In this document: positions 1 to 64,000 of the stretch, in pieces | Layout of the letters: each line of letters opens with the position of its first letter | How positions within the stretch are numbered: the stretch's first letter is position 1 | Assembly: GCA_020072565.1 (NCBI GenBank) | Contig: JAIQGI010000001.1 | Span: 124,001-188,000, forward strand | Origin: Terriglobia bacterium | GTDB taxonomy: Bacteria > Acidobacteriota > UBA6911 | Length of the DNA: 64,000 bases | Direction of reading: 5' to 3' | Translations under genes and position numbers: made by a program | Notes under the pieces: model-generated | What the model saw: the letters and a program-made list of their open reading frames with translations, nothing else | What the model was told of the DNA's origin: nothing | Databases searched by the model: none

Positions 1-567
1 CCCCTGCCGGAACTCCTGAAGCAGCGCACCTACCACCAGGTCATCATCCCGTTGACGGCCGGGCGGTACAAGCTGAGTCTGCTTTTGAAGGACGTGAATT
101 CGGGAAAAATGGGAAGCCAGGTGTCGAGCTTTTGGATACCGCAGTCAAGCGAAGGTGGACTCAACACCAGCTCCTTGATCTGCGCGGACGTCATCCAGCC
201 GGCTCCCCAAAGCAGCCGCGGCCAAGAGTTCGTTCTTGGGCCTCTGAAGGTGATCCCCAATCTGAAAGCAACCTACCCACGCAGGTACAACCTCGGTCTG
301 TATCTGGAAGTGTATGACCTCGATCTGGACGCGGTCACGGGCAAGCCCAGCGTTGAGGTCTCTTACCTGCTGGAATCCCCGGATGGGACCAGGATTCCGA
401 TCGGTCCGGAATCCGAGTCTCACTTTCCGGATGGACACACGATGGCCATAAGCAAGGGCATCGCGCTTGCCGACCTCCGTCCGGGCAAGTATCGCGTGGC
501 AGTCCGAATCACTGACCTCATCAGCCGGCGCACCTGCACCCTGGAAAGCCAGATCGAAATCCTGTAA
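1..567 (+). CDS. GWxTD-like protein, C-terminal fragment (5' end outside window)
   Basis: The reading frame is open from the first base, so the gene begins upstream; the internal TTG at 52 is only a possible start. The visible 188 residues hold beta-rich repeats: a segment around 'FVLGPLKVIPN', then 'LGLYLEVYDL', then a closing 'LRPGKYRVAVRITD'. This order (preferred style of expression, consistency of a jelly-like C-terminal domain) matches what I know of the C-terminal half of acidobacterial GWxTD-domain proteins, whose function is unknown. The GWxTD motif itself would lie upstream and cannot be seen. The next gene follows after about 90 bases on the same strand. Confidence 0.55.
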   Translation, partial: PLPELLKQRTYHQVIIPLTAGRYKLSLLLKDVNSGKMGSQVSSFWIPQSSEGGLNTSSLICADVIQPAPQSSRGQEFVLGPLKVIPNLKATYPRRYNLGLYLEVYDLDLDAVTGKPSVEVSYLLESPDGTRIPIGPESESHFPDGHTMAISKGIALADLRPGKYRVAVRITDLISRRTCTLESQIEIL

Positions 568-659
568 CGCCCCTGCCCGAACTTCGGAGTCGGTTGCGAC
601 GCGGGCAGTGCTGTGGTAGTAATACTTTGGCGCAGATGACAAATGATCCCGGGGCTCGA

Positions 660-1922
660 ATGGATGTCCAGAAGAAGGAGATGAAGAACGGCCTCGTGGT
701 TGCCAGCGAGGTGATGCCTCATCTCCGCTCCGTGACGATCGGTGTCTGGGTAAGATGCGGCTCCCGCTTTGAAGATCCCCGGGTCTGCGGGATCTCACAT
801 TTCATCGAGCACCTTCTTTTCAAAGGGACGAAATCACGCACGGCGGCTGATATCGCCAAGGCGATCGATTCCGTCGGCGGCCAACTCGACGCCTTTACCG
901 ACAAGGAATATGTCGGCTTCTATGCCAGAATTCTCGATTCCCACCTGCCGCTGGCCTTCGAGCTGCTGTCGGATATCGTACTGAATCCGACTTTCCCAGC
1001 CGCCGAAATTGAGCACGAGCGCAACGTCATCTTCGAAGAGATCAGCACCGTGGAGGACTCTCCGCAGGAGCTGATCCATGACATTTTCCTTGAGAGTTTC
1101 TGGCAGGGGCATCCGCTGGGCCGGCCTATCGTCGGCACCAGAGGGTCGGTCGCGGGCATCGGGCGCAAGCAGGTGATGGAATACTTCCGGCGCACCTACC
1201 ACGCCGCGCGCAACACGGTGATTTCCGTGGCCGGCAACATCCGGCACCGGGAAGTCCAGGAGCTCGCCGAGCGCTGCTTTTCCGACTTGCCGGCCGGAAT
1301 CGAAAGCCATCCCGGGCCTCCGCCCGTTCCGCAGTCGGCGCGCTCCATCCGCTACAAGCCGAACCTGGAACAGACGCACCTCTGCATCGGCGTGCCCTGT
1401 CCCCCCCGCATATCGGAGGACCGGTTCTGCGCTCACCTGTTGAGCAACATCCTGGGTGGCGGCATGAGTTCGCGCCTTTTCCAGAACATCCGCGAGAAAC
1501 GGGGACTGGTCTATGCCATTGATTCGATCTTGAACCTGTACCGGGATGCCGGGACTCTGGTCGTCTGCGCCGCTACCGCCCCCAAGACTGCGCTGACGGT
1601 AGGAAAGCTGGTTTTGAAGGAGTTCAGGAAGCTGCGGGATGAGCTCGTTTCACTCGAAGAGCTGGAACGGGCCAAAGAGTGCCTCAAGGGATCGCTGACG
1701 CTGAGCCTGGAAAGTTCGAGCAGTCGCATGACATACCTGGCCCAGCAGCAGATCGACTTCGGACGCTTTTACACGCTGGGCGAGATTCTGGATCGAATCG
1801 ACCGTGTGCGGCGCACGGACATGCGCCGCCTGGCGCGGGAGATATTTGGTTCATCTTTGACGGTGGCAGCCTTGGGAAACAGCAACGGCAGATCACTCGA
1901 GTCGGTAAACCTGAGAATATGA
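660..1922 (+). CDS. M16 family zinc metallopeptidase (processing-peptidase-like)
   Basis: A 420-residue zinc peptidase of the pitrilysin/M16 class, close in size to bacterial PqqL/YmxG-type and mitochondrial processing peptidase subunits. The inverted zinc motif HFIEH gives ligands His47 and His51 with catalytic Glu50, and the third ligand is in the 'VIFEEI' segment near residue 126. The C-terminal half carries the usual 'GGGMSSRLFQNIREKRGLVY' type signature that contacts substrate. I placed the start at ATG 660; ATG 636 and TTG 594 are in frame and possible, and none has a clear ribosome site. No signal peptide is seen, so a cytoplasmic role is likely. It ends 4 bases before the next gene, suggesting one operon. 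Confidence 0.9.
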   Translation: MDVQKKEMKNGLVVASEVMPHLRSVTIGVWVRCGSRFEDPRVCGISHFIEHLLFKGTKSRTAADIAKAIDSVGGQLDAFTDKEYVGFYARILDSHLPLAFELLSDIVLNPTFPAAEIEHERNVIFEEISTVEDSPQELIHDIFLESFWQGHPLGRPIVGTRGSVAGIGRKQVMEYFRRTYHAARNTVISVAGNIRHREVQELAERCFSDLPAGIESHPGPPPVPQSARSIRYKPNLEQTHLCIGVPCPPRISEDRFCAHLLSNILGGGMSSRLFQNIREKRGLVYAIDSILNLYRDAGTLVVCAATAPKTALTVGKLVLKEFRKLRDELVSLEELERAKECLKGSLTLSLESSSSRMTYLAQQQIDFGRFYTLGEILDRIDRVRRTDMRRLAREIFGSSLTVAALGNSNGRSLESVNLRI

Positions 1923-1926
1923 CGCC

Positions 1927-2712
1927 ATGGCCTTAAGCTTTACTCTGCTCGGCAGCGGGAGTTCAGGCAACGCCACGCTGGTAAGTGACGGAAACACGCA
2001 CATCCTGGTAGACGTCGGCCTCAGCGGCCGGGAAACGGTGCGCCGTCTTGCGGAGTGCAGACTGAGCCCGCAGCACATCTCTGCCATCGTGGTGTCGCAC
2101 GAGCACGGGGACCACTGCCGGGGCATCGCGCCGCTTGCCAAACACCTCGAAGTCCCCGTCTTCATCACCGACGGGGCTTACACAGCGGCCGGTATGGCAC
2201 TCGCCGACAGCAAGCGCCGGCGCATCGAGTCCGGTTGCGTGTTTGAAGTCTGCGGCGTGCTGTTCACGCCGTTTGCCGTGCCCCATGATGCCGCGGACCC
2301 AATCGCTTTCTGCATCGAGAAAGACGGAGTGAAGATAGCCATCGTTCTTGACCTGGGTTACGTCTCAAACCTGGTGGTGGAACGCCTGAGAGGATGCGAC
2401 GCGATCGTGCTGGAGTCGAACCATGACATCCACATGCTCAAGGTAGGACCCTACCCCTGGGCGTTGAAGCAGCGCGTCATGAGCCGGCGCGGCCACCTGT
2501 CCAATGACCTGGTAGCGGAATACCTGCTGAAGGGATTCGACGGCAGGGCGAGGCATGTGGTCCTGGCCCACCTGAGCGAGAAGAATAACCTGCCGGAACT
2601 GGCGTTGCTGTCCGCACGCAGAGCACTGGAGGAACGGTCAAGCTTCCTTTCCTCGCAAACGAAACTGGAATTGGGCCGCCCCGACCGTGTGAGCGCGACC
2701 TACCGATTCTAG
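1927..2712 (+). CDS. MBL-fold metallo-hydrolase, WalJ/YycJ-like
   Basis: A 261-residue metallo-beta-lactamase-fold protein. It opens with 'LLGSGSSGNATLV', the hallmark start of the YycJ/WalJ group, and carries the metal motif HEHGDH near residue 58, a later 'VPHDAADP' and 'VLESNHD' (metal ligands), and a final 'VLAHLSEKNN'. Family members are predicted to be exonucleases or phosphodiesterases with a role in genome maintenance; this is family knowledge and not visible here. It starts 4 bases after the M16 peptidase stop and precedes a long inverted repeat, which may mark the end of the operon. Confidence 0.85.
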   Translation: MALSFTLLGSGSSGNATLVSDGNTHILVDVGLSGRETVRRLAECRLSPQHISAIVVSHEHGDHCRGIAPLAKHLEVPVFITDGAYTAAGMALADSKRRRIESGCVFEVCGVLFTPFAVPHDAADPIAFCIEKDGVKIAIVLDLGYVSNLVVERLRGCDAIVLESNHDIHMLKVGPYPWALKQRVMSRRGHLSNDLVAEYLLKGFDGRARHVVLAHLSEKNNLPELALLSARRALEERSSFLSSQTKLELGRPDRVSATYRF

Positions 2713-2724
2713 TGATGTGTCATG

Positions 2725-2772
2725 AGTGAGGAGTCATGAGTGTGCAGGACTTGTCTCTCATGACTCCTCACT
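2725..2772. repeat. 16-bp perfect inverted repeat
   Basis: Arms 2725-2740 and 2757-2772 are exact reverse complements around a 16-base loop, between the WalJ-like gene and purB. The arms read like short repeated words (GAGTCATGAG). There is no T run after the hairpin, so it does not look like an ordinary intrinsic terminator. Comparable but unrelated inverted repeats occur at 21.4, 34.4 and 35.7 kb. Confidence 0.8.
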
Positions 2773-2809
2773 TGTGTGATTGCTGAACCTCTCTGAAGGA
2801 AGAGCGCAG

Positions 2810-4111
2810 ATGATCGATCGATATTTCCCGAAAGACGTGGCGGAGATATGGTCCGATGAAAACAAGTTCCGCACCTGGCTGCGCGTCGAGTTGGAGGTGT
2901 GCAAGGTTCTGGCGGAAAAAGGCTGGATTCCTCACGAGTCCCTCGCCCGGATCCTCGAAAAGGCCGATTTCTCGCTCGCGCGCATCGTGGAACTCGAGCA
3001 GGTGACCCATCACGATCTGATTGCATTCACGACGAGCGTGGCCGAGCATGTCGGTACGGACTCGCGCTACATCCACTGGGGATTGACGTCCACCGATGTC
3101 GTCGACACGGCCCAGGGCCTGCAGTTGCTGTCGGTCAACGAGCTGATTCTCGCCGCCATCGATGAGTTCATGGCCGCCGTCAAGGCACGCGCAGAAGAGC
3201 ACCGGCACACCCCGATGATGGGGCGCACGCACGGGATTCATGCCGAAGTGACCACCTTCGGCCTGAAGCTTGCGGTCTGGTACGACGAGATGCGCCGCAA
3301 TCGCGAGCGCATGTGCCGGGCCGCAGAAATCCTGCGGGTGGGAAAGATCTCCGGGGCCGTCGGAACGTTCGCCCACCTGGATCCCGACGTCGAAGAGACG
3401 GTCTGCCGGCGCCTGGGACTTCAGGCCGCACCGGCGTCGACGCAGACGCTGCAGCGCGACCGGCATGCCGAATACATTGCCACGCTCGCCATCATCGGAG
3501 CCTCGCTGGACAAGTTTGCCACGGAGATCCGGCATCTGCAGCGCACGGAGGTCCGCGAAGTCGAGGAGCCATTTGCCGCCGGGCAAAAGGGGTCTTCCGC
3601 GATGCCGCACAAGCGGAACCCGGTGAAATGCGAGCAGATTTGCGGCCTGTCGCGGCTGCTGCGGGGCTACGTGGTGACGGCTTTGGAAGACGTGCCCCTG
3701 TGGCATGAACGCGACATCTCACACTCTTCGGCCGAGCGCGTGATCCTGCCGGATGCCACCGGCCTGGTCTGCTACATGCTCCGCTCGCTGACCCGGCTGG
3801 TGATGGGGCTGCTCGTCTATCCCGAGCGGATGCTGAGGAACATGGAGCAGACACGGGGTTTGGCCTATTCCGGCCGGCTGCTCCTGGATCTGACCAGGAA
3901 GGGGATTTCCCGCGAGGAAGCTTATGTCTGGGTGCAGCGTTGCTCGATGCGGGTCTGGAACGAGGACAAGGATTTTCTCACGGTTTTGCAGGGGGATCCC
4001 GACATCTCGCGCGTACTCTCCGCCAGGGAGATCGGCGCGGTCGTAAGTCCGGAGCTTCAACTCAGGCACGTCGACACGGTCTTCGCCAGAGTCTTCGGTT
4101 CGAGCTCGTGA
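2810..4111 (+). CDS. purB: Adenylosuccinate lyase
   Basis: A 433-residue enzyme that splits adenylosuccinate to AMP and SAICAR to AICAR in purine synthesis. It opens 'MIDRYFPKDVAEIWSDENKF', typical of the short bacterial PurB type, and contains the fumarate-lyase superfamily signature 'GSSAMPHKRNP' (DNA about 3594-3626) with the catalytic serine, plus 'TSTDVVDTAQ' near residue 95 and the active-site histidine region 'GRTHGIHA'. The start at ATG 2810 has a GAAGGAAGAG ribosome site upstream, better than the in-frame TTG at 2780. It stands apart from other purine genes. The short stem at 4114-4137 (CCGCAGC/GCTGCGG) lacks a T run and is a weak terminator candidate. Confidence 0.96.
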   Translation: MIDRYFPKDVAEIWSDENKFRTWLRVELEVCKVLAEKGWIPHESLARILEKADFSLARIVELEQVTHHDLIAFTTSVAEHVGTDSRYIHWGLTSTDVVDTAQGLQLLSVNELILAAIDEFMAAVKARAEEHRHTPMMGRTHGIHAEVTTFGLKLAVWYDEMRRNRERMCRAAEILRVGKISGAVGTFAHLDPDVEETVCRRLGLQAAPASTQTLQRDRHAEYIATLAIIGASLDKFATEIRHLQRTEVREVEEPFAAGQKGSSAMPHKRNPVKCEQICGLSRLLRGYVVTALEDVPLWHERDISHSSAERVILPDATGLVCYMLRSLTRLVMGLLVYPERMLRNMEQTRGLAYSGRLLLDLTRKGISREEAYVWVQRCSMRVWNEDKDFLTVLQGDPDISRVLSAREIGAVVSPELQLRHVDTVFARVFGSSS

Positions 4112-4160
4112 ACGCCGCAGCCGGCTTTTCCGCTGCGGATCCAGCGAATCCACAAGCATC

Positions 4161-4189
4161 TTGCTTTTGGACGCTATCGCCTGTAAAAT
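4161..4189 (+). promoter_or_regulatory. Candidate sigma-70 promoter for rpmH operon
   Basis: TTGCTT at 4161-4166 and TAAAAT at 4184-4189 are separated by exactly 17 bases, 39 bases ahead of the rpmH start. The -10 matches consensus at five of six positions, the -35 only at three. The position before the ribosomal-protein cluster supports the call. Confidence 0.5.
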
Positions 4190-4228
4190 CTGTGCTTTTG
4201 AAAACTATCCGCCGGAGACACATAGATC

Positions 4229-4369
4229 ATGAAGAGGACGTTCCAGCCCAACAACAGCAAGCGCAAAAAAACCCATGGGTTTCGGGCCAGGATGGCGACC
4301 AAGGGCGGCAGGCTGGTTTTGAGCAGAAGGCGAGCCAAAGGTCGGAAGAGGCTGAGCGTGAGTGGTTAG
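4229..4369 (+). CDS. rpmH: 50S ribosomal protein L34
   Basis: A 46-residue, very basic protein, [18 protein letters not shown] at its start and '[14 protein letters not shown]' at its end. This is the full and usual L34 length and sequence; L34 sits in the large ribosomal subunit. The stop at 4367-4369 overlaps the next gene's GTG start, so rpmH and rnpA are translationally coupled as in most bacteria. It is the first gene of the origin-proximal cluster, but dnaA, the usual divergent neighbour, is absent and purB lies upstream. Confidence 0.97.
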
Positions 4370-4715
4370 CAAAGCAGACGAGAGGTTCCCCTGGCGGCAG
4401 AGAATTGTCAGAAGCTCGGATTTCCGGTCTCTTTACCACACCGGCCGGAGGCTCGATGCGGGGAAGTTCGTGCTTTTCGGACGGCCCAATGGCCTGGGCT
4501 TTCATCGGCTGGGGCTCACGGTCTCGCGCAAGGTCGGCGGCGCGGTCGTACGAAATCGCGTCAAACGTCTATTCCGGGAGATCTTCCGCAGGTTTTCTGC
4601 CGATATTCCTTGCCATCTTGATCTCGTCGTGAATGCGAAGCGCGAGTGCGCATCGGTTGCCTACGCTGCGTTGCGCGAGGAGTTCCTTTCCGCTGCACGA
4701 AGAATCTGCCGGTGA
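4362..4715 (+). CDS. rnpA: Ribonuclease P protein component
   Basis: A 117-residue basic protein that assists the RNase P RNA in cutting the 5' leaders of tRNA precursors. The signature '[15 protein letters not shown]' (the RNR motif that contacts RNA) lies around residues 63-77, and '[15 protein letters not shown]' near residue 16 is the usual N-terminal segment. The GTG start at 4362 overlaps the last 8 bases of rpmH. It is followed after 54 bases by yidD in the standard order. Confidence 0.95.
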
Positions 4716-4769
4716 AGAGGTAGAGCAGGGCGCTCACGAGCAGCCAGCCGGACGGGCGGAGAGGCATGT

Positions 4770-4979
4770 ATGAAGAACGTCATACTCTGGCTCCTGCGCG
4801 CTTATAAGCGCTACATCTCAATCCTGCTTCCTCCGTCATGCAGGTTCGAGCCTACGTGCTCATTGTATATGTATCAAGCGATTGAAAAGAAAGGAGTTAT
4901 CCGGGGACTGACTCTGGGCCTGCGGCGGTTGCTGAGGTGCCATCCCTTTTCTGCCGGCGGCTTTGATCCGGTGCCGTGA
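4770..4979 (+). CDS. yidD: Membrane protein insertion efficiency factor YidD
   Basis: A 69-residue protein of the YidD (DUF37/Haemolytic) family, which is thought to help YidC-dependent insertion of inner-membrane proteins. The family core is complete: an amphipathic N-terminus '[19 protein letters not shown]', then '[16 protein letters not shown]', then '[17 protein letters not shown]'. The three conserved cysteines are present. The ATG at 4770 follows GGAGAGGCATGT. It lies between rnpA and yidC in the canonical order, 17 bases before yidC. Confidence 0.95.
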
Positions 4980-4996
4980 CCTCCCTGAGCTGAGAC

Positions 4997-6670
4997 ATGG
5001 AAAAACGAGTTGTAGCTGCTATCGCCTTATCCATCGCGGTCCTGCTCGCGTTCAAGTATTTTCTGGAGCCGCCGCCGGTCAAGGAAACAGCGCCCATCAC
5101 CCGACCGGCCCCGGTACCTCCACCGCAGCCTCCGCAGCCTCCGCCGCAAGCGGTGCCGGCGGCTGAACCCGCGGCAGCTTTTCCTGCCGAGGAAGAGGTT
5201 CCCGGACGGCAGATTGTCGTCGAATGCAGCCTCTACCGTGCGGTGCTGGACAATCGGGGAGGCGTTCTGACAGGCTGGCAGCTGAAGCAATACAAGACGG
5301 CCAAGGGGGAATTGTTCGACATGATCCCGGCCGCTCATATGGAGGAGCGGCCCTATCCGGGATCGCTGACTTTTGACGACCCGTCGTTGACGGCGTCGGC
5401 AAACCAGCAAAACTATTCCGTGGAGATCGTCGACGGGAAGAAGGCCGGGGCGGTGCTGACGGCGCCCGCCACGGTTGTGATGCGGCTGCGGCGCGGCGAC
5501 CTGGCCGTCGAAAAGCGCTTCCGGTTTGATGCCGCAAACTATCTGGTCAGTTTGTCAACCACGTTCCAGCGCGGGACCCAGCCGCTGCGGGGGCGGATCC
5601 TCCTCGGTCAGGACATCGGACCCGAGCCGGAGCATCTGCTTAACCCCTCGCTGAACCTGATGGCGGTTTCGGATCTCGGCGGCGGGATCCAGCGCGACGC
5701 GGCGCCGAAGGACGAGAACGAGGTAAAGCAAATCGCGGGGGACGTGCGCTGGTTCGGACTGGACATGCAGTACTTTGCTGAGATTGCCGTTCCCGCGCAG
5801 CCCGTGGCGGCTTTCGAGATCCAGCGCAGGCCCGTGCAAGCGGTCGGGCTGGGCGGCGAGGCGCTGACGCGCAACCTGCTCCGCATGACCGTTCCGGCAG
5901 ACGGCAGCGCGGTGTACCGGATCTATCTCGGGCCGAAGATTCAGTCCCACCTTGCCGCGGTGCCGGGCGCGGACCTTTCGGGGGTCATTGATTACGGTAC
6001 CTATCTCGGCATCATCGTCAAGCCTCTGTTTCTGGCGCTGCGGTTCATCAACCAGTACACGAAGAATTACGGGATGGCCATTATCCTGCTGACTTTCGCC
6101 TTGACGCTGGTTCTGTTCCCTCTCCGCCTGAAGCAGATGGTTTCGATGAAGAAGATGCAGGTGCTGCAGCCGAAGATCAAGGATATCCAGGAGAGGTACA
6201 AGCGCTACAAGAAAACCGACCCGAAACGCGCCGAGATGAACCAGGAAGTCATGGCGCTCTACAAAGAGCACAAGGTCAACCCGTTGGGGGGTTGTCTGCC
6301 TCTTATCTTGCAGATGCCGCTGCTGTTTGCCTTTTATCGCCTGCTGTCGATCTCGATTGAACTGCGCCAGGCTCCCTTTGTCGGCTGGCTGCACGATCTT
6401 TCGGCCAAAGACCCCTACTACATCCTTCCGATTGTCATGGGGATCACGATGCTGATCTCGCAGAAGATGACGCCGATGGCGCCCGGGACGGATCCGACGC
6501 AGGCGAAGATGATGTTGCTCATGCCTGTGGTCTTCACCTTCTTCTTCCTGAATGTCTCCAGCGGCTTGAACCTCTACTTTCTGTGTAGTAACGTTTTTCA
6601 AATCGCATTCCAGAAGGTTGCGGAAAGGTGGGTAGGTGACAAAGGATCAGTACGCAAGTCAAAAAGCTGA
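4997..6670 (+). CDS. yidC: Membrane protein insertase YidC
   Basis: A 557-residue inner-membrane insertase of the Gram-negative, long form. An N-terminal transmembrane helix (residues 4-23) is followed by a Pro-rich linker (about 28-57), a large periplasmic beta-domain (about 70-330), and a C-terminal membrane core with 'YGMAIILLTFALTLVLFPLR' near residue 357 and the hydrophilic-groove arginine region after it. The cytoplasmic loop 'NPLGGCLPLILQMPLLFAFY' is characteristic. The periplasmic domain supports a diderm host. The last 35 bases overlap the start of the KhpB-like gene. Confidence 0.96.
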   Translation: MEKRVVAAIALSIAVLLAFKYFLEPPPVKETAPITRPAPVPPPQPPQPPPQAVPAAEPAAAFPAEEEVPGRQIVVECSLYRAVLDNRGGVLTGWQLKQYKTAKGELFDMIPAAHMEERPYPGSLTFDDPSLTASANQQNYSVEIVDGKKAGAVLTAPATVVMRLRRGDLAVEKRFRFDAANYLVSLSTTFQRGTQPLRGRILLGQDIGPEPEHLLNPSLNLMAVSDLGGGIQRDAAPKDENEVKQIAGDVRWFGLDMQYFAEIAVPAQPVAAFEIQRRPVQAVGLGGEALTRNLLRMTVPADGSAVYRIYLGPKIQSHLAAVPGADLSGVIDYGTYLGIIVKPLFLALRFINQYTKNYGMAIILLTFALTLVLFPLRLKQMVSMKKMQVLQPKIKDIQERYKRYKKTDPKRAEMNQEVMALYKEHKVNPLGGCLPLILQMPLLFAFYRLLSISIELRQAPFVGWLHDLSAKDPYYILPIVMGITMLISQKMTPMAPGTDPTQAKMMLLMPVVFTFFFLNVSSGLNLYFLCSNVFQIAFQKVAERWVGDKGSVRKSKS

Positions 6671-7136
6671 TGGCGCCGCCGCGGAAAACGCAGGGGAAAC
6701 CGTCGCGCGCTTCTGCCGCGAGCTGATCGATCGACTCCATTTGACGCTCGACATCGATGCGCGGGAGGATGGGCCGGTCGTGATCGTGAACCTTTCAGGT
6801 CCGGATCGCCCGATTCTGCTCTCGAACACGGCCGCTGTGCTCAACAACATCGAATATGTCCTGAACAAGGCGTTCCGTACGGGAAAGGACGAGAAGATCG
6901 CCACCATCATCCTCGACTCCGACGACTACCGGAGGCACAGGGAAGCGGAACTGAAGCTGCTGGCCCAGATAGCGTCGCAGAAAGTGATCGCAGAGCGCCG
7001 TCCCCTCAGTCTTCAACCCATGATCCCGCGGGAACGCAGAATCGTGCATCTGGCGTTGGCCCCGATCGAAGGGGTGCGCTCACAGAGCGATGGTGAGGGG
7101 GACAATCGCAACATTACCATCTATCCTGCGGACTAA
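6636..7136 (+). CDS. khpB: KhpB/Jag-like RNA-binding protein (KH + R3H)
   Basis: A 166-residue protein in the place of Jag/SpoIIIJ-associated protein. Residues 20-90 fit a KH-type domain ('VVIVNLSGPDRPILLSNTAAVLNNIEYVLNKAF'), and residues 95-160 fit R3H, with 'LILDSDDYRRHREAEL' type spacing and 'RRPLSLQPMIPRERRIVHLAL', where R3H normally has the RxxxH core (here RRIVH). KhpB pairs with KhpA to bind RNA in other bacteria. The N-terminal Jag-N domain is missing, giving a short form. The GTG start lies inside the yidC 3' end, with GGTGGGTAG ahead of it. Confidence 0.88.
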   Translation: MTKDQYASQKADGAAAENAGETVARFCRELIDRLHLTLDIDAREDGPVVIVNLSGPDRPILLSNTAAVLNNIEYVLNKAFRTGKDEKIATIILDSDDYRRHREAELKLLAQIASQKVIAERRPLSLQPMIPRERRIVHLALAPIEGVRSQSDGEGDNRNITIYPAD

Positions 7137-7170
7137 AGAGGCCGCGGCGCGACGGAGCGCCGCGGAAGCA

Positions 7171-8553
7171 ATGGTCGATCTGAGTGACACCATATGCGCT
7201 CTCTCCTCGGCACCGGGGCGCTCAGGGATTGCGGTGGTGCGGCTGAGCGGCCCCCGATGCTTCCGGATCCTCGGACAAGTGTTCACGCCGGCCCACGCGC
7301 ATCCGGAAATGCCTGCGCGGCGAGCGGTTCTCGGGCGCATTCTCGATCCGGGCACCGGCGGCGAGCTGGATGAGGCACTGGTTACCTGCTTTCGCTCACC
7401 CCACTCCTACACCGGCGAAGATGTCGCCGAGATGTCCACCCATGGAAGTCCCGTGGTGGTCGCGCAGCTGCTCGAGCTTCTGTGCTCCGAAGGCGCCCGG
7501 CTGGCGGAGCCGGGCGAGTTCACGCTCCGGGCATTCGCGCATGGACGCATGGATCTCGCCCAGGCGGAAGCGGTGCGCGATGTGATCGAAGCCAACACCC
7601 GATATCAGCTGCAGGTGGCTTCGCGGCAGCGCTCGGGCGGACTTTCGCAGCAACTCGAGCCGGTCCGGCGGCAACTGACGGATGTCATCGTCAATCTGGA
7701 AACTGCCGTGGAGTTTGTGGAACAGGACCTGGAGGTCGAGTCGCGCGCTCTGCTGGCGGCCAAGCTCGAGCGAATTCTGCAGGAACTGTCGCGGTGGGTC
7801 GGATCGTACCAGCGCGGCAGGATTGTACGCGACGGTTTCGGCCTGGCGATTATCGGCCGGCCGAATGTGGGCAAGAGCAGCCTCTTCAACGCCCTGCTGG
7901 CCGAGGATCGTTCGATCGTCACCGAGATGCCGGGCACCACCCGCGACCTGGTATCGGAGTTTGTCGACATCGGGGGGATCGCGGTGCGGCTCGTCGATAC
8001 TGCAGGGCTACGGGACGGTCTTGACGTGATCGAGCAGATCGGCGTCGACCGCAGCCTGCGCGTGATGTCGGATGCCGACGCGCTTCTGGTCGTTGTGGAC
8101 ACCAGCCGTCCCTGGTGCCGGGAAGATGAGCGCCTGCAGGAGCGTCTGCGACCGCGGTCGTGCCTGGTGGCGCTGAACAAGTCGGATCTGCCGTCGATGT
8201 GGGCGGGGCCGCAGAGGGAAGAGTATGCAGCGCTCGGGCCGTGCGTGGAGGTTTCTGCACTCACCGGCGCGGGCCTCGATGCGCTGCGCACTGCGATTCA
8301 ACGGCATTTTTTCGGGGATGCGGGGCGCGGGCACGACGGCCTGCTGGTGACCAATCTGCGGCACTGTCAGTGCCTGGAAGGAGCTCGGCAGCAGCTGGCT
8401 GCGGCGGCCGGAGCCCTGCGCGGCGGTTTGTCGGAGGAATTCGTGCTGGCGGATCTGCATCGGGGCCTGCAGAAGCTCGGTGAGATCACCGGCGCAACCA
8501 GCGTGGAAGAGGTGCTCGGCGAAATCTTCAGCCGTTTTTGCATCGGCAAGTGA
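7171..8553 (+). CDS. mnmE: tRNA modification GTPase MnmE
   Basis: A 460-residue GTPase that, with MnmG, makes the 5-aminomethyl or carboxymethylaminomethyl group on wobble uridine 34 of tRNA. The N-terminal tetrahydrofolate-binding domain starts '[20 protein letters not shown]'; the G domain has GRPNVGKSS (about residue 229), DTAGLRD and NKSD; the protein ends with the hallmark FCIGK, whose Cys is conserved. I chose ATG 7171 since homology begins at once there; ATG 7090 would overlap khpB by 47 bases and adds an unrelated tail. MnmG follows directly, as expected for partners. Confidence 0.96.
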
Positions 8554-8603
8554 GCCGGACAGATTCTGGTGTTGGGATTCTCGCTCCTGGTCCAAGATCA
8601 ATA

Positions 8604-10481
8604 ATGAAGTTCCGTGAGTCGTTCGATGTCATCGTCGTGGGTGGGGGGCATGCCGGGTGCGAAGCCGCCTGGGCCGCCGCCCGGATGGGGGCCAGGACCG
8701 CGCTTTTCACGTTCGACCTCGCCTTGATTGCACAGATGTCCTGCAATCCGGCGATCGGCGGGATCGCAAAAGGCCACCTGGTGCGCGAGATCGACGCCCT
8801 GGGCGGGATCATGGGGGAGATCGCGGATAAGACCGGGATACAATTTCGGCTGCTCAACGGCAGCCGCGGCCCGGCGGTGCAGGCGCCGCGTTGCCAATCT
8901 GATAAAGCGAAATACCGCAGTAAGATGCGAGAGACTATCGAGTCGCTTCCCGGTCTATTACTATGTCAATCGGAGGTAACCGGAGTGGTTCTCGAGCAGG
9001 GGGAGGCACGGGGTGTCGAGTTGGCCGACGGGACCATGGTCGGCGCATCGGCCGTTGTGATCACCACGGGCACCTTCCTCAGAGGCTTGACCCATATCGG
9101 GGAGGAGCGGAGCGCTGCCGGCAGGATGGGGGAGGCGCCATCGATTCGGCTGGCCGAGTGGCTGAAGGGGGTGGGGTTCCGCATGGGCCGGTTGAAGACG
9201 GGTACGCCGCCGCGGTTGGACGGGCGCACCATCGACTACGGGGAGTTCGAGGAGCAGAAGGGGGACGCCGAGCCGACTTTCTTCTCCTTCCGGACCAGGA
9301 AGGCGACGCTCCGGCAGGTTTCCTGCCATGTCGGCTACACCAACGAGGGCGTACACAGGGTGGTGCGCGAGAATCTGCGGCGCTCGGCGCTATATGGCGG
9401 TGCGATTGTCGGCATCGGGCCGCGCTATTGCCCGAGCATCGAGGACAAGGTGGTCAAGTTTGCCGACAAGGAGCGCCATCAGGTTTTTCTGGAACCGGAA
9501 GGGCTTGACACGGATGAGGTTTACCTAAACGGGATGTCGACGAGCATGCCGGTCGATGTTCAGGAGGCGATGGTGCGGGCCATCCCCGGTCTGGAGCACG
9601 CCCGGATGGTGCGCCCTGGGTATGCGATCGAATACGACTTCGTCGATCCCACGGAACTCCGCGCGACGCTCGAGACCCGGCGCGTCCCGCGTCTTTTCCA
9701 CGCCGGCCAGATCAACGGTACCACGGGGTACGAGGAGGCCGCCGCCCAGGGGATGGTCGCCGGGATCAACGCGGCGCTGCGCGCCCAAGGCAAGGAGGGA
9801 GTGGTGTTGCCGCGCACGGAAAGCTACATCGGCATTCTGATCGACGATCTGGTCACGCGCGGCGTGGATGAGCCCTACCGCATGTTCACGTCGCGCTCGG
9901 AGCTGCGCCTGCTCCTGCGCATCGACAACGCCGATCTGCGCCTGACCCCGCTCGGGCACCGTCTCGGGCTGGTCCCGGAGGCCGATCATGCCGCCTGCGG
10001 GGAAAAATACCGGGAAGCGGCGCGCATGCGCCGTTTCCTGCAGGAGCACAGGTGGGACCCGGCCGAGTTGGCGCTGCCCGGCCTCGAGCCGGCTGCGGCC
10101 AAGGGCTCCACCCTGGAGCAGCTGTTGCGGCGGCCGGGCTTGGCGCTGGCAGATTTCGAACCGCTCATGCGCGCGCGCGGCGTCTGGTTTTCTGCCGCGG
10201 CGCGCAAGTCGGTGGAAATCGAAGTGCGGTACCAGGGCTACATCGAGCAGCAGCAGAAGGACGCCGAGAAGATACGGCGCCTGAGCCGGCGCCGCATTCC
10301 GGACGATTTCGATTACTCGACGGTCAGCGGTTTGAGCCGGGAAGTCAGGGAGAAGCTCTGCCGCGTGCGTCCCGGGGACCTCGGGACCGCGGCGAGAATT
10401 CCGGGCGTCACACCCGCCGCAGTCTCTATCCTCAACGTCCGGCTCGAGTTGCTTCGGGCCAAAGGGCGGGCCGACCGCTAG
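8604..10481 (+). CDS. mnmG: tRNA uridine-5-carboxymethylaminomethyl modification enzyme MnmG
   Basis: A 625-residue FAD enzyme, the partner of MnmE. The dinucleotide-binding motif '[15 protein letters not shown]' is at residues 8-22, the signature '[19 protein letters not shown]' near residue 90 and the '[15 protein letters not shown]' and 'NGMSTSMP' segments are all present, and the C-terminal helical domain ends with '[13 protein letters not shown]' for binding MnmE. ATG 8604 fits the family start; the frame is open back to 8538 inside mnmE but those residues do not match. The length is normal. Confidence 0.97.
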
Positions 10482-10508
10482 CGCGATGCGGGCACGCTCA
10501 GGGAGACC

Positions 10509-11156
10509 ATGAATTCGGCCGAGGCTTTGCGGCAATTGATCCTGCGCGGCGGCTACCGGGAGGGATGCGAAGAGGCGCACCGGCTCCTCGGCTACCTGGC
10601 GCTGCTGGAGAAATGGAATACCCGCATCAACCTGACGGCATCGACCGACTGGTCTGCGCTCGGATGGCTCTTCGAGGAGGCTCTCTGGGCGGCACGGTTC
10701 TATCCTTCCGCGCCGGTCACCCACCTGGACGTCGGCAGTGGAGCCGGATTTCCGGCTGTCCCCCTGCGGATCCTGCGCCCCGCCATGCGGCTGCATCTCG
10801 TCGAAAGCCGTGGCAAGCGGGCCGCCTTTCTGGCAACCGTGGCCGCCGACCTGCGCCTGGAAGGGACGGAGGTGGTCTGCGCACGTGTCGAGGAGTTTTT
10901 GCGCGGCCCGGCGGTGCCGGCATTCGACATCGTCTCCTGCAAAGGGCTGAAGCTGAGCGCCGAGGCTGTCGATCTGCTGCTGGCCGCGAGCCGTCCGACC
11001 ACGCAACTCTGGCTTTTTCACGGCCGCACCCTCCCTCTCGAGCACGCGGCGCGGGCGCGAGCCGCGCTGCGCCGGCTGCGGCAGGAGCATCTTCCCGGGC
11101 ACACCGCCCGCAGTCTGTCGATCTATGGTGTTTCACGTGAAACAGGTTCCACGTGA
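10509..11156 (+). CDS. rsmG: 16S rRNA (guanine527-N7)-methyltransferase
   Basis: A 215-residue SAM-dependent methyltransferase that modifies G527 of 16S rRNA. Motif I 'LDVGSGAGFPAVPLRI' begins near residue 74, and the family's 'KWNTRINLTA' segment is near residue 37. It follows mnmG by 27 bases in the standard order. Its last codons and TGA stop (11154-11156) fall within the parS-like pair, so the C-terminus 'GVSRETGST' is partly dictated by that DNA site. Confidence 0.93.
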   Translation: MNSAEALRQLILRGGYREGCEEAHRLLGYLALLEKWNTRINLTASTDWSALGWLFEEALWAARFYPSAPVTHLDVGSGAGFPAVPLRILRPAMRLHLVESRGKRAAFLATVAADLRLEGTEVVCARVEEFLRGPAVPAFDIVSCKGLKLSAEAVDLLLAASRPTTQLWLFHGRTLPLEHAARARAALRRLRQEHLPGHTARSLSIYGVSRETGST

Positions 11157-11160
11157 AACC
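11129..11160. promoter_or_regulatory. parS: Tandem parS-like centromere sites
   Basis: TGTTTCACGTGAAACA at 11129-11144 is a perfect 16-bp palindrome identical to the widely conserved chromosomal parS consensus. It is joined without a spacer to GGTTCCACGTGAAACC at 11145-11160, which keeps the CACGTG core and departs from symmetry at one position pair. ParB/Spo0J nucleates on such sites and ParA moves the complex. The pair covers the rsmG stop codon and lies 181 bases before parA. Confidence 0.93.
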
Positions 11161-11340
11161 GCAGGGAGCCCTCCCGGGCCCGGGGCACACCCGTGTCCCC
11201 AAATGAATGCCCGCGCGCTCAGCCGCGCGCCGGCACGATGTTCATGCCGGGCCGGAGTTGTGAAATTCGTGCCCTTCGTGGCCGCTTTTGTTTGAGGCGC
11301 CGCGATCTCCTGTGGTATGCTCGCGGGCATCGTGCGCACC

Positions 11341-12117
11341 ATGGGCAGGATCATCGCGATCACCAATCAGAAGGGGGGAGTCGGCAAGACGACCACGGCC
11401 ATCAACCTGGCCGCGGCCCTGGCCATGGCCGACATGCGCGTGCTCGTCGTCGATACCGACGCCCAGGCCAACTGCACCAGCGGCCTGGGTGTGGCCCGGG
11501 GGTCGATCCACAGAAGCATCTACCACTCCATAATCCTGGGCGAACCGTTGGCCCATGTCATCCTCGGCACGGAACTCGACAATCTCAAGCTGGTGCCGGC
11601 CGATCGCAATCTGACCGGGGCGGCGATCGAAATGATCGAGCTCCCCGAACGCGAGTTCATCCTGAAACGCCTGCTGGCGCCGGTGGCCGGGGACTACGAC
11701 TTCATCCTGATCGACAGCCCGCCGTCGTTGAACCTGCTCACGCTCAACGGGCTGGTGGCCGCGCAGTCGGTGCTGGTCCCGATCCAGTGCGAATATTTCG
11801 CCCTGGAAGGGATCTCGGAACTCCTCGACACGGTGGCCCGCGTGCGGCGCAGCTACAATCCCGGCCTGGCGATCCAGGGGATTCTACTGACAATGTTTGA
11901 TGAAAGAACCAACCTGAGCACGCAGGTGCGGGAGGACCTCAACAACTTTTTCCCCAAAGAGATCCTCGCCACGGTGATCCCGCGCAACGTGCGTCTGGCC
12001 GAAGCGCCGAGTTTCGGTAAGCCGATTGTTCTCTATGACATAAGATCCAAAGGGGCCGAGAGTTACATCAAGCTCGCCAAGGAAATCCTAAACCATGAGA
12101 AAAAAGGTGCTGGGTAA
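11341..12117 (+). CDS. parA: Chromosome partitioning ATPase ParA/Soj
   Basis: A 258-residue ATPase that drives segregation of ParB-bound origins. The deviant Walker A motif KGGVGKTT is at residues 11-18, followed by 'VLVVDTDAQANCTSGLG' (Walker A') and 'FILIDSPPSL' (Walker B). The short N-terminus without a DNA-binding domain matches chromosomal (Soj-like) ParA. ATG 11341 is chosen because homology starts there; GTG 11332 and ATG 11317 are in frame. The stop overlaps parB by 23 bases. Confidence 0.95.
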   Translation: MGRIIAITNQKGGVGKTTTAINLAAALAMADMRVLVVDTDAQANCTSGLGVARGSIHRSIYHSIILGEPLAHVILGTELDNLKLVPADRNLTGAAIEMIELPEREFILKRLLAPVAGDYDFILIDSPPSLNLLTLNGLVAAQSVLVPIQCEYFALEGISELLDTVARVRRSYNPGLAIQGILLTMFDERTNLSTQVREDLNNFFPKEILATVIPRNVRLAEAPSFGKPIVLYDIRSKGAESYIKLAKEILNHEKKGAG

Positions 12118-12964
12118 GGGACTCGGGGCGCTGATCCCGGAAGCAGGCCATCCGGAACCGGCTCCCAGCGAGATCGACATCGACCAGATCACGACCAATC
12201 CCGATCAACCGCGGCTGAAGTTCGACGAAAAGAGCCTGAACGAGCTTTCCGACTCGATCCGCATTCACGGCGTGCTGCAGCCGGTGCTCGTCCGCCCCCT
12301 GGGCAGTGCGTATCAGCTGGTGGCGGGCGAGAGACGATTGATGGCGGCGCAGCGGGCCGGGCTGTTGAAAGTGCCGGCCTTCGTCCGGGATGTGCCCGAC
12401 GATCACCTGCTGGAGCTGGCTCTGATTGAGAACATTCAGCGCGAACAGCTCAACCCGATCGAGGAAGCCCAAGCCTATCATAATCTTATCGAGAGCCTCC
12501 CCACCACCCAGGAGGAGCTGGCCGGACAGCTCGGGAAGGAGCGCAGCACCATCGCCAACGCCCTCCGCCTGCTGAAGCTCCCGCCCGCGGTCAAACTCCT
12601 GGTCGCCGAGGGCAAGCTGTCGCCGGGGCACGCGCGCGCCTTGCTTGCGGCAAACCTGGCCCCTGCCGAGACGACCCGGGCCGCCAATGTCATGGTGGCG
12701 AAGGGTTGGTCCGTGCGCGACGCGGAGCGCTGGGCCAAGAAGAGCCAGTCGGCCCGCGCCCGCGCCTCCATTCCGCAGGACCCCAACATCACCGCCGCGG
12801 CCGATCGCCTGCGCCTGCTGCTGGGCACGAAAGTCGAGATCACCGGCGGGCAGGGGGTACGGCAGGCCGGGCAAATCCGCATCCACTTCTTCAGCCAGGA
12901 AGATCTCACCCGTATCTACAGTATTATCATAGAGAAACGTCGCCATGATGGGGGTATGCGATGA
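12095..12964 (+). CDS. parB: Chromosome partitioning protein ParB/Spo0J
   Basis: A 289-residue CTPase and parS-binding protein. It opens 'MRKKVLGKGLGALIPE', the usual N-terminal ParA-contact segment. The ParB/Srx CTP-binding domain has 'NPDQPRLKFDE', 'GVLQPVLVRPL', 'YQLVAGERRLMAAQRAG' and 'LIENIQREQLNPIEEAQAY'; the helix-turn-helix for parS lies around residues 140-170. It overlaps parA at its start and the bactofilin gene by 4 bases at its end, so the three are one transcription unit beside the parS pair. Confidence 0.96.
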   Translation: MRKKVLGKGLGALIPEAGHPEPAPSEIDIDQITTNPDQPRLKFDEKSLNELSDSIRIHGVLQPVLVRPLGSAYQLVAGERRLMAAQRAGLLKVPAFVRDVPDDHLLELALIENIQREQLNPIEEAQAYHNLIESLPTTQEELAGQLGKERSTIANALRLLKLPPAVKLLVAEGKLSPGHARALLAANLAPAETTRAANVMVAKGWSVRDAERWAKKSQSARARASIPQDPNITAAADRLRLLLGTKVEITGGQGVRQAGQIRIHFFSQEDLTRIYSIIIEKRRHDGGMR

Positions 12965-13353
12965 AGCTTAAAAGGGAAAGTGACGATGAAATCCTGAGCC
13001 TCGTGGGGGAGGGGGTGGAGTTCCAGGGAGAGCTTTCTTTCGCCCACGGGATCAGGGTGGATGGCGTGGTCAGGGGGAAGGTGCGCTCGGATTCCTGCCT
13101 CGTCATCGGGCCCCGGGGAAAAGTGGAAGCCGAGGTAGCGATCCGCCGAGTGTCCATCAGCGGCGAGTTCCGGGGCGCAATTCACGCCTCCGATCGCGTC
13201 GAAATTCATAAGGAAGGAAAGGTTTACGGCGATATTTATACCCCGTGCCTCATCATTGAAGCGGGTGCCCTTTTCGAGGGCAAATGCAACATGAACGACC
13301 AGCAGCCGGCCCCTCCCCAGGCGCAGGCTGCCGCCCAGGCTCAGAACGAATAA
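12961..13353 (+). CDS. bacA: Bactofilin (polymer-forming cytoskeletal protein)
   Basis: A 130-residue protein made of the repeated hydrophobic/glycine pattern of the bactofilin beta-helix (about residues 15-110: 'VEFQGELSFAHGIRVDG', 'GKVRSDSCLVIGPRGKVEAEV', 'GEFRGAIHASDRVEIHKEG'), flanked by short disordered tails; the C-terminal tail is Pro/Gln/Ala-rich. Bactofilins self-assemble without nucleotides and act in cell shape or chromosome organisation. The ATGA overlap with parB fits the known link in some bacteria where bactofilin scaffolds anchor ParAB. No terminator with a T run is visible after it. Confidence 0.9.
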   Translation: MKLKRESDDEILSLVGEGVEFQGELSFAHGIRVDGVVRGKVRSDSCLVIGPRGKVEAEVAIRRVSISGEFRGAIHASDRVEIHKEGKVYGDIYTPCLIIEAGALFEGKCNMNDQQPAPPQAQAAAQAQNE

Positions 13354-13502
13354 CCGGACTGAAAACAGGCGGCCCTTGGAAATGACGTCGGGTCCCGTCT
13401 GAGCCCGCATGCCGGAGCAGGCAATCCCATCCGGGTTCGGGCTCGGATCCCGAAATCGACGCCTCCGGACGTGCTCGCAGGCTTGGAAACGGCAGGTGGG
13501 GG

Positions 13503-13790
13503 CTAACCCTCGATCTCAACGGCTATCTTCAATGATTTCAGGAACTTAGCATCTTCAGAGGTAATGCGCAGACGAACCGGATCCTCGTCCCTGGGAGCTG
13601 AGGAAATGACTTCGTTCTCACCCTTCCCCTTGCGGTTGAAACCGATGGTCGCATCGATGATCAGAAAGGCCTCGTAGCCTGCCTCGTCTATGCTTCGGAT
13701 GGATTCGTTGATTCTCGAAGATTCGCTCAGAGTTTCGTTGATGGCTTCTTCGAGATTCCTCATGAGGCGTTTGATTTCAGCGTCCGGCAT
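13503..13790 (-). CDS. Small acidic protein of unknown function
   Basis: A 95-residue protein I do not recognise. The first half is predicted helical (residues 3-36, Glu-rich), and the second half looks like a small beta domain ('AFLIIDATIGFNRKGKG', then 'LRITSEDAKFLKSLKIAVEIEG'). It has no signal peptide or Cys. AGGAG lies six bases ahead of ATG 13790 and there is a good promoter at 13869-13897, so it is very likely expressed. It stands alone on the minus strand between the bactofilin and mutase genes. Confidence 0.7.
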   Translation of the reverse strand: MPDAEIKRLMRNLEEAINETLSESSRINESIRSIDEAGYEAFLIIDATIGFNRKGKGENEVISSAPRDEDPVRLRITSEDAKFLKSLKIAVEIEG

Positions 13791-13868
13791 GTGGCACTCC
13801 TATCACCTGGCGGCGAAATTTGATCATTCGCTGGGCGCAGTGGCATTATAACCACGCAGGGTATGTCC

Positions 13869-13897
13869 ATCTTAGAAAAGTGCGCTTTGGCTGTCAA
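13869..13897 (-). promoter_or_regulatory. Sigma-70-type promoter for the small protein gene at 13.5 kb
   Basis: Read on the minus strand: a perfect TTGACA (13892-13897) and TAAGAT (13869-13874) with a 17-base spacer. A perfect TATAAT also lies nearer the gene at 13845-13850 but lacks a good -35 box. Confidence 0.6.
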
Positions 13898-14029
13898 GAT
13901 TGATCTGGCACAAGTCGGCAAGAGAAATTCGAAGTTTGATTTTGGATCCGGCGATTATCGAGAGCAACCTCCCTGGCCCGTACCCTGCCGAGATCCAAAA
14001 CCCGCAAGCCTGAATCCGAGGGGATGAGA

Positions 14030-15574
14030 ATGGAACCGAAGGTCATCTATGGCCCGTATCCTCGCTGGGGTGAGAGGACGGAAAAGGCCGGCGAGTACCC
14101 TTTCACCCGCGGCATCCATGCCAACATGTATCGCGGGAGACCGTGGACCATGCGGCAATATGCCGGCTTCGGCTCCGCACGGGAATCGAACGAGCGGTAC
14201 CGCTACCTGCTCGCCCAGGGCCAGACCGGTCTCAGCATCGCTTTCGATCTGCCGACTCAGATCGGACTCGATCCGGATCATCCGCTGGCCGCCGGCGAAG
14301 TGGGCAAGGTGGGTGTGTCGGTCGCCTCGCTGCGCGACCTGGAAACGCTCCTCCAGGGCATACCTCTCGACTGCGTCTCGATCTCCATGACCATCAACAG
14401 CACTGCATCCATTCTTTTGGCCATGGTGCTTTGCCTCGCGCGCCACCAGGGCGTGCCCTGGAATGCCCTGCGGGGTACGGTCCAGAACGACATCCTGAAG
14501 GAATACATCGCGCGCGGCACTTACATTTATCCGCCTGCCCCATCGCTGCGCCTCACTACGGACGTCTTGAGCTTCTGCTGCCGCGAAGTGCCGAACTGGA
14601 ATCCGATCTCGATCAGCGGGTATCACATTCGCGAAGCCGGCTCCACGGCCGCTCAGGAAGTTGCCTTCACCCTCGCCGACGGCATTGCCTACGTACAGAG
14701 CGCCCTGGATGCCGGCCTGAAGGTCGATGACTTTGCCGGCCAGGTCTCATTCTTTTTCAACGCCCACAACAATTTTCTGGAGGAAATCGCGAAGTTCCGC
14801 GCGGCGCGCCGCCTCTGGGCCTGGATCATGCGCGAGCGCTTCGGCTCGCGCAACGAGCGCTCGTGCGCGCTACGATTTCACACGCAGACCGCGGGCAGCA
14901 CTCTGACGGCCCGGCAGCCCGAGAACAACATCGTGCGCGTCACGATTCAAGCCCTCGCGGCCGTGCTCGGCGGGACCCAGTCCCTGCACACAAATTCGAT
15001 GGACGAAGCCCTGGCGCTCCCCACTGCCACGGCGGCCCGCACCGCCCTCCGCACCCAGCAGATCCTGGCATACGAGAGCGGTGTTGCCAACACCGCCGAC
15101 CCGACCGGGGGTGCCTATGCCATCGAATCGATGACGGACGAGATCGAAGCAGAAGCGGAGCGCTACATTCTCAGGATTGATGCGATGGGGGGGATGTTGC
15201 CCGCAATCGAGCGCGGCTACGTGCAGCGCGAGATCCAGGAGTCATCCTATCGCTATCAGAAACAGATCGAGCTGGGCGAGCAGGTCATCGCCGGAGTCAA
15301 CCGCTATACCACGGCCGAATCGGCACCGGTCGAACTCCTCGTGGTGGACGAACGGGTGGGCGCGGAGCAATGTCGCAGGCTGGCGGACCTTCGGGCGGCG
15401 CGTGATGCCGTTGCCGCCCGCCGGGCGCTCGACCGGTTGTGCTCGGCCGCCCAGGGGAAAGAAAACCTCATGCCCCATATCCTGGCGGCGGTTGAAGCAC
15501 TGGCCACGGTGGGTGAGATTTCCGATTGCCTCCGAAGCGTTTTCGGCCAGTACCGGGAATCCGTGACTCTCTGA
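14030..15574 (+). CDS. Methylmalonyl-CoA mutase family, catalytic (large) subunit without B12-binding domain
   Basis: A 514-residue TIM-barrel mutase domain that interconverts methylmalonyl-CoA and succinyl-CoA with adenosylcobalamin. Signatures: '[12 protein letters not shown]', '[11 protein letters not shown]', '[11 protein letters not shown]', '[11 protein letters not shown]', '[14 protein letters not shown]'. Tyr34 (NMYRGRPW) and Arg174 (PSLRLT) occupy the positions that bind the methylmalonyl carboxylate (Tyr89 and Arg207 in the Propionibacterium enzyme); isobutyryl-CoA mutases have Phe and Gln there, so a methylmalonyl-type substrate is favoured. The C-terminal cobalamin domain (DxHxxG) is absent; a separate small subunit must be encoded elsewhere. 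ATG 14030 has GAGGGG six bases upstream, better than ATG 14024. Confidence 0.92.
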
Positions 15575-15636
15575 GCAGCGGAGATCGCCCGCAGGCCGGC
15601 TGATGCAAAGTGCCGGGACAGACTTACCCGCGCGGC

Positions 15637-16821
15637 TCAGCTTCGGATAAGAATAAGTTCATCCTGCGGGGTGGAGAGGTATTCCGCGCCTGACGAGGTC
15701 ACGAGAACCATCTCCTCGATCGTGGCGACGCCGCGGCCGGGAACCGTCAACCGGGGCTCGATCGTGAACACCATGCCGGGCTCAAGGCGGGCAAAGGGCT
15801 TCCGGGCATATTTTTCCCAGGCCGGGCCAAGAAGCGCAGTGCCATCATGGGCAAAACGCCCCACCTGATGGCCCAGCGCATGGGGGAACTCGGCATACCC
15901 CGCCGCCGTGACCCTGCCCCTGGCAATGGCATCGATCTCTATCCCGAGCACGCCGGGCTTCATGGCGGCGCGGCTCTGCTCGATTGCGTCCACGATGGTC
16001 CCGAATCCCTTGAGCACTTCCGGCGGCGGTCCCGACTCCCCCTTGTCCAGTATGTAAAAGGTCCTCTGCAGGTCCGAACAGTAACCTTGATATTTCACCC
16101 CGAAGTCCATGTTCAGAATGTGCCCCGGCTCCACGCGCCGGTCCGTGGGTCCGTAATGAGCGCCTGCGGTATCGGGCCCGGTGAACACCGCCGGGCAATG
16201 CCCGGGCTCCCAGGCGAACTCGAGCCCCATCCGATCCACCTCGGATTTCATGAAGGCGGCGATTTCCTGCTCCGTTCTCCCGGGGGAGATGAATTTCGTG
16301 ACTTTGGCAAAGATATCCTCAGTGTTCTTGATGGCCTGCCTGACAAGCGCCAACTCCGTGCCGGTCTTCCGTTGCCGCAGCGCCGAGACGATCCCTTCGG
16401 CCGAGACCACACGATTCTCGAATCCCAACTCGCCGAGCAGGCTCATGAGCGTGAGATACATGCCGTGGGTTATGCCGTCGCAGATCTCGCTGTCCCGGGA
16501 GTAATTGACAGCAATGGAAGAAGGATTCATCCTGCGCACCACCTCGAGGAACGGGTCCCGGATCCCTTTGACGAAGCCGATGACCTGCCGGTAGGCGCCC
16601 GTATCCTCGATGGTTTTCCGGTCGTACTCGCCGCAGATGACACACGATTCGCCGGTGGAGGTGATGATCACCGCCGTGTGCCAGGTGATGTCGGCGCCGA
16701 TGAGATAGTCGAGGGCGGGGTCGCCGTTGATGGCGCTTTCCCGGGCGAATGTAATCCAGCAGTCGATGTTGTGCTCTCTCAGGATCCCTACCGCCTGCTC
16801 CACCTTTTCCTGGATCAGCAT
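15637..16821 (-). CDS. M24 family metallopeptidase (Xaa-Pro dipeptidase-like)
   Basis: A 394-residue pita-bread-fold peptidase. The N-terminal creatinase-like domain is at about 1-160. All five dimetal ligands of the C-terminal domain are visible: Asp in NMDFG, Asp in CSDLQRT, His in HALGHQVG, Glu in TIEP and Glu in ATIEEM. No signal peptide, so cytoplasmic; the likely substrate is peptides with proline in second position, by family. ATG 16821 has GGGGAGA eight bases upstream; the longer frame to 16872 adds an unmatched segment. It faces the mutase gene convergently. Confidence 0.9.
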   Translation of the reverse strand: MLIQEKVEQAVGILREHNIDCWITFARESAINGDPALDYLIGADITWHTAVIITSTGESCVICGEYDRKTIEDTGAYRQVIGFVKGIRDPFLEVVRRMNPSSIAVNYSRDSEICDGITHGMYLTLMSLLGELGFENRVVSAEGIVSALRQRKTGTELALVRQAIKNTEDIFAKVTKFISPGRTEQEIAAFMKSEVDRMGLEFAWEPGHCPAVFTGPDTAGAHYGPTDRRVEPGHILNMDFGVKYQGYCSDLQRTFYILDKGESGPPPEVLKGFGTIVDAIEQSRAAMKPGVLGIEIDAIARGRVTAAGYAEFPHALGHQVGRFAHDGTALLGPAWEKYARKPFARLEPGMVFTIEPRLTVPGRGVATIEEMVLVTSSGAEYLSTPQDELILIRS

Positions 16822-17026
16822 CGAGGTTTCTCCCCATGCGAAAAAAGAACATTCCGGCTTCCCTGTCTGCACATTTTAAATGAGTAACGCGGTTTCTGTT
16901 CCTATTTTTGCCCTGATTGTGTAAGATTTCGGGTTTGTGCGATCGCATACCGGGTCTTGGGGGGAGTTAATTGAAACCTTTTTCGGCTGCGATTCGTACT
17001 AATGGCCATAGTGCTGGAGGCGTTGA

Positions 17027-18505
17027 ATGAGCAAGAAAAAGAAGATATGGATCGCCTGCGGTGTGGCCGTTGTGCTGGGCCTCATAATTTTCTTCAGCAT
17101 CCGTGCCACCCGCAAGGATGAAGTTCCCGTGCAGACGTCCAAGGTCATCCGCAAAGATGTCCTGAAGGCACAGGTGTCGGCGAGCGGCCAGATTCGGGCC
17201 AAAGACTATGTCAACCTTCAGGCGGAGATTGTCGGCGTGGTGACCGATCTCCGCGTGCGCGAAGGCGACAAGGTGAAAAAAGGCGATATTCTGCTGAAAA
17301 TCGATCCGATCCAGACCGCAGCGCAGGAGGACTCCACCCGCGCCCAGTCGGACGCAGCGCATCAGGACCTGCGGGCGCAGCAATTTCAGATCTCCATCGC
17401 CGAACACAACATCGCCAATGCGAAGTCCCAGCTGGATTCGAGCCGCGCGCAGGCGGAACAGGCCACCGCCAACGTGGCGCGCAGCCAGAGCAGCTTCAAC
17501 CGCAGCCAACAGCTCAACGAAGAAGGACTCATCTCCAGGGACGAGTATGAACAGGCGCAAAACAACCTGAACGCCGCCAAATCCCAGGCTGAGGTGGCCA
17601 AGAAGCAGGTCGAGCAGATGGCGAATCAAATCAAGATCTCGGAGAACAGCCTCGAGCAGATGCAAATCAGCTATGCTGCCGCCGAGACCCGGTTGAAATC
17701 GCAGGATGCCAATCTTACCCAGGCAACGGATCAGTTGAAAAAGACCACCATTACTTCCTCGCTGAACGGCGTGATCACTCAACTGGTCGTTCACGCCGGT
17801 GAGCGGGCAGTCCCCGGCACCTTGAACTCACCCCAGGCAACCCTTATGACGATTTCCGATTTGAGCGTGATTCAGACCGAGCTCAAGGTGGATGAGACCG
17901 ACATCGTCAGCCTGGCTATCGGGAATCCTGCCAAAATCAAGGTGGATGCTCTTCCTGATATCGTGCTCGACGGCGAGGTCACAGAGATCGGGAACAGCCC
18001 CATCACGACCTCCGGATCCACGACGCAGGAAGCGAAGGATTTTAAGGTAATCGTAACGGTCAAAAACCCGCCGGACAAGATCCGGCCGGGAATGTCGTGC
18101 ACCGCGGACATTATTACCGAGACCCGAAACAACATTCTGGCGATCCCGATTCAGGCGCTGACGATCCGAGAAGTCGAGGTCGACAAGGACGGCAACTACA
18201 TCGAGCCCGATCCCAAGCAGAAGAAGAAGACCGACTCGGTTGCCCGGGCGGATTCCACCAAGACTAAAATTAACAAGAAAGAACTTGAGGGTGTCTTCGT
18301 AATTACTAAGGACAACCATGCGAAGTTCCGTCCCGTGAAGACAGGAATAACCGGTGAGTCCGAAATTGAGGTAAAATCAAACCTCCAGGAAGGGGAAGTG
18401 ATCGTATCGGGGAGCTTTCAGACCCTGCGCACTCTCAAGGACGGGGCGATCGTAAAAGTTGAAACCACCCCCACGAAGGCGGAGACAACCAAATCACCAA
18501 GCTGA
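17027..18505 (+). CDS. MacA/HlyD-type periplasmic adaptor subunit
   Basis: A 492-residue membrane-fusion protein. One N-terminal transmembrane helix (residues 5-25) is followed by a biotinyl-lipoyl-like half ('[21 protein letters not shown]', residues 43-63), a long Gln/Ala-rich coiled-coil hairpin (about 95-235), the second lipoyl half, a beta-barrel ('[17 protein letters not shown]') and a membrane-proximal domain. A Lys-rich insert at about residues 390-420 is unusual. Such adaptors bridge MacB-like permeases to an outer-membrane channel. GGAGG precedes ATG 17027. The ABC ATPase starts 29 bases later. Confidence 0.9.
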
Positions 18506-18534
18506 GCATCGGCTACAGCGCTTCGAGGAACAAC

Positions 18535-19260
<726 letters not shown>

Positions 19261-19287
19261 TGTAGTAGACAAGCCCAGGATACCCAT

Positions 19288-19336
19288 AAGCGGGCGGCCT
19301 TCAGATGCATCCCCATGAAAGCCGCCCGCTTTCCTT
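19288..19336. terminator. Bidirectional intrinsic terminator
   Basis: Arms 19288-19298 and 19321-19331 form an 11-bp GC-rich stem (AAGCGGGCGGC with GCCGCCCGCTT) around a 22-base loop, followed by TCCTTT. It sits between the convergent ABC ATPase gene and the minus-strand oligopeptide ATPase gene and could serve both. Confidence 0.7.
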
Positions 19337-19357
19337 TGCCGCCTCAAACCCATTGGT

Positions 19358-20311
19358 TCAGGAATACAGAAAACAGGCGACTTTGCCGGTCGCAGTCGAC
19401 TGAAGCGCCGGGCATTCCTGTCTGCACCTTGCGAACGCTTTCGGGCAGCGCGGATGAAAAGCGCATCCGGGCGGTGGCGCGGCTGGAGAAGGGAGGTCAC
19501 CGGACAAGACCGGTCTCGAACTCCCGCGCTCGGGATCCAGCTTCGGCATGCTCTCGAGCAGGGCTCGGCTGTAAGGATGTCGGGGTTCGCGGAAAAATGC
19601 CTCTGCCGGGGCCTCTTCGACGATCCGGCCCAGGTACATGACGGCCACGCGCGAGCACAGGTATTGAACAACGGAGAGCGCGTGCGAGATCAGAATCAGG
19701 GTGAGGCCGAAACGTTGCCGCAGGTCCGCAAGCAGGTTCAGAATCTGGGCCTGCACGGAGGCATCCAAAGCCGAGACCGGCTCATCGGCGACTAGAAGCC
19801 GGGGCTTGAGGGTGAGTGCCCTGGCGATGGCGACCCGCTGCTGCTGTCCACCGCTCAGCTCCCTGGGATACCGGTCGATAACGCTGTCGTCAAGCGCGAC
19901 ATCGATGAGCAGCTCCCGCACCCTCTCTTTGCGGCTGATCTCCCCTTTCAGGCCATGAACCTCGAAAGGCTCCGCCAGGATCTCACCTACCTTCATGCGG
20001 GGATCGAAAGAGGCAAGGGGGTCCTGGAAGATCATCTGAAACTCCCGGCGACGGGTGCGCAGTTCGACTGGCGCAAGGCGGCTCAGATCACAGCCGTCGA
20101 AGCAGATGGTGCCCGCGGCATGTTCCTGCAGAAGCAGAGCGCAGCGGGCGAGGGTGGTCTTTCCGCATCCGGATTCTCCTACCAAGCCGAGCGTATCGCC
20201 CTGCTCCACCAGTAGATCGACGCCGGCAAGGGCGTGAACGGCGCTGCCGCCGTGGAACAAGCCGGTCCCAAAGCTCACCTGGAGCCCTCGAATCTCAAGA
20301 ATGGGTGCCAT
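19358..20311 (-). CDS. Oligopeptide/dipeptide ABC transporter ATPase, OppF/DppF-like
   Basis: A 317-residue ATPase. Walker A 'GESGCGKTT', signature 'LSGGQQQRVAIARAL', Walker B 'LLVADEPVSALD', and the C-terminal oligopeptide-type extension with 'HPYSRALLESMPKLDPERG' and the Cys-bearing 'GCAFHPRCPKAFARC' (residues about 283-297). In the dipeptide family this Cys-rich tail can hold an iron-sulfur cluster. It is downstream of the OppD-like gene, separated by a 134-base repeat-bearing spacer. No permease or binding-protein genes are beside the pair. Confidence 0.9.
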   Translation of the reverse strand: MAPILEIRGLQVSFGTGLFHGGSAVHALAGVDLLVEQGDTLGLVGESGCGKTTLARCALLLQEHAAGTICFDGCDLSRLAPVELRTRRREFQMIFQDPLASFDPRMKVGEILAEPFEVHGLKGEISRKERVRELLIDVALDDSVIDRYPRELSGGQQQRVAIARALTLKPRLLVADEPVSALDASVQAQILNLLADLRQRFGLTLILISHALSVVQYLCSRVAVMYLGRIVEEAPAEAFFREPRHPYSRALLESMPKLDPERGSSRPVLSGDLPSPAAPPPGCAFHPRCPKAFARCRQECPALQSTATGKVACFLYS

Positions 20312-20325
20312 AAGCGATTTTTAAG

Positions 20326-20437
20326 AATCTCCACGCAGAGGGCGCAGAAATCGCAGAGAAAAACAGCAGCACCAAAGCAAAGGCTGCCACTGGGAGAACT
20401 GAAAATCGGTTTACCTGCGTTCTCTGCGCGTTCCTCG
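20326..20437. repeat. GCAGAG-rich intergenic repeat with reverse half
   Basis: The spacer between the two oligopeptide ATPase genes has a stuttering run, CGCAGAGGGCGCAGAAATCG and on, at 20334-20360, and a reversed counterpart GTTCTCTGCGCGTTCCTC at 20419-20436. A sister copy lies at 50889-50914 with TCTCTGCGATG at 50959-50969. The words recur, imperfectly, in other spacers. Confidence 0.6.
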
Positions 20438-20445
20438 TTGAGGTC

Positions 20446-21417
20446 TCAACCCTGGGTCAACTTGATGCATGCCGCCCAGTGCTCGCCGGAAAGAACTACG
20501 GGCGATGGCACGCTCCGGGAACAGGCTGCATCCGCCCTCGGACAGCGCGGGGCAAAAGAGCATCCGGGTAACTCCTGTCCGCCCGCGGGTGGTGAACCGG
20601 CAATGGCGGCCAGCGGTCGCCGATCCCAACGGTGATGCAGGTCCGCCTGGCACTCGATCAGAGCTTTCGTGTACGGGTGCGCCGGTGTCCGAAAGACATC
20701 CTGCGCTCTGCCGGACTCCACCAGGCGACCATGGTACATGACCGCCACGCGTTCCGATAGTTCGGAAACCAGAGCCAGGTCGTGACTGATCAGCAGCAGC
20801 GCCAGGCCGTAGCGATGCTTCATGCCGCCCAGGAGTTCCAGGATCTGGGCCTGAATGCTCGGATCCAACGCGCTGGTGGGCTCGTCGGCGATCAGCAGGC
20901 TCGGCCGGTTGCAGACCGCGATTGCGATGGCGACTCGCTGGCACATGCCGCCGGACAGCTCGAACGGATATCGGCGCAGATAAAACCGCGGGTCAGGGAT
21001 TCCGGCTTCAGTGAGCAGCGCGGCCGCTCTTTCCCTCGCTCCCCTTGTGCTCAGCGATTGATGAGCGCGCAACGCCTCCATCAGTTGGGACCCGACGGTC
21101 AAGACCGGGTTCAGCGCGCCGCGGGCGTCCTGGAAGACCATGCCGATCCTTCCGCCGCGCACTTGCCTCCGGGAGCTCCGGTCCTTGAAGGAAAGCGGCG
21201 CACCCTGAAAACGGATTTCTCCCGTATCCATGCGCGCATCGCTGTCCAGCAGGCCGAGTAGTGCCAGCGCGACGGTGGATTTGCCGCTCCCGGTTTCACC
21301 GACCAGGGCGAGCGCTTCTCCCGGCGCCAGCTCGCAGGAAAAATCGCGCACAGCGCGGATCGGCCCTGATGCGGTGAGGTAGGATACAGAGAGTCTTTCG
21401 ACTTCGAGTAGGGGCAT
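20446..21417 (-). CDS. Oligopeptide/dipeptide ABC transporter ATPase, OppD/DppD-like
   Basis: A 323-residue ATPase, the upstream partner of the OppF-like gene. Walker A 'GETGSGKST', signature 'LSGGMCQRVAIAIAV' (Met-Cys where Gln-Gln is common), Walker B 'LLIADEPTSALD', H-loop 'LISHDLAL', and a C-terminal extension with 'HPYTKALIECQADLHHRWDR' then 'GCSFAPRCPRADAAC'. Together the two would power uptake of peptides, nickel or similar solutes through permeases encoded elsewhere. Confidence 0.9.
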   Translation of the reverse strand: MPLLEVERLSVSYLTASGPIRAVRDFSCELAPGEALALVGETGSGKSTVALALLGLLDSDARMDTGEIRFQGAPLSFKDRSSRRQVRGGRIGMVFQDARGALNPVLTVGSQLMEALRAHQSLSTRGARERAAALLTEAGIPDPRFYLRRYPFELSGGMCQRVAIAIAVCNRPSLLIADEPTSALDPSIQAQILELLGGMKHRYGLALLLISHDLALVSELSERVAVMYHGRLVESGRAQDVFRTPAHPYTKALIECQADLHHRWDRRPLAAIAGSPPAGGQELPGCSFAPRCPRADAACSRSVPSPVVLSGEHWAACIKLTQG

Positions 21418-21441
21418 ATCGATTTTGAGTCTTGGATTGCG

Positions 21442-21484
21442 GATTTTGGATTTGGTGCGTCAATCCAATATCCGAAATCCAAAA

Positions 21485-21486
<2 letters not shown>
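21442..21486. repeat. 12-bp perfect inverted repeat (GATTTTGGATTT)
   Basis: Arms 21442-21453 and 21475-21486 with a 21-base loop, between the oligopeptide ATPase gene and enolase, touching the enolase stop codon. The arm word GATTTTGGAT recurs at 13937 and in the larger palindrome at 35629-35734. Confidence 0.8.
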
Positions 21487-22867
<1,381 letters not shown>

Positions 22868-22948
22868 TCAGCAGCCGCGCACAGCACGAAATTCACGGAA
22901 AAGATTCTTCGAGTTTTGGAGGATTATCGCGATTTCGCGGCACTGAAA

Positions 22949-22977
22949 TTGACAGTAGCCAGGGGCTATGCTAGTTT
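22949..22977 (+). promoter_or_regulatory. Candidate promoter for STAS gene
   Basis: A perfect TTGACA (22949-22954), a 17-base spacer and a weak -10 TAGTTT (22972-22977), 26 bases ahead of the STAS protein start. Confidence 0.4.
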
Positions 22978-23002
22978 CTGGTCTCATCTGCCGGAGGTTT
23001 TC

Positions 23003-23356
23003 ATGAAGCTATCATCCCGGTTAGCGGATGAGGTTACGATTCTTGACGTGGAGGGGAAGATCCTTCTCGGCGAGGGCGACCTTCAGATCAGGCAAGCCGT
23101 TGACGAAATGCTGGCACAGGGGCGGAGGAATTTCCTTCTGAACCTGGCCAAGGTTCCCTACATCGACAGCGCCGGTTTAGGGCAGATCATCCGATGTTTC
23201 ACGGCCATCCGGAAGGCGGGTGGCTCATTCAAACTGCTGTCGCCGAACACAAAGGTAGTCGATCTCCTTACCGTCACCAAACTGGTCAACGTCTTTGACT
23301 GGTACAATGACGAGGCCGGCGCCTTGAGCAGCTTCGTGTCCAAATCGGCTTCATGA
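23003..23356 (+). CDS. STAS-domain anti-sigma factor antagonist
   Basis: A 117-residue single STAS domain, the size of SpoIIAA/RsbV-type antagonists that release a sigma factor by binding its anti-sigma kinase. The core 'LNLAKVPYIDSAGLGQIIRCF' has the serine (in DSAG) that the partner kinase phosphorylates. ATG 23003 follows GGAGG. No anti-sigma kinase or sigma factor gene is adjacent, so the partner lies elsewhere. A secreted protein of unknown function follows 18 bases later. Confidence 0.88.
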   Translation: MKLSSRLADEVTILDVEGKILLGEGDLQIRQAVDEMLAQGRRNFLLNLAKVPYIDSAGLGQIIRCFTAIRKAGGSFKLLSPNTKVVDLLTVTKLVNVFDWYNDEAGALSSFVSKSAS

Positions 23357-23374
23357 AGCACTTCGGTATCCGTC

Positions 23375-24532
23375 GTGTTTAGTTTGATCCACCAGATGTT
23401 CGGTAATAGAACACGTCTCTTCGGTAGGGCCTGGATGGCAGCTGTTTTCACCTGGATGGCCGCCTGCCTCTGCCCGCTCTTTCTCGCTCCCGTGGTGTCA
23501 GCCCAGGTGTGGGACGACAGCATCGTGGCGAAGCATGTGCGCATCCGCATCCCCGTCGAGCGCCAGTGGCTCGGCCGGGAGACCATCAGCGACCTGGAGC
23601 GCTGCTGGGAGTATGTCGATAGCGCCACCGGCGGCAAGCTGCCGAGCCGGGTTTTGATCGTGATCAACTGGCAGGGCGCGCTGGCGACGGTGGACGCCCA
23701 GCATGCCACCGTTACCCTCGGCATGGGCGATCCTGCCTCGGCCAGGGACTCCAACGGCTTCCTGCTCCACGGCGCGGCGCGCGAACTGGCCCGCATGGCC
23801 TTGATCAATCTGTCCGGCAGCGGCGCTTCCAAGGAGGGAAACCGGTTCCTGCTGGAAGGAATGTCGGAGATGATTGCCCATGACTTCTCCAACACGGTCA
23901 AAAGGCTGGGAGCGGCATGGACGATCTGCTACTACCTGGACCGCATGAGTCCCCTCGGATTGGCGCTGCTGTCCACAAGGGCCGAGCTTTCGGGACCCGT
24001 CCATGATTTGCGCACTGCGGCTCCCGGCATCACTTTTCTCACCACCTGCCGTGAGCTCTATGGGCGGGAGCGCATGATGAAGCTTTTCGAGTCGCTCTCC
24101 AAGAAAGACCTGGAAGAAAGCCTGGCCGATTGTTTCAAGACTCCAGCCTCCAGCCTGGAAAAACAGTGGCTCGCGCGCGTGCGCGGCTACGATCCGGCCG
24201 ACGTCACCATCACCATGGAGGAAGAGGCGCCCGCGCTGGATCGAGCCACTTTTGTCCCTGATCCCGTCAGGGCAGGTGCGACATTGGGCATGCGGCTCTT
24301 CACGCGCGACGGAGCCAACGATCTCTCCCCGTCAGGAATCTTCGTTGTAGACGAATCGGTTGGCCAGGTGCTGCAAGGCCGCCAGGCCGATGCCGCCGGC
24401 GGCCGCTGCACTCAGTTCGAATTCCCGATTGATCCGGCGCGCCCGGAAGGACGATATCGGATCCGCGTAGTGGCGGTGGACGAAGGGGGGAACGTCCGCA
24501 ACTGGGAGGTATTCTACTCTGTTGCGCGCTAG
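23375..24532 (+). CDS. Secreted protein with degenerate peptidase-MA-like region
   Basis: A 385-residue exported protein. Residues about 19-43 form a signal peptide ending near 'VVSAQVWDD'. The middle contains 'LLHGAARELARMALINL' and 'FLLEGMSEMIAHDF', the layout of peptidase-MA-like proteins (HExxH helix, then a Glu helix), but the first motif reads HGAAR where HExxH would be expected, so catalysis is doubtful. The C-terminal 100 residues look like an Ig-like or 'DEGGNVRNWEVFYSVAR' beta domain. The GTG start at 23375 is uncertain; ATG 23396 is in frame. Confidence 0.7.
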   Translation: MFSLIHQMFGNRTRLFGRAWMAAVFTWMAACLCPLFLAPVVSAQVWDDSIVAKHVRIRIPVERQWLGRETISDLERCWEYVDSATGGKLPSRVLIVINWQGALATVDAQHATVTLGMGDPASARDSNGFLLHGAARELARMALINLSGSGASKEGNRFLLEGMSEMIAHDFSNTVKRLGAAWTICYYLDRMSPLGLALLSTRAELSGPVHDLRTAAPGITFLTTCRELYGRERMMKLFESLSKKDLEESLADCFKTPASSLEKQWLARVRGYDPADVTITMEEEAPALDRATFVPDPVRAGATLGMRLFTRDGANDLSPSGIFVVDESVGQVLQGRQADAAGGRCTQFEFPIDPARPEGRYRIRVVAVDEGGNVRNWEVFYSVAR

Positions 24533-24574
24533 ACACTCCGGAATGTGGCGGCAAGCTGCCACACTGCAAAGCAT

Positions 24575-25534
24575 CTATTTCTTTTTCATTTCGGTCACGC
24601 GGGCAATCGCTTCTTTCAGGCCGGGCGACGGATTGATGCCGCTGGCTTTCTGGTAGGCGCCCAACGCCTGATCCCACTTCTTCTGCTTTTCGTACAAAAA
24701 ACCCAGCCGCTGGTAAATGTCCGCATTGCGGGGCAGAAGGCTGAGCGCTTGATTGTAGGCTTTTTCCGCTTCAGGATAGTTGTTCAGAAACAGATAGGCT
24801 TCGCCGGTGTTGTAATACACGTAGGCGTCGTTCGGAGTGTATGTCCCGGCCTTGTGCAACAAGTCGATCGCCTGGCTGTACTGTTTGTTGGTGAGGGCTG
24901 CGACGCCCTGCCTGAAGTAGGTCTTGCCGAGAAATCCCGAGGTGATGGTTTCCCCGGGCTTCAGTGCCAGTGCCTTCTGCAGCATCTGAACGGCCTCATC
25001 CTGGCGATTCAGGTTGTAATAGGCGACTCCGAGTTGAGAAAAATCGACCCAATCGTTTTGCCTGATGCGGATGGCGCCCGTGAGGTCGTCGACTGCCTGG
25101 TCGTACTTCTGCTGCCGGTAGTAAACCGCCCCCCTCAGATGATGCAGGTCATAGAGGTCGGCAGGCTCTTTCGCAAACTGCTCCCCCTGGTTGAGGGTCT
25201 GGACGCAGTTATCGAGTCTATCGCTGTTGAAGTATGCTTGTGCGAGACCTCGATAGGTGGCGAAGGCTTTGGACTGGAGCTGGACGGCGCGGCCGAGTTC
25301 GGAGATGGCGAGAGCGTTGTTTTTCAGGTTCAAATAGCAGAGTCCGGCCAGGCGGTGCCCGGGCTCCCAGTCGGGATTCTTGTCCAGGTCCGGCTTCAAC
25401 TCCTGAATCGCCAAATCGAATTTTCCTTGATTGTAATAAGCGACGGCTTGCTTCCAATCCGCGACTGCCGGCAGCGCCATGAGCAAGGCGCACACCGTGA
25501 CTGCGAACCGGCCGACGAAATGCACGTGTCTCAT
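24575..25534 (-). CDS. Exported tetratricopeptide-repeat protein
   Basis: A 319-residue protein with a signal peptide ('VTVCALLMALPAVADWKQ') and at least seven TPR units, for example 'AVAYYNQGKFDLAIQELKPD', 'YYNTGEAYLFLNNYPEAEKA' and 'IYQRLGFLYEKQKKWDQALG'. TPRs are protein-binding scaffolds, here likely periplasmic. ATG 25534 matches the signal-peptide start; the frame extends to 25606. It lies downstream of the two-component genes on the same strand, 250 bases away, so a functional tie is possible but not shown. Confidence 0.85.
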   Translation of the reverse strand: MRHVHFVGRFAVTVCALLMALPAVADWKQAVAYYNQGKFDLAIQELKPDLDKNPDWEPGHRLAGLCYLNLKNNALAISELGRAVQLQSKAFATYRGLAQAYFNSDRLDNCVQTLNQGEQFAKEPADLYDLHHLRGAVYYRQQKYDQAVDDLTGAIRIRQNDWVDFSQLGVAYYNLNRQDEAVQMLQKALALKPGETITSGFLGKTYFRQGVAALTNKQYSQAIDLLHKAGTYTPNDAYVYYNTGEAYLFLNNYPEAEKAYNQALSLLPRNADIYQRLGFLYEKQKKWDQALGAYQKASGINPSPGLKEAIARVTEMKKK

Positions 25535-25784
25535 ACGCCATTTCCTTCTGCAAGAGCCTATCAGGTAACCATCATTACGGCACTGCCCTCTCTTTATTGA
25601 GTTCAAACGGCGCCCGCAAGTTTCAGCAGCACGCGATGGTTCGAACAGCCGATGCTAGAATGTATCCGCAACAATTCGGCAAGTCAAGGTACCACAACAA
25701 ATTGACGATTGGCGACGGACGAAGCGCGAAGAGGGAAACCGTCTTCGACAATCCTGGACCGCCGCATCCCGGAGGAAATGGTGC

Positions 25785-27158
25785 TCAGTGGGGGCGAATC
25801 CCAAGGCGTTTCAGCTTCTCGCTCAGCGTAGTCGGATTTACCGAGAGCAGTTCGGCGGCTTTCTTCTGATTCCAGTCCGTCTTTTCCAGCGCGGCCAGGA
25901 TCAATGTCCTTTCGAAATTTCCCACCCGCTCCTTGAGCGGAATGCTGTCTTCGAGATGGCCATCCGGACCCTGGGGCTGGACTGTACTGATATTCCTGGG
26001 GAACAGATCTGCCGTTAGGGTATCCCCTGGACAAAGAACGACGGCGCGCTCCATGGCGTTTTCGAGTTCCCGGACATTGCCGGGCCAGCCGTAATCGAGG
26101 AGAATCCTGATCGCTGTGGGGTCAAGAACACATGGCCCGCGGCCATTTTCATCGCAATATTTCTTGACGAAGTGGTCGGCGAGCAAAGGAATATCCTCGC
26201 TGCGTTCCCGCAGCGGTGGCAGCTTGATCACGATCACGTTGAGGCGGTAGTAGAGGTCGTCGCGAAATGTTCCGCCGGCCACCGCCGCCTGCAGATCACT
26301 GTTGGTGGCGGCAATAATGCGCACGTCAACCTTGATGTTCTCCAGCCCACCCAGCCGGCGGAACTCCCGCTCCTGAATCACGCGCAAGAGCTTGGCCTGC
26401 ATCTCGAGGGAGATGCTCGTGACCTCGTCGAGAAAGAAAGTCCCCCCGTCCGCCACTTCGAACAGGCCTTTTTTGGAGCTGGTAGCGCCCGTGTAGGCGC
26501 CGCGCACGTGGCCGAAGATCTCGCTCTCGAGCAGTTCGGAGGGGATGTTGCCGCAGTTGATGGCCACGAAAGGAGCATCGGCGCGGGTGCTTGCGGCATG
26601 GATGGCTTTGGCGACCAGCTCCTTGCCGGTTCCGCTCTCACCCTGAATCAGGACGGTGCTGCGCCGGGGCGCGACCTGCGCGATCAGGTCGAAGATCTGC
26701 TGCATCGCAGCACTCTTGCCGATGATGTTCCGATAGCTGAAGCGCTGTCGCAGCGAGTCTTTCAGCCTCTCGTTCTCATCGCGCAGGCGGCGCTGCTCGA
26801 TCGCATTCTTGATCACCAGCAGGATTTCGTCGTTCTTGAACGGTTTGGTGATGAAGTCGAAGGCTCCGAGCTTGGTGGCTTGGACGGCTTTTTCGATCGA
26901 TGCGAATGCGGTGAGGACTACGGTCTCCGGTGTGCCCTCGATCTTGCGGAACGATTCCAGCACCTGCAGGCCGTCGATGTCAGGCATCATCAGATCCAGC
27001 AGGACGACGCCATAATCTCCGCCCCGCACCATGTCCAGGGCCTGCGCACCGTTTTGCGCCAGATCGACGTCGTAGTTCTCCGCGCTCAGCAGCGTGGAAA
27101 GGACGTCGCGCACGACCTCCTCGTCATCGACGACCAGTATACGTCCCTTTTTGATCAT
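25785..27158 (-). CDS. Sigma-54-dependent response regulator (NtrC family)
   Basis: A 457-residue regulator. The receiver domain (1-125) has the acidic pair 'VVDDEE', the phospho-acceptor Asp55 in LLDLMMPD and Lys in ITKPFK. The AAA+ domain has Walker A 'GESGTGKE', the sigma-54 loop GAYTGA (Tyr in place of the commoner Phe), Walker B 'GGTFFLDEV' and 'RDDLYYRLNV'. A Fis-type helix-turn-helix ends it ('NQKKAAELLSVNPTTLSEKLKRLGI'). It overlaps the upstream histidine kinase gene by 4 bases, so the two form a pair; target promoters are unknown. Confidence 0.95.
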   Translation of the reverse strand: MIKKGRILVVDDEEVVRDVLSTLLSAENYDVDLAQNGAQALDMVRGGDYGVVLLDLMMPDIDGLQVLESFRKIEGTPETVVLTAFASIEKAVQATKLGAFDFITKPFKNDEILLVIKNAIEQRRLRDENERLKDSLRQRFSYRNIIGKSAAMQQIFDLIAQVAPRRSTVLIQGESGTGKELVAKAIHAASTRADAPFVAINCGNIPSELLESEIFGHVRGAYTGATSSKKGLFEVADGGTFFLDEVTSISLEMQAKLLRVIQEREFRRLGGLENIKVDVRIIAATNSDLQAAVAGGTFRDDLYYRLNVIVIKLPPLRERSEDIPLLADHFVKKYCDENGRGPCVLDPTAIRILLDYGWPGNVRELENAMERAVVLCPGDTLTADLFPRNISTVQPQGPDGHLEDSIPLKERVGNFERTLILAALEKTDWNQKKAAELLSVNPTTLSEKLKRLGIRPH

Positions 27159-29989
27159 TCCTGCAACGATTGCCGGGTGGGCAGCTTCAGCCTGAAATGA
27201 GTGCCTTTGGCCGGGGCGCTGTCGACGAAAATCCTCCCGCCATGCTCCTGAATGATCCCATAGGTAACGGCGAGGCCGAGCCCCGTGCCTTTGCCGGTGC
27301 TCTTGGTAGTGAAGAACGGGTCGTAGATTTTCCTGATGTTTTCAGCGGAGATGCCCGCGCCCGAATCACGGATGTCCACCACTACCATTGTATCATTTTT
27401 TGAAGTTTCGACCTTCAGCGATCCGCCGGAGGGCATGGCGTCTCTGGCATTGAGGAACAGGTTGACGAAAACCTGCTGCAGCTTGCCTGCGTTTCCATAA
27501 ACTCTCGGAATGGACTGGTCGGGGGAATATGTGATCTCGACGTGATTCTGCCTGAACTGGTGTTCCAGCAGAGAGAGGCTCTCCCCAATCAACTGGTTCA
27601 GATCCAGGTCCGTGTACTCGCTCCCGTTCATACGGGCAAAGTTCAGGAGCCCGTTGACGATCTCCGCCGCCCGGAAGGTCTGCTTCTCGATCTTTTCCAG
27701 GATCGGCTTGCGCACATCGTCGGCGGGAGTCTCCTTGAGCAGCATTTGCGCGTAGCTCGAAATGCCCGTAATCGGCGTGTTGACCTCGTGGGCGATGCCG
27801 GCGGCCAGCAGGCCGATGGAGCTCAATTTCTCTGCCTGCAGCAACTGATCCTCGAGCCGCATCTTGTCGGTGATATCGTCCATCACGATCAGGCAGCCGG
27901 AGTTCAGGTCCATCGCATCGAGCAGCGGGATAATGCTCATATTGACGATCAGCTTCTGGCCCTTGTGGGTTTGCAGGTACAGCTTGAAGATGTTGCCGGC
28001 CGACTTGACATTCCAGCCGGAAGTTCCGGTTACCCGCTGGATCGAGGCGACCACGTCTTTGCCCAGCAGGTTTTCCACACTGCTGCCGGCAATCCGGTTG
28101 CGGCCGATCTTGTAAAGCTCTTCAAATGCCCGGTTGCAGGAAGTGATCGTGCCTTTCAAGTCGAGCGCCAGGACGGCGATGTTGATGCTTTCGATGATGT
28201 TTTCCGTGTAGATCTTGAGTCGTTCGAGTTCCAGCGCTTTGGTTTCGATCGAGCGGTAGAGATTGGCGTTTTCAAGAGCTATGCTTGCATAGCCGGAGAG
28301 AGCATCCAGCAGATCGAGGTCCTCCGTGGAGAAATGCTGGTTGCGCGCGAGTTGCCCCAGGCCGATCACACCGATGCGCCGGCCGCGCAGTCTGAGATCC
28401 TGCAGGAAATGGAGTCCTTTCGAAGTCAGAGCGGGATGCGCACGGTGGAGGTGGTTGACACCTTGCGCTTGATCCGAAACGCTCGGCGGCCGATCCGCAC
28501 CGCCCAGGTCCGCCTCCTCCAGAAGCCAGGTTTCGGCCATGGGCACGTACAGTCCCAAGGCGTCCGCGACGCGATAGCGGCCGGGATTGACCGGATCCGC
28601 AAGAAACAAAACCACCTTGTCGATTTGAAAAGTCTTGGCTATCCGCTCGAGGATCCTCCGGGACAGACGCGGCAAACTCATTTCCGTGCTCAACGTCCGC
28701 GCGAAATCGAGGAGGCTGGCCCGATCATCAAACTGCTCTTTGTAAAAAATGCGATCCAGACGCGCCTGGATCGAGTTGCGAAGCGGGGCAAACATCATGG
28801 CGATCGCCAGAACGGCAATGCAGATGATCACGAAATCTGCGTCAGGCACGATCGACTGCAGCCACCTGCCCAGCACCAGAACAAAAACCAGATATAGGGC
28901 AAGCAGGAGCGAACTCGCCACCAGATAGGCGGCGCTGCGCCGCACGATGGCTTCGACGTCCAGCAACCGGTAGTGAAGAATCGCATAGGCGAACGACAAA
29001 GGAATCAGGCCCAGAAACAACTGAGAGGCGAGCATCGGGAAACTGGCGCGCACGGCGAACAGCGAAGGCAGCCCGTAAATCAGGACGAAAGGCACTGTGC
29101 CGGCAAGCGTACCATAGCTGACCCACTTCATCTGCTGGCCCGTAGTTAGATCCCGGGCTGCCATCTTGCGCCGCAGCAGAATAATCCCCCCGATAAGGAG
29201 ACCGGCGCACAGGTAGACGAGATGAACGCGGTCGAGAATCCCAAGCGAACGGGCATCGAGCGGCAGGCCCGCGTCTGCCAGATGGCCCGTCATCCAAAGC
29301 GCCTGAAGCACTCCCAGTGCGATCATCGGCGCGTAAAGAAGCGGCGCCCTCGTGTGAGCCGGTTTGGGATCGATCGGAAAACGCAGGCAGAAGTGGATGA
29401 AAAGCGCCGGAAGCAGCAGCCACGCAGATACCGAGAGAGCGTAGATGGACTGGTCGAACGCGCCCCATCTGGGCGTAAAGCTGTACAGGCAAAGAACAAA
29501 AGCAGTCAGGCAAAGCAGGTAAAAATGGAAGGCACGCGAGAGGTTGCTGCCGCGGATCATCACAAATATCCCGATGCCCAGATACAGGAAAGCCAGGGTC
29601 GTCCGAAGCCCATCCTTGGGTTGCAGGAAAGACCTGCCAGCCAGTTGCAGCCCTACTTCACGAGTGTCGGAACCGGACAGCAACCCGTAGAGGAGGGACC
29701 CGTGCGGCCCGACGCGGTATAACTCGTCAGAATATTCACCCAGGTTGGCAACAGCTTTGCCGTTCAAGGAAATCAGCAGATCCCCCTGCTTGATGCCGGC
29801 CGCCGCCGCCGGGCCATCCGGAGCCACTTCGGCTGCCCTTAATCCCGATTCCGACTCCACCCAAAATGCCCCGTCCGTAGCATCAATCCATGATGCCCGA
29901 TCGCGCAGGTTTAGAATACCGACCGTCACGACGACAAGCGTCAGAAGAGTCATCGCGACGGTCTTGAAAGGCACGGGGAACATGTTCAT
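27155..29989 (-). CDS. Membrane sensor histidine kinase with PDZ, GAF and PAS domains
   Basis: A roughly 944-residue kinase. Order: N-terminal helix, a PDZ-like domain ('APDGPAAAAGIKQGDLLISLNGKAV', about residues 50-105), about nine further transmembrane helices to about residue 390, a GAF-like domain (about 420-585), PAS (about 605-710), then the phospho-acceptor helix 'AAGIAHEVNTPITG' with His near 734 and an ATPase domain with 'NLFLNARDAM', 'DSGAGIS' and 'GTGLGLAV'. A PDZ module ahead of the membrane part is uncommon in kinases. The start is uncertain (ATG 29989, ATG 29983 or GTG 30073). It pairs with the sigma-54 regulator. Confidence 0.92.
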   Translation of the reverse strand: MNMFPVPFKTVAMTLLTLVVVTVGILNLRDRASWIDATDGAFWVESESGLRAAEVAPDGPAAAAGIKQGDLLISLNGKAVANLGEYSDELYRVGPHGSLLYGLLSGSDTREVGLQLAGRSFLQPKDGLRTTLAFLYLGIGIFVMIRGSNLSRAFHFYLLCLTAFVLCLYSFTPRWGAFDQSIYALSVSAWLLLPALFIHFCLRFPIDPKPAHTRAPLLYAPMIALGVLQALWMTGHLADAGLPLDARSLGILDRVHLVYLCAGLLIGGIILLRRKMAARDLTTGQQMKWVSYGTLAGTVPFVLIYGLPSLFAVRASFPMLASQLFLGLIPLSFAYAILHYRLLDVEAIVRRSAAYLVASSLLLALYLVFVLVLGRWLQSIVPDADFVIICIAVLAIAMMFAPLRNSIQARLDRIFYKEQFDDRASLLDFARTLSTEMSLPRLSRRILERIAKTFQIDKVVLFLADPVNPGRYRVADALGLYVPMAETWLLEEADLGGADRPPSVSDQAQGVNHLHRAHPALTSKGLHFLQDLRLRGRRIGVIGLGQLARNQHFSTEDLDLLDALSGYASIALENANLYRSIETKALELERLKIYTENIIESINIAVLALDLKGTITSCNRAFEELYKIGRNRIAGSSVENLLGKDVVASIQRVTGTSGWNVKSAGNIFKLYLQTHKGQKLIVNMSIIPLLDAMDLNSGCLIVMDDITDKMRLEDQLLQAEKLSSIGLLAAGIAHEVNTPITGISSYAQMLLKETPADDVRKPILEKIEKQTFRAAEIVNGLLNFARMNGSEYTDLDLNQLIGESLSLLEHQFRQNHVEITYSPDQSIPRVYGNAGKLQQVFVNLFLNARDAMPSGGSLKVETSKNDTMVVVDIRDSGAGISAENIRKIYDPFFTTKSTGKGTGLGLAVTYGIIQEHGGRIFVDSAPAKGTHFRLKLPTRQSLQE

Positions 29990-30319
29990 CTTGAACTCTG
30001 GTAACTGGGTAGACAGTCCAAGATAGCGACAAGCAATATTCATACCAAAATGCAACCGGGGATCCGTGCCCACAGTATCCGTAAATATTGAGCCCGCATA
30101 ACTTACCTGCGCGTGTGCTGCGGAGATCGAGATCTGTGGTGCTGAACCTTCAAGGGTTTGGATTCAAGTCCAACATCTTGGATGCCGGCATCCCCGTCTG
30201 GACAAGTATAAACGCTTCGTATAGTTGGCAGCAAGAGACTCGTGAGGCCGAAACGCTGGCACACAACTCCCGTGTCTTTCGAGTTTTTCCCTGAGTGTCG
30301 GGGTGTCGCTACTACGTTT

Positions 30320-32092
30320 CTAGTTGAAATTGAGGTTCAAGCCAAAGCGAAGCGTGCGGGGGTTGCGAGTCAGGGTGAGCTGTCCGTCCGAGGTAGGAAT
30401 CATGCTTCTACCCTGATCGAACGGATTGCGCAGGTCAATCAGAGCCTCCCAGTGCCCGGCGTAGCCCATGAACTCGGGGAGTGGGATCGCCTGCCGCAGG
30501 GAGAAGCTCATGCCCTTGGTGAAGATATCCAATTTGTCGGCAAAAAGGTCGATCGGGCTGATCGGGTTTCCAGGGTACCACCGCAGGGTTGCCTGCACAT
30601 GCGTCCGTGTCTGCGGGATCTTGGCCTCCAGCTGGCTGGTAACGGAGTGATAGTAGGAGCGGTGGACAAAATCCAGCAGCCGGTTCACCATCAGGTCGCT
30701 GGATAACGGTGTATCGGGGCTGGAAAGACCGGATGCCGTGCCGTAGTCATAGGTGATCGAGCCGCGCACCGAATCCATGAGCATGCGCGCGATCTCGACT
30801 CTGAGTCCCTGCTGAGAATCCTGGTCGCCACGGAGTTGCGCCGCACACGACTTCTTGCCGCTCTTGGTGTTGACAGTCATCAGGAACGGTGTGCCTGGTC
30901 CGTCGGCGCGGTCGCGGTACACCGACAGTTCCACGGATGTGTCTTCCGCCAGTTTCTTGGCCACGGACAGCTCGGCGTGCCTGACCTGGCTGATGCTGAT
31001 TTTGTTGTCGATCTTGGATATGGAAGCGGGCTCCATCAGATTCACGCTGTCCCCGTCCGGCAGTTCGATGCTGTTGTTGTAACTTGTGCGTCGGGACGTC
31101 ATCAAAGCCCGGAGCAGCCATCCTCGTTGTGGCGTTACGACGAGCTGGAAATACGGGCTCCAGAGGTTTCTTGTGGATCCGTAGTTGATGCGGGACAGGT
31201 CCAATCCATATTCCACTGCCAGGGTATTCAAAAATTCGTTGCTGGCTGCGATGCCCATCGCCAGCGTCTCAACTCCCGAATCACGCCGCGCCGGATCCTG
31301 GCTGAAGAACTCGTCCGGACGCGCCATCGTTCCTGCGCTCAAGCGATTGAGATTCATGCGCCCGTAACCCACCGAAAACTTTATGTCCCTGCTCGGATCC
31401 GGATTGTAGTGGAATGTATTGCGCACTCTCCACAGCGAGTCATAACCGGATGTGAGCTGGCCGGAAAAGATCATACGGCTGTGCAGGCTGACGGGTTCCG
31501 AAAAGGCGAAGTTGGAGACGATGCCCGCATCACCCTGGCTCGGGAAAGCCGCATAGTTGTCTCCGCCCAGGAGCGCGCTGGAAGCGACATTCAGCGCGCC
31601 GTTTCGATGAAATATTTCAGCGCTCTCTCCCCGTGTCGCCGTTCCGGGCAGGCCTCGGAAAATCAAGCGGCGATCCGACGTGCTCCGCATTACCGTCTTG
31701 AGGTCCCAGTTGCGGGGATCGTTGCGCGCGGAAATGAAGTCGAGGAACTCCAGCATGACAAAATTGATCGTTGTGGTCCTGCCGGCATCTATGGTCACGC
31801 GAGGTGTGTTGAGCGCCTGGTAGCCGTTCCGACTCACCCGCAGTGAGTACGAACCGGGAGCGATATCGTTCAGGCTATAAATCCCGTGCAGATCGGATTT
31901 GGTGAGGGAAATAACGGCGCCGCGGTCATCCTGCCTGAACAGCGCAACGACAGCGCCGATCAGTCCGCGGCCGTCCTGTGCCATGACTGTCCCCGCGAGA
32001 GATCCGTTCCCTTTGCCCGCCATCGCAGACGGGACCGCTGCCATGGACATGAAGACGACTATCAAAGGGAGAACGAGGGGAGAGCGTCTCAT
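30320..32092 (-). CDS. Outer-membrane protein with carboxypeptidase-regulatory-like domain
   Basis: A 590-residue exported protein. A signal peptide (1-25) precedes a CarboxypepD_reg-like Ig fold ('GSLAGTVMAQDGRGLIGAVVALF ... GSYSLRVSRNGYQ', about 30-105). The rest alternates polar and hydrophobic residues as in a beta-barrel and ends 'LRFGLNLNFN', with a terminal aromatic before the last residue, as outer-membrane proteins often have. A recognisable TonB plug or TonB box is not seen, so it is shorter than the typical acidobacterial TonB-dependent receptors. Function unknown. Confidence 0.75.
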   Translation of the reverse strand: MRRSPLVLPLIVVFMSMAAVPSAMAGKGNGSLAGTVMAQDGRGLIGAVVALFRQDDRGAVISLTKSDLHGIYSLNDIAPGSYSLRVSRNGYQALNTPRVTIDAGRTTTINFVMLEFLDFISARNDPRNWDLKTVMRSTSDRRLIFRGLPGTATRGESAEIFHRNGALNVASSALLGGDNYAAFPSQGDAGIVSNFAFSEPVSLHSRMIFSGQLTSGYDSLWRVRNTFHYNPDPSRDIKFSVGYGRMNLNRLSAGTMARPDEFFSQDPARRDSGVETLAMGIAASNEFLNTLAVEYGLDLSRINYGSTRNLWSPYFQLVVTPQRGWLLRALMTSRRTSYNNSIELPDGDSVNLMEPASISKIDNKISISQVRHAELSVAKKLAEDTSVELSVYRDRADGPGTPFLMTVNTKSGKKSCAAQLRGDQDSQQGLRVEIARMLMDSVRGSITYDYGTASGLSSPDTPLSSDLMVNRLLDFVHRSYYHSVTSQLEAKIPQTRTHVQATLRWYPGNPISPIDLFADKLDIFTKGMSFSLRQAIPLPEFMGYAGHWEALIDLRNPFDQGRSMIPTSDGQLTLTRNPRTLRFGLNLNFN

Positions 32093-32308
32093 GAATCTCT
32101 GTCCTGCCTGTCTGGTGCCATAAGATCCGCATCAGACCAGATCTGGCAGGAGAGTATCATGAGGATAGTGCGATGTCAACAAGCGCAAGTCATTTGGCCA
32201 TTTCGGGTAAGCGGCGGCAGCGGACCGGCTTTTCCGCAGTCTCGATATGCGCCGAACCAGGAAGTGCGCCGGCTGGCATTGCATGACCATGGACGCGGGA
32301 ATCCCCTG

Positions 32309-32776
32309 TCATTCCGCGCGCGGGGCAGGACCGAGATCGGAATAGAGGATGCTGACGCTGCAGCGAACGGTGCCGCGCGGAACGGTGTCCAGAACGATGC
32401 CGCCAACGGTAAGAGTCTGTCCGGCCGCAATCGTTTCCGGCACCAGCTGCGTGCGGGTGTCCAGAAGCTTCCCGCCGCTGCCGAGGCAAGAGACCTTCAG
32501 CATCACACCGTGGTAGGCAACCTTGCCGCGGTTGTGGATCACGACCTGACCAACGGCGCCCGGCGCGGGAGTCTTGGTAGTAATCTCCAGGCGTGATTCC
32601 GCCGCATCAAGGTCGCTCGGGGCGATCACGCGCGTGAAACTTGACTTGGCCGTCTTCACGATTTCAGAGGGGGCTGCGGCCAGTCGGGTTTCTTCCTTGC
32701 GCCCCTGGATGATGAGCCACACGAGCACAGTGCCCAGCATCAAGGTCAAACCCCAAAAAATCGACTTTCTAAACAT
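32309..32776 (-). CDS. Membrane-anchored protein with FxLYD-like domain
   Basis: A 155-residue protein with an N-terminal transmembrane anchor (residues 6-25) and one beta-sandwich (about 60-150: 'GQVVIHNRGKVAYHGVMLKVSC', 'GKLLDTRTQLVPETIAAGQT', 'VRCSVSILYSDLG') reminiscent of the FxLYD fold found in many exported proteins of unknown role. Two Cys residues could form a disulfide. It is separated from the outer-membrane protein by 216 bases on the same strand; the end of that spacer holds no further gene. Confidence 0.65.
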   Translation of the reverse strand: MFRKSIFWGLTLMLGTVLVWLIIQGRKEETRLAAAPSEIVKTAKSSFTRVIAPSDLDAAESRLEITTKTPAPGAVGQVVIHNRGKVAYHGVMLKVSCLGSGGKLLDTRTQLVPETIAAGQTLTVGGIVLDTVPRGTVRCSVSILYSDLGPAPRAE

Positions 32777-32823
32777 ACGTGTTCCTCATGATCCGATGAC
32801 GAACCAAGAGGGGAAATGACTAA

Positions 32824-34116
32824 TTACTCAATTTTCGTTCGCCACTCGTCACTCGTCATTTTTTTCAGGATGGGCACTTTTGTCCAGACGATTTCACCCT
32901 GGACGATGGTGGCCAGACACTCGCCGGCCCCTTCCAGGATCTGTGCCGTTACGTTTCTGTCGCTCAGGCCATCGGGCAGCCGGAGCACCGTCATATCAGC
33001 CCAATAACCCCGCCGCAGGCGGCCCAGCACTCCGCCGAAATCAAGCGCAACCGCGCCGTTCAACGTTGCCATGCGGATGATCTCGTCGCACTTCAAATCC
33101 TTCCGGTTCCGGAACAGAAAGCGCATCTCGTCCAGAATGCTGAGCGAGTCGGTACTCGCCAGCGAATCGGTGCCGAGAGCCACGTTGATGCCCATGTCGA
33201 GCAACCGCCGCACCGGATGCGGCTCGTGGCCGAAAAAGGCGTGGCTGCGCGGGCAGTAGACGACGCTGCAGGACCGGCTCAGGATACGCGCCATCGAATC
33301 CTCATCCAGATAATTGCAGTGGATCAGGATGGCAGGACGCTCCAGGACACCCAGTTCTTCAAGGTAAGGAACAGGAGCCAATCCGGGCGGAGACCATCGT
33401 TCGGGCAACACTCCAAGACCGGACAGGAACTCCACGAACTCCCCCATCCCGGATCTCAAGAACTCCACCTCCTGCATTGTCTCTGCGACGTGGGCTGCAA
33501 ATCGGGAGCCCCGGTCACGCACAAGTTCCGCCACTGCGCGAAACAGGTCCGGAGAAACGGAATAGAGTGCGTGTGCCGACGCGCTCGAAGACAAATAGCC
33601 GTCAGTTTCCACGCGTTCGAGCCGCGCCTGCAGGCGGGAAATGGCCTCGTGCGCTCTTTCGGGCTGGAGCGCAGTCACTTCTTCGAAAACCACTTTTCGC
33701 AACTTTTCAGGCTTGAGCGCCTCCCAGCTGAAGCCGCTGGCCGAGATGTCGCCCGCCAGGGTAGTGCCGGAAGCCAGGGAGAGTTGCGCCCCCTTTCGTG
33801 TCGATTCGAGGTAGTCCTCCTTCGTCCACTCCTGCCTTCCCGTCATCACTGCCGAAAGCCAGCCGGTAAAGGAGGTGCTCCGGTCGGCCAGCTTGCGCAT
33901 CCGCGTCAGTTCCAGGTGGGAGTGAGCGTTGACCAGACCAGGAAGGATAATGGCTGAGCCCCAGTTGACCACTCTGGTCTCCAGATTCGGGGGCGGGCTC
34001 TGCCACGGCTCCAGCCTCGAAATGCGGCCCGGGTCGGATACATGAACCGCAGCATTGCGCAGCAGCATGCCCGCCTCAGCCAGGACGTACTTAGCGGTGT
34101 GGACGGTTCGAATCAT
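32824..34116 (-). CDS. Amidohydrolase (cytosine-deaminase/chlorohydrolase-like)
   Basis: A 430-residue metal-dependent hydrolase of the ATZ/TRZ-like group. The metal motif 'GLVNAHSHLELTRM' is near residue 60, followed by 'RFAAHVAET' (His ligand and Glu), 'AILIHCNYLDED' and the Asp ligand in 'ALGTDSLAS'. Relatives deaminate S-adenosylhomocysteine, guanine, or aminodeoxyfutalosine (menaquinone pathway); the substrate cannot be chosen from sequence alone, though the short Leu-Glu after HSH recalls the futalosine-type deaminases. GTT rather than a Shine-Dalgarno lies ahead of ATG 34116, so the start is less sure. Confidence 0.85.
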   Translation of the reverse strand: MIRTVHTAKYVLAEAGMLLRNAAVHVSDPGRISRLEPWQSPPPNLETRVVNWGSAIILPGLVNAHSHLELTRMRKLADRSTSFTGWLSAVMTGRQEWTKEDYLESTRKGAQLSLASGTTLAGDISASGFSWEALKPEKLRKVVFEEVTALQPERAHEAISRLQARLERVETDGYLSSSASAHALYSVSPDLFRAVAELVRDRGSRFAAHVAETMQEVEFLRSGMGEFVEFLSGLGVLPERWSPPGLAPVPYLEELGVLERPAILIHCNYLDEDSMARILSRSCSVVYCPRSHAFFGHEPHPVRRLLDMGINVALGTDSLASTDSLSILDEMRFLFRNRKDLKCDEIIRMATLNGAVALDFGGVLGRLRRGYWADMTVLRLPDGLSDRNVTAQILEGAGECLATIVQGEIVWTKVPILKKMTSDEWRTKIE

Positions 34117-34652
34117 TTTTCAAGGTTGCGTGATAATCCAGAATTAGAAGGGCGCAGACACGAAGGGCCCGAGTGGGGTACCAAGGGACCAGGCGCTCCA
34201 GCTTGGCTGGACTTTGCTCTATGGCCGTAGCCAGCAATCCTGACGCCCCCGCTCTAAGGGTCCAACCGCGGGTACTTGGATCGGGCATCACCCTCTCGGG
34301 CCGAATCTAATTATATCCCCAAGGCAACCCTGCTTTCAACTCATATGATTTCCCGACCTCCGGCTTCCGACCACAGTCACATGTCATCACGGTAACTGAT
34401 GCGAAGTAGGGTGTGGATTGCGGGAGTCTTCTTCTGTCCCATGACATTTCCGCGATGCAGCCAGGCGCCGATGGTCGGAAGCCGGAAGCCAGGGGCCGGA
34501 GGTCGGGATTTTTCAAGCATTTCGTGGTTTCCTGAGGCAGTTCGACAAATGAATCTTTGCTTGGACAAGCAGTTCGGGTTCAGTATAGTGAAGCTGTAAC
34601 TGATTTGCGGTCAGGTTGGGGCTTGCGGTTTACTATCGGATGAGGAACGTTC
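34117..34652. other. Long spacer with imperfect palindrome and a promoter
   Basis: No gene is supported in these 536 bases. Arms 34351-34374 (TCCCGACCTCCGGCTTCCGA and on) and 34472-34508 are complementary, the second arm containing two stacked versions of the word. The same word (GGAAGTCGGAGGTCGG) is at 52665-52682. A promoter for the following gene lies at the right end. Confidence 0.6.
34561..34589 (+). promoter_or_regulatory. Candidate promoter for ornithine cyclodeaminase-like gene
   Basis: TTGGAC (34561-34566), 17 bases, TATAGT (34584-34589; five of six to consensus), 64 bases before the start codon at 34653. Confidence 0.45.
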
Positions 34653-35606
34653 ATGGCAATTCTGCTACGCGAATCGGATGTACAAAAGCTCGCCAGCATG
34701 GAGATGGCGCTCGAAGCCGTGGAGGAAGCGTTCCGGCTGCAAGGGGATAAGAAGACAGATAACGTGCCCAGGCGGCGCTGCCGCATCGTGCGGGGTATTC
34801 TGCACGTGATGAGCGCATCCCTGCCGACCCTGGGTTGGGCCGGGCTCAAGAGCTACACGTCGGTTGAAGGCCAGGTCAGATTCCACGTTATTCTTTACAG
34901 CGGCGAAGACGGCCAGCCACTGGCGGTGATCGAGGCCGGTTTGCTGGGCCAGCTGCGCACCGGGGCGGCAACCGGAGTAGCCACCAAGTACATGTCCCGG
35001 GCTGGAGCTTCCAGGCTTGGAATCATCGGCACCGGGCTTCAGGCTCGCTCACAGCTCGCCGCTGTCTGTGCAGTCCGTCCTATCAAGAACATCTTGGCCT
35101 ATGGGCGCGACGAAGAGCGCCGCCGGAGATTCTGCAATGAAATGAGCGAGATGCTGGGAATTCATGTGGAGGCCGCCTCCGAACCTGCGCAGGCAGTCAA
35201 GGATATGGACATCGTCGTTACGGCCACTAACTCGAAGGAGCCCGTGTTCGGCGGAGAATGGCTGGCCCCGGGAACGCATCTGAACGCGGTTGGCTCCAAC
35301 CATCTGAGCCGGCGTGAGCTCGATGTAGAGGCCGTGCGCCGCAGCGCTTGCGTGGTAGTTGATTCGATCGAACAGGCGCTCATCGAGTCGGGAGACCTGA
35401 TCAGCGCGGCGGAAGCGGGCGCATTCTACTGGGAAGATGCGCGGGAACTTGGCCTGGTTGTAATCGGGGACTTTCCAGGGCGGGAGGACGATAACGAAAT
35501 CACACTCTTCAAGTCCAACGGCATAGCTCTCGAGGATGTGGCACTCGCGGGCCGAATCTATCAGGCTGCCGTGAAGGCCGGCATCGGCGAGCCCCTCCCA
35601 CTCTAG
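34653..35606 (+). CDS. Ornithine cyclodeaminase / mu-crystallin family protein
   Basis: A 317-residue NAD(P)-dependent enzyme. The Rossmann motif 'LGIIGTGLQARSQL' is near residue 125, 'GAATGVATKYMSR' precedes it, and 'GTHLNAVGSNHLSRRELD' carries conserved ligand residues. Family members include ornithine cyclodeaminase, alanine dehydrogenase and pyrroline-2-carboxylate or ketimine reductases; the sequence does not tell them apart. GAGGAA lies before ATG 34653. It runs ahead of the aspartate kinase gene, but a 154-base palindromic spacer separates them, so they need not be one operon. Confidence 0.88.
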   Translation: MAILLRESDVQKLASMEMALEAVEEAFRLQGDKKTDNVPRRRCRIVRGILHVMSASLPTLGWAGLKSYTSVEGQVRFHVILYSGEDGQPLAVIEAGLLGQLRTGAATGVATKYMSRAGASRLGIIGTGLQARSQLAAVCAVRPIKNILAYGRDEERRRRFCNEMSEMLGIHVEAASEPAQAVKDMDIVVTATNSKEPVFGGEWLAPGTHLNAVGSNHLSRRELDVEAVRRSACVVVDSIEQALIESGDLISAAEAGAFYWEDARELGLVVIGDFPGREDDNEITLFKSNGIALEDVALAGRIYQAAVKAGIGEPLPL

Positions 35607-35628
35607 GCGAAAAGCGGGCATAAGGATA

Positions 35629-35734
35629 CATCCCGATTTTGGATCTCAGATTTTTGATTTTGGAGTCTGAGATTCAGTTCTTGACGAGTTTCAGCCGGCG
35701 CCAGAGCCAGAACCCGCAATCCAAAATCGGGATG
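35629..35734. repeat. 16-bp perfect inverted repeat with inner stem
   Basis: Outer arms CATCCCGATTTTGGAT (35629-35644) and its exact complement (35719-35734); inside, TCTCAGA (35645-35651) can pair with TCTGAGA downstream. The outer stem continues imperfectly with AAAGCGGGCA against TGCCCTTT. It lies between the cyclodeaminase-like gene and aspartate kinase and shares GATTTTGGAT with the palindrome at 21442. Confidence 0.85.
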
Positions 35735-35760
35735 CCCTTTTCCGGCCGGCGGAATTATCC

Positions 35761-37158
35761 ATGATTGTCATGAAGTTCGGCGGAACTTCCGTCGAAGACG
35801 CGAACTCAATCGAGCGGGTCGCTGAAATCATTCGGGATCGTCTGCCTTGGAAGCCCGTGATCGTGGTTTCCGCCATGGGCAAAACCACGCGCAAGCTGCT
35901 CCGGGCGGCGACAGCCTCGGCCGCGGGAGACAGCCGGATCTGTGCCTCCCTGGTTGTGGATCTCAAGGCGCGGCATAAGAGCGAGGCGCGCCGCCTGGCC
36001 GGAAACGGGAGCGCCGTCTTCACCCGTATCGATGAATACTTTGGCGAGCTCGGCAAGCTGCTGGAAGGCCTGGCGATCCTTGGGGAGGTGCCCCCGCGCG
36101 GGCTGGACAAGATTCTATCCTACGGGGAACTCATCTCGTCGGCTATCGTCGCCGACGCGCTGTCTGCGCGGAGCATACCGGCCCATCTGCTTGACGCGCG
36201 GGAGTTGATAAAGACCAACGACTGTTACGGCGCTGCTGTCCCGTTTTTTGACCTCACGAACCACAACATCTGTTCCCGGGTGACTCCCTTGCTCGAGAGG
36301 GGCGAGGTTCCCGTTATCCAGGGCTTTATCGGCTCAGCGCGCAACGGCGCCACCACCACGCTCGGTTTCGAGGGATCTGACTACACCGCAGCGATCGTGG
36401 GGGCTGCGCTGGAGGCCTCCGACATCCAGATCTGGAAGGACGTTTCGGGTTTGATGACCGCTGATCCGGCTCTATTCGCGGGTGCGCGCACGGTAAAGTT
36501 GTGCTCCTACGCGGAGGCAGCCGAGCTCACCTACTTCGGCGCCAAGGTACTTCACCCGAAGGCGATCTATCCGGCAGCGCAGAAGGGCATTCCGGTGCAC
36601 ATATACAACTCGAAACGCCCGGAAGCCACCGGAACCTCTATATCGGCCACGGTGCCGGCGTGCACCAACCTGATCAAGTCGATCGCCTACAAACGGCCGG
36701 TCAAAGTCCTCCATGCCAATGCAGGCCAAGGAGTGGATGGTCCGGGAGCCCCCGGGATACCTGACTTTCTGCAGACCGTGCTCCAGGCCTGTGCGCGTCA
36801 GGGGATCCAACCGCTGATGACCACGGCATCGGCTTCCTGTGTGGCTCTTGTGTTCGACGCAGACTCCTTGGGAGAGGAGCGTGAACGTGATCTGCTCCAG
36901 GAACTCTCACGCCTCGGCCACTCCCGTGTCGAGGGAGGAAGGGCAGTCATATCTCTCGTCGGCAATGATTTTTCCCGCGATGCGGGCGTCGCGGGACGCG
37001 TTTTGAAAGCCGTTGAGGATCTCCAGCCCGGGATAGTCATGCACGGAGCGTCGCCAATCATGATGAATCTCGTCGTCGGCGACAGCCAGGTGGCAGATAT
37101 TGTCGCCCGGCTCCACGAAGCATTTTTCCAGCAACTGGACCCCACGATCTTCGAATAA
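35761..37158 (+). CDS. lysC: Aspartate kinase
   Basis: A 465-residue enzyme that phosphorylates aspartate, the first step to lysine, threonine and methionine. It opens 'MIVMKFGGTSVEDANSIERV', has 'GFEGSDYTAAIVGAALEASDIQIWKDVSG' and 'AELTYFGAKVLHPKAI', then two C-terminal ACT domains (about 300-455) that usually bind feedback inhibitors. Length and layout fit a monofunctional enzyme of the class III/ThrA-like branch; no homoserine dehydrogenase domain is attached. The other genes of the pathway are not in view. Confidence 0.95.
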   Translation: MIVMKFGGTSVEDANSIERVAEIIRDRLPWKPVIVVSAMGKTTRKLLRAATASAAGDSRICASLVVDLKARHKSEARRLAGNGSAVFTRIDEYFGELGKLLEGLAILGEVPPRGLDKILSYGELISSAIVADALSARSIPAHLLDARELIKTNDCYGAAVPFFDLTNHNICSRVTPLLERGEVPVIQGFIGSARNGATTTLGFEGSDYTAAIVGAALEASDIQIWKDVSGLMTADPALFAGARTVKLCSYAEAAELTYFGAKVLHPKAIYPAAQKGIPVHIYNSKRPEATGTSISATVPACTNLIKSIAYKRPVKVLHANAGQGVDGPGAPGIPDFLQTVLQACARQGIQPLMTTASASCVALVFDADSLGEERERDLLQELSRLGHSRVEGGRAVISLVGNDFSRDAGVAGRVLKAVEDLQPGIVMHGASPIMMNLVVGDSQVADIVARLHEAFFQQLDPTIFE

Positions 37159-37192
37159 GCATGAAATGCGGCGGCTGATGATGTCGGGCCTG

Positions 37193-38272
37193 TTATTTTT
37201 GAATGGCCCCGACAAACGCCAGCGGCTCGCCCGCGCTGATCGGAGGGGTGCTGATAATGTAGAGCACCTCGCCGGCGAACGGTGCCCGGAGCTCGTAGAT
37301 CTGTTTGCCGAAAAAGTCGGTTACAACCCCCAGGAGCGCTCCCTTCTCGACCATCTGGGTTTTCTGCACTTTCGGGAAGAAGAGCCCCGCCTTATCCTGG
37401 GAATTCGCAGGGAAATAGAGCACTTCAGCCGGGTCATACCAGGTGATCTTGGCCGGCGACTCAACCTTTCCGTCGACCATTTTCAGGTAGCGCATCAAGT
37501 TCAGCACCCCGCTCTCGATGGCGGTGATTTCGCTTTCGTCGCTCGACACACCCATGCCCCCGGATTCGATCGTGAGGCCCGGTTTCCCAAGTGTCATGGC
37601 TGTGTTGGAACAATACTTGGCGTCTTTGGGATTGGTGGGCCGGCTGCGGTCGATCACGATGTTATTGAGACCGAAGACAATGGCCATCTGCCTTGCAGGC
37701 TCGTCCACTTTCGGGTTGCCGATGGGATTCCAGTAGCTGTAAGGACGGAGCGACTCGTTGCCGTCGCCGCAGTGCAAGTCCACCAGATAATCCGTGCGCT
37801 CGATCACCTCCTTCGTGATCACATAGGCGATGCGCTCAGAGATGGTTCCGTCGATGTTTCCCGGATAGACCCGGTTCAGGTTCTTTCCGTCAATCGGGCT
37901 GTAGTAGATCGTGCGCTTCATAAAGGAGGGCAAGTTCGCTACATGCACGATGACCACTCGTCCCTTCAGCTTCTGGGGCTCAATACGTGAGAGAAGTCGC
38001 TGCGTGGCCAGGATGGGCGGGTACTCGTAGCCGTGATTTCCGGCTATGACGGCGAGGGCCGGACCCCGGGCGGCACCGTTGATCACCGTTACCGGGATTT
38101 GGGTCTCGCCGTCCATCCCGCGCGGGACGGTCAGGAAGCCGGACTGCATCTGGCCCGGCGGCACTTGGAGGGATCCCACCTTAAATGTCTGTGCCGGCAA
38201 TATGCTGCAGGAAAGCGCAAGTGCGACCAGCAGGATGGCGAATATTTCTGCACCGAGATGACTGTGATCCAT
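37193..38272 (-). CDS. Exported succinylglutamate desuccinylase/aspartoacylase-family zinc enzyme
   Basis: A 359-residue zinc hydrolase of the M14-like family. A signal peptide spans about 1-28 ('LLVALALSCSILPAQTFK'). Zinc ligands fit 'AGNHGYEYPP' (His and Glu, near residue 78) and 'LVDLHCGDGN' (His, near 155); 'NLNRVYPG' gives the substrate-binding Asn-Arg. The C-terminus is a lipoyl-like beta domain ('GALLGVVTDFFGKQIYELRAPFAGEVLYI'). Family members cleave N-acyl amino acids; export makes this one periplasmic. GGGGG seven bases ahead of ATG 38272 supports that start over ATG 38284. Confidence 0.85.
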   Translation of the reverse strand: MDHSHLGAEIFAILLVALALSCSILPAQTFKVGSLQVPPGQMQSGFLTVPRGMDGETQIPVTVINGAARGPALAVIAGNHGYEYPPILATQRLLSRIEPQKLKGRVVIVHVANLPSFMKRTIYYSPIDGKNLNRVYPGNIDGTISERIAYVITKEVIERTDYLVDLHCGDGNESLRPYSYWNPIGNPKVDEPARQMAIVFGLNNIVIDRSRPTNPKDAKYCSNTAMTLGKPGLTIESGGMGVSSDESEITAIESGVLNLMRYLKMVDGKVESPAKITWYDPAEVLYFPANSQDKAGLFFPKVQKTQMVEKGALLGVVTDFFGKQIYELRAPFAGEVLYIISTPPISAGEPLAFVGAIQK

Positions 38273-38359
38273 AACGGCCCCCATTAGAATAGTTTCAGTT
38301 GGGTACCTTCTATCACCAAGTCGCGCCCGGGCGCCATAGTTGATTTACCTTTTAGTTTC

Positions 38360-38388
38360 TTTACTATCACCGATCGATATTGTAGAAT
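38360..38388 (+). promoter_or_regulatory. Candidate promoter for DksA-like gene
   Basis: TTTACT (38360-38365) and TAGAAT (38383-38388; five of six) with a 17-base spacer in an AT-rich spacer, 47 bases ahead of ATG 38436. Confidence 0.5.
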
Positions 38389-38435
38389 TAATGTTTTTTT
38401 AGTCGGGCTGGTTTCTCAACAGCCGAGGTTGCAGT

Positions 38436-38777
38436 ATGAAGAAAACTGAGCTCAAGAAGTTTAGAAGCATTCTGGAACGCAAGCGCGCCGCGATCACCAA
38501 CTCCACCGGGAAGAAGACCCACTGGGAAAATATGGAGAACACGCGTCATGGCGACTTTGTGGACCAGGCCAGCGACGATAACGAGGTGCACGTGAATATC
38601 CGTTTGCTTCAAACGGATGCCAAGTTATTGCGTGCCATTGAAGCGGCGCTCGGGCGCATCGATGACGGCAGCTACGGCGTGTGCACGATGTGCGGCGAGG
38701 ACATCAGCGTGGTGCGCCTCAAGGCGGTGCCTTGGACGTCCGTCTGCATCGTTTGCAAGGAGAAAAAGACCGCCTGA
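38436..38777 (+). CDS. DksA/TraR-type C4 zinc-finger protein
   Basis: A 113-residue protein. An N-terminal coiled coil (about 1-75) leads into a C4 zinc finger, CTMC and CIVC, with the family's 'IDDGSYGVCTMCGEDIS' (residues about 74-90). DksA-family proteins enter the RNA polymerase secondary channel and tune initiation, often with ppGpp. The acidic tip residues between the two helices ('HGDFVDQASDDNE') resemble the Asp pair that DksA uses, which suggests real activity. GAGG precedes the start. Confidence 0.9.
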   Translation: MKKTELKKFRSILERKRAAITNSTGKKTHWENMENTRHGDFVDQASDDNEVHVNIRLLQTDAKLLRAIEAALGRIDDGSYGVCTMCGEDISVVRLKAVPWTSVCIVCKEKKTA

Positions 38778-39051
38778 TCCCCCTGACCAGCCCTCGAGGA
38801 AGGCGCTCCTGTTGGCGGCCTCCCTCAATGCTCCCCCCTGATGGTTCCTCTGATTTCGTCCGACCGCGGTTGCCGGCCGTTTTGCGCTGGCTCACGGTAC
38901 AATGTGCATTATACTTGCAGGATATTGGGAATGGGTGATGATGCCCATGTCCGGAGGCCCGCTCGATGAAAACGGTTGCCCTACCGGCTTCGTGCGGCGT
39001 CTGACTTCTAACCCCCTTTCGGGATGGGAAGTCGGCCGTCTGAGGTCCAAA

Positions 39052-39654
39052 ATGACGAGGATTTACACCAAGAGTGGCGATGATGGCACCACCGGCCTGA
39101 TCGGGGGGAAACGTGTCCGCAAAGATGAGGTGCGTATTGAAGCCTACGGCTCCGTTGACGAACTGAACGCCGTTTTGGGAGTGGTGTGCGCGTCTCCTCT
39201 GCCGGAACGAGTGCTCCGCATCCTGCGCCGCGTACAGGACGACCTGTTCAGCATCGGTGCCGACCTTGCGTTGCCGCCGGGAATGCAACGAAGCGAGTGG
39301 GATATTCCCGGCATCGCGGATGGGGACATCCAGGCTCTCGAGCAGGAGATCGATTACTGTGAAGTAATCCTGAAACCGCTGCGGCGCTTCATTTTGCCCG
39401 GAGGCATCGCCCCGGGAGCCCTGTTGCACCTGGCTCGCACGGTGGCCCGCCGCGCCGAACGGCGCTGTGTCAACCTGGCCCGCTCCGAGCGTGTCGATCC
39501 CCAGATCATCCGCTATCTCAACCGGTTGTCTGATCTGTGCTTCGTCCTGGCACGCTACGTCAATCAGCAAAACTCCCAGCCGGAAACCCATCCTACATTC
39601 GGCAAGAGGGATGCGGTGGTGACGGATTCTCCTGACCTGGAAGATGGGATCTAA
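39052..39654 (+). CDS. pduO: Cob(I)alamin adenosyltransferase, PduO type
   Basis: A 200-residue ATP:corrinoid adenosyltransferase that makes adenosylcobalamin, the cofactor of the mutase at 14 kb. It opens 'MTRIYTKSGDDGTTGLIGG', the ATP-binding signature of the PduO class, then 'YGSVDELNAVLG', 'FILPGG', and 'RTVARRAERRCV' and 'LNRLSDLCFVLARY', all hallmarks. ATG 39052 fits the family start; the open frame to 38902 adds an unmatched segment. Its stop overlaps the stop of the convergent VWA gene by 4 bases. Confidence 0.93.
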   Translation: MTRIYTKSGDDGTTGLIGGKRVRKDEVRIEAYGSVDELNAVLGVVCASPLPERVLRILRRVQDDLFSIGADLALPPGMQRSEWDIPGIADGDIQALEQEIDYCEVILKPLRRFILPGGIAPGALLHLARTVARRAERRCVNLARSERVDPQIIRYLNRLSDLCFVLARYVNQQNSQPETHPTFGKRDAVVTDSPDLEDGI

Positions 39655-40685
39655 CCGCCGGTCTGCCTGGGTGCGAAGTAGCCCTTCTTAGTCCTGGTCA
39701 CAAGTCCCGAGCGACTCACTCTTACCTGAACGTTGCGGAATCTTCCGTCGTGCCTGGTGTTGGTCGAATAATATCCGATGCTGTACTGGCTGGCCAGTTC
39801 CTGTGCAATTTGTTCAAAGGCAGGCCCCAAGTCCTCTGTTTTGAGGGCGTCGAAAAACATCCCGCCGCTGTCCTCGGCCAGATCGGAGAGATAGCGCCGC
39901 CCTTCGAGGTAATCGATCGGGCCGGACCCGGGGCCGGGGGAGCCCGGGCCTATAACGATCGGGGGATAGGGATACGGGAAGCGCCCTACCCCCCGCGTCG
40001 GGGTTTGTATCCTGTCGATGTCGCCCTCGGTGTTGAAATAGATCGAGTAGATGGTTGCGTCCGATTCCTTGGCCAGTTGCCGCGTTTCTTTCATCGACGC
40101 CTTGCGGCTGACCGTGTCGACCCCGTCGGTAAAGAGAACAAGGGCTTTCCGCTCTTTGACCGGCTTGAGCACCTGCTCCAGCGAGAGCCAGACCGCTTCA
40201 TACAGTGCCGTGCCCCCGCCGGCCCGGGTTTCTTTGATCCCGTAACCCGCGCGCTCCCTGTCGATGCTGAAATCCTCCAGAAGGGTGACCTCGTCGGCAA
40301 AAGAGAGGACAGCCACCGAATCATCAGGATGGAGCCTGTTTATGAATCGAATGGCCTCATCCTGAACCAGTCTCAGCTTTCTCTGCATGCTGCCGCTCGT
40401 ATCAAGCGTCAGAGCAACTGATATGGGCTCCTCCGTTGCCGCGAATCCCGCGATCTGCTGAGGCACCTTGTCCTCGAAGACCTCGAAGTCCCCTCTCTGG
40501 AGGTCAGTAACCCGTCTTCCGTCGCGGGTCGTGACCACTACGGGGAGCGAGACCATCTCGACCTGCACCTGGATGGCTTGGCCGTTGGCCTGTTTCGGCT
40601 TCGAGTCTTGCCCAAACCCGAGCCAGACAAGCGCGCCCAAACTCAAAAAAGCCGAGAGCAAAACACTTCCTTTGCTGAAAGACAT
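39651..40685 (-). CDS. Secreted VWA-domain protein (acidobacterial type), copy 1
   Basis: A 344-residue exported protein: signal peptide (1-24), a short beta segment ('VEMVSLPVVVTTRDGRRVTDLQRGDFEVFEDKVPQQI') and a von Willebrand A domain with an intact MIDAS: DTSGSMQ (Asp-x-Ser-x-Ser), Thr in GGGTALYEA and Asp in LFTDGVDT. A Pro/Gly-rich loop ('YPYPPIVIGPGSPGPGSG') interrupts the later half, and the end 'YSIGYYSTNTRHDGRFRNVQVRVS' is conserved in the type. Function unknown. It is the downstream partner of a close paralogue 164 bases away. Confidence 0.88.
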   Translation of the reverse strand: MSFSKGSVLLSAFLSLGALVWLGFGQDSKPKQANGQAIQVQVEMVSLPVVVTTRDGRRVTDLQRGDFEVFEDKVPQQIAGFAATEEPISVALTLDTSGSMQRKLRLVQDEAIRFINRLHPDDSVAVLSFADEVTLLEDFSIDRERAGYGIKETRAGGGTALYEAVWLSLEQVLKPVKERKALVLFTDGVDTVSRKASMKETRQLAKESDATIYSIYFNTEGDIDRIQTPTRGVGRFPYPYPPIVIGPGSPGPGSGPIDYLEGRRYLSDLAEDSGGMFFDALKTEDLGPAFEQIAQELASQYSIGYYSTNTRHDGRFRNVQVRVSRSGLVTRTKKGYFAPRQTGG

Positions 40686-40849
40686 AATCCCCCACACCCC
40701 CAGTCCACAATGATACCGCAGCAAAATCGAAAGGCAAAAACGGCTGCAAATGACACGAGTTTTCACTCGCGTTTCAGTTTGTGCGCTCTCAGGGGAACTC
40801 AGCGTTGAGATTTTTGGGATGCGGCCGAGCCGCACGCTTGGTGGCGGTT

Positions 40850-41845
40850 TTACTTCTGCTTTTTGTCGTAGGGAGCGAAGTAGCCCTGCCGGGTCTGCAC
40901 GTAGAGCCCAGGCCGGGAGACCTTTACTTCCACCCTGCGATATTTGCCGTCATGCTTTGAATTGGTGGGATAGTAACCGATGCTGTACTGGCTTGTGAGT
41001 TGTTGGGCTATGGCCTCAAAGGCGAGGCCCAGGTCTTCCATTCTGAGAGCGTCGAACACCATGCCACCGCTGTAATCGGCCAGATTCGAAAGATACTGGC
41101 GCCCTCCCATGTAGTCCTCCGTGCTCGATCCCAGACCCGGCATCCTGGGAAGCCGTTCGCCGGGTGTCGGGATCCGGTTGGTCCCCTGCATCTCATCCTG
41201 GGTATTGAAATAAATGCAATAAATGGGAGCCCGGCTCTCTTTTGCGAGCTCGATCGTCTCCACCTTCGAGGCTTTTTCGCTGGCGGTATCGACGCCGTCG
41301 GTGAAGAGTATGAGCGCGCTCCGCTGACGAACGGGCTTGAGCACCTCCTGAAGCGCCAGCCAGACAGCCTCGTAGAGCGCGGTCGCCCCGCCGGATTCGG
41401 TTCTGCGAATCGCGCTCGCGATGCGCCCGCGGGCCACCGTAAAATCTTCCAGCAGCCTGGTATCTTCGGCCACGGACAGGACCGCAACCGAGTCCCCTGA
41501 GTGCAGGAGATTGACGAAGCGGATCGCTTCATTCTGAATCCGCTCGAGTTTCAGCATGGTGCTGCCGCTGGTATCCAGCATCAGAGCGACGGAAAACGGT
41601 TCATCGGCAGCCGCAAACCCTTCAATCTTCTGTTCGACTTTGTCCTCGAAGACCCGGAAATCCTCCTTCTGCAGATCGGCTACATGCTTCCCGTCTCGTT
41701 TCATGACAACTACCGGGAGGGAGACCATTTCGACTTCGACGCGGATGCTCTTCTGCTTTGAATCCTTCTGGACGAGCGGAAAGCAGAGCAACAAGCCGAG
41801 CGAAAAAACTCCTGGAAGACTCAGCAGCCGTGGGTTTACGCGCAT
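40850..41845 (-). CDS. Secreted VWA-domain protein (acidobacterial type), copy 2
   Basis: A 331-residue paralogue of the preceding gene, sharing long stretches (for example 'VEMVSLPVVV', 'RLLEDF', 'GATALYEAVWLALQEVLKPVRQRSALILFTDGVDT', 'YSIGYYPTNSKHDGKYRRVEVKVS'). Signal peptide 'VFSLGLLLCFPLVQKDSK' and intact MIDAS (DTSGSTM, Thr in ATALYEA, Asp in FTDGVD). The proline-rich loop of copy 1 is absent. ATG 41845 has GAGG five bases ahead. Tandem duplication is the simplest origin. Confidence 0.88.
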   Translation of the reverse strand: MRVNPRLLSLPGVFSLGLLLCFPLVQKDSKQKSIRVEVEMVSLPVVVMKRDGKHVADLQKEDFRVFEDKVEQKIEGFAAADEPFSVALMLDTSGSTMLKLERIQNEAIRFVNLLHSGDSVAVLSVAEDTRLLEDFTVARGRIASAIRRTESGGATALYEAVWLALQEVLKPVRQRSALILFTDGVDTASEKASKVETIELAKESRAPIYCIYFNTQDEMQGTNRIPTPGERLPRMPGLGSSTEDYMGGRQYLSNLADYSGGMVFDALRMEDLGLAFEAIAQQLTSQYSIGYYPTNSKHDGKYRRVEVKVSRPGLYVQTRQGYFAPYDKKQK

Positions 41846-42133
41846 AGAGCCTCGCGTCGCTTCCTCCATAATACGCCGGGAGTTGAGAATTTGCGACGAA
41901 GTCCTTGGAGTGCGCAGGCTTGTCTGCGCCTTGTGTTTTCCCCGCACTGCTTTGCCCCACTCGAAGGCGGCTGCAGGATGCCGTGCTCCAAGGCAGCCCG
42001 GTAGAGAACTCTCAGGGTTTCAGATGCCGAGGATGATAAATTGGATCATTCGGTCCGGGAGACTATAATTCCACTTCCGCGGATGCGCAGCGGCACAAAT
42101 CCGGTATACACGGGGAACCTGACGGAGGCATGG

Positions 42134-42787
42134 ATGGAAAGACACTACGTTGTGGATGAGATCAGCGCCAGCGAGTCGTGGCGTCTATTTCGCATCATGG
42201 CCGAGTTTGTGGAAGGCGTTGAGACACTCTCGCACATTAAGCCCGGCGTGACCTTTTTCGGGTCCGCACGGATCCTGCCTGGAAGCGAGCAATACGAGAT
42301 GACCTATGAGATGGCAAAGTCCATTGCGAATGCCGGATATACGATCATAACGGGTGGAGGCCCCGGGGTGATGGAGGCCGCCAACAAGGGCGCCTTTGAG
42401 GCGGGCGCGCAATCCGTCGGGCTCAACATCGCACTCCCGTTGGAGCAGCGCCCCAATCCCTATATCAAAACACTGCTGAATTTCCGATATTTTTTCGTGC
42501 GCAAGGTGATGTTTGTCAAATACTCGAAGGCGTTTATCATCCTGCCTGGAGGGTTTGGCACCCTGGACGAGTTGTTCGAATCCGTGACGCTGATCCAGAC
42601 CCACAAGATCCAACCTTTCCCTGTGATTCTGGTGGGCCGCTCATTCTGGGCGCCCCTGCTGAGCTGGGTGGAACAAAACCTCCTGGCGCGAGGCCTGATC
42701 TCGGATGAAGACCGACAGATCATGAAGCTGGCTGATACCTCGGAAGATGTGCTCGCGATCCTCAAGGACAATCACCTCGCCAACTGA
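42134..42787 (+). CDS. LOG-family protein (TIGR00730-type Rossmann fold)
   Basis: A 217-residue protein of the lysine-decarboxylase-like (LOG) family, in which plant members free cytokinin from its nucleotide. The motif 'PGGFGTLDELFE' is present near residue 141, and 'TFFGSAR' and 'TGGGPGVMEAANKGAFEAG' fit the nucleotide-binding part. The N-terminal 'SESWRLFRIMAEFVEGVETL' marks the longer bacterial subgroup, thought to hydrolyse nucleoside monophosphates. ATG 42134 follows GGAGG; the frame runs to 42041. Confidence 0.9.
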   Translation: MERHYVVDEISASESWRLFRIMAEFVEGVETLSHIKPGVTFFGSARILPGSEQYEMTYEMAKSIANAGYTIITGGGPGVMEAANKGAFEAGAQSVGLNIALPLEQRPNPYIKTLLNFRYFFVRKVMFVKYSKAFIILPGGFGTLDELFESVTLIQTHKIQPFPVILVGRSFWAPLLSWVEQNLLARGLISDEDRQIMKLADTSEDVLAILKDNHLAN

Positions 42788-42804
42788 TTTTACCGGGGAC
42801 GATC

Positions 42805-43497
42805 ATGACTTCAGCAGAAATAATCATCAGGCAAATGGCGCTGGGTCCGATGATGAACTTTGTCTACATCATCGGATGCGCGGAAACGCGCATAGCGGCG
42901 GTCGTTGACCCTGCCTGGGATGTGCCCGGCATCCTGCGAACCGCACGGGACCTTGACCTCCAGCTGGGCCATATCCTGGTCACCCACGCGCATCCCGATC
43001 ATGTCAATGGACTCGAGGAACTGCTCGAGACCACCGATGCGAGGATCTACCTGAACGCAGAGGAAATCTCATATATGCGTGAGATGGCCGCGCGCTACCA
43101 GGTACCCATCGAATTCATCGACCGGCGCGCCGGAAACATCCAATCCGTGTCTGATAACGACGAGATCCGCATCGGAAAAGTCCCGGTCCGGGTGCTGCAC
43201 ACACCGGGGCATACTCCGGGATCCCAGTGCTTTCTCGTCGAAAAGAATCTCTTCTCCGGGGACACGTTGTTTATTGATGCCTGCGGACGGGTGGACTTTC
43301 CGGGCGGAGACCCCGAAAAGATGTGGTGGAGCCTGAATCGGCGGCTGCGCTCCCTTGAGGACGAGATCATCCTCTATCCGGGACATTCCTATGGGGATCA
43401 GGCGACGTCAACCCTGGGCGAGCAGAAGCGCAGCAATCCCTACATGCAGTTCGCCGCAGTGGCTGATTTCCTGCATGCCATGGGACCTGACCGTTGA
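42805..43497 (+). CDS. MBL-fold metallo-hydrolase, glyoxalase-II-like
   Basis: A 230-residue metallo-hydrolase with a full metal set: 'THAHPDHVNGLEEL' near residue 60, 'LHTPGHTPGSQCFLV' near 132, 'FSGDTLFIDACGRVDFPGG' near 151 and 'LYPGHSYGDQATS' near 196. This is the GloB-like branch that handles thioesters or other small esters; a persulfide-dioxygenase role is less likely without its extra motifs. It starts 18 bases after the LOG gene, so the two probably share a transcript. Confidence 0.9.
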   Translation: MTSAEIIIRQMALGPMMNFVYIIGCAETRIAAVVDPAWDVPGILRTARDLDLQLGHILVTHAHPDHVNGLEELLETTDARIYLNAEEISYMREMAARYQVPIEFIDRRAGNIQSVSDNDEIRIGKVPVRVLHTPGHTPGSQCFLVEKNLFSGDTLFIDACGRVDFPGGDPEKMWWSLNRRLRSLEDEIILYPGHSYGDQATSTLGEQKRSNPYMQFAAVADFLHAMGPDR

Positions 43498-43670
43498 TCT
43501 TCTTTCTTTGAGTCTTCGAGTCTCAGAGATAGAGTCACGTCGGCAGCTCATAAACGCCGGGACGCGAAGACTCTAACGAAAAACAACCGCCTCGGCCTGA
43601 TTTGAGAGATCTCGTTAACCTTTTTGGGGCGGTCTCGTATCAGTATGCATATCCTGGAGGAAGTGTCCTA

Positions 43671-44897
43671 ATGCAGCTCCTGGAAGGGGTGATGGTAGCG
43701 CTTGAGGCTCTCTGGGCCAATAAACTGCGAACCATATTGACCCTGCTCGGCAACATCGTCGGCGTCATGTCGGTTATAGCTGTGGTCAGCATTATCGACG
43801 GCGCGAATTCCTACATCGAAAATGAAGTGGCCGGCGAAGGCTCCGGCGTGTTCGCGGTGCAGCAGGTGAACGGCCTCGACATCCTTTCGGATTTCGATAA
43901 ATTCCTGAAATCCCTGCACAATCCGAAAATCACACTCTCCGACCTGGCCTTCTTGCGCACCCACGTCACGCTGGCCGAGTACATGGACGCGAATTTGAGC
44001 GTGGGCGCGGAAGTGCGAAATCGAGCCCTCAGCATAAAATCGGTCTTGACTGTGGGAAGATCCGAGAACTATCCCCTGTTGGGGCGCTGGGACTTGAAAG
44101 ACGGGCGGCATTTCTCCAGCCTGGAAGTTCAGCACAGCAATGACGTGGCGGTAATCGGCTTCGACGTGGCCGATCGGCTCTACTCCGGAGTCGACCCGAT
44201 CGGCAAGGAAATCAGGATTTCGGGGATGCCATTCCGCATCATCGGCGTGCTCGCCCAAAAGCCCAGCGGTTTGGGCAGCAACGCCAACCTGATGGTCGTC
44301 ATGCCCATCACCGCATTCCAGAAAATGTTCGGCACGCACCAGTCCCTGACGATATCCATCAAAGCAATAAGCCTCGATCAGGTGAACGCTTGTATCGACC
44401 AAACCCGCCTGGCCATGCGCTCCTTGCGCCGCCTGGGGCCGAAACGGGAAGATAATTTCGCCATCACGACCTCCGAAAATCTGCTGAAGCTCTGGGCCAC
44501 GATCAGCTCGAAGATCTTTAACGTGCTGATCGGAATCGTCTCCATCAGCCTGGTGGTGGGTGGGATCGTTATCATGAACATCATGCTCGTGTCGGTCACC
44601 GAACGCACGCGGGAGATCGGTATACGCAAGGCTGTGGGCGCGACGCGCATGAACATTCTGTGGCAGTTTCTAGTGGAGGCCGTCACGCTCTCGAGCGTCG
44701 GCGGCATTCTGGGGATCGCGGCGGGCTTTGTCATCGCCGCCGTCATTGCTCTCTTCTCTCCTCTCCCGTACGCGATCAAAATATGGTCCATTGCGATCGG
44801 CATGGGTGTCACGTTCGCGGTGGGAGTCTTTTTCGGTGCTTATCCGGCGGTGCAGGCTGCTAAGCTCGATCCGATCGAGGCATTGCGCTATGAGTGA
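43671..44897 (+). CDS. ABC transporter permease, MacB/FtsX type, copy 1
   Basis: A 408-residue permease. One N-terminal transmembrane helix ('LRTILTLLGNIVGVMSVIAV') precedes a periplasmic MacB-type core domain (about residues 50-270), then three helices with the FtsX-fold core: 'VSISLVVGGIVIMNIMLVSV', 'RTREIGIRKAVGAT' and 'ALRYE' at the C-terminus. ATG 43671 has GGAGGAAG. The stop overlaps copy 2 by 8 bases. No ATPase is next to it; the ATPase at 18.5 kb is of the right type. Confidence 0.92.
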   Translation: MQLLEGVMVALEALWANKLRTILTLLGNIVGVMSVIAVVSIIDGANSYIENEVAGEGSGVFAVQQVNGLDILSDFDKFLKSLHNPKITLSDLAFLRTHVTLAEYMDANLSVGAEVRNRALSIKSVLTVGRSENYPLLGRWDLKDGRHFSSLEVQHSNDVAVIGFDVADRLYSGVDPIGKEIRISGMPFRIIGVLAQKPSGLGSNANLMVVMPITAFQKMFGTHQSLTISIKAISLDQVNACIDQTRLAMRSLRRLGPKREDNFAITTSENLLKLWATISSKIFNVLIGIVSISLVVGGIVIMNIMLVSVTERTREIGIRKAVGATRMNILWQFLVEAVTLSSVGGILGIAAGFVIAAVIALFSPLPYAIKIWSIAIGMGVTFAVGVFFGAYPAVQAAKLDPIEALRYE

Positions 44898-46140
44898 CGG
44901 CAAACGTGCGGGACTGATTGGTGAAAACCTGGTGATCGCAGTCGACGTGCTCCGCACGCACAAGCTCCGGAGCGGGCTGATCATCCTTGGAGTCGCGATC
45001 GGCGTGGCGTCGCTGATGGGGATGGTCTCGATTCTGCTCGGCCTGAAAGACAGTATTACCAAAGACATCAGCAGTTCCGAGCAGACCGTGCTGCAGGTGC
45101 AGAAGTTCGACTTCTTTGTCGCCGGATTCGACGAGTCGATGCTTCATCGCAAGGAAATCAGCGAAGAGGATGCGCAGGCGATACGCGAGAAGTGCGGGAC
45201 CTTGCGCCATGTTTCGTTTATAGTAGAGCCACAAGGCCCTCCCCCCACATTGCGATATAAGGATCAAAAGAGCCGCATGGTTCAGGTGATCGGCACGCAG
45301 CCTTCGCTCCTCTACATCCAGAGCCTCGATATGGAAGAGGGGAGGATGTTCACGGACGAGGAACTCCTCCATCGCGCCAAGGTTGTTGTCCTGGGCCACA
45401 GCCCGCGGCGCGATCTGTTCCCCAACATCGATCCGATAGGAAAGAAGGTCAGGATTGCGGACGACGATTTCACTATCGTCGGAACCTTCGTGGAGCGGAA
45501 GACCCTGTTCGGCAGCATGGGTGAGAACTTCGCCATGATTCCCTACACAACCTATAAAACCACCATGTGGAAAGAGCAGGACACGCAGGTCGTGGCAGCC
45601 GCAGTCCGGGAAGGCGTCTCACTCGAAACGGCCCGGGAGGACGTCATCCGGGTCATGCGCCTGCAGCGGAAACTGAAGGCCAATCAGGATAACGACTTTG
45701 CTGTGACCTCCTCCGATGCCGCGCTCGAATTCATCGCCAAAATCACGGCGCCGATCGCCATGGTTCTCTCGGCAATCTCCTCCATAGCGCTGCTGGTCGG
45801 AGGCATCGGCGTTATGAACATGATGCTGGTTTCCGTAACCGAACGCACCGGTGAAATCGGCATCCGCAAAGCGGTCGGGGCCAAACGCCAGGACATCCTG
45901 TGGCAGTTCTTGATCGAAGCCGGCGTGCTGACCGGTTTCGGCGGTGTGTTCGGCGTAATATTGGGCCTCGCGTCGGCTTTCGCAGTCTCTCTCATGACCG
46001 GCCTGCCGTTCAGCCTGTCGCCCGTCTACATCATGCTGGCGGTCATGTTCTCGATCGCGATCGGCGTCTTCTTCGGTTTATACCCTGCGCACCGCGCTTC
46101 AAAGCTGCAGCCCGTCAACGCCATCGGCTACGCCAAATAA
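44890..46140 (+). CDS. ABC transporter permease, MacB/FtsX type, copy 2
   Basis: A 416-residue permease, paralogous to copy 1: N-terminal helix ('LRSGLIILGVAIGVASLMGM'), MacB-PCD-type periplasmic domain, 'GIGVMNMMLVSVTERTGEIGIRKAVGAKR' and a closing 'LQPVNAIGYAK'. The periplasmic domain differs from copy 1 more than the membrane part does, so the pair may form a heterodimer, as usual for two-permease exporters of this class. ATG 44890 lies within the end of copy 1. Confidence 0.92.
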   Translation: MSDGKRAGLIGENLVIAVDVLRTHKLRSGLIILGVAIGVASLMGMVSILLGLKDSITKDISSSEQTVLQVQKFDFFVAGFDESMLHRKEISEEDAQAIREKCGTLRHVSFIVEPQGPPPTLRYKDQKSRMVQVIGTQPSLLYIQSLDMEEGRMFTDEELLHRAKVVVLGHSPRRDLFPNIDPIGKKVRIADDDFTIVGTFVERKTLFGSMGENFAMIPYTTYKTTMWKEQDTQVVAAAVREGVSLETAREDVIRVMRLQRKLKANQDNDFAVTSSDAALEFIAKITAPIAMVLSAISSIALLVGGIGVMNMMLVSVTERTGEIGIRKAVGAKRQDILWQFLIEAGVLTGFGGVFGVILGLASAFAVSLMTGLPFSLSPVYIMLAVMFSIAIGVFFGLYPAHRASKLQPVNAIGYAK

Positions 46141-46159
46141 ATACAGTGGCAAAAACAAA

Positions 46160-46195
46160 GCGGCCACGAAGGACACCAACGGCGCGAATTTTTCT
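46160..46195 (+). repeat. GCCACGAA intergenic repeat
   Basis: GCGGCCACGAAGGACACCAA and the following bases match three other spacers: 63681-63714, 56732-56758 (partial) and, on the minus strand, 11262-11285, where GCGGCCACGAAGGGCACGAA reads in the reverse direction. They all share GCCAC(G/C)AA(N)GNCAC and a following GAATTT or similar. Confidence 0.65.
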
Positions 46196-46294
46196 TTTGT
46201 GTCATTCGGGTTATTTGCCGCGGTTTCTGCGTTTCGTTTTTGCATTTGTTTTCTCGAGTTTCACTGCGGCTTCTGCGGTGGTATTTTATCGTCA

Positions 46295-46789
46295 ATGAAA
46301 TGGAAGCGGATATTGGCCGAAGCAGCGCTCCTGATGATCGCCGCGGGTTTCCTGGGAGCAGGCACGAACTCCTTGCGCCCTGAATCGCGAAAGCTTGCGT
46401 GGATTCTGCGCCTGGAGGCGCCGCCGAAGGACCCGGGCCTCCTGTATCTCGAGATTTCCGGCGATGTGGCGCTGCGCCTGCATCATGCCGGCGCACTATT
46501 CATAGACGCCCGCCGGAGCAGCATTTACGAACAGGGGCACATTGAAAAGGCAATCAACATCCCGGTCTGGGAACATGATGCGGACCAGAGGGTCTCCGCC
46601 CTCCAGGCCAGGGGACTGAAGCCCGATGCCGTGATTGTGGTCTACTGCTCGGGTGGCAAATGTGAAGATGCGGTCAGGCTTTCAGGAAAGCTCGCCTTGG
46701 CCAATTTCTACAATATTTATCTTTACCGGGACGGTTTCCCCGTATGGCAAGGCAAAGGCTGGCCAATCAAACGAGGGAAACAACCGTGA
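46295..46789 (+). CDS. Membrane-anchored rhodanese-domain protein
   Basis: A 164-residue protein with an N-terminal transmembrane segment (about 5-22) and a rhodanese domain: 'LFIDARRSSIYEQGHIEKAINIPV' near residue 68 and the active-site loop 'VVYCSGGKCEDA' with the catalytic Cys at about 118. The loop fits sulfurtransferase activity toward thiosulfate or a protein persulfide. The domain is likely periplasmic. It overlaps the next gene by one base, so the pair is coupled. Confidence 0.87.
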   Translation: MKWKRILAEAALLMIAAGFLGAGTNSLRPESRKLAWILRLEAPPKDPGLLYLEISGDVALRLHHAGALFIDARRSSIYEQGHIEKAINIPVWEHDADQRVSALQARGLKPDAVIVVYCSGGKCEDAVRLSGKLALANFYNIYLYRDGFPVWQGKGWPIKRGKQP

Positions 46790-47280
46790 TGCGCCTGCTC
46801 GAGACGCGCTGGCTGTCGTTCCTGGTGCGAATTCTCCTCGGGTCGGTCTTCGTGTATTCCGCAGTGTCGAAGATCGCTGATCCTCCAGGCTTCGCGCAGA
46901 TGATCTGGAACTACCGGATCCTGCCGGGCGTTCTGGTGAATCCCCTTGCCATTGTGCTCCCCTGGCTGGAGTTGCTTGCCGGGCTTGCCCTGATCTCGGG
47001 ATGGCTGCGCAGGGGCGCCGCGCTCCTGATTGGGGCCATGCTGATCATATTTATGACCGCCCTGTCGACGGATCTGGCCCGCGGGATCGCCGTCGACTGC
47101 GGCTGCTTTTCCGTGTCGGCTCAGGCGAAGACGCCGGAAGAGCTGTTTGCCGGCATGAAACTCGACCTGGCGCGGGATGCCGGCCTGCTTTTGCTGGCAT
47201 TGCAGGTCCTGTTTTCTCGCACCGTCCACCTTAGAAGCCGAACTTCGGAGGGCGGCAGCTTGCTGCCGCTTTTACAATAG
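46789..47280 (+). CDS. MauE/DoxX-like membrane protein
   Basis: A 163-residue four-helix membrane protein of the MauE-DoxX group. Features: '[23 protein letters not shown]' at the N-terminus, '[15 protein letters not shown]' and the Cys pair 'DCGCF' before helix three or four, typical of MauE-type proteins that may move redox equivalents across the membrane. With the rhodanese upstream, a thiol or sulfur redox role at the periplasmic face is plausible. GTG 46786 is an alternative start three bases earlier. Confidence 0.85.
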
Positions 47281-47293
47281 GCCCAGTGCTCAT

Positions 47294-48367
47294 ATGACGT
47301 TAAGCCTCGAGGCGCAAGCCGGCTTGCACACCCCAGGAATGAGTCCCAGTCTGCGGCTCGGTTTGCACCTCGGATTTCTTGCCCTGCCGCCGGTCCTTCA
47401 TCTCCAGCTGGCTCAGGAAGCCGACCGCCTCGGCTATCACTCTCTCTGGACCGCGGAAGCCTGGGGATCGGACTGCATCACACCGCTGACCTGGCTGGCG
47501 GCAAAGACCGAACGGATCCGAGTCGGCACTGCGGTCATGCAGATACCCGCGCGCACTCCCGCCGGCGCTGCCATGACAGCAGCAACGCTCGATTTCCTCA
47601 CGGGCGGCAGGATGCTTTTGGGGCTTGGGGTTTCCGGGCCGCAAGTGGTGGAGGGATGGCACGGGGTGCCGTACGGCAAGCCTCTGGGCCGGACCCGGGA
47701 GTATGTCGAAATCATTCGCGCGATTCTCGCCCGCAAGCAACCTCTGGAGCATCACGGCGAGCATTACGACATTCCCTTTCAAGCAGGCACCGCCCTGGGC
47801 AAGCCGCTGCGGCTGATGTTCCGCCCGATTCGCCCGGACATCCCGATTTACCTTGCCGCCATCGGCCCTAAGAACGTGGCGCTGGCAGCGGAGATCGGAG
47901 ACGGCTGGCTGCCGATCTTCTTTGCGCCCGAGCGGATCTCTGTTTTTCGCCCGTCTCTCGAGGAAGGATTTGCGCGCGCACTCAAGGGGCGGAAGGGATT
48001 CGACATCGCGCCTATGGTGGAAATTCGCTTAGGCGATGATGTCGCCGCGTGCCGTGATGCCGTAAAGCCGACGCTCGCCCTATATATCGGAGGCATGGGT
48101 GCGAAGGGCCGGAACTTTTATTTCAACCTCGCCTGCCGCTACGGCTACGAGGAGGCTGCTCACAGGATCCAGGACGCGTTTCTTGACGGGAGGCGCGAAG
48201 CCGCCACGGCCGCGGTCCCGGATGCTCTGGTCGATGAAGTGGCTCTTTGCGGGCCCCGCAAGAGGATTGCCGAGCGGCTCCAGGCTTATCGTGCCTGCGG
48301 AGTCACCACTCTGATCTGCGCCACCTCCGACATTCAGGCGGTGCGCACAATGGCCGAACTGCTATGA
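47294..48367 (+). CDS. LLM-class F420/FMN-dependent oxidoreductase
   Basis: A 357-residue luciferase-like monooxygenase-fold protein. Family core: '[22 protein letters not shown]', '[20 protein letters not shown]', '[16 protein letters not shown]' and '[23 protein letters not shown]'. The features resemble the Rv3520c-like group that uses F420. The start is unsure: ATG 47294 and ATG 47339 are in frame and neither has a strong ribosome site. Substrate unknown. The following spacer holds a palindrome and the CbiM start. Confidence 0.85.
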
Positions 48368-48400
48368 CATTGGTGAGTGCTGGGCCAACTCCCCTTTCCC

Positions 48401-48419
48401 ATCCCGCCTGAGGCGGGAT
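48401..48419. repeat. Short perfect palindrome
   Basis: ATCCCGCCTGAGGCGGGAT: an 8-bp perfect stem with a 3-base loop, upstream of the CbiM gene. There is no T run after it on either strand that would make a convincing terminator. No cobalamin riboswitch core is recognisable in the 119-base spacer. Confidence 0.7.
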
Positions 48420-48486
48420 CGCAGACATTCCGAAAGATGAAATTTTCAAGGCCTGACACCTGTTCGATAGTTTACAATTCATTCCC

Positions 48487-49389
48487 ATGCACGTACCGGA
48501 TGGCTTTCTTACAAACCGGATCGCATTGTCTCTGGATGCCTTGTCAGGCGCGAGCATTCTTTATGCGGCGCGGCGCCTGAAGCTGGAGTCCTCCGCGCGC
48601 GTGATCCCGATCATGGGCGTGCTCTCTGCCTTCATTTTTGCTGGGCAAATGCTCAATTTTCCGGTCTTTGGCGGCACCTCGGGCCACCTGGTCGGGGGGG
48701 CGCTCCTCGGCATTCTGCTGGGACCCGCGGCCGGGCTCTTGACGATGGCCACGGTGATCACGGCCCAGGCTCTTTTTCTTCAGGATGGCGGGCTGGTGGC
48801 GCTGGGAGCCAACATTTTCAACATCGGTGCCGTTACGGTGTTCAGCGGGTATGCGGTCTTCCGTCTGTTCGGCGCACCGGAGGGTGCGGGAAAGCGCCTG
48901 TTCCTCGCGGGCTTTGTCGCGGCATGGTTCTCCCTGGTGCTCTCATCGGCCGCCTGCGCGCTCGAACTCGGGCTTTCGGGCGCCGTGCCCCTGAGGATAG
49001 GCTTGCCGACGATGGCCGGATATCATGCGGTCATCGGCGTGGTGGAAGCAGCCCTGACCGCCGGAGTACTCTCGTTTCTGGCCCGCGTGCGGCCTGATCT
49101 GCTCCAGCGGGACTTCCGCCCCCGGTTCGGGTTCACGGATTGGCTCGGGGGACTGGTGCTGGTGGCGATTCCACTGGCGATGCTGGTGCTGGCAGGCAGT
49201 TCGAGCCTTCCTGACCCCTTGCAGGCACTGCTCTCCGGATCCTCGAAGCTCGCCGAACAGCAGGAAAGCCTGCTGTCATCCAATCGTTACAACGTTTTCG
49301 GGGTATTGCTGTACCTCGCGCTTCTGGCAGTTTGTGGAGCGGTCTATCTGGTAGCCCGCAGGATCCGGCTGCGAAGAGGCCAATCGTGA
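48487..49389 (+). CDS. cbiM: Cobalt/nickel ECF transporter substrate-specific subunit, CbiM/NikM type with C-terminal extra domain
   Basis: A 300-residue membrane protein that begins MHVPDGFL, the invariant start whose free amino end and His2 bind the metal ion. The first about 220 residues are the CbiM fold ('GGTSGHLVGGALLGILLGPAAGLLTMATVI'), and the last about 80, with a transmembrane helix on each side, look like a CbiN/PDGLE-type domain fused to it. ATG 48487 therefore must be the true start. The order M-Q-O with CbiQ and CbiO makes a metal importer; cobalt and nickel cannot be told apart here. Confidence 0.92.
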   Translation: MHVPDGFLTNRIALSLDALSGASILYAARRLKLESSARVIPIMGVLSAFIFAGQMLNFPVFGGTSGHLVGGALLGILLGPAAGLLTMATVITAQALFLQDGGLVALGANIFNIGAVTVFSGYAVFRLFGAPEGAGKRLFLAGFVAAWFSLVLSSAACALELGLSGAVPLRIGLPTMAGYHAVIGVVEAALTAGVLSFLARVRPDLLQRDFRPRFGFTDWLGGLVLVAIPLAMLVLAGSSSLPDPLQALLSGSSKLAEQQESLLSSNRYNVFGVLLYLALLAVCGAVYLVARRIRLRRGQS

Positions 49390-50099
49390 AACACAGTTTC
49401 GTCGATCGCTATGCCAATCTCGATTCGCCGCTGCACCTTCTCGATGCGCGCACGAAAGTTATCGGATTTTCTGCGCTCGTGGTAGCGGCGCTGTTGATCC
49501 CCGCCGCAAGCACGGGAGAGTTCTTCCTCTTCTTCTTTCTGATGGCGATTCTCGCGGGTATCTCGCAGATTCCGATGCAGTACGTCGTGGCACGTACGGT
49601 CGCGATTCTTCCCTTCGTCCTGCTTGCGGGCCTCGCCGCTCCCTGGCGGGGAAGCGCGGGATGGGCCTGGTTTCTGGCGCTTTTGCTCCGCTCGATCTTG
49701 TGCCTGCTGATTCTCATTCTGTTGACCAACACGACGCGTTTCATTGAAATGCTGCGCGGCTTGCGCAAGCTGGGCTGCCCGAAGATCCTGGTAGCGAATC
49801 TCAGTTTCCTCTACCGCTACCTTTTCGTGCTTTCCGACGAGGTGATGCGAATGCAGCAGGCGCGCGATTGCAGGCGCATAGGAAAGGTCGGCGCGCTCAT
49901 GGAGCTGCGCACGCTCGGATCGATGCTCGGAACCCTGATGGTGCGGTCGTTTGAGCGCGCCGACCACATGTACCAGGCCATGCTCTCGCGCGGCTTTTCC
50001 GGCGAGTTCCCGGTTTCGGCGCCGAGGAGATTTTCCTGGCGGGATCTGGCGTTTATCTCCGTCGTGGCGCTCTTTGTTGCCGCGACGATTTACCTGTGA
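49386..50099 (+). CDS. cbiQ: ECF transporter transmembrane (T) protein, CbiQ type
   Basis: A 237-residue membrane protein with five or so helices and the coupling motifs 'RARDCRRIGK' near 165 (seen as 'MQQARDCRRIG') and 'AMLSRGFSGEF' near 203, which in ECF T-proteins dock onto the ATPases. The GTG start at 49386 overlaps the CbiM stop by 4 bases, and 'KHSFVDRYANLDSPLHLLDART' matches the family N-terminus. The next gene is the ATPase. Confidence 0.92.
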   Translation: MKHSFVDRYANLDSPLHLLDARTKVIGFSALVVAALLIPAASTGEFFLFFFLMAILAGISQIPMQYVVARTVAILPFVLLAGLAAPWRGSAGWAWFLALLLRSILCLLILILLTNTTRFIEMLRGLRKLGCPKILVANLSFLYRYLFVLSDEVMRMQQARDCRRIGKVGALMELRTLGSMLGTLMVRSFERADHMYQAMLSRGFSGEFPVSAPRRFSWRDLAFISVVALFVAATIYL

Positions 50100-50122
50100 G
50101 GGGGCAGCGCCCCGGATCTGAT

Positions 50123-50860
50123 ATGACCGACTATGCGATTCGATTGACACGGCTCAATTATGCATATCCCGATGGGACCCGGGCGCTGGAGGCCATTGAC
50201 CTCGATATCCGCACGGGTGAGAGAGTGGCGCTCGTCGGTCAGAGCGGCGCGGGCAAATCCACGCTCCTGCTCCACCTGAACGGGATTCTGCGCGGCACCG
50301 GCACGGTTCGCATCCTGGGGCAATCCGTCGCCGATGGGGATCTCAAGTTCATCCGGAAACAGGTGGGTCTGGTGTTTCAGGATCCCAACGACCAGCTCTT
50401 TTGTCCGACCGTGTTCGAGGACGTCGCCTTCGGCCCGCTCAACCTGGCAGTGCCCGCGCAGGAGATCACGCAGAGAGTCGAGGAAGCTCTCAGGGATGTG
50501 ATGCTGGATTACTCGTACGCGAACCGCTCGGCGCACCACCTCAGCCACGGCGAGCGCAAACGCGTCGCTCTGGCTACGGTGCTCGCCATGGAGCCGGCAA
50601 TACTGGCGCTGGACGAGCCCACAAGCAATCTGGATCCGGGCAATCGGCGACACCTTATCCAACTGATCGCCTCATTGCCGGCAACCCTGGTTCTCGGCAC
50701 GCATGATCTCGAAATGGTTTTGGCGCTCTGTTCGCGCACGGTCGTGATGGACCACGGCAAGATCCGGGCCGATGGGGAAACACGCCGGTTGCTCGCCGAC
50801 CAGGAGCTGATGGAAAAGCATGGGCTGGAGGTTCCGCTCTCCTTGAGAGGGCGCCAATAG
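50123..50860 (+). CDS. cbiO: ECF transporter ATPase, CbiO type
   Basis: A 245-residue ABC ATPase. Walker A 'GQSGAGKST' near residue 39, Q-loop 'GLVFQDPNDQLF' (a sequence typical of ECF ATPases), signature 'LSHGERKRVALATVL', Walker B 'ILALDEPTSNLD', and H-loop 'LGTHDLEM'. It completes the CbiMQO set. GTG 50096 overlaps CbiQ but adds nine unmatched residues; ATG 50123 fits better. The product would be about 27 kDa. Confidence 0.93.
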   Translation: MTDYAIRLTRLNYAYPDGTRALEAIDLDIRTGERVALVGQSGAGKSTLLLHLNGILRGTGTVRILGQSVADGDLKFIRKQVGLVFQDPNDQLFCPTVFEDVAFGPLNLAVPAQEITQRVEEALRDVMLDYSYANRSAHHLSHGERKRVALATVLAMEPAILALDEPTSNLDPGNRRHLIQLIASLPATLVLGTHDLEMVLALCSRTVVMDHGKIRADGETRRLLADQELMEKHGLEVPLSLRGRQ

Positions 50861-50888
50861 CCGATTCCCGGAATCTCAAAATGGCAAG

Positions 50889-50914
50889 GCAGAGGGTGCA
50901 GAGGGAGCAGAGAA
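50889..50914 (+). repeat. GCAGAG-rich intergenic repeat
   Basis: GCAGAGGGTGCAGAGGGAGC and neighbouring bases form a stutter like that at 20334-20360; the opposite word TCTCTGCGATG follows at 50959-50969. It lies in the 131-base spacer between cbiO and a hydrolase gene. Confidence 0.55.
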
Positions 50915-50991
50915 CGACGGCGGTACGCATAATTCAGGGGGAAGATCTTTTCCTGCAATCTCTGCGATGATGTTCCGAGATAAGGGGGCGG

Positions 50992-51621
50992 ATGATAATT
51001 CCGGCTGGGGGGGTCGAGCTGGAGGCTGTGCTGTGGGCTCCTGAGGAGATGCCTCCCAAGGCGGCGGTGCTTCTGTGCCATCCGCATCCGCTTTACGGAG
51101 GCACGATGAACAACCGGGTCATTTATCGTGCGGCCAAAGCAGCTGTGGAAGTCGGCCTGGCAGCCCTCCGCTTCAATTTCCGCGGAGTCGGCGCCAGCAC
51201 CGGAGATTACGATAGAGGGACCGGCGAAAGGAAGGATGTCGCCGCGCTCCTGGACTGGATGCATCAGCGCTATCCCGGCATACCCCTGGCGGTGGCCGGA
51301 TTTTCCTTCGGCGCCTGGGTAGGCCTGCAGGTCGGCTGTCATGATCCGCGCATACGTGCGCTGGTGGGGCTGGGACTACCTTTGAGTACTTATGATTTCG
51401 AGTTCCTGATCGACAATGCCAAGCCCTCGCGCTATATCATCGGGACGCGCGACGAATTCTGTCCACGCGACAAAATGGAGTCTTTCGCGCGCCGGCTGCC
51501 GCCAGCCTCCACGGTAAGCTGGGTTGAGGGCGCGGACCACTTCTTCACTCACCAGGTGGCTGAAGCGCAGTCCCTGACCAGGGAGTTTCTGCGCGCACAG
51601 TTCGAAGGAAGTCACCCATGA
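50992..51621 (+). CDS. Alpha/beta-hydrolase, short dienelactone-hydrolase-like
   Basis: A 209-residue hydrolase. The nucleophile elbow 'AGFSFGAW' (Ser near residue 104), the oxyanion motif 'LLCHPHPLYGGTMNN' with HPHP, the acid around 'GTRDEFCP', and 'GADHFF' as the catalytic His. This is the small 'YfhR/YsgA-like' class of unknown substrate. GGGGGCGG precedes ATG 50992. It overlaps the next gene by 4 bases, so both are one transcript. Confidence 0.88.
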   Translation: MIIPAGGVELEAVLWAPEEMPPKAAVLLCHPHPLYGGTMNNRVIYRAAKAAVEVGLAALRFNFRGVGASTGDYDRGTGERKDVAALLDWMHQRYPGIPLAVAGFSFGAWVGLQVGCHDPRIRALVGLGLPLSTYDFEFLIDNAKPSRYIIGTRDEFCPRDKMESFARRLPPASTVSWVEGADHFFTHQVAEAQSLTREFLRAQFEGSHP

Positions 51622-52571
51622 AGAGAGCGGCACTCGGGACGTTTGCATGTTCGATCTTATGGCTGGCCGCCAACCCGGCTTCGGGCGCAGCCGCCGGTTT
51701 CCAAAAGGTGAGCGCGCATTTTTATTACCTGGAATCCAAGACGGGAGCCGCCAACACGGGGGCCGTGGTCACTGCGGAAGGCGTGCTGCTCATCGATCCG
51801 CCGCCGGAGGCGGAGATACAGGTGATGCTCAGTGCATTGAAGGCCGTGACCGGCAGAGCCGTGCGTTGGGTTGTGAACACGGACTACCAGCAGACCGGCG
51901 CCGGAGGCCTGGCCATGTTGGCGAAGCAGGGCGCGATGATCATCGGGAGCAAAGAGCTCGACCGGCTTGCGGAGACGGCTCCCGCATCGGATCCGCTCCA
52001 GCCCCCCTCGCCATCCCCAGCACGCCCCAGTCCAAGATTCCTGTTCGGCCGGCAACTGCATCTTTTCCCGGCAGCGATCGAGATCCGGATTCTGGCGGTC
52101 AAGCCCAAAGCGCGCACCAGTGGTGATGTCATCGTCTTCCTCCCTTCCGAGAAGGTTCTCGCGGTGGGGAACTTTTTCACTCCCTCCGGCTTTCCCGTGA
52201 TCGACAACGGTTCGGGGGAAGGAAGCGCTCCAGGCTGGATCGATGGTCTGAAGCAGGTGATAGAATCCGTGCCGCTTCTGAAATCAGCCATGCCGCAGCC
52301 CAAGCAGGAACCCACTGCCGTACCGGAGCCGGAAAAGACGCTGGGAGAAGCGGTTGCCGTCATTCCAGGCCACGGCGCACCGGCCAATCTGCAGCAGATG
52401 AAAAGCCTGCTGGCAACTGCCCAGAGGCTGCGCGCGGACGCCACCAGGGCGATATCGGCCGGCCGCAGTCGCGAAGATTTCGTGAAATCTCTGCCCCTCG
52501 ACGTTTTTGGCGGATACGGCAACCTCGAAGCTTTCGCCGGCCAACTCTTCGACGACCTCTCCAGGAAATAG
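51618..52571 (+). CDS. Exported metallo-beta-lactamase-fold protein lacking metal ligands
   Basis: A 317-residue protein with a signal peptide (1-25) and the MBL fold: 'GVLLIDPPPEAEIQVMLSALKAVTGRAVRWVVNTDYQQTGAGG' where active members have HxHxDH after 'N'; here NTDYQQTGAGG (residues 87-97) has none of those His. A 'VIPGHGAP' motif remains near 247. The Pro/Ser-rich insertion at about 126-140 is a linker. It is thus a probable pseudoenzyme or binding protein. Overlaps the hydrolase stop at ATGA. Confidence 0.82.
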   Translation: MKRAALGTFACSILWLAANPASGAAAGFQKVSAHFYYLESKTGAANTGAVVTAEGVLLIDPPPEAEIQVMLSALKAVTGRAVRWVVNTDYQQTGAGGLAMLAKQGAMIIGSKELDRLAETAPASDPLQPPSPSPARPSPRFLFGRQLHLFPAAIEIRILAVKPKARTSGDVIVFLPSEKVLAVGNFFTPSGFPVIDNGSGEGSAPGWIDGLKQVIESVPLLKSAMPQPKQEPTAVPEPEKTLGEAVAVIPGHGAPANLQQMKSLLATAQRLRADATRAISAGRSREDFVKSLPLDVFGGYGNLEAFAGQLFDDLSRK

Positions 52572-52708
52572 CCCGACATGGGGCCTCCGACCCGGCAATC
52601 TCCAAGTTCTGGAGGTCTGCGCGCGGAGGCCGGCGCATGGCAGTCCAACTTCCCATTTTGGCCGTCGGAAGTCGGAGGTCGGCTTTAATTCTTGTGGCCC
52701 TACGATGA

Positions 52709-54526
<1,818 letters not shown>

Positions 54527-54629
54527 GTGCGGAAAAGGAACAGTCCGATTTTCCGGTGCCTCTGCTCAAATGACCCCATGAGGAGGGGAAAATTGCCGCG
54601 TCCCCATTTTGTTCGAGGAGAGAACCGTA

Positions 54630-54776
54630 ATGTCTGATTTAGTCTGGCTGCTCATCGTTCTGGGGGCGTGGATCGTCCTGACGCGTTGGGTGCTTCCCCG
54701 CTTTGGCGTCGCCACCTGAATGTCCAAGAACTCATGCAAGGTCGAGTCTCGACCTGACAAAGGCACCGGGCAGTAG
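54630..54776 (+). CDS. Small membrane protein, possibly a UGA-selenocysteine protein
   Basis: ATG 54630 follows GGAG by 9 bases. Without recoding it encodes 29 residues, MSDLVWLLIVLGAWIVLTRW followed by VLPRFGVAT, one transmembrane helix with a basic cytoplasmic-side turn. The stop is TGA at 54717-54719, and the same frame continues 18 more codons (MSKNSCKVESRPDKGTGQ) to TAG at 54774-54776. The residue pattern, Thr-(UGA)-Met-Ser...Cys-Lys-Val, resembles small membrane redox proteins with a Cys-or-Sec motif. A hairpin GGTCG-AGTCT-CGACC at 54739-54753 begins about 19 bases after UGA, with G in the apical loop's second position, as bacterial SECIS elements have. The selenocysteine reading is inference. 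Confidence 0.5.
54739..54754 (+). promoter_or_regulatory. SECIS-like hairpin after in-frame TGA
   Basis: AGGTCG and CGACCT form six pairs around AGTCT. The loop starts about 25 bases after the TGA at 54717-54719. The E. coli fdhF SECIS loop, as I recall it, has GGUCU within a similar stem; here the loop is AGUCU. There is no T run, so it is not a typical terminator. Confidence 0.4.
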
Positions 54777-54829
54777 GCAGTTGGCTCTGTGAGGCGTCCC
54801 CCTGCTAATTGCTTCGCCGCCCGTTGCTC

Positions 54830-55627
54830 TCACACCCGCCCGAGCATCCAATACCAGATGTAGCCGAGGTATTCGTGATATGCCCGCTGGAGGTAAACCA
54901 GCCGATCGGTCGATGGCTGGACCAGACCCTCCGCGAGTCTGCCTGCCCATGCCGGCCATGACATTCCGGCCGGGTAATGCTGCGCGGCCCAGATGGCGGC
55001 AGGCGCGGCGAGCGGTCTCATCCCCAATCTGCGCGCCACGGCCGTTGCCCGCCGCAGATCGCAGGCGGAGGTGACGAGAATGAACGGCGTCGTTCCAATT
55101 ATTTTCTTCAATTCCACGAAGTTTTCATAGGTGGTTTGCGAGCGGCTTTCGAGGACGATATCCGTGTCCGGAACACCCAGAGTTTTGCTGAAATCCCCCA
55201 TGAGGCTTGCCACAGGTTTGTCCTGCTTGTGCACGACTCCCCCCGAGAAGACCAGCTTTGCACCGGGCAGTTCGCGATAAAGCCGGATACCCTCGACCAT
55301 CCGGGAGATCGTCTCACCTGAGAGCCTGCTGGTTACAGGGACAAAGGGATAATCCTCTCCATATCCCGACAGCACCACGACTGTCCGGACGCCTGCCGAA
55401 GCATAGGGATGCAACATTGCCGGAAAAGGACGCTCCAGGTGGGCCACCAGCACCTCGGCGAGCGGGGTGAGCAGCCAGATCATGCAGAGTCCCGCTCCTG
55501 CCGGAATCAGGCGGCGCCACACGCGCCAGTGACGCCGAGACCCTGCCAGCAAACCAATCGCAAAGCAGATGATCATGATTCCGACCGGAGAAAAGCAGGT
55601 CTCGAGCAGACGTTTCACAAGAGTCAT
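54830..55627 (-). CDS. ElyC/SanA/YdcF-family membrane protein (DUF218)
   Basis: A 265-residue protein with two N-terminal transmembrane helices (about 13-32, 38-55) and the DUF218 domain: 'VRTVVVLSGYGEDYPF', 'LVFSGGVVHKQDKP', 'ESRSQTTYENFVELKKI' and 'ILVTSACDLRRATAVARRLGM'. In E. coli, ElyC and SanA influence envelope integrity and undecaprenyl-linked precursor use; the chemistry is unknown. The C-terminal tail about 215-265 is Trp/Tyr-rich. Ahead of ATG 55627 no strong ribosome site is seen. The redoxin gene lies upstream on the same strand, 69 bases away. Confidence 0.88.
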   Translation of the reverse strand: MTLVKRLLETCFSPVGIMIICFAIGLLAGSRRHWRVWRRLIPAGAGLCMIWLLTPLAEVLVAHLERPFPAMLHPYASAGVRTVVVLSGYGEDYPFVPVTSRLSGETISRMVEGIRLYRELPGAKLVFSGGVVHKQDKPVASLMGDFSKTLGVPDTDIVLESRSQTTYENFVELKKIIGTTPFILVTSACDLRRATAVARRLGMRPLAAPAAIWAAQHYPAGMSWPAWAGRLAEGLVQPSTDRLVYLQRAYHEYLGYIWYWMLGRV

Positions 55628-55696
55628 ATCAGGTCATCCTTTACGCGGGATGCGAGACATGCCGGCCATGACGAACCCGGCGTTCCCCGCGCCGGT

Positions 55697-56305
55697 CTAA
55701 CGCTTGATGCTGCATCCGAAAACTTGTGTATCGGCCTGAGGAACGGGCTGGCCCGCCAGTAACGCATCGAGCGCAGCTTCGACATAGGCGATCCGCCCGC
55801 GCTCGGTGGCGCGCTTGTTGTTGTCGATCGCGCCACGATAACGGAGTGTTCCCGTGCCATCCAGTATGAACACACTCGGCGTGTGAGTAGCACCCAGCTT
55901 CTCGGCGAGCATGCCATCCTGATCCAGCAGAACCGGGAACGCCAGCTTCAGGTTTTCTGCGTTGCGCTTGACCTCGGCGGATGATTCGTTCTTGTTCGAC
56001 GCCACAGCGAGCACAGATACTCCGCGGCCGCCGTACTTGGACTGCAACGCCGCCACGCGTTCGTCATAGGCCAGGGAGACCGGGCATTTGAAGGACCAGA
56101 ACTCGAGAACCAAAATCTTACCGGTGTAGTCTTCCAGGGTATGGCTCTTGCCATTGTTATCCGTCAGACGAAAGTCGGCAACCTTCGCGCCGATCTGCCC
56201 ACCCGTCAAAGGTGAACTCTGCGCAGCCGCAGCCATTGTCAGCAGGAGATTCAGGAACGCGCAAGCGGCAGGCGACCGGCGAAGGCGAATCTGAGGTTCG
56301 AGCAC
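55697..56305 (-). CDS. Exported redoxin (thioredoxin-fold, peroxiredoxin-like)
   Basis: A 202-residue AhpC/TSA-Redoxin-type protein: an N-terminal signal peptide (about 10-30), 'LRDNNGKSHTLEDYTGKILVLEFWSFKCPVS' with the single active-site Cys74 (no CxxC), and a fold ending in 'TQVFGCSIKR' with Cys198 as a possible resolving residue. The Trp-x-x-x-Cys-Pro pattern is peroxiredoxin-like. An AGGAGG precedes GTG 56305, giving the start. A promoter-leader-terminator array lies 130-330 bases upstream on the same strand, so expression may be attenuated. Confidence 0.85.
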   Translation of the reverse strand: MLEPQIRLRRSPAACAFLNLLLTMAAAAQSSPLTGGQIGAKVADFRLTDNNGKSHTLEDYTGKILVLEFWSFKCPVSLAYDERVAALQSKYGGRGVSVLAVASNKNESSAEVKRNAENLKLAFPVLLDQDGMLAEKLGATHTPSVFILDGTGTLRYRGAIDNNKRATERGRIAYVEAALDALLAGQPVPQADTQVFGCSIKR

Positions 56306-56437
56306 TTTATCCTCCTTGACGAGATGCCTGCAGTGCTTTGGCCACGCTCCCGCACGCCAAAACCTTCGCCATCAAGATAGTGCTATTGCGCTCCAAGATT
56401 CAACGGTTTCCGGTTGGAGGAGCGCGGGGCGGGCATT

Positions 56438-56470
56438 AAAAAAAGCCCGCAGCATCGCTACGGGCTTTTT
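56438..56470 (-). terminator. Intrinsic terminator of the leader/sRNA upstream of the redoxin gene
   Basis: On the minus strand: AAAAAGCCCG, an 11-base loop, CGGGCTTTTTTT. The ten-pair stem with a seven-T run is strong. It lies between the promoter at 56607-56636 and the redoxin start. Confidence 0.75.
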
Positions 56471-56600
56471 CGTCCGGGGCCCTCCATCGCGTTCATGGAG
56501 AGTGAATAAATCATGAATCTAATGGGCAGGTGCCGGCCCTGAATTTGAACGTGGGAGTGTAGCGATCGAGCGCATCATGAACTGGACCAGATCCGGCACC
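56438..56600 (-). ncRNA. Candidate structured leader or small RNA
   Basis: Minus-strand transcript predicted from about 56600 (six or seven bases after the -10) to the terminator at 56438. Its first eight bases, GGTGCCGG, are exactly complementary to CCGGCACC about 64 bases later, enclosing a variable domain of about 56 bases; then TTCATG and CATGAA form a second hairpin, followed by the terminator hairpin. No open frame of note fills it. Either it is a free sRNA or a 5' attenuator for the redoxin gene about 130 bases downstream. I recognise no known class. Confidence 0.4.
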
Positions 56601-56606
56601 GCGGCG

Positions 56607-56636
56607 TTTATAGAATAGTTGCTCCGCGGTTGTCAA
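56607..56636 (-). promoter_or_regulatory. Strong sigma-70-type promoter
   Basis: Read on the minus strand: perfect TTGACA (56631-56636), 18-base spacer, TATAAA (56607-56612, five of six). It drives the candidate RNA and perhaps the redoxin gene. Confidence 0.65.
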
Positions 56637-56821
56637 GACGAAACAGGGAGCGCGGAATCCGTGCAGCTCACCCCGGGAATCCTCACGATTTTTCTGCGCG
56701 CTGCTGCTAAGATTATTCCCACAAAACGGAAAGCAGCCACCAATGCCACGAAGGCGCCATTCATGAGATACGAGGCTGACCTCTGCGCTGAGCTGCTGAG
56801 GCTCGAGCTGGTGTTTCAGGA

Positions 56822-57232
56822 TTACCTGCCATAGCGCCGGGGCACGTACTGACCGTATGCTCTCTGCGGCCCACCGCTGCCCGGCCGCCGGAGATCACGT
56901 TGCACCGGGGCTTGCACCCGGCGCGGCACCCTGATTGTGTATGCCCGATAAGGGGTGTAAAACGGCGCGACGTAATATCTCACTGGAGGCGCGTAAACAT
57001 AGGTGCGCAAAGCCCCGTAGTACGGTCCGTAGTACGGATAGTAGGCATACGGATAGTAAGGGTACGCATATGCCGGATATGCGTAGGGGTACCAGGGGCG
57101 GTAAAAGCGATGATAGCCTCCCCCGAAGCCAAAGCCGAAGCTCACGAAAAACCTCCCGCCTGCCTGAGCCGGTGGAGGGGCCCAAGCGAGCGCGACCAGG
57201 GATAGACAGGCAACCAGTAGTAGTTTTTTCAT
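56822..57232 (-). CDS. Secreted Tyr/Pro-rich low-complexity protein
   Basis: A 136-residue protein with a clear signal peptide (MKKLLLVACLSLVALAWA...AQA, cleavage near residue 24) and a mature part rich in Tyr, Pro, Gly and Ala ('PYYPYAYYPYYGPYYG' about residues 56-71), then a basic tail ('VPRRVQAPVQRDLRRP'). The composition recalls surface or spore-coat-like structural proteins but I do not recognise a family. Gene expression signals are weak: the AGCCTCC... stretch rc gives GGAGGC 6-8 bases ahead of ATG. Confidence 0.8.
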   Translation of the reverse strand: MKKLLLVACLSLVALAWAPPPAQAGGRFFVSFGFGFGGGYHRFYRPWYPYAYPAYAYPYYPYAYYPYYGPYYGALRTYVYAPPVRYYVAPFYTPYRAYTIRVPRRVQAPVQRDLRRPGSGGPQRAYGQYVPRRYGR

Positions 57233-57370
57233 AGTTAGCCTCCCAGGCGATTCTGACTGTTAGATGCTCCAGACGCACAAATGTTTCATCGGGAAGAATC
57301 CGCTTTTTCTGTCCTCATGTCCAAAAGGCTGAATGAACGCCGGCAAGGTGGGAGATCCATTTTTGCCTGC

Positions 57371-58267
57371 TCATGATCGCGACTCCGACTGCGGGCGCCG
57401 CAAGAGTTCGATCAGTTTCCGGGCGGCCGGTGACAATGTCCGGTTGCGTTTGACGATGACGCCGAGCGGGCGCAGGAAGGTCTGGCGCGCGAAAGAAACC
57501 TGCGCCAGCGTCCCGGCCTGGACCTCCCGCTGGACGCTGAACAAGGGTACGATCGAAACGCCGATGCCGATTTCCACACTGCGTTTGATGGTCTCGATGT
57601 TGTCCAGTTCCATGACCACCCTGACCTCGACGTCATGAGCGCGAAAGATCTGATCCAGGGCGCGCCGGCTCGGAATGTCGCGTTCGAACGCAACGAACTT
57701 CTGGCCGTTGAGCTTGCGCAGGTCGATCTGCCGCCGGCGGGCGAAGGGATGCTGGGGTGAGCAGATCAGGATCAGCTTGTCGGCCGGCAGCGGTATCACC
57801 TCAATGCCCTGCCGCGGCTTGGGATACGTGACGATGCCGATATCGGCTCCACCCTTCTGGCACTCCTCGTAGACGCGATTGGCACGGCTGTATTCCACAT
57901 GAAGGTTCACTTTGGGGTAGGTCTTGAGAAATGTCTTGATCACCAGGGACATCTCGTAGAGACCGACGCTGTAAATCGTGGCGATCCGCACCGTCCCGGT
58001 CATCTCTTCCCCCAACGACCTCAGCTGCAGGTCCACGCGATCGAATTGGTCCAGAATTTCGCGCGCGCCTTCATAGAGAATGCGTCCGGCTTCGGTCGGG
58101 TACGCAGTTCTTCCCTGCCGCACCAGCAGAGGCGTGTTGAACCGGGATTCGAGCATCCGGATCTGCTGGCTAACTGCCGACTGCGTTATGAAGTTCCGTG
58201 CCGCAGACTGCGAGAAGCTGCCGCTCTCGACCAGATCACAATAAACCTTGAGGGTCTCCACTTGCAT
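57371..58267 (-). CDS. LysR-type transcriptional regulator
   Basis: A 298-residue regulator. The N-terminal winged helix ('VETLKVYCDLVESGSFSQSAARNFITQSAVSQQIRMLE') is followed by an effector-binding domain (about 92-295; 'VRIATIYSVGLYEMSLVIKTF'). The N-terminal pattern resembles CysB/CysL-type LysR proteins, though the effector is unknown. ATG 58267 fits the family start; the frame is open to 58366 (ATG) with an unmatched Arg-rich tail. It is transcribed away from the RNA candidate at 58.49 kb, across an AT-rich spacer, and could control it or the secreted-protein gene beyond it. Confidence 0.93.
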   Translation of the reverse strand: MQVETLKVYCDLVESGSFSQSAARNFITQSAVSQQIRMLESRFNTPLLVRQGRTAYPTEAGRILYEGAREILDQFDRVDLQLRSLGEEMTGTVRIATIYSVGLYEMSLVIKTFLKTYPKVNLHVEYSRANRVYEECQKGGADIGIVTYPKPRQGIEVIPLPADKLILICSPQHPFARRRQIDLRKLNGQKFVAFERDIPSRRALDQIFRAHDVEVRVVMELDNIETIKRSVEIGIGVSIVPLFSVQREVQAGTLAQVSFARQTFLRPLGVIVKRNRTLSPAARKLIELLRRPQSESRS

Positions 58268-58474
58268 ATGCGCGCCGACGCCAGATCTCACCGTGGAGCC
58301 GGTGCCGCAGAGTTGCAGCAGATTGATCTTGCGGCCCCGGCGGTGGCCCATGCGGGAGGTTTCCATGGCCCTGATCCGGTCCGGGGCTCGAACCTCCCAT
58401 TAGATTCACTAATTCCAAATATAATTCTTATTCATTTCACTTATTCCCGCAAGGATCCTATAGTTTTTGCTGAT

Positions 58475-58680
58475 CATAATTCAAGGTTTTACGCAGGTAG
58501 TTGCGCTTCGCTCCGGCGGAAAGACTTTGGGCCTCATCTTCATACTTTTATACCGAGAGGCCTTATGAGACCCGTGCTGGAAAGCCGGGTCTCGAGAATT
58601 TGAAACGGGAAGGTCACGTTTATCTGGGAGGAACGGACCTCCCCGCATCAGGGCGCCCCGGCGGGGGCGCCCTCTTTTTT
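58475..58680 (+). ncRNA. Candidate structured small RNA with strong terminator
   Basis: A run of four hairpins with no supported gene: 58530-58535 with 58557-58562 (GGCCTC/GAGGCC), 58567-58574 with 58586-58593 (GAGACCCG/CGGGTCTC, loop TGCTGGAAAGC), 58626-58631 with 58638-58643 (GGGAGG/CCTCCC), and the terminator at 58651-58672. A CATAAT box at 58475-58480 is a plausible -10 without a clear -35. The size, 170-195 bases, fits a free small RNA or a riboswitch-like leader, but no core of a known class (TPP, SAM, cobalamin, 6S) is evident. Confidence 0.4.
58651..58680 (+). terminator. Strong intrinsic terminator
   Basis: GGGCGCCCC (58651-58659) pairs with GGGGCGCCC (58664-58672) across a four-base loop, followed by TC and six Ts (58675-58680). 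It lies 204 bases ahead of the secreted-protein start at 58885, so it ends the candidate RNA and not that gene. Confidence 0.85.
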
Positions 58681-58884
58681 GCCCCTTTATTGCCTCTCCT
58701 GAGAGTCAGGACCAGTGGGCCCGGATTTTATCCCATCCTGCGCGTACGGGCTTGCGCGAATTCGTCTGGCCTGAACCAGCGCGACCGCGTGCTGCAATGC
58801 CGCCCCCTTTCGCTCACGGTCGAGGATTGGCCTGTACAAACGGCACGCGGGACGCTTACTCTATGACTGTCAAGGGAACAGGCG

Positions 58885-59841
58885 ATGGATCGGCGCCTCG
58901 CAGCAGCTCTCGCACTTCTGATAGTCGCATTTGCGGGTGGATCTGTGGCCCAGTCAGGATCTGCCGATGTCGGAATGGACGGCCTCAAAGGAGTCCCTCT
59001 GCGTGATGTGCCGGCGGCGTTGCGCAGTGTCTGGATGCGCTTCCACGAAGCCGATTTGTGCCTGGGCGTCGACACCGTATTCGTCTTCCAGGCCAAAGGC
59101 CTGGAAATGTGGTGCCGGGTCAAAGACGAGAGAGACTACCAGCAACTCACGGCTCTCGTAGAACCGCTGCGGAAATCCTACCGGATCGATCTCTACACGA
59201 CACGCTCCGATCGGGAGAAGAAGCCCTATGCCCCTGAGGACGATGACCCTCCGCCAAGTTTCTGGACCAATGCCGAATTGCGGGCCTATATGCGGGATCC
59301 TTTTTTCAGCCGTTTGGGCAGCATCGACGACGCCTCGGGCGATCTCCTCCAGGAGGCCCAGGATCCGGAGCTGAAACGCCGCCTGAAGATCTTCGGCGAT
59401 CAAATCCTGGAATGGGTGAGTAAAATGGAGCGGCTGACCGGCGATCTTCCCTCGCTGGCCGCTGCCGGCTATGGTGCGGATCTGATGCCGGACATCCGAA
59501 ATCGCGCGCGTGCGGTCTGCCTCGATCATGCCCGGGAGGCTGGGAAGTGCGCCGGCAGGCTCGCGGAGAATCTCAGCCATGCGCTTCCCCGCGGAACAGG
59601 CAGGCCCCCTGACGCCAAACCTCCGCGGACGGAGCGCGCGAACGCAGCCACCCCTTACGAAGATGCCCTCCTGCTTTCCGGGCAGGCGCAAGATCTGGCG
59701 CAGCGCATAATGCACTTCATCTATCCCCAGGCACACACGGTGACCCTGATCGATCTGCGTGAACCCGGCCTGATCGATTCGCTGAAGGCGCTTCAGCAGG
59801 CCGTGTCCGATTTCGAAAGCGACGCTAAGAGAGTCCGTTAG
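58885..59841 (+). CDS. Secreted protein of unknown function
   Basis: A 318-residue protein, signal peptide 'LAAALALLIVAFAGGSVAQ' (cleavage near residue 23). I do not recognise the family. It has a mixed alpha/beta N-terminal domain ('GVPLRDVPAALRSVWMRFHEADLCLGVDTVFVFQAKGLEMWCRVKDE') that could bind a ligand, a Pro-rich linker near 118-124 and helical C-terminal segments. Three or more Cys residues (near 51, 72, 212, 220) may form disulfides. AGGGAA stands before ATG 58885. It is alone between the RNA terminator and the polyketide synthase gene. Confidence 0.7.
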   Translation: MDRRLAAALALLIVAFAGGSVAQSGSADVGMDGLKGVPLRDVPAALRSVWMRFHEADLCLGVDTVFVFQAKGLEMWCRVKDERDYQQLTALVEPLRKSYRIDLYTTRSDREKKPYAPEDDDPPPSFWTNAELRAYMRDPFFSRLGSIDDASGDLLQEAQDPELKRRLKIFGDQILEWVSKMERLTGDLPSLAAAGYGADLMPDIRNRARAVCLDHAREAGKCAGRLAENLSHALPRGTGRPPDAKPPRTERANAATPYEDALLLSGQAQDLAQRIMHFIYPQAHTVTLIDLREPGLIDSLKALQQAVSDFESDAKRVR

Positions 59842-60056
59842 GCCCGGCGCGGCGCCGAAATCCTGCGCCAGTTGCGGATGATAGATTCAATCCGGTCGTT
59901 TTCACGCATTGGCCTGCGCCCCAGACGGATGCATCTGAATCCCGCAAATGCTTGCGGTGCGCCGCGCTTGGCTGCGTTCAGTTTTTGGGTGCAGAATCTC
60001 TGGCTTCCGGAGTATCCTTTCAGCTCAACCTTGGATTGGATGGGCGGACGGCCGGC

Positions 60057-61109
60057 ATGAGCGTAATCACCTCAGTGGGGACTGCGGTTCCCGGACACCG
60101 GGTGGGGCAGGATGTGGCGCAGCGCCTGTGTCGCGCGCTCTTCCGGGACGCATTCGCCGACATCGACCGGCTCCTGCCCGTTTTCGACAATGCCCTGATC
60201 GGGAATCGCTATTTTTCGGCTCCGCTGGAGTGGTTCGAATCGGAGCATTCCCTCGCCGAGAAAAACCGGCTCTACATCGAGACTGCGCTGGAGGTCGGAA
60301 ATGCCGCGATCTCGACGTGCCTCGAGCGCGCGGGGCTGGGACCGGAGGACATTGACCACCTGTTTTTTGTTTCCACGACCGGTCTGGCGACGCCCAGCAT
60401 GGATGCCCGCCTGATCAACATTCTGCGGTTGCGCCCCGACATCCGGCGCACACCCATCTGGGGGCTTGGCTGTGCCGGCGGCGTGGCCGGTCTGTCGCGA
60501 GCCTACGAATATACGCAGGCATTCCCCCGCGAGCGAGCGCTGGTGCTCGCCCTGGAACTGTGCGGCCTCACCTTCCAACGCAACGACCTGAGCAAAAGCA
60601 ACCTCGTGGCTACTTCATTGTTCGCCGACGGCGCTGCTGCCGTGCTGGTGTCCGGGTCCGAGACCGCGGGCGTGGGACCGCGCATCCTCTCCAGCAGGAG
60701 CACGCTCTGGTACGACTCGCTCGACGTGATGGGTTGGGATGTGAACGATCAGGGACTGAAGGTGCTTTTCTCGCGCGACATCCCCGCGATCGTGCGCAGC
60801 CTCGTTCTTCCGGCCATCACGGCTTTCCTTGCAACGCGCGGGATTGCAGTCCATGAGTTGCGCCACATCGTCGCGCATCCCGGCGGCGCCAAGGTGATCG
60901 AGGCCTACGAGCAGATCCTGGGCCTGGAGAACGGACGGATGAAGCGCGCGCGTGACGTTCTCAGCCGCTATGGGAACATGTCCTCTCCGACGGTCCTGTT
61001 CGTGCTCGAAGACTTCCTTCAGGCCGGTGCGATTCACCCGGGCGAGTACGGGCTCGTGACTGCCTTGGGGCCGGGCTTCAGCTCGGAGATGATTCTGATC
61101 CAGGGGTGA
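60057..61109 (+). CDS. Type III polyketide synthase (chalcone/stilbene-synthase fold)
   Basis: A 350-residue ketosynthase. The catalytic triad is complete: Cys139 in WGLGCAGG, His274 in VAHPGG and Asn307 in YGNMSSPTV. Bacterial members make alkylpyrones, alkylresorcinols or naphthols from acyl-CoA and malonyl-CoA; the chain type is not readable here. ATG 60057 is the likely start; the frame is open to 59952. A methyltransferase gene overlaps its stop, a pairing seen with alkylpyrone pathways (for example Bacillus BpsA/BpsB). Confidence 0.94.
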   Translation: MSVITSVGTAVPGHRVGQDVAQRLCRALFRDAFADIDRLLPVFDNALIGNRYFSAPLEWFESEHSLAEKNRLYIETALEVGNAAISTCLERAGLGPEDIDHLFFVSTTGLATPSMDARLINILRLRPDIRRTPIWGLGCAGGVAGLSRAYEYTQAFPRERALVLALELCGLTFQRNDLSKSNLVATSLFADGAAAVLVSGSETAGVGPRILSSRSTLWYDSLDVMGWDVNDQGLKVLFSRDIPAIVRSLVLPAITAFLATRGIAVHELRHIVAHPGGAKVIEAYEQILGLENGRMKRARDVLSRYGNMSSPTVLFVLEDFLQAGAIHPGEYGLVTALGPGFSSEMILIQG

Positions 61110-61672
61110 TGCCGTCTGTGTTCACCGCATTGCTCTCCCTTCTTATCCTGCAGCGCATCCTGGAGCTGGTGCTTGCAGAGCGGAACCTGCGTTGGATCGT
61201 GGCCCGCGGCGGCAAAGAATGGGGAAGGCGCGGCTATCCTGTGATCGTGGCGGTTCACACTCTTTTCTACATTTCCCTGGCGCTCGAATGGCACTATCGG
61301 TCGCGCGGCTGGAATTCCGCCTGGCCGTTGTGGCTGGGTCTGCTGCTCTCGGCACAGCTCTTGCGCTTGTGGGCGATCCGGACTCTGGGCCGGTATTGGA
61401 ACACCAGGGTCATCGCAGTCCCGGGGATGCAGCCTGTGGCGGAAGGTCCGTACCGCTTCATCCGGCACCCGAACTACGTGGCCGTGATCACCGAAATGCT
61501 CACGATTCCGGTATTGTGCGGCGCTTACTTCACTGCGGCCGTGTTTTCACTGGCCAATGCCCTTGTTCTTGCGCAGCGGATTCCCGAAGAGGAGCGCGCC
61601 CTGGAACAGGCAAGTGGCGCACCATTGCGGTACCTGCCGCGGTTTTTCCCTGCCAGGACGCGTAAGCCCTGA
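61109..61672 (+). CDS. Isoprenylcysteine-carboxyl-methyltransferase-like membrane protein (polyketide O-methyltransferase)
   Basis: A 187-residue integral-membrane methyltransferase with about four helices. The SAM-binding core 'EGPYRFIRHPNYVAVITEML' near residue 111 is the ICMT/phospholipid-N-methyltransferase signature, ending with 'RIPEEERALE' (Glu pair). By context with the type III polyketide synthase it likely O-methylates its product rather than prenyl-cysteine, since bacteria lack the latter. ATG 61109 overlaps the upstream stop by one base; GTG 61106 also possible. Confidence 0.88.
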   Translation: MPSVFTALLSLLILQRILELVLAERNLRWIVARGGKEWGRRGYPVIVAVHTLFYISLALEWHYRSRGWNSAWPLWLGLLLSAQLLRLWAIRTLGRYWNTRVIAVPGMQPVAEGPYRFIRHPNYVAVITEMLTIPVLCGAYFTAAVFSLANALVLAQRIPEEERALEQASGAPLRYLPRFFPARTRKP

Positions 61673-61853
61673 GACTCGGGCATTCTGATAGAGGCGACTG
61701 AGGGGGGTGACAGGATCGAGTTGCAGCGCGGGGGGATTCCTCCGTATAATCAGGATACCGCTCGGATGCCTTTGTTACCGAGACGGTGATTTTCAACGCC
61801 ACTTCCTCTCAACAGGCAGAGAAGAGGCATCTTACTCGACGGAGAAGATAGCC

Positions 61854-62750
61854 ATGCCGACATTCCCAAGTCCTGACCGGCAGAAGGTCACCACGCTCAG
61901 CCTTGCCGCCAAGAAGAAACGCGGCGAGCCGATCACGATGCTTACCGCCTATGATTATCCGACTGCGCTGGTTCTCGACCGCGCGGGCGTCGATTCGATC
62001 CTGGTAGGCGACTCGCTGGGCATGGTGGTGCTGGGCTACGAGAACACCCTGTCGGTGACCATGGAGGATATGCTCCATCACTGCAAGGCGGTCGCGCGCG
62101 GCGCTCGCTTCGCTCATCTGATCGGCGACATGCCCTTCATGTCCTACCAGGTATCGACCGCGGATGCGGTCCGGAATGCCGGGCGTTTTCTGCAGGAAGC
62201 CGGGATGGACGCCGTCAAGCTGGAAGGCGGCCGCGAAACGGCCGCCGCAATCGAAGCGATTGTAGCTGCGGGTATTCCGGTGATGGGGCACCTCGGCTTG
62301 ACACCCCAAAGCATCCACAAGCTCGGCGGATGGAAGGTGCAGGGAAGGTCCGCCGCGGCGGCCCGCCGTCTCGTGGAAGAGGCCCATGTCCTCGAGAATG
62401 CCGGCTGCTATGCGATAATCCTGGAGGCGATCCCTGACCGGCTGGCGGAGGTAATCTCGCAACGGTTGCGCATTCCGGCCATCGGCATCGGCGCGGGCGC
62501 CTCGTGCGACGGCCAGGTGCTGGTCAGCAACGACCTGCTCGGGTCCTTCGACCGTTTCACGCCCAAGTTCGCCAGGAAGTACGCGGACCTGCGCGCCGTC
62601 ATGGAGCAGGCGTTCCTCGCTTACATCGAGGACGTGACTGCGCACCGTTTTCCCGCTGCTGAGCATGCCTACCACATGAGCGACGAGGAATTTGAAGCCC
62701 TGCTGCGCGACCTGCGCATGAAGCCCCGCAAATGGCGGCTGGCGATCTGA
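61854..62750 (+). CDS. panB: 3-methyl-2-oxobutanoate hydroxymethyltransferase (ketopantoate hydroxymethyltransferase)
   Basis: A 298-residue enzyme that adds a hydroxymethyl group from methylene-THF to 2-oxoisovalerate, the first step of pantothenate synthesis. Family marks: 'MLTAYDYPTALVLDRAGVDSILVGDSLGMVVLGYENTL', 'KLEGGRETAAAIEAIVAAGIPVMGHLGLTPQS' and 'GAGASCDGQVLVSNDLLG'. The Mg ligands (Asp in VGDSL and Asp of GDMPFM) are present. GGAGAA precedes ATG 61854; the frame is open to 61707. It is the first gene of a pan cluster. Confidence 0.96.
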   Translation: MPTFPSPDRQKVTTLSLAAKKKRGEPITMLTAYDYPTALVLDRAGVDSILVGDSLGMVVLGYENTLSVTMEDMLHHCKAVARGARFAHLIGDMPFMSYQVSTADAVRNAGRFLQEAGMDAVKLEGGRETAAAIEAIVAAGIPVMGHLGLTPQSIHKLGGWKVQGRSAAAARRLVEEAHVLENAGCYAIILEAIPDRLAEVISQRLRIPAIGIGAGASCDGQVLVSNDLLGSFDRFTPKFARKYADLRAVMEQAFLAYIEDVTAHRFPAAEHAYHMSDEEFEALLRDLRMKPRKWRLAI

Positions 62751-62757
62751 GGCCGGC

Positions 62758-63654
62758 GTGTCCGCGTCCGAAGCCAGGATCCAACTGACCATTGTCGGCA
62801 CCGGCGCGATGGCCTGCCTGTTCGGAGCCCGCCTGGCGCCGGTTGCACAGGTTGTGCTGACAGGCTCGTGGATCGAGGCGGTCGCAGCGATCCGGGATTC
62901 GGGGATCGTGGTCGAGGAAGACGGGAAGCGCACGACGGCGTCTTTGACCGCAATCCCATGGAGTGCTGCCATTGAACCCGCGGACCTGGCTCTCATCCTC
63001 GTCAAGGCCTGGCAAACGGAAGAAGTTGCTCTGCACCTCGAGAGGCTGTTGAAGCCGGAAGGTGTCGCACTTACGCTCCAGAACGGCCTGGGAAATCTGG
63101 AGGCGCTCGGTCCGCGCGCGTGTCTGGGAGTGACCTACTCGGGGGCAACCTTGCTCGGGCCGGGCCGGGTGCAGCCGGGGGGAATGGGATCCACCTGGAT
63201 CGCCGGCCCGGAATGGATCGTGCAGCTTTTCCGGCGGGCCGGAATGGAAGCGGAGCGGGGCGCGCCGGATCAGATCGATGGCCTGCTCTGGGGCAAGCTC
63301 GTAGTCAACTGCGGTATCAATGCGCTGACGGCGCTCTTGCGCGTCCCGAACGGCGAGCTGCTGCAGCGGCCGGATGCGGCATACCTGATGGAGCGCGCAG
63401 CCCTCGAATGTGCGGATGTGGCAGGTGCCAAGGGCGTAGACTTGCCTTTTGCCGATCCGGCCGAAAAAGTGCGCGAGGTGGCGCGCCTGACGGCGACGAA
63501 CCGCTCCTCGATGCTGCAAGATGTGCTTCGGGGCGCGCCCACAGAATGTGAGGCGATCCACGGTGCGGTCGCCGGCTGGGGCAAGCGGCTCGGCGTGCCG
63601 ACCCCGGTTAACGAAGTCCTGTTCCGACTGGTGCGCGCTTCAGTCACCCGGTGA
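62758..63654 (+). CDS. panE: 2-dehydropantoate 2-reductase (ketopantoate reductase)
   Basis: A 298-residue NADPH enzyme reducing ketopantoate to pantoate. Rossmann motif 'IVGTGAMACLFGARL' near residue 12, 'LVKAWQTE', 'NGLGN', the catalytic Lys and Asn in 'WGKLVVNCGINALTALL' and 'TECEAIHGAV' at the C-terminal end. The GTG start is 7 bases after panB. Homology begins by residue 9, so GTG 62758 is credible. Coupled with panB and then panC, although a 199-base repeat-bearing spacer precedes panC. Confidence 0.94.
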   Translation: MSASEARIQLTIVGTGAMACLFGARLAPVAQVVLTGSWIEAVAAIRDSGIVVEEDGKRTTASLTAIPWSAAIEPADLALILVKAWQTEEVALHLERLLKPEGVALTLQNGLGNLEALGPRACLGVTYSGATLLGPGRVQPGGMGSTWIAGPEWIVQLFRRAGMEAERGAPDQIDGLLWGKLVVNCGINALTALLRVPNGELLQRPDAAYLMERAALECADVAGAKGVDLPFADPAEKVREVARLTATNRSSMLQDVLRGAPTECEAIHGAVAGWGKRLGVPTPVNEVLFRLVRASVTR

Positions 63655-63680
63655 TGCATGGCAGGTATTGGAAAGATCAG

Positions 63681-63714
63681 AGCAGCCACGAATGACACCA
63701 AGAACAAGAATTTC
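63681..63714 (+). repeat. GCCACGAA intergenic repeat
   Basis: AGCAGCCACGAATGACACCA and the following AAGAACAAGAATTTC match the GCCACGAA element at 46160, and the end of the same spacer (about 63759-63790, GGCGTTGAGGTTATTCGGAT) echoes CAGCGTTGAGATTTTTGGGA at about 40801-40820. Confidence 0.65.
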
Positions 63715-63853
63715 ATATCCGGCGTTCCTCAATGCCCAGCGGTCTCCGCGACTTCTGCGACTTCGGCGTTGAGGTTATTCGGATGCGGCTGTGCAGCACT
63801 GGCTTCTCCCCGGCTGGGCTTTGGCGCGGTTTGGTGATCGGAGGTGCAGGACA

Positions 63854-64000
63854 GTGCAGACCATCATCGAGATTCACGATCTGAGAAGAGCGCGCGCCGC
63901 GCGACCCGGCACTTTCGGATTGATTCCCACGATGGGCGCGCTTCATGAAGGCCACCTTTCGCTGGTGCGCAGGGCCAGGTCCGAGTGCGATCACGTGGGT
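63854..64000 (+). CDS. panC: Pantothenate synthetase, N-terminal fragment (3' end outside window)
   Basis: The GTG at 63854 has GGAGG nine bases before it. The visible 49 residues carry '[23 protein letters not shown]', the ATP- and pantoate-binding PTMGxLHxGH signature. PanC joins pantoate to beta-alanine with ATP. The frame is open to the window's end. It completes panB-panE-panC; panD is not in view. Confidence 0.95.

Follow-up and report, generated by a model that had tools for sequence, protein, structure and literature searches.

We report a 48-residue selenoprotein gene, identified by comparative sequence analysis, at positions 54630 to 54776 (forward strand) of the window, that is, of the whole 64,000-nucleotide stretch of DNA that was analysed. 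Its in-frame UGA (54717-54719, forward strand) is very probably decoded as selenocysteine (Sec, residue 30), making the product a small membrane selenoprotein, because 126 homologues carry TGA at the same site, two carry a Cys codon there, and a hairpin following the codon covaries in the family. The original prediction had inferred this recoding. It is now supported by the TGA and Cys homologues, a tail kept past the UGA, the covarying hairpin and the presence of Sec machinery, and on such comparative grounds the selenoprotein status can be regarded as close to certain.

Gene structure and homologues

The gene starts with an ATG at 54630, which is preceded at a distance of 7 nt by the Shine-Dalgarno-like sequence GAGGAGAG (54615-54622, forward strand), as read from the DNA. 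Twenty-nine codons lead to the TGA, and the frame stays open beyond it through MSKNSCKVESRPDKGTGQ to a TAG at 54774-54776, 54 bases past the TGA, so that translation with TGA as U gives MSDLVWLLIVLGAWIVLTRWVLPRFGVAT-U-MSKNSCKV and onwards to the TAG. The coordinates, the in-frame TGA and the open frame had all been described correctly beforehand. The 5' neighbour is thiC (52760-54526, forward strand; Pfam PF01964 on the L017 copy, E = 2.2e-192), located 103 nt before the selenoprotein gene; this adjacency is probably fortuitous, as different genes flank most homologues. On the reverse strand, a convergent ORF of 265 aa with a hydrophobic stretch at its N-terminus occupies 54830-55627, and is perhaps of the DUF218/ElyC-SanA type.

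A 36-residue protein query detected homologues in 49 of 199 relatives (E <= 0.1), nearly all of them with an in-frame TGA exactly at the Sec site, and a 25-sequence profile matched in 96 of 396 genomes from the phylum. Genome contigs were also scanned with a degenerate DNA pattern in which the Sec site could be TGA, TGC or TGT. Among the matches listed (at least 80 loci) 79 had TGA and one had TGC, and the records containing them were labelled Deltaproteobacteria, Geobacter, Acidobacteria, KSB1, Planctomycetes, Armatimonadota, Spirochaetes, Verrucomicrobia, Cyanobacteria, Thermodesulfobacteria and others. Matches in two genomes, G124 and G185, were discarded as spurious, there being no matching protein in the G124 region. 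At least 128 distinct homologues were collected by these searches, 126 with TGA and two with a Cys codon in its place. Cultured carriers are among them, such as Citrifermentans bremense (L125) and Desulfocicer vacuolatum (L090). The two homologues with Cys in place of UGA are L170/L192 from genome G206, which has TGT and reads MRWVLPAMGIGT-C-MSGACKVP, and L072, which has TGC.

The homologues do not end together at the UGA; the tail is kept, mostly as M-S-x-[SA]-C. In the main subfamily the sequence following the UGA is U-M-[SA]-x-[SA]-C, and its amino acids are maintained while the codons vary, with Ser at U+2 switching between AGY and TCN and Cys between TGC and TGT. Such synonymous changes with kept residues are as expected from selection on protein. 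Residue counts from the pattern-scan loci are biased, as the scan pre-selected Met, the W-S codon and Cys; among the members obtained by protein or profile search, Cys was found at U+5 or U+6 in 31 of 50. In the window copy this residue is Cys36 (codon 54735-54737, forward strand; TGC or TGT in the U-M-S-x-x-C subfamily), at U+6, and in most family members it lies at U+5. A second subfamily (L193-L210, mostly short loci of the phylum) has TGA at the site followed by U-[AG]-V-P-x-P, without a Cys nearby, and the downstream Cys is also absent from L020 and L043. The constant feature is thus Sec itself, and a pairing of Sec with the downstream Cys cannot be a universal mechanism.

SECIS-type hairpin and selenocysteine machinery

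According to the bacterial SECIS rule (PMC13188914), the loop is of 3-9 nt with G in the first two positions and lies 16-37 nt from the UGA, the stem is of 4-16 bp, and the minimum free energy is <= -7.5 kcal/mol. The window hairpin (54739-54755, forward strand) fits this rule, with a 7-bp stem (54739-54745 paired with 54749-54755) and the loop GUC (54746-54748). Counted from the UGA, it is 20 nt to the start of the hairpin and 26 nt to its loop, which agrees with the distance and the G-containing loop of the original prediction. In isolation the hairpin does not stand out (z = -1.47; 19 of 200 shuffled sequences fold as well), and the window by itself would therefore not prove recoding; homologues were needed. 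A rule-fitting hairpin at <= -7.5 kcal/mol was present in 76 of the 126 TGA members, as against 24 of 630 dinucleotide shuffles and, for neighbouring ORFs that end in an ordinary TGA stop, 18 of 224. In the other 50 members no uninterrupted hairpin satisfied both the rule and the energy cut-off, the scoring covering stems without bulges. In an alignment of 26 sequences, strong compensatory changes were seen in every pair of the stem: double changes occurred in 7/7 pairs, with 45 double-change cells compared with 14.4 +/- 3.0 in shuffles, and the covariation score of 0.599 dropped to 0.07-0.29 in slid versions. Neither of the two Cys genes has a hairpin meeting the SECIS rule. A rho-independent terminator was considered and rejected, as no U-run follows the hairpin and none was found by the terminator scan, and no Rfam family fits.

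The host genome (7.46 Mb, 98% complete, 3.8% contamination) contains all four of selA, selB, selC and selD, for which the original prediction had proposed a check. One tRNA-Sec with anticodon TCA (selC) was found, together with two SelB over the curated cut-off, two SelA and two SelD. Contig C19 carries one selB-selD-selA set as a cluster (selB at 227772, selD at 230350, selA at 231471; C19:227772-232814). The other SelA, SelB and SelD copies are scattered, Sec genes being present on contigs C3, C13, C23 and C25 besides C19, and the doubling could be due to duplication, transfer or contamination of the assembly (3.8%). Among the 199 genomes, selB was detected in 47 of 50 family carriers (Fisher p = 7e-6, an optimistic value since related genomes are not independent). 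In two of the three carriers without it, G088 and G145, selA is present along with a selD that contains an in-frame TGA, and in G145 a short selB-like fragment lies at the end of a contig; the third, G153, is 64% complete. The Cys-carrying genome G206 (99% complete, same phylum) gave no selA match and only below-cut-off paralogues of selB and selD.

If the UGA were an ordinary stop, the product would be a 29-residue membrane peptide and the hairpin a terminator or a chance fold. The insignificance of the window hairpin on its own speaks for this, as does the occurrence of comparable hairpins at about 8% of ordinary TGA stops. Against it, the codon is TGA, not TAA or TAG, in frame and at one position across many phyla, Cys substitutes for it, the protein past it is kept with synonymous codon change, and the hairpin covaries and lacks a terminator U-run; an ordinary stop is therefore very improbable. 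Reading of the UGA as another amino acid, such as Trp, or by general readthrough would account for the open frame, and nothing further was found in its favour. The substitution by Cys in homologues, the co-occurrence of Sec machinery and the covarying SECIS make this the least probable reading, with a barely appreciable chance of being right. In the favoured interpretation as a selenoprotein, SelB and tRNA-Sec would decode the UGA (codon 30) under the direction of the SECIS hairpin located 20 nt 3' of it.

Membrane topology, gene neighbourhood and possible function

An AlphaFold2 model built with a 54-sequence alignment contains one helix, predicted to be a single transmembrane segment, over residues 2-25 (codons 54633-54704, forward strand), with pLDDT of about 86-92 over residues 1-20. 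The tail after the helix has no secondary structure in the model and is of low confidence (pLDDT about 57). On average the C-side carries 4.5 K/R, and the N-terminus 0.27 K/R and 0.87 D/E; these charges favour a predicted N-out/C-in topology, which would place Sec at the cytoplasmic membrane face. The segment preceding Sec is conserved as L-P-x-x-G-[VI]-x-T.

For analysis of the neighbourhood, adjacent same-strand genes (n=69) were compared with control genes more than 2 kb away at the same loci (n=138). The adjacent genes gave matches to Thioredoxin (5/69), DUF302 (5/69), Rhodanese (3/69) and C_GCAxxG_C_C (2/69), none of which was among the top-listed domains of the control (at most 2/138), headed by transport and regulator domains. 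Clusters with thioredoxin, DUF302 and rhodanese/CoA-disulfide-reductase-like genes were found in several lineages, always on the strand of the selenoprotein gene, and at about 17 of 109 loci one such redox gene lies within roughly 300 nt. The link to redox neighbours is only suggestive, because most loci, including the window with its thiC neighbour, have no redox gene alongside. In L021, L023 and L041, which belong to a single bacterial family (f13), the start of a thioredoxin-like gene lies inside or just past the selenoprotein tail, an arrangement that suggests translational coupling. A SufS-like cysteine desulfurase is encoded upstream in L031, L041, L042, L044 and L045.

Our best guess for the function, to which we give about an even chance, is a membrane-anchored, thioredoxin-linked selenol redox protein acting as a reductase or peroxidase. 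The N-terminal helix would cross the membrane with the N-terminus outside, the L-P-x-x-G-[VI]-x-T segment would set the selenol at the cytoplasmic face, and beyond it would extend a flexible, charged tail that usually carries a Cys 5-6 residues past Sec. At the membrane surface Sec might react with an oxidant, disulfide, persulfide or related sulfur compound; a selenenyl-sulfide could then form between Sec and the downstream Cys or another thiol, and Sec could be regenerated by thioredoxin or a related reductase. The original prediction saw a membrane-anchored redox motif in the residues around the UGA, which is plausible, but less certain; the downstream Cys is absent from the second subfamily.

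The main rival to a redox mechanism is a selenoprotein that is not an enzyme: either a micropeptide for binding or delivery of selenium or a metal(loid), or else a component serving a membrane complex as small subunit or regulator, with a Sec that would bind a metal or selenide at the membrane face. The very small size without a folded domain, the non-universal downstream Cys, and the RND efflux, ArsR-type or ArsD genes found at some family loci are in keeping with such a role. However, thioredoxin, DUF302 and rhodanese/disulfide reductase genes are the ones that recur closest to the family, and Sec is normally reserved for redox catalysis. The two non-enzymatic versions, taken jointly, are considered rather unlikely.

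Relation to known selenoproteins

Most known bacterial selenoproteins are thioredoxin-fold proteins or large metabolic enzymes. Up to 54 members of the present family were searched against NCBIfam (June 2026) and Pfam, and no model matched with E below about 0.01; a profile search of the PDB returned a chance match only (E = 0.56). A 2026 catalogue (PMC13188914, Table 1) lists 119 bacterial selenoprotein families or subfamilies, none of which, judged by description, combines a single helix, a length of about 50 residues and the motif LPxxG[VI]xT-U. The catalogued proteins resemble the family in having a UGA followed by a SECIS hairpin, Cys homologues and, often, links to thiol redox genes.

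The closest likeness in predicted layout is to SELENOK and SELENOS (PMC10650576), which cross the membrane once and carry Sec in a flexible C-terminal tail on the cytosolic side. Cys variants of these proteins occur in some lineages, and a reductase function with the Trx/TR system as electron donor has been proposed for them. Those are eukaryotic ER proteins with Gly-rich tails, whereas the window family is bacterial, about 50 residues long, and would have Sec directly at the membrane face. The likeness is a layout analogy only and no homology is claimed; a Pfam scan gave no match.

The literature on small selenoproteins and searches with motif strings, the latter a weak test in which most matches were to unrelated words, yielded no prior description, and an unpublished or closed-access account is possible. 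The family is likely to be new. By the same reckoning we probably have here an undescribed and very widespread group of single-helix membrane selenoprotein microproteins with Sec at the interface and two C-terminal subtypes, clipped or skipped by annotation; the earlier expectation that annotation would miss the protein or clip it to 29 residues fits our judgement of the family as a whole. Among the selenoproteins of uncultured bacteria, these may be some of the smallest and most common. That a costly Sec system is spent on one residue at the membrane surface, in many phyla, suggests that a selenium-dependent process at the inner membrane has gone unrecognised. Small selenoproteins are missed by selenoprotein catalogues and gene callers, and the LPxxG[VI]xT-U motif combined with a SECIS provides a sharp handle for finding proteins of this kind.
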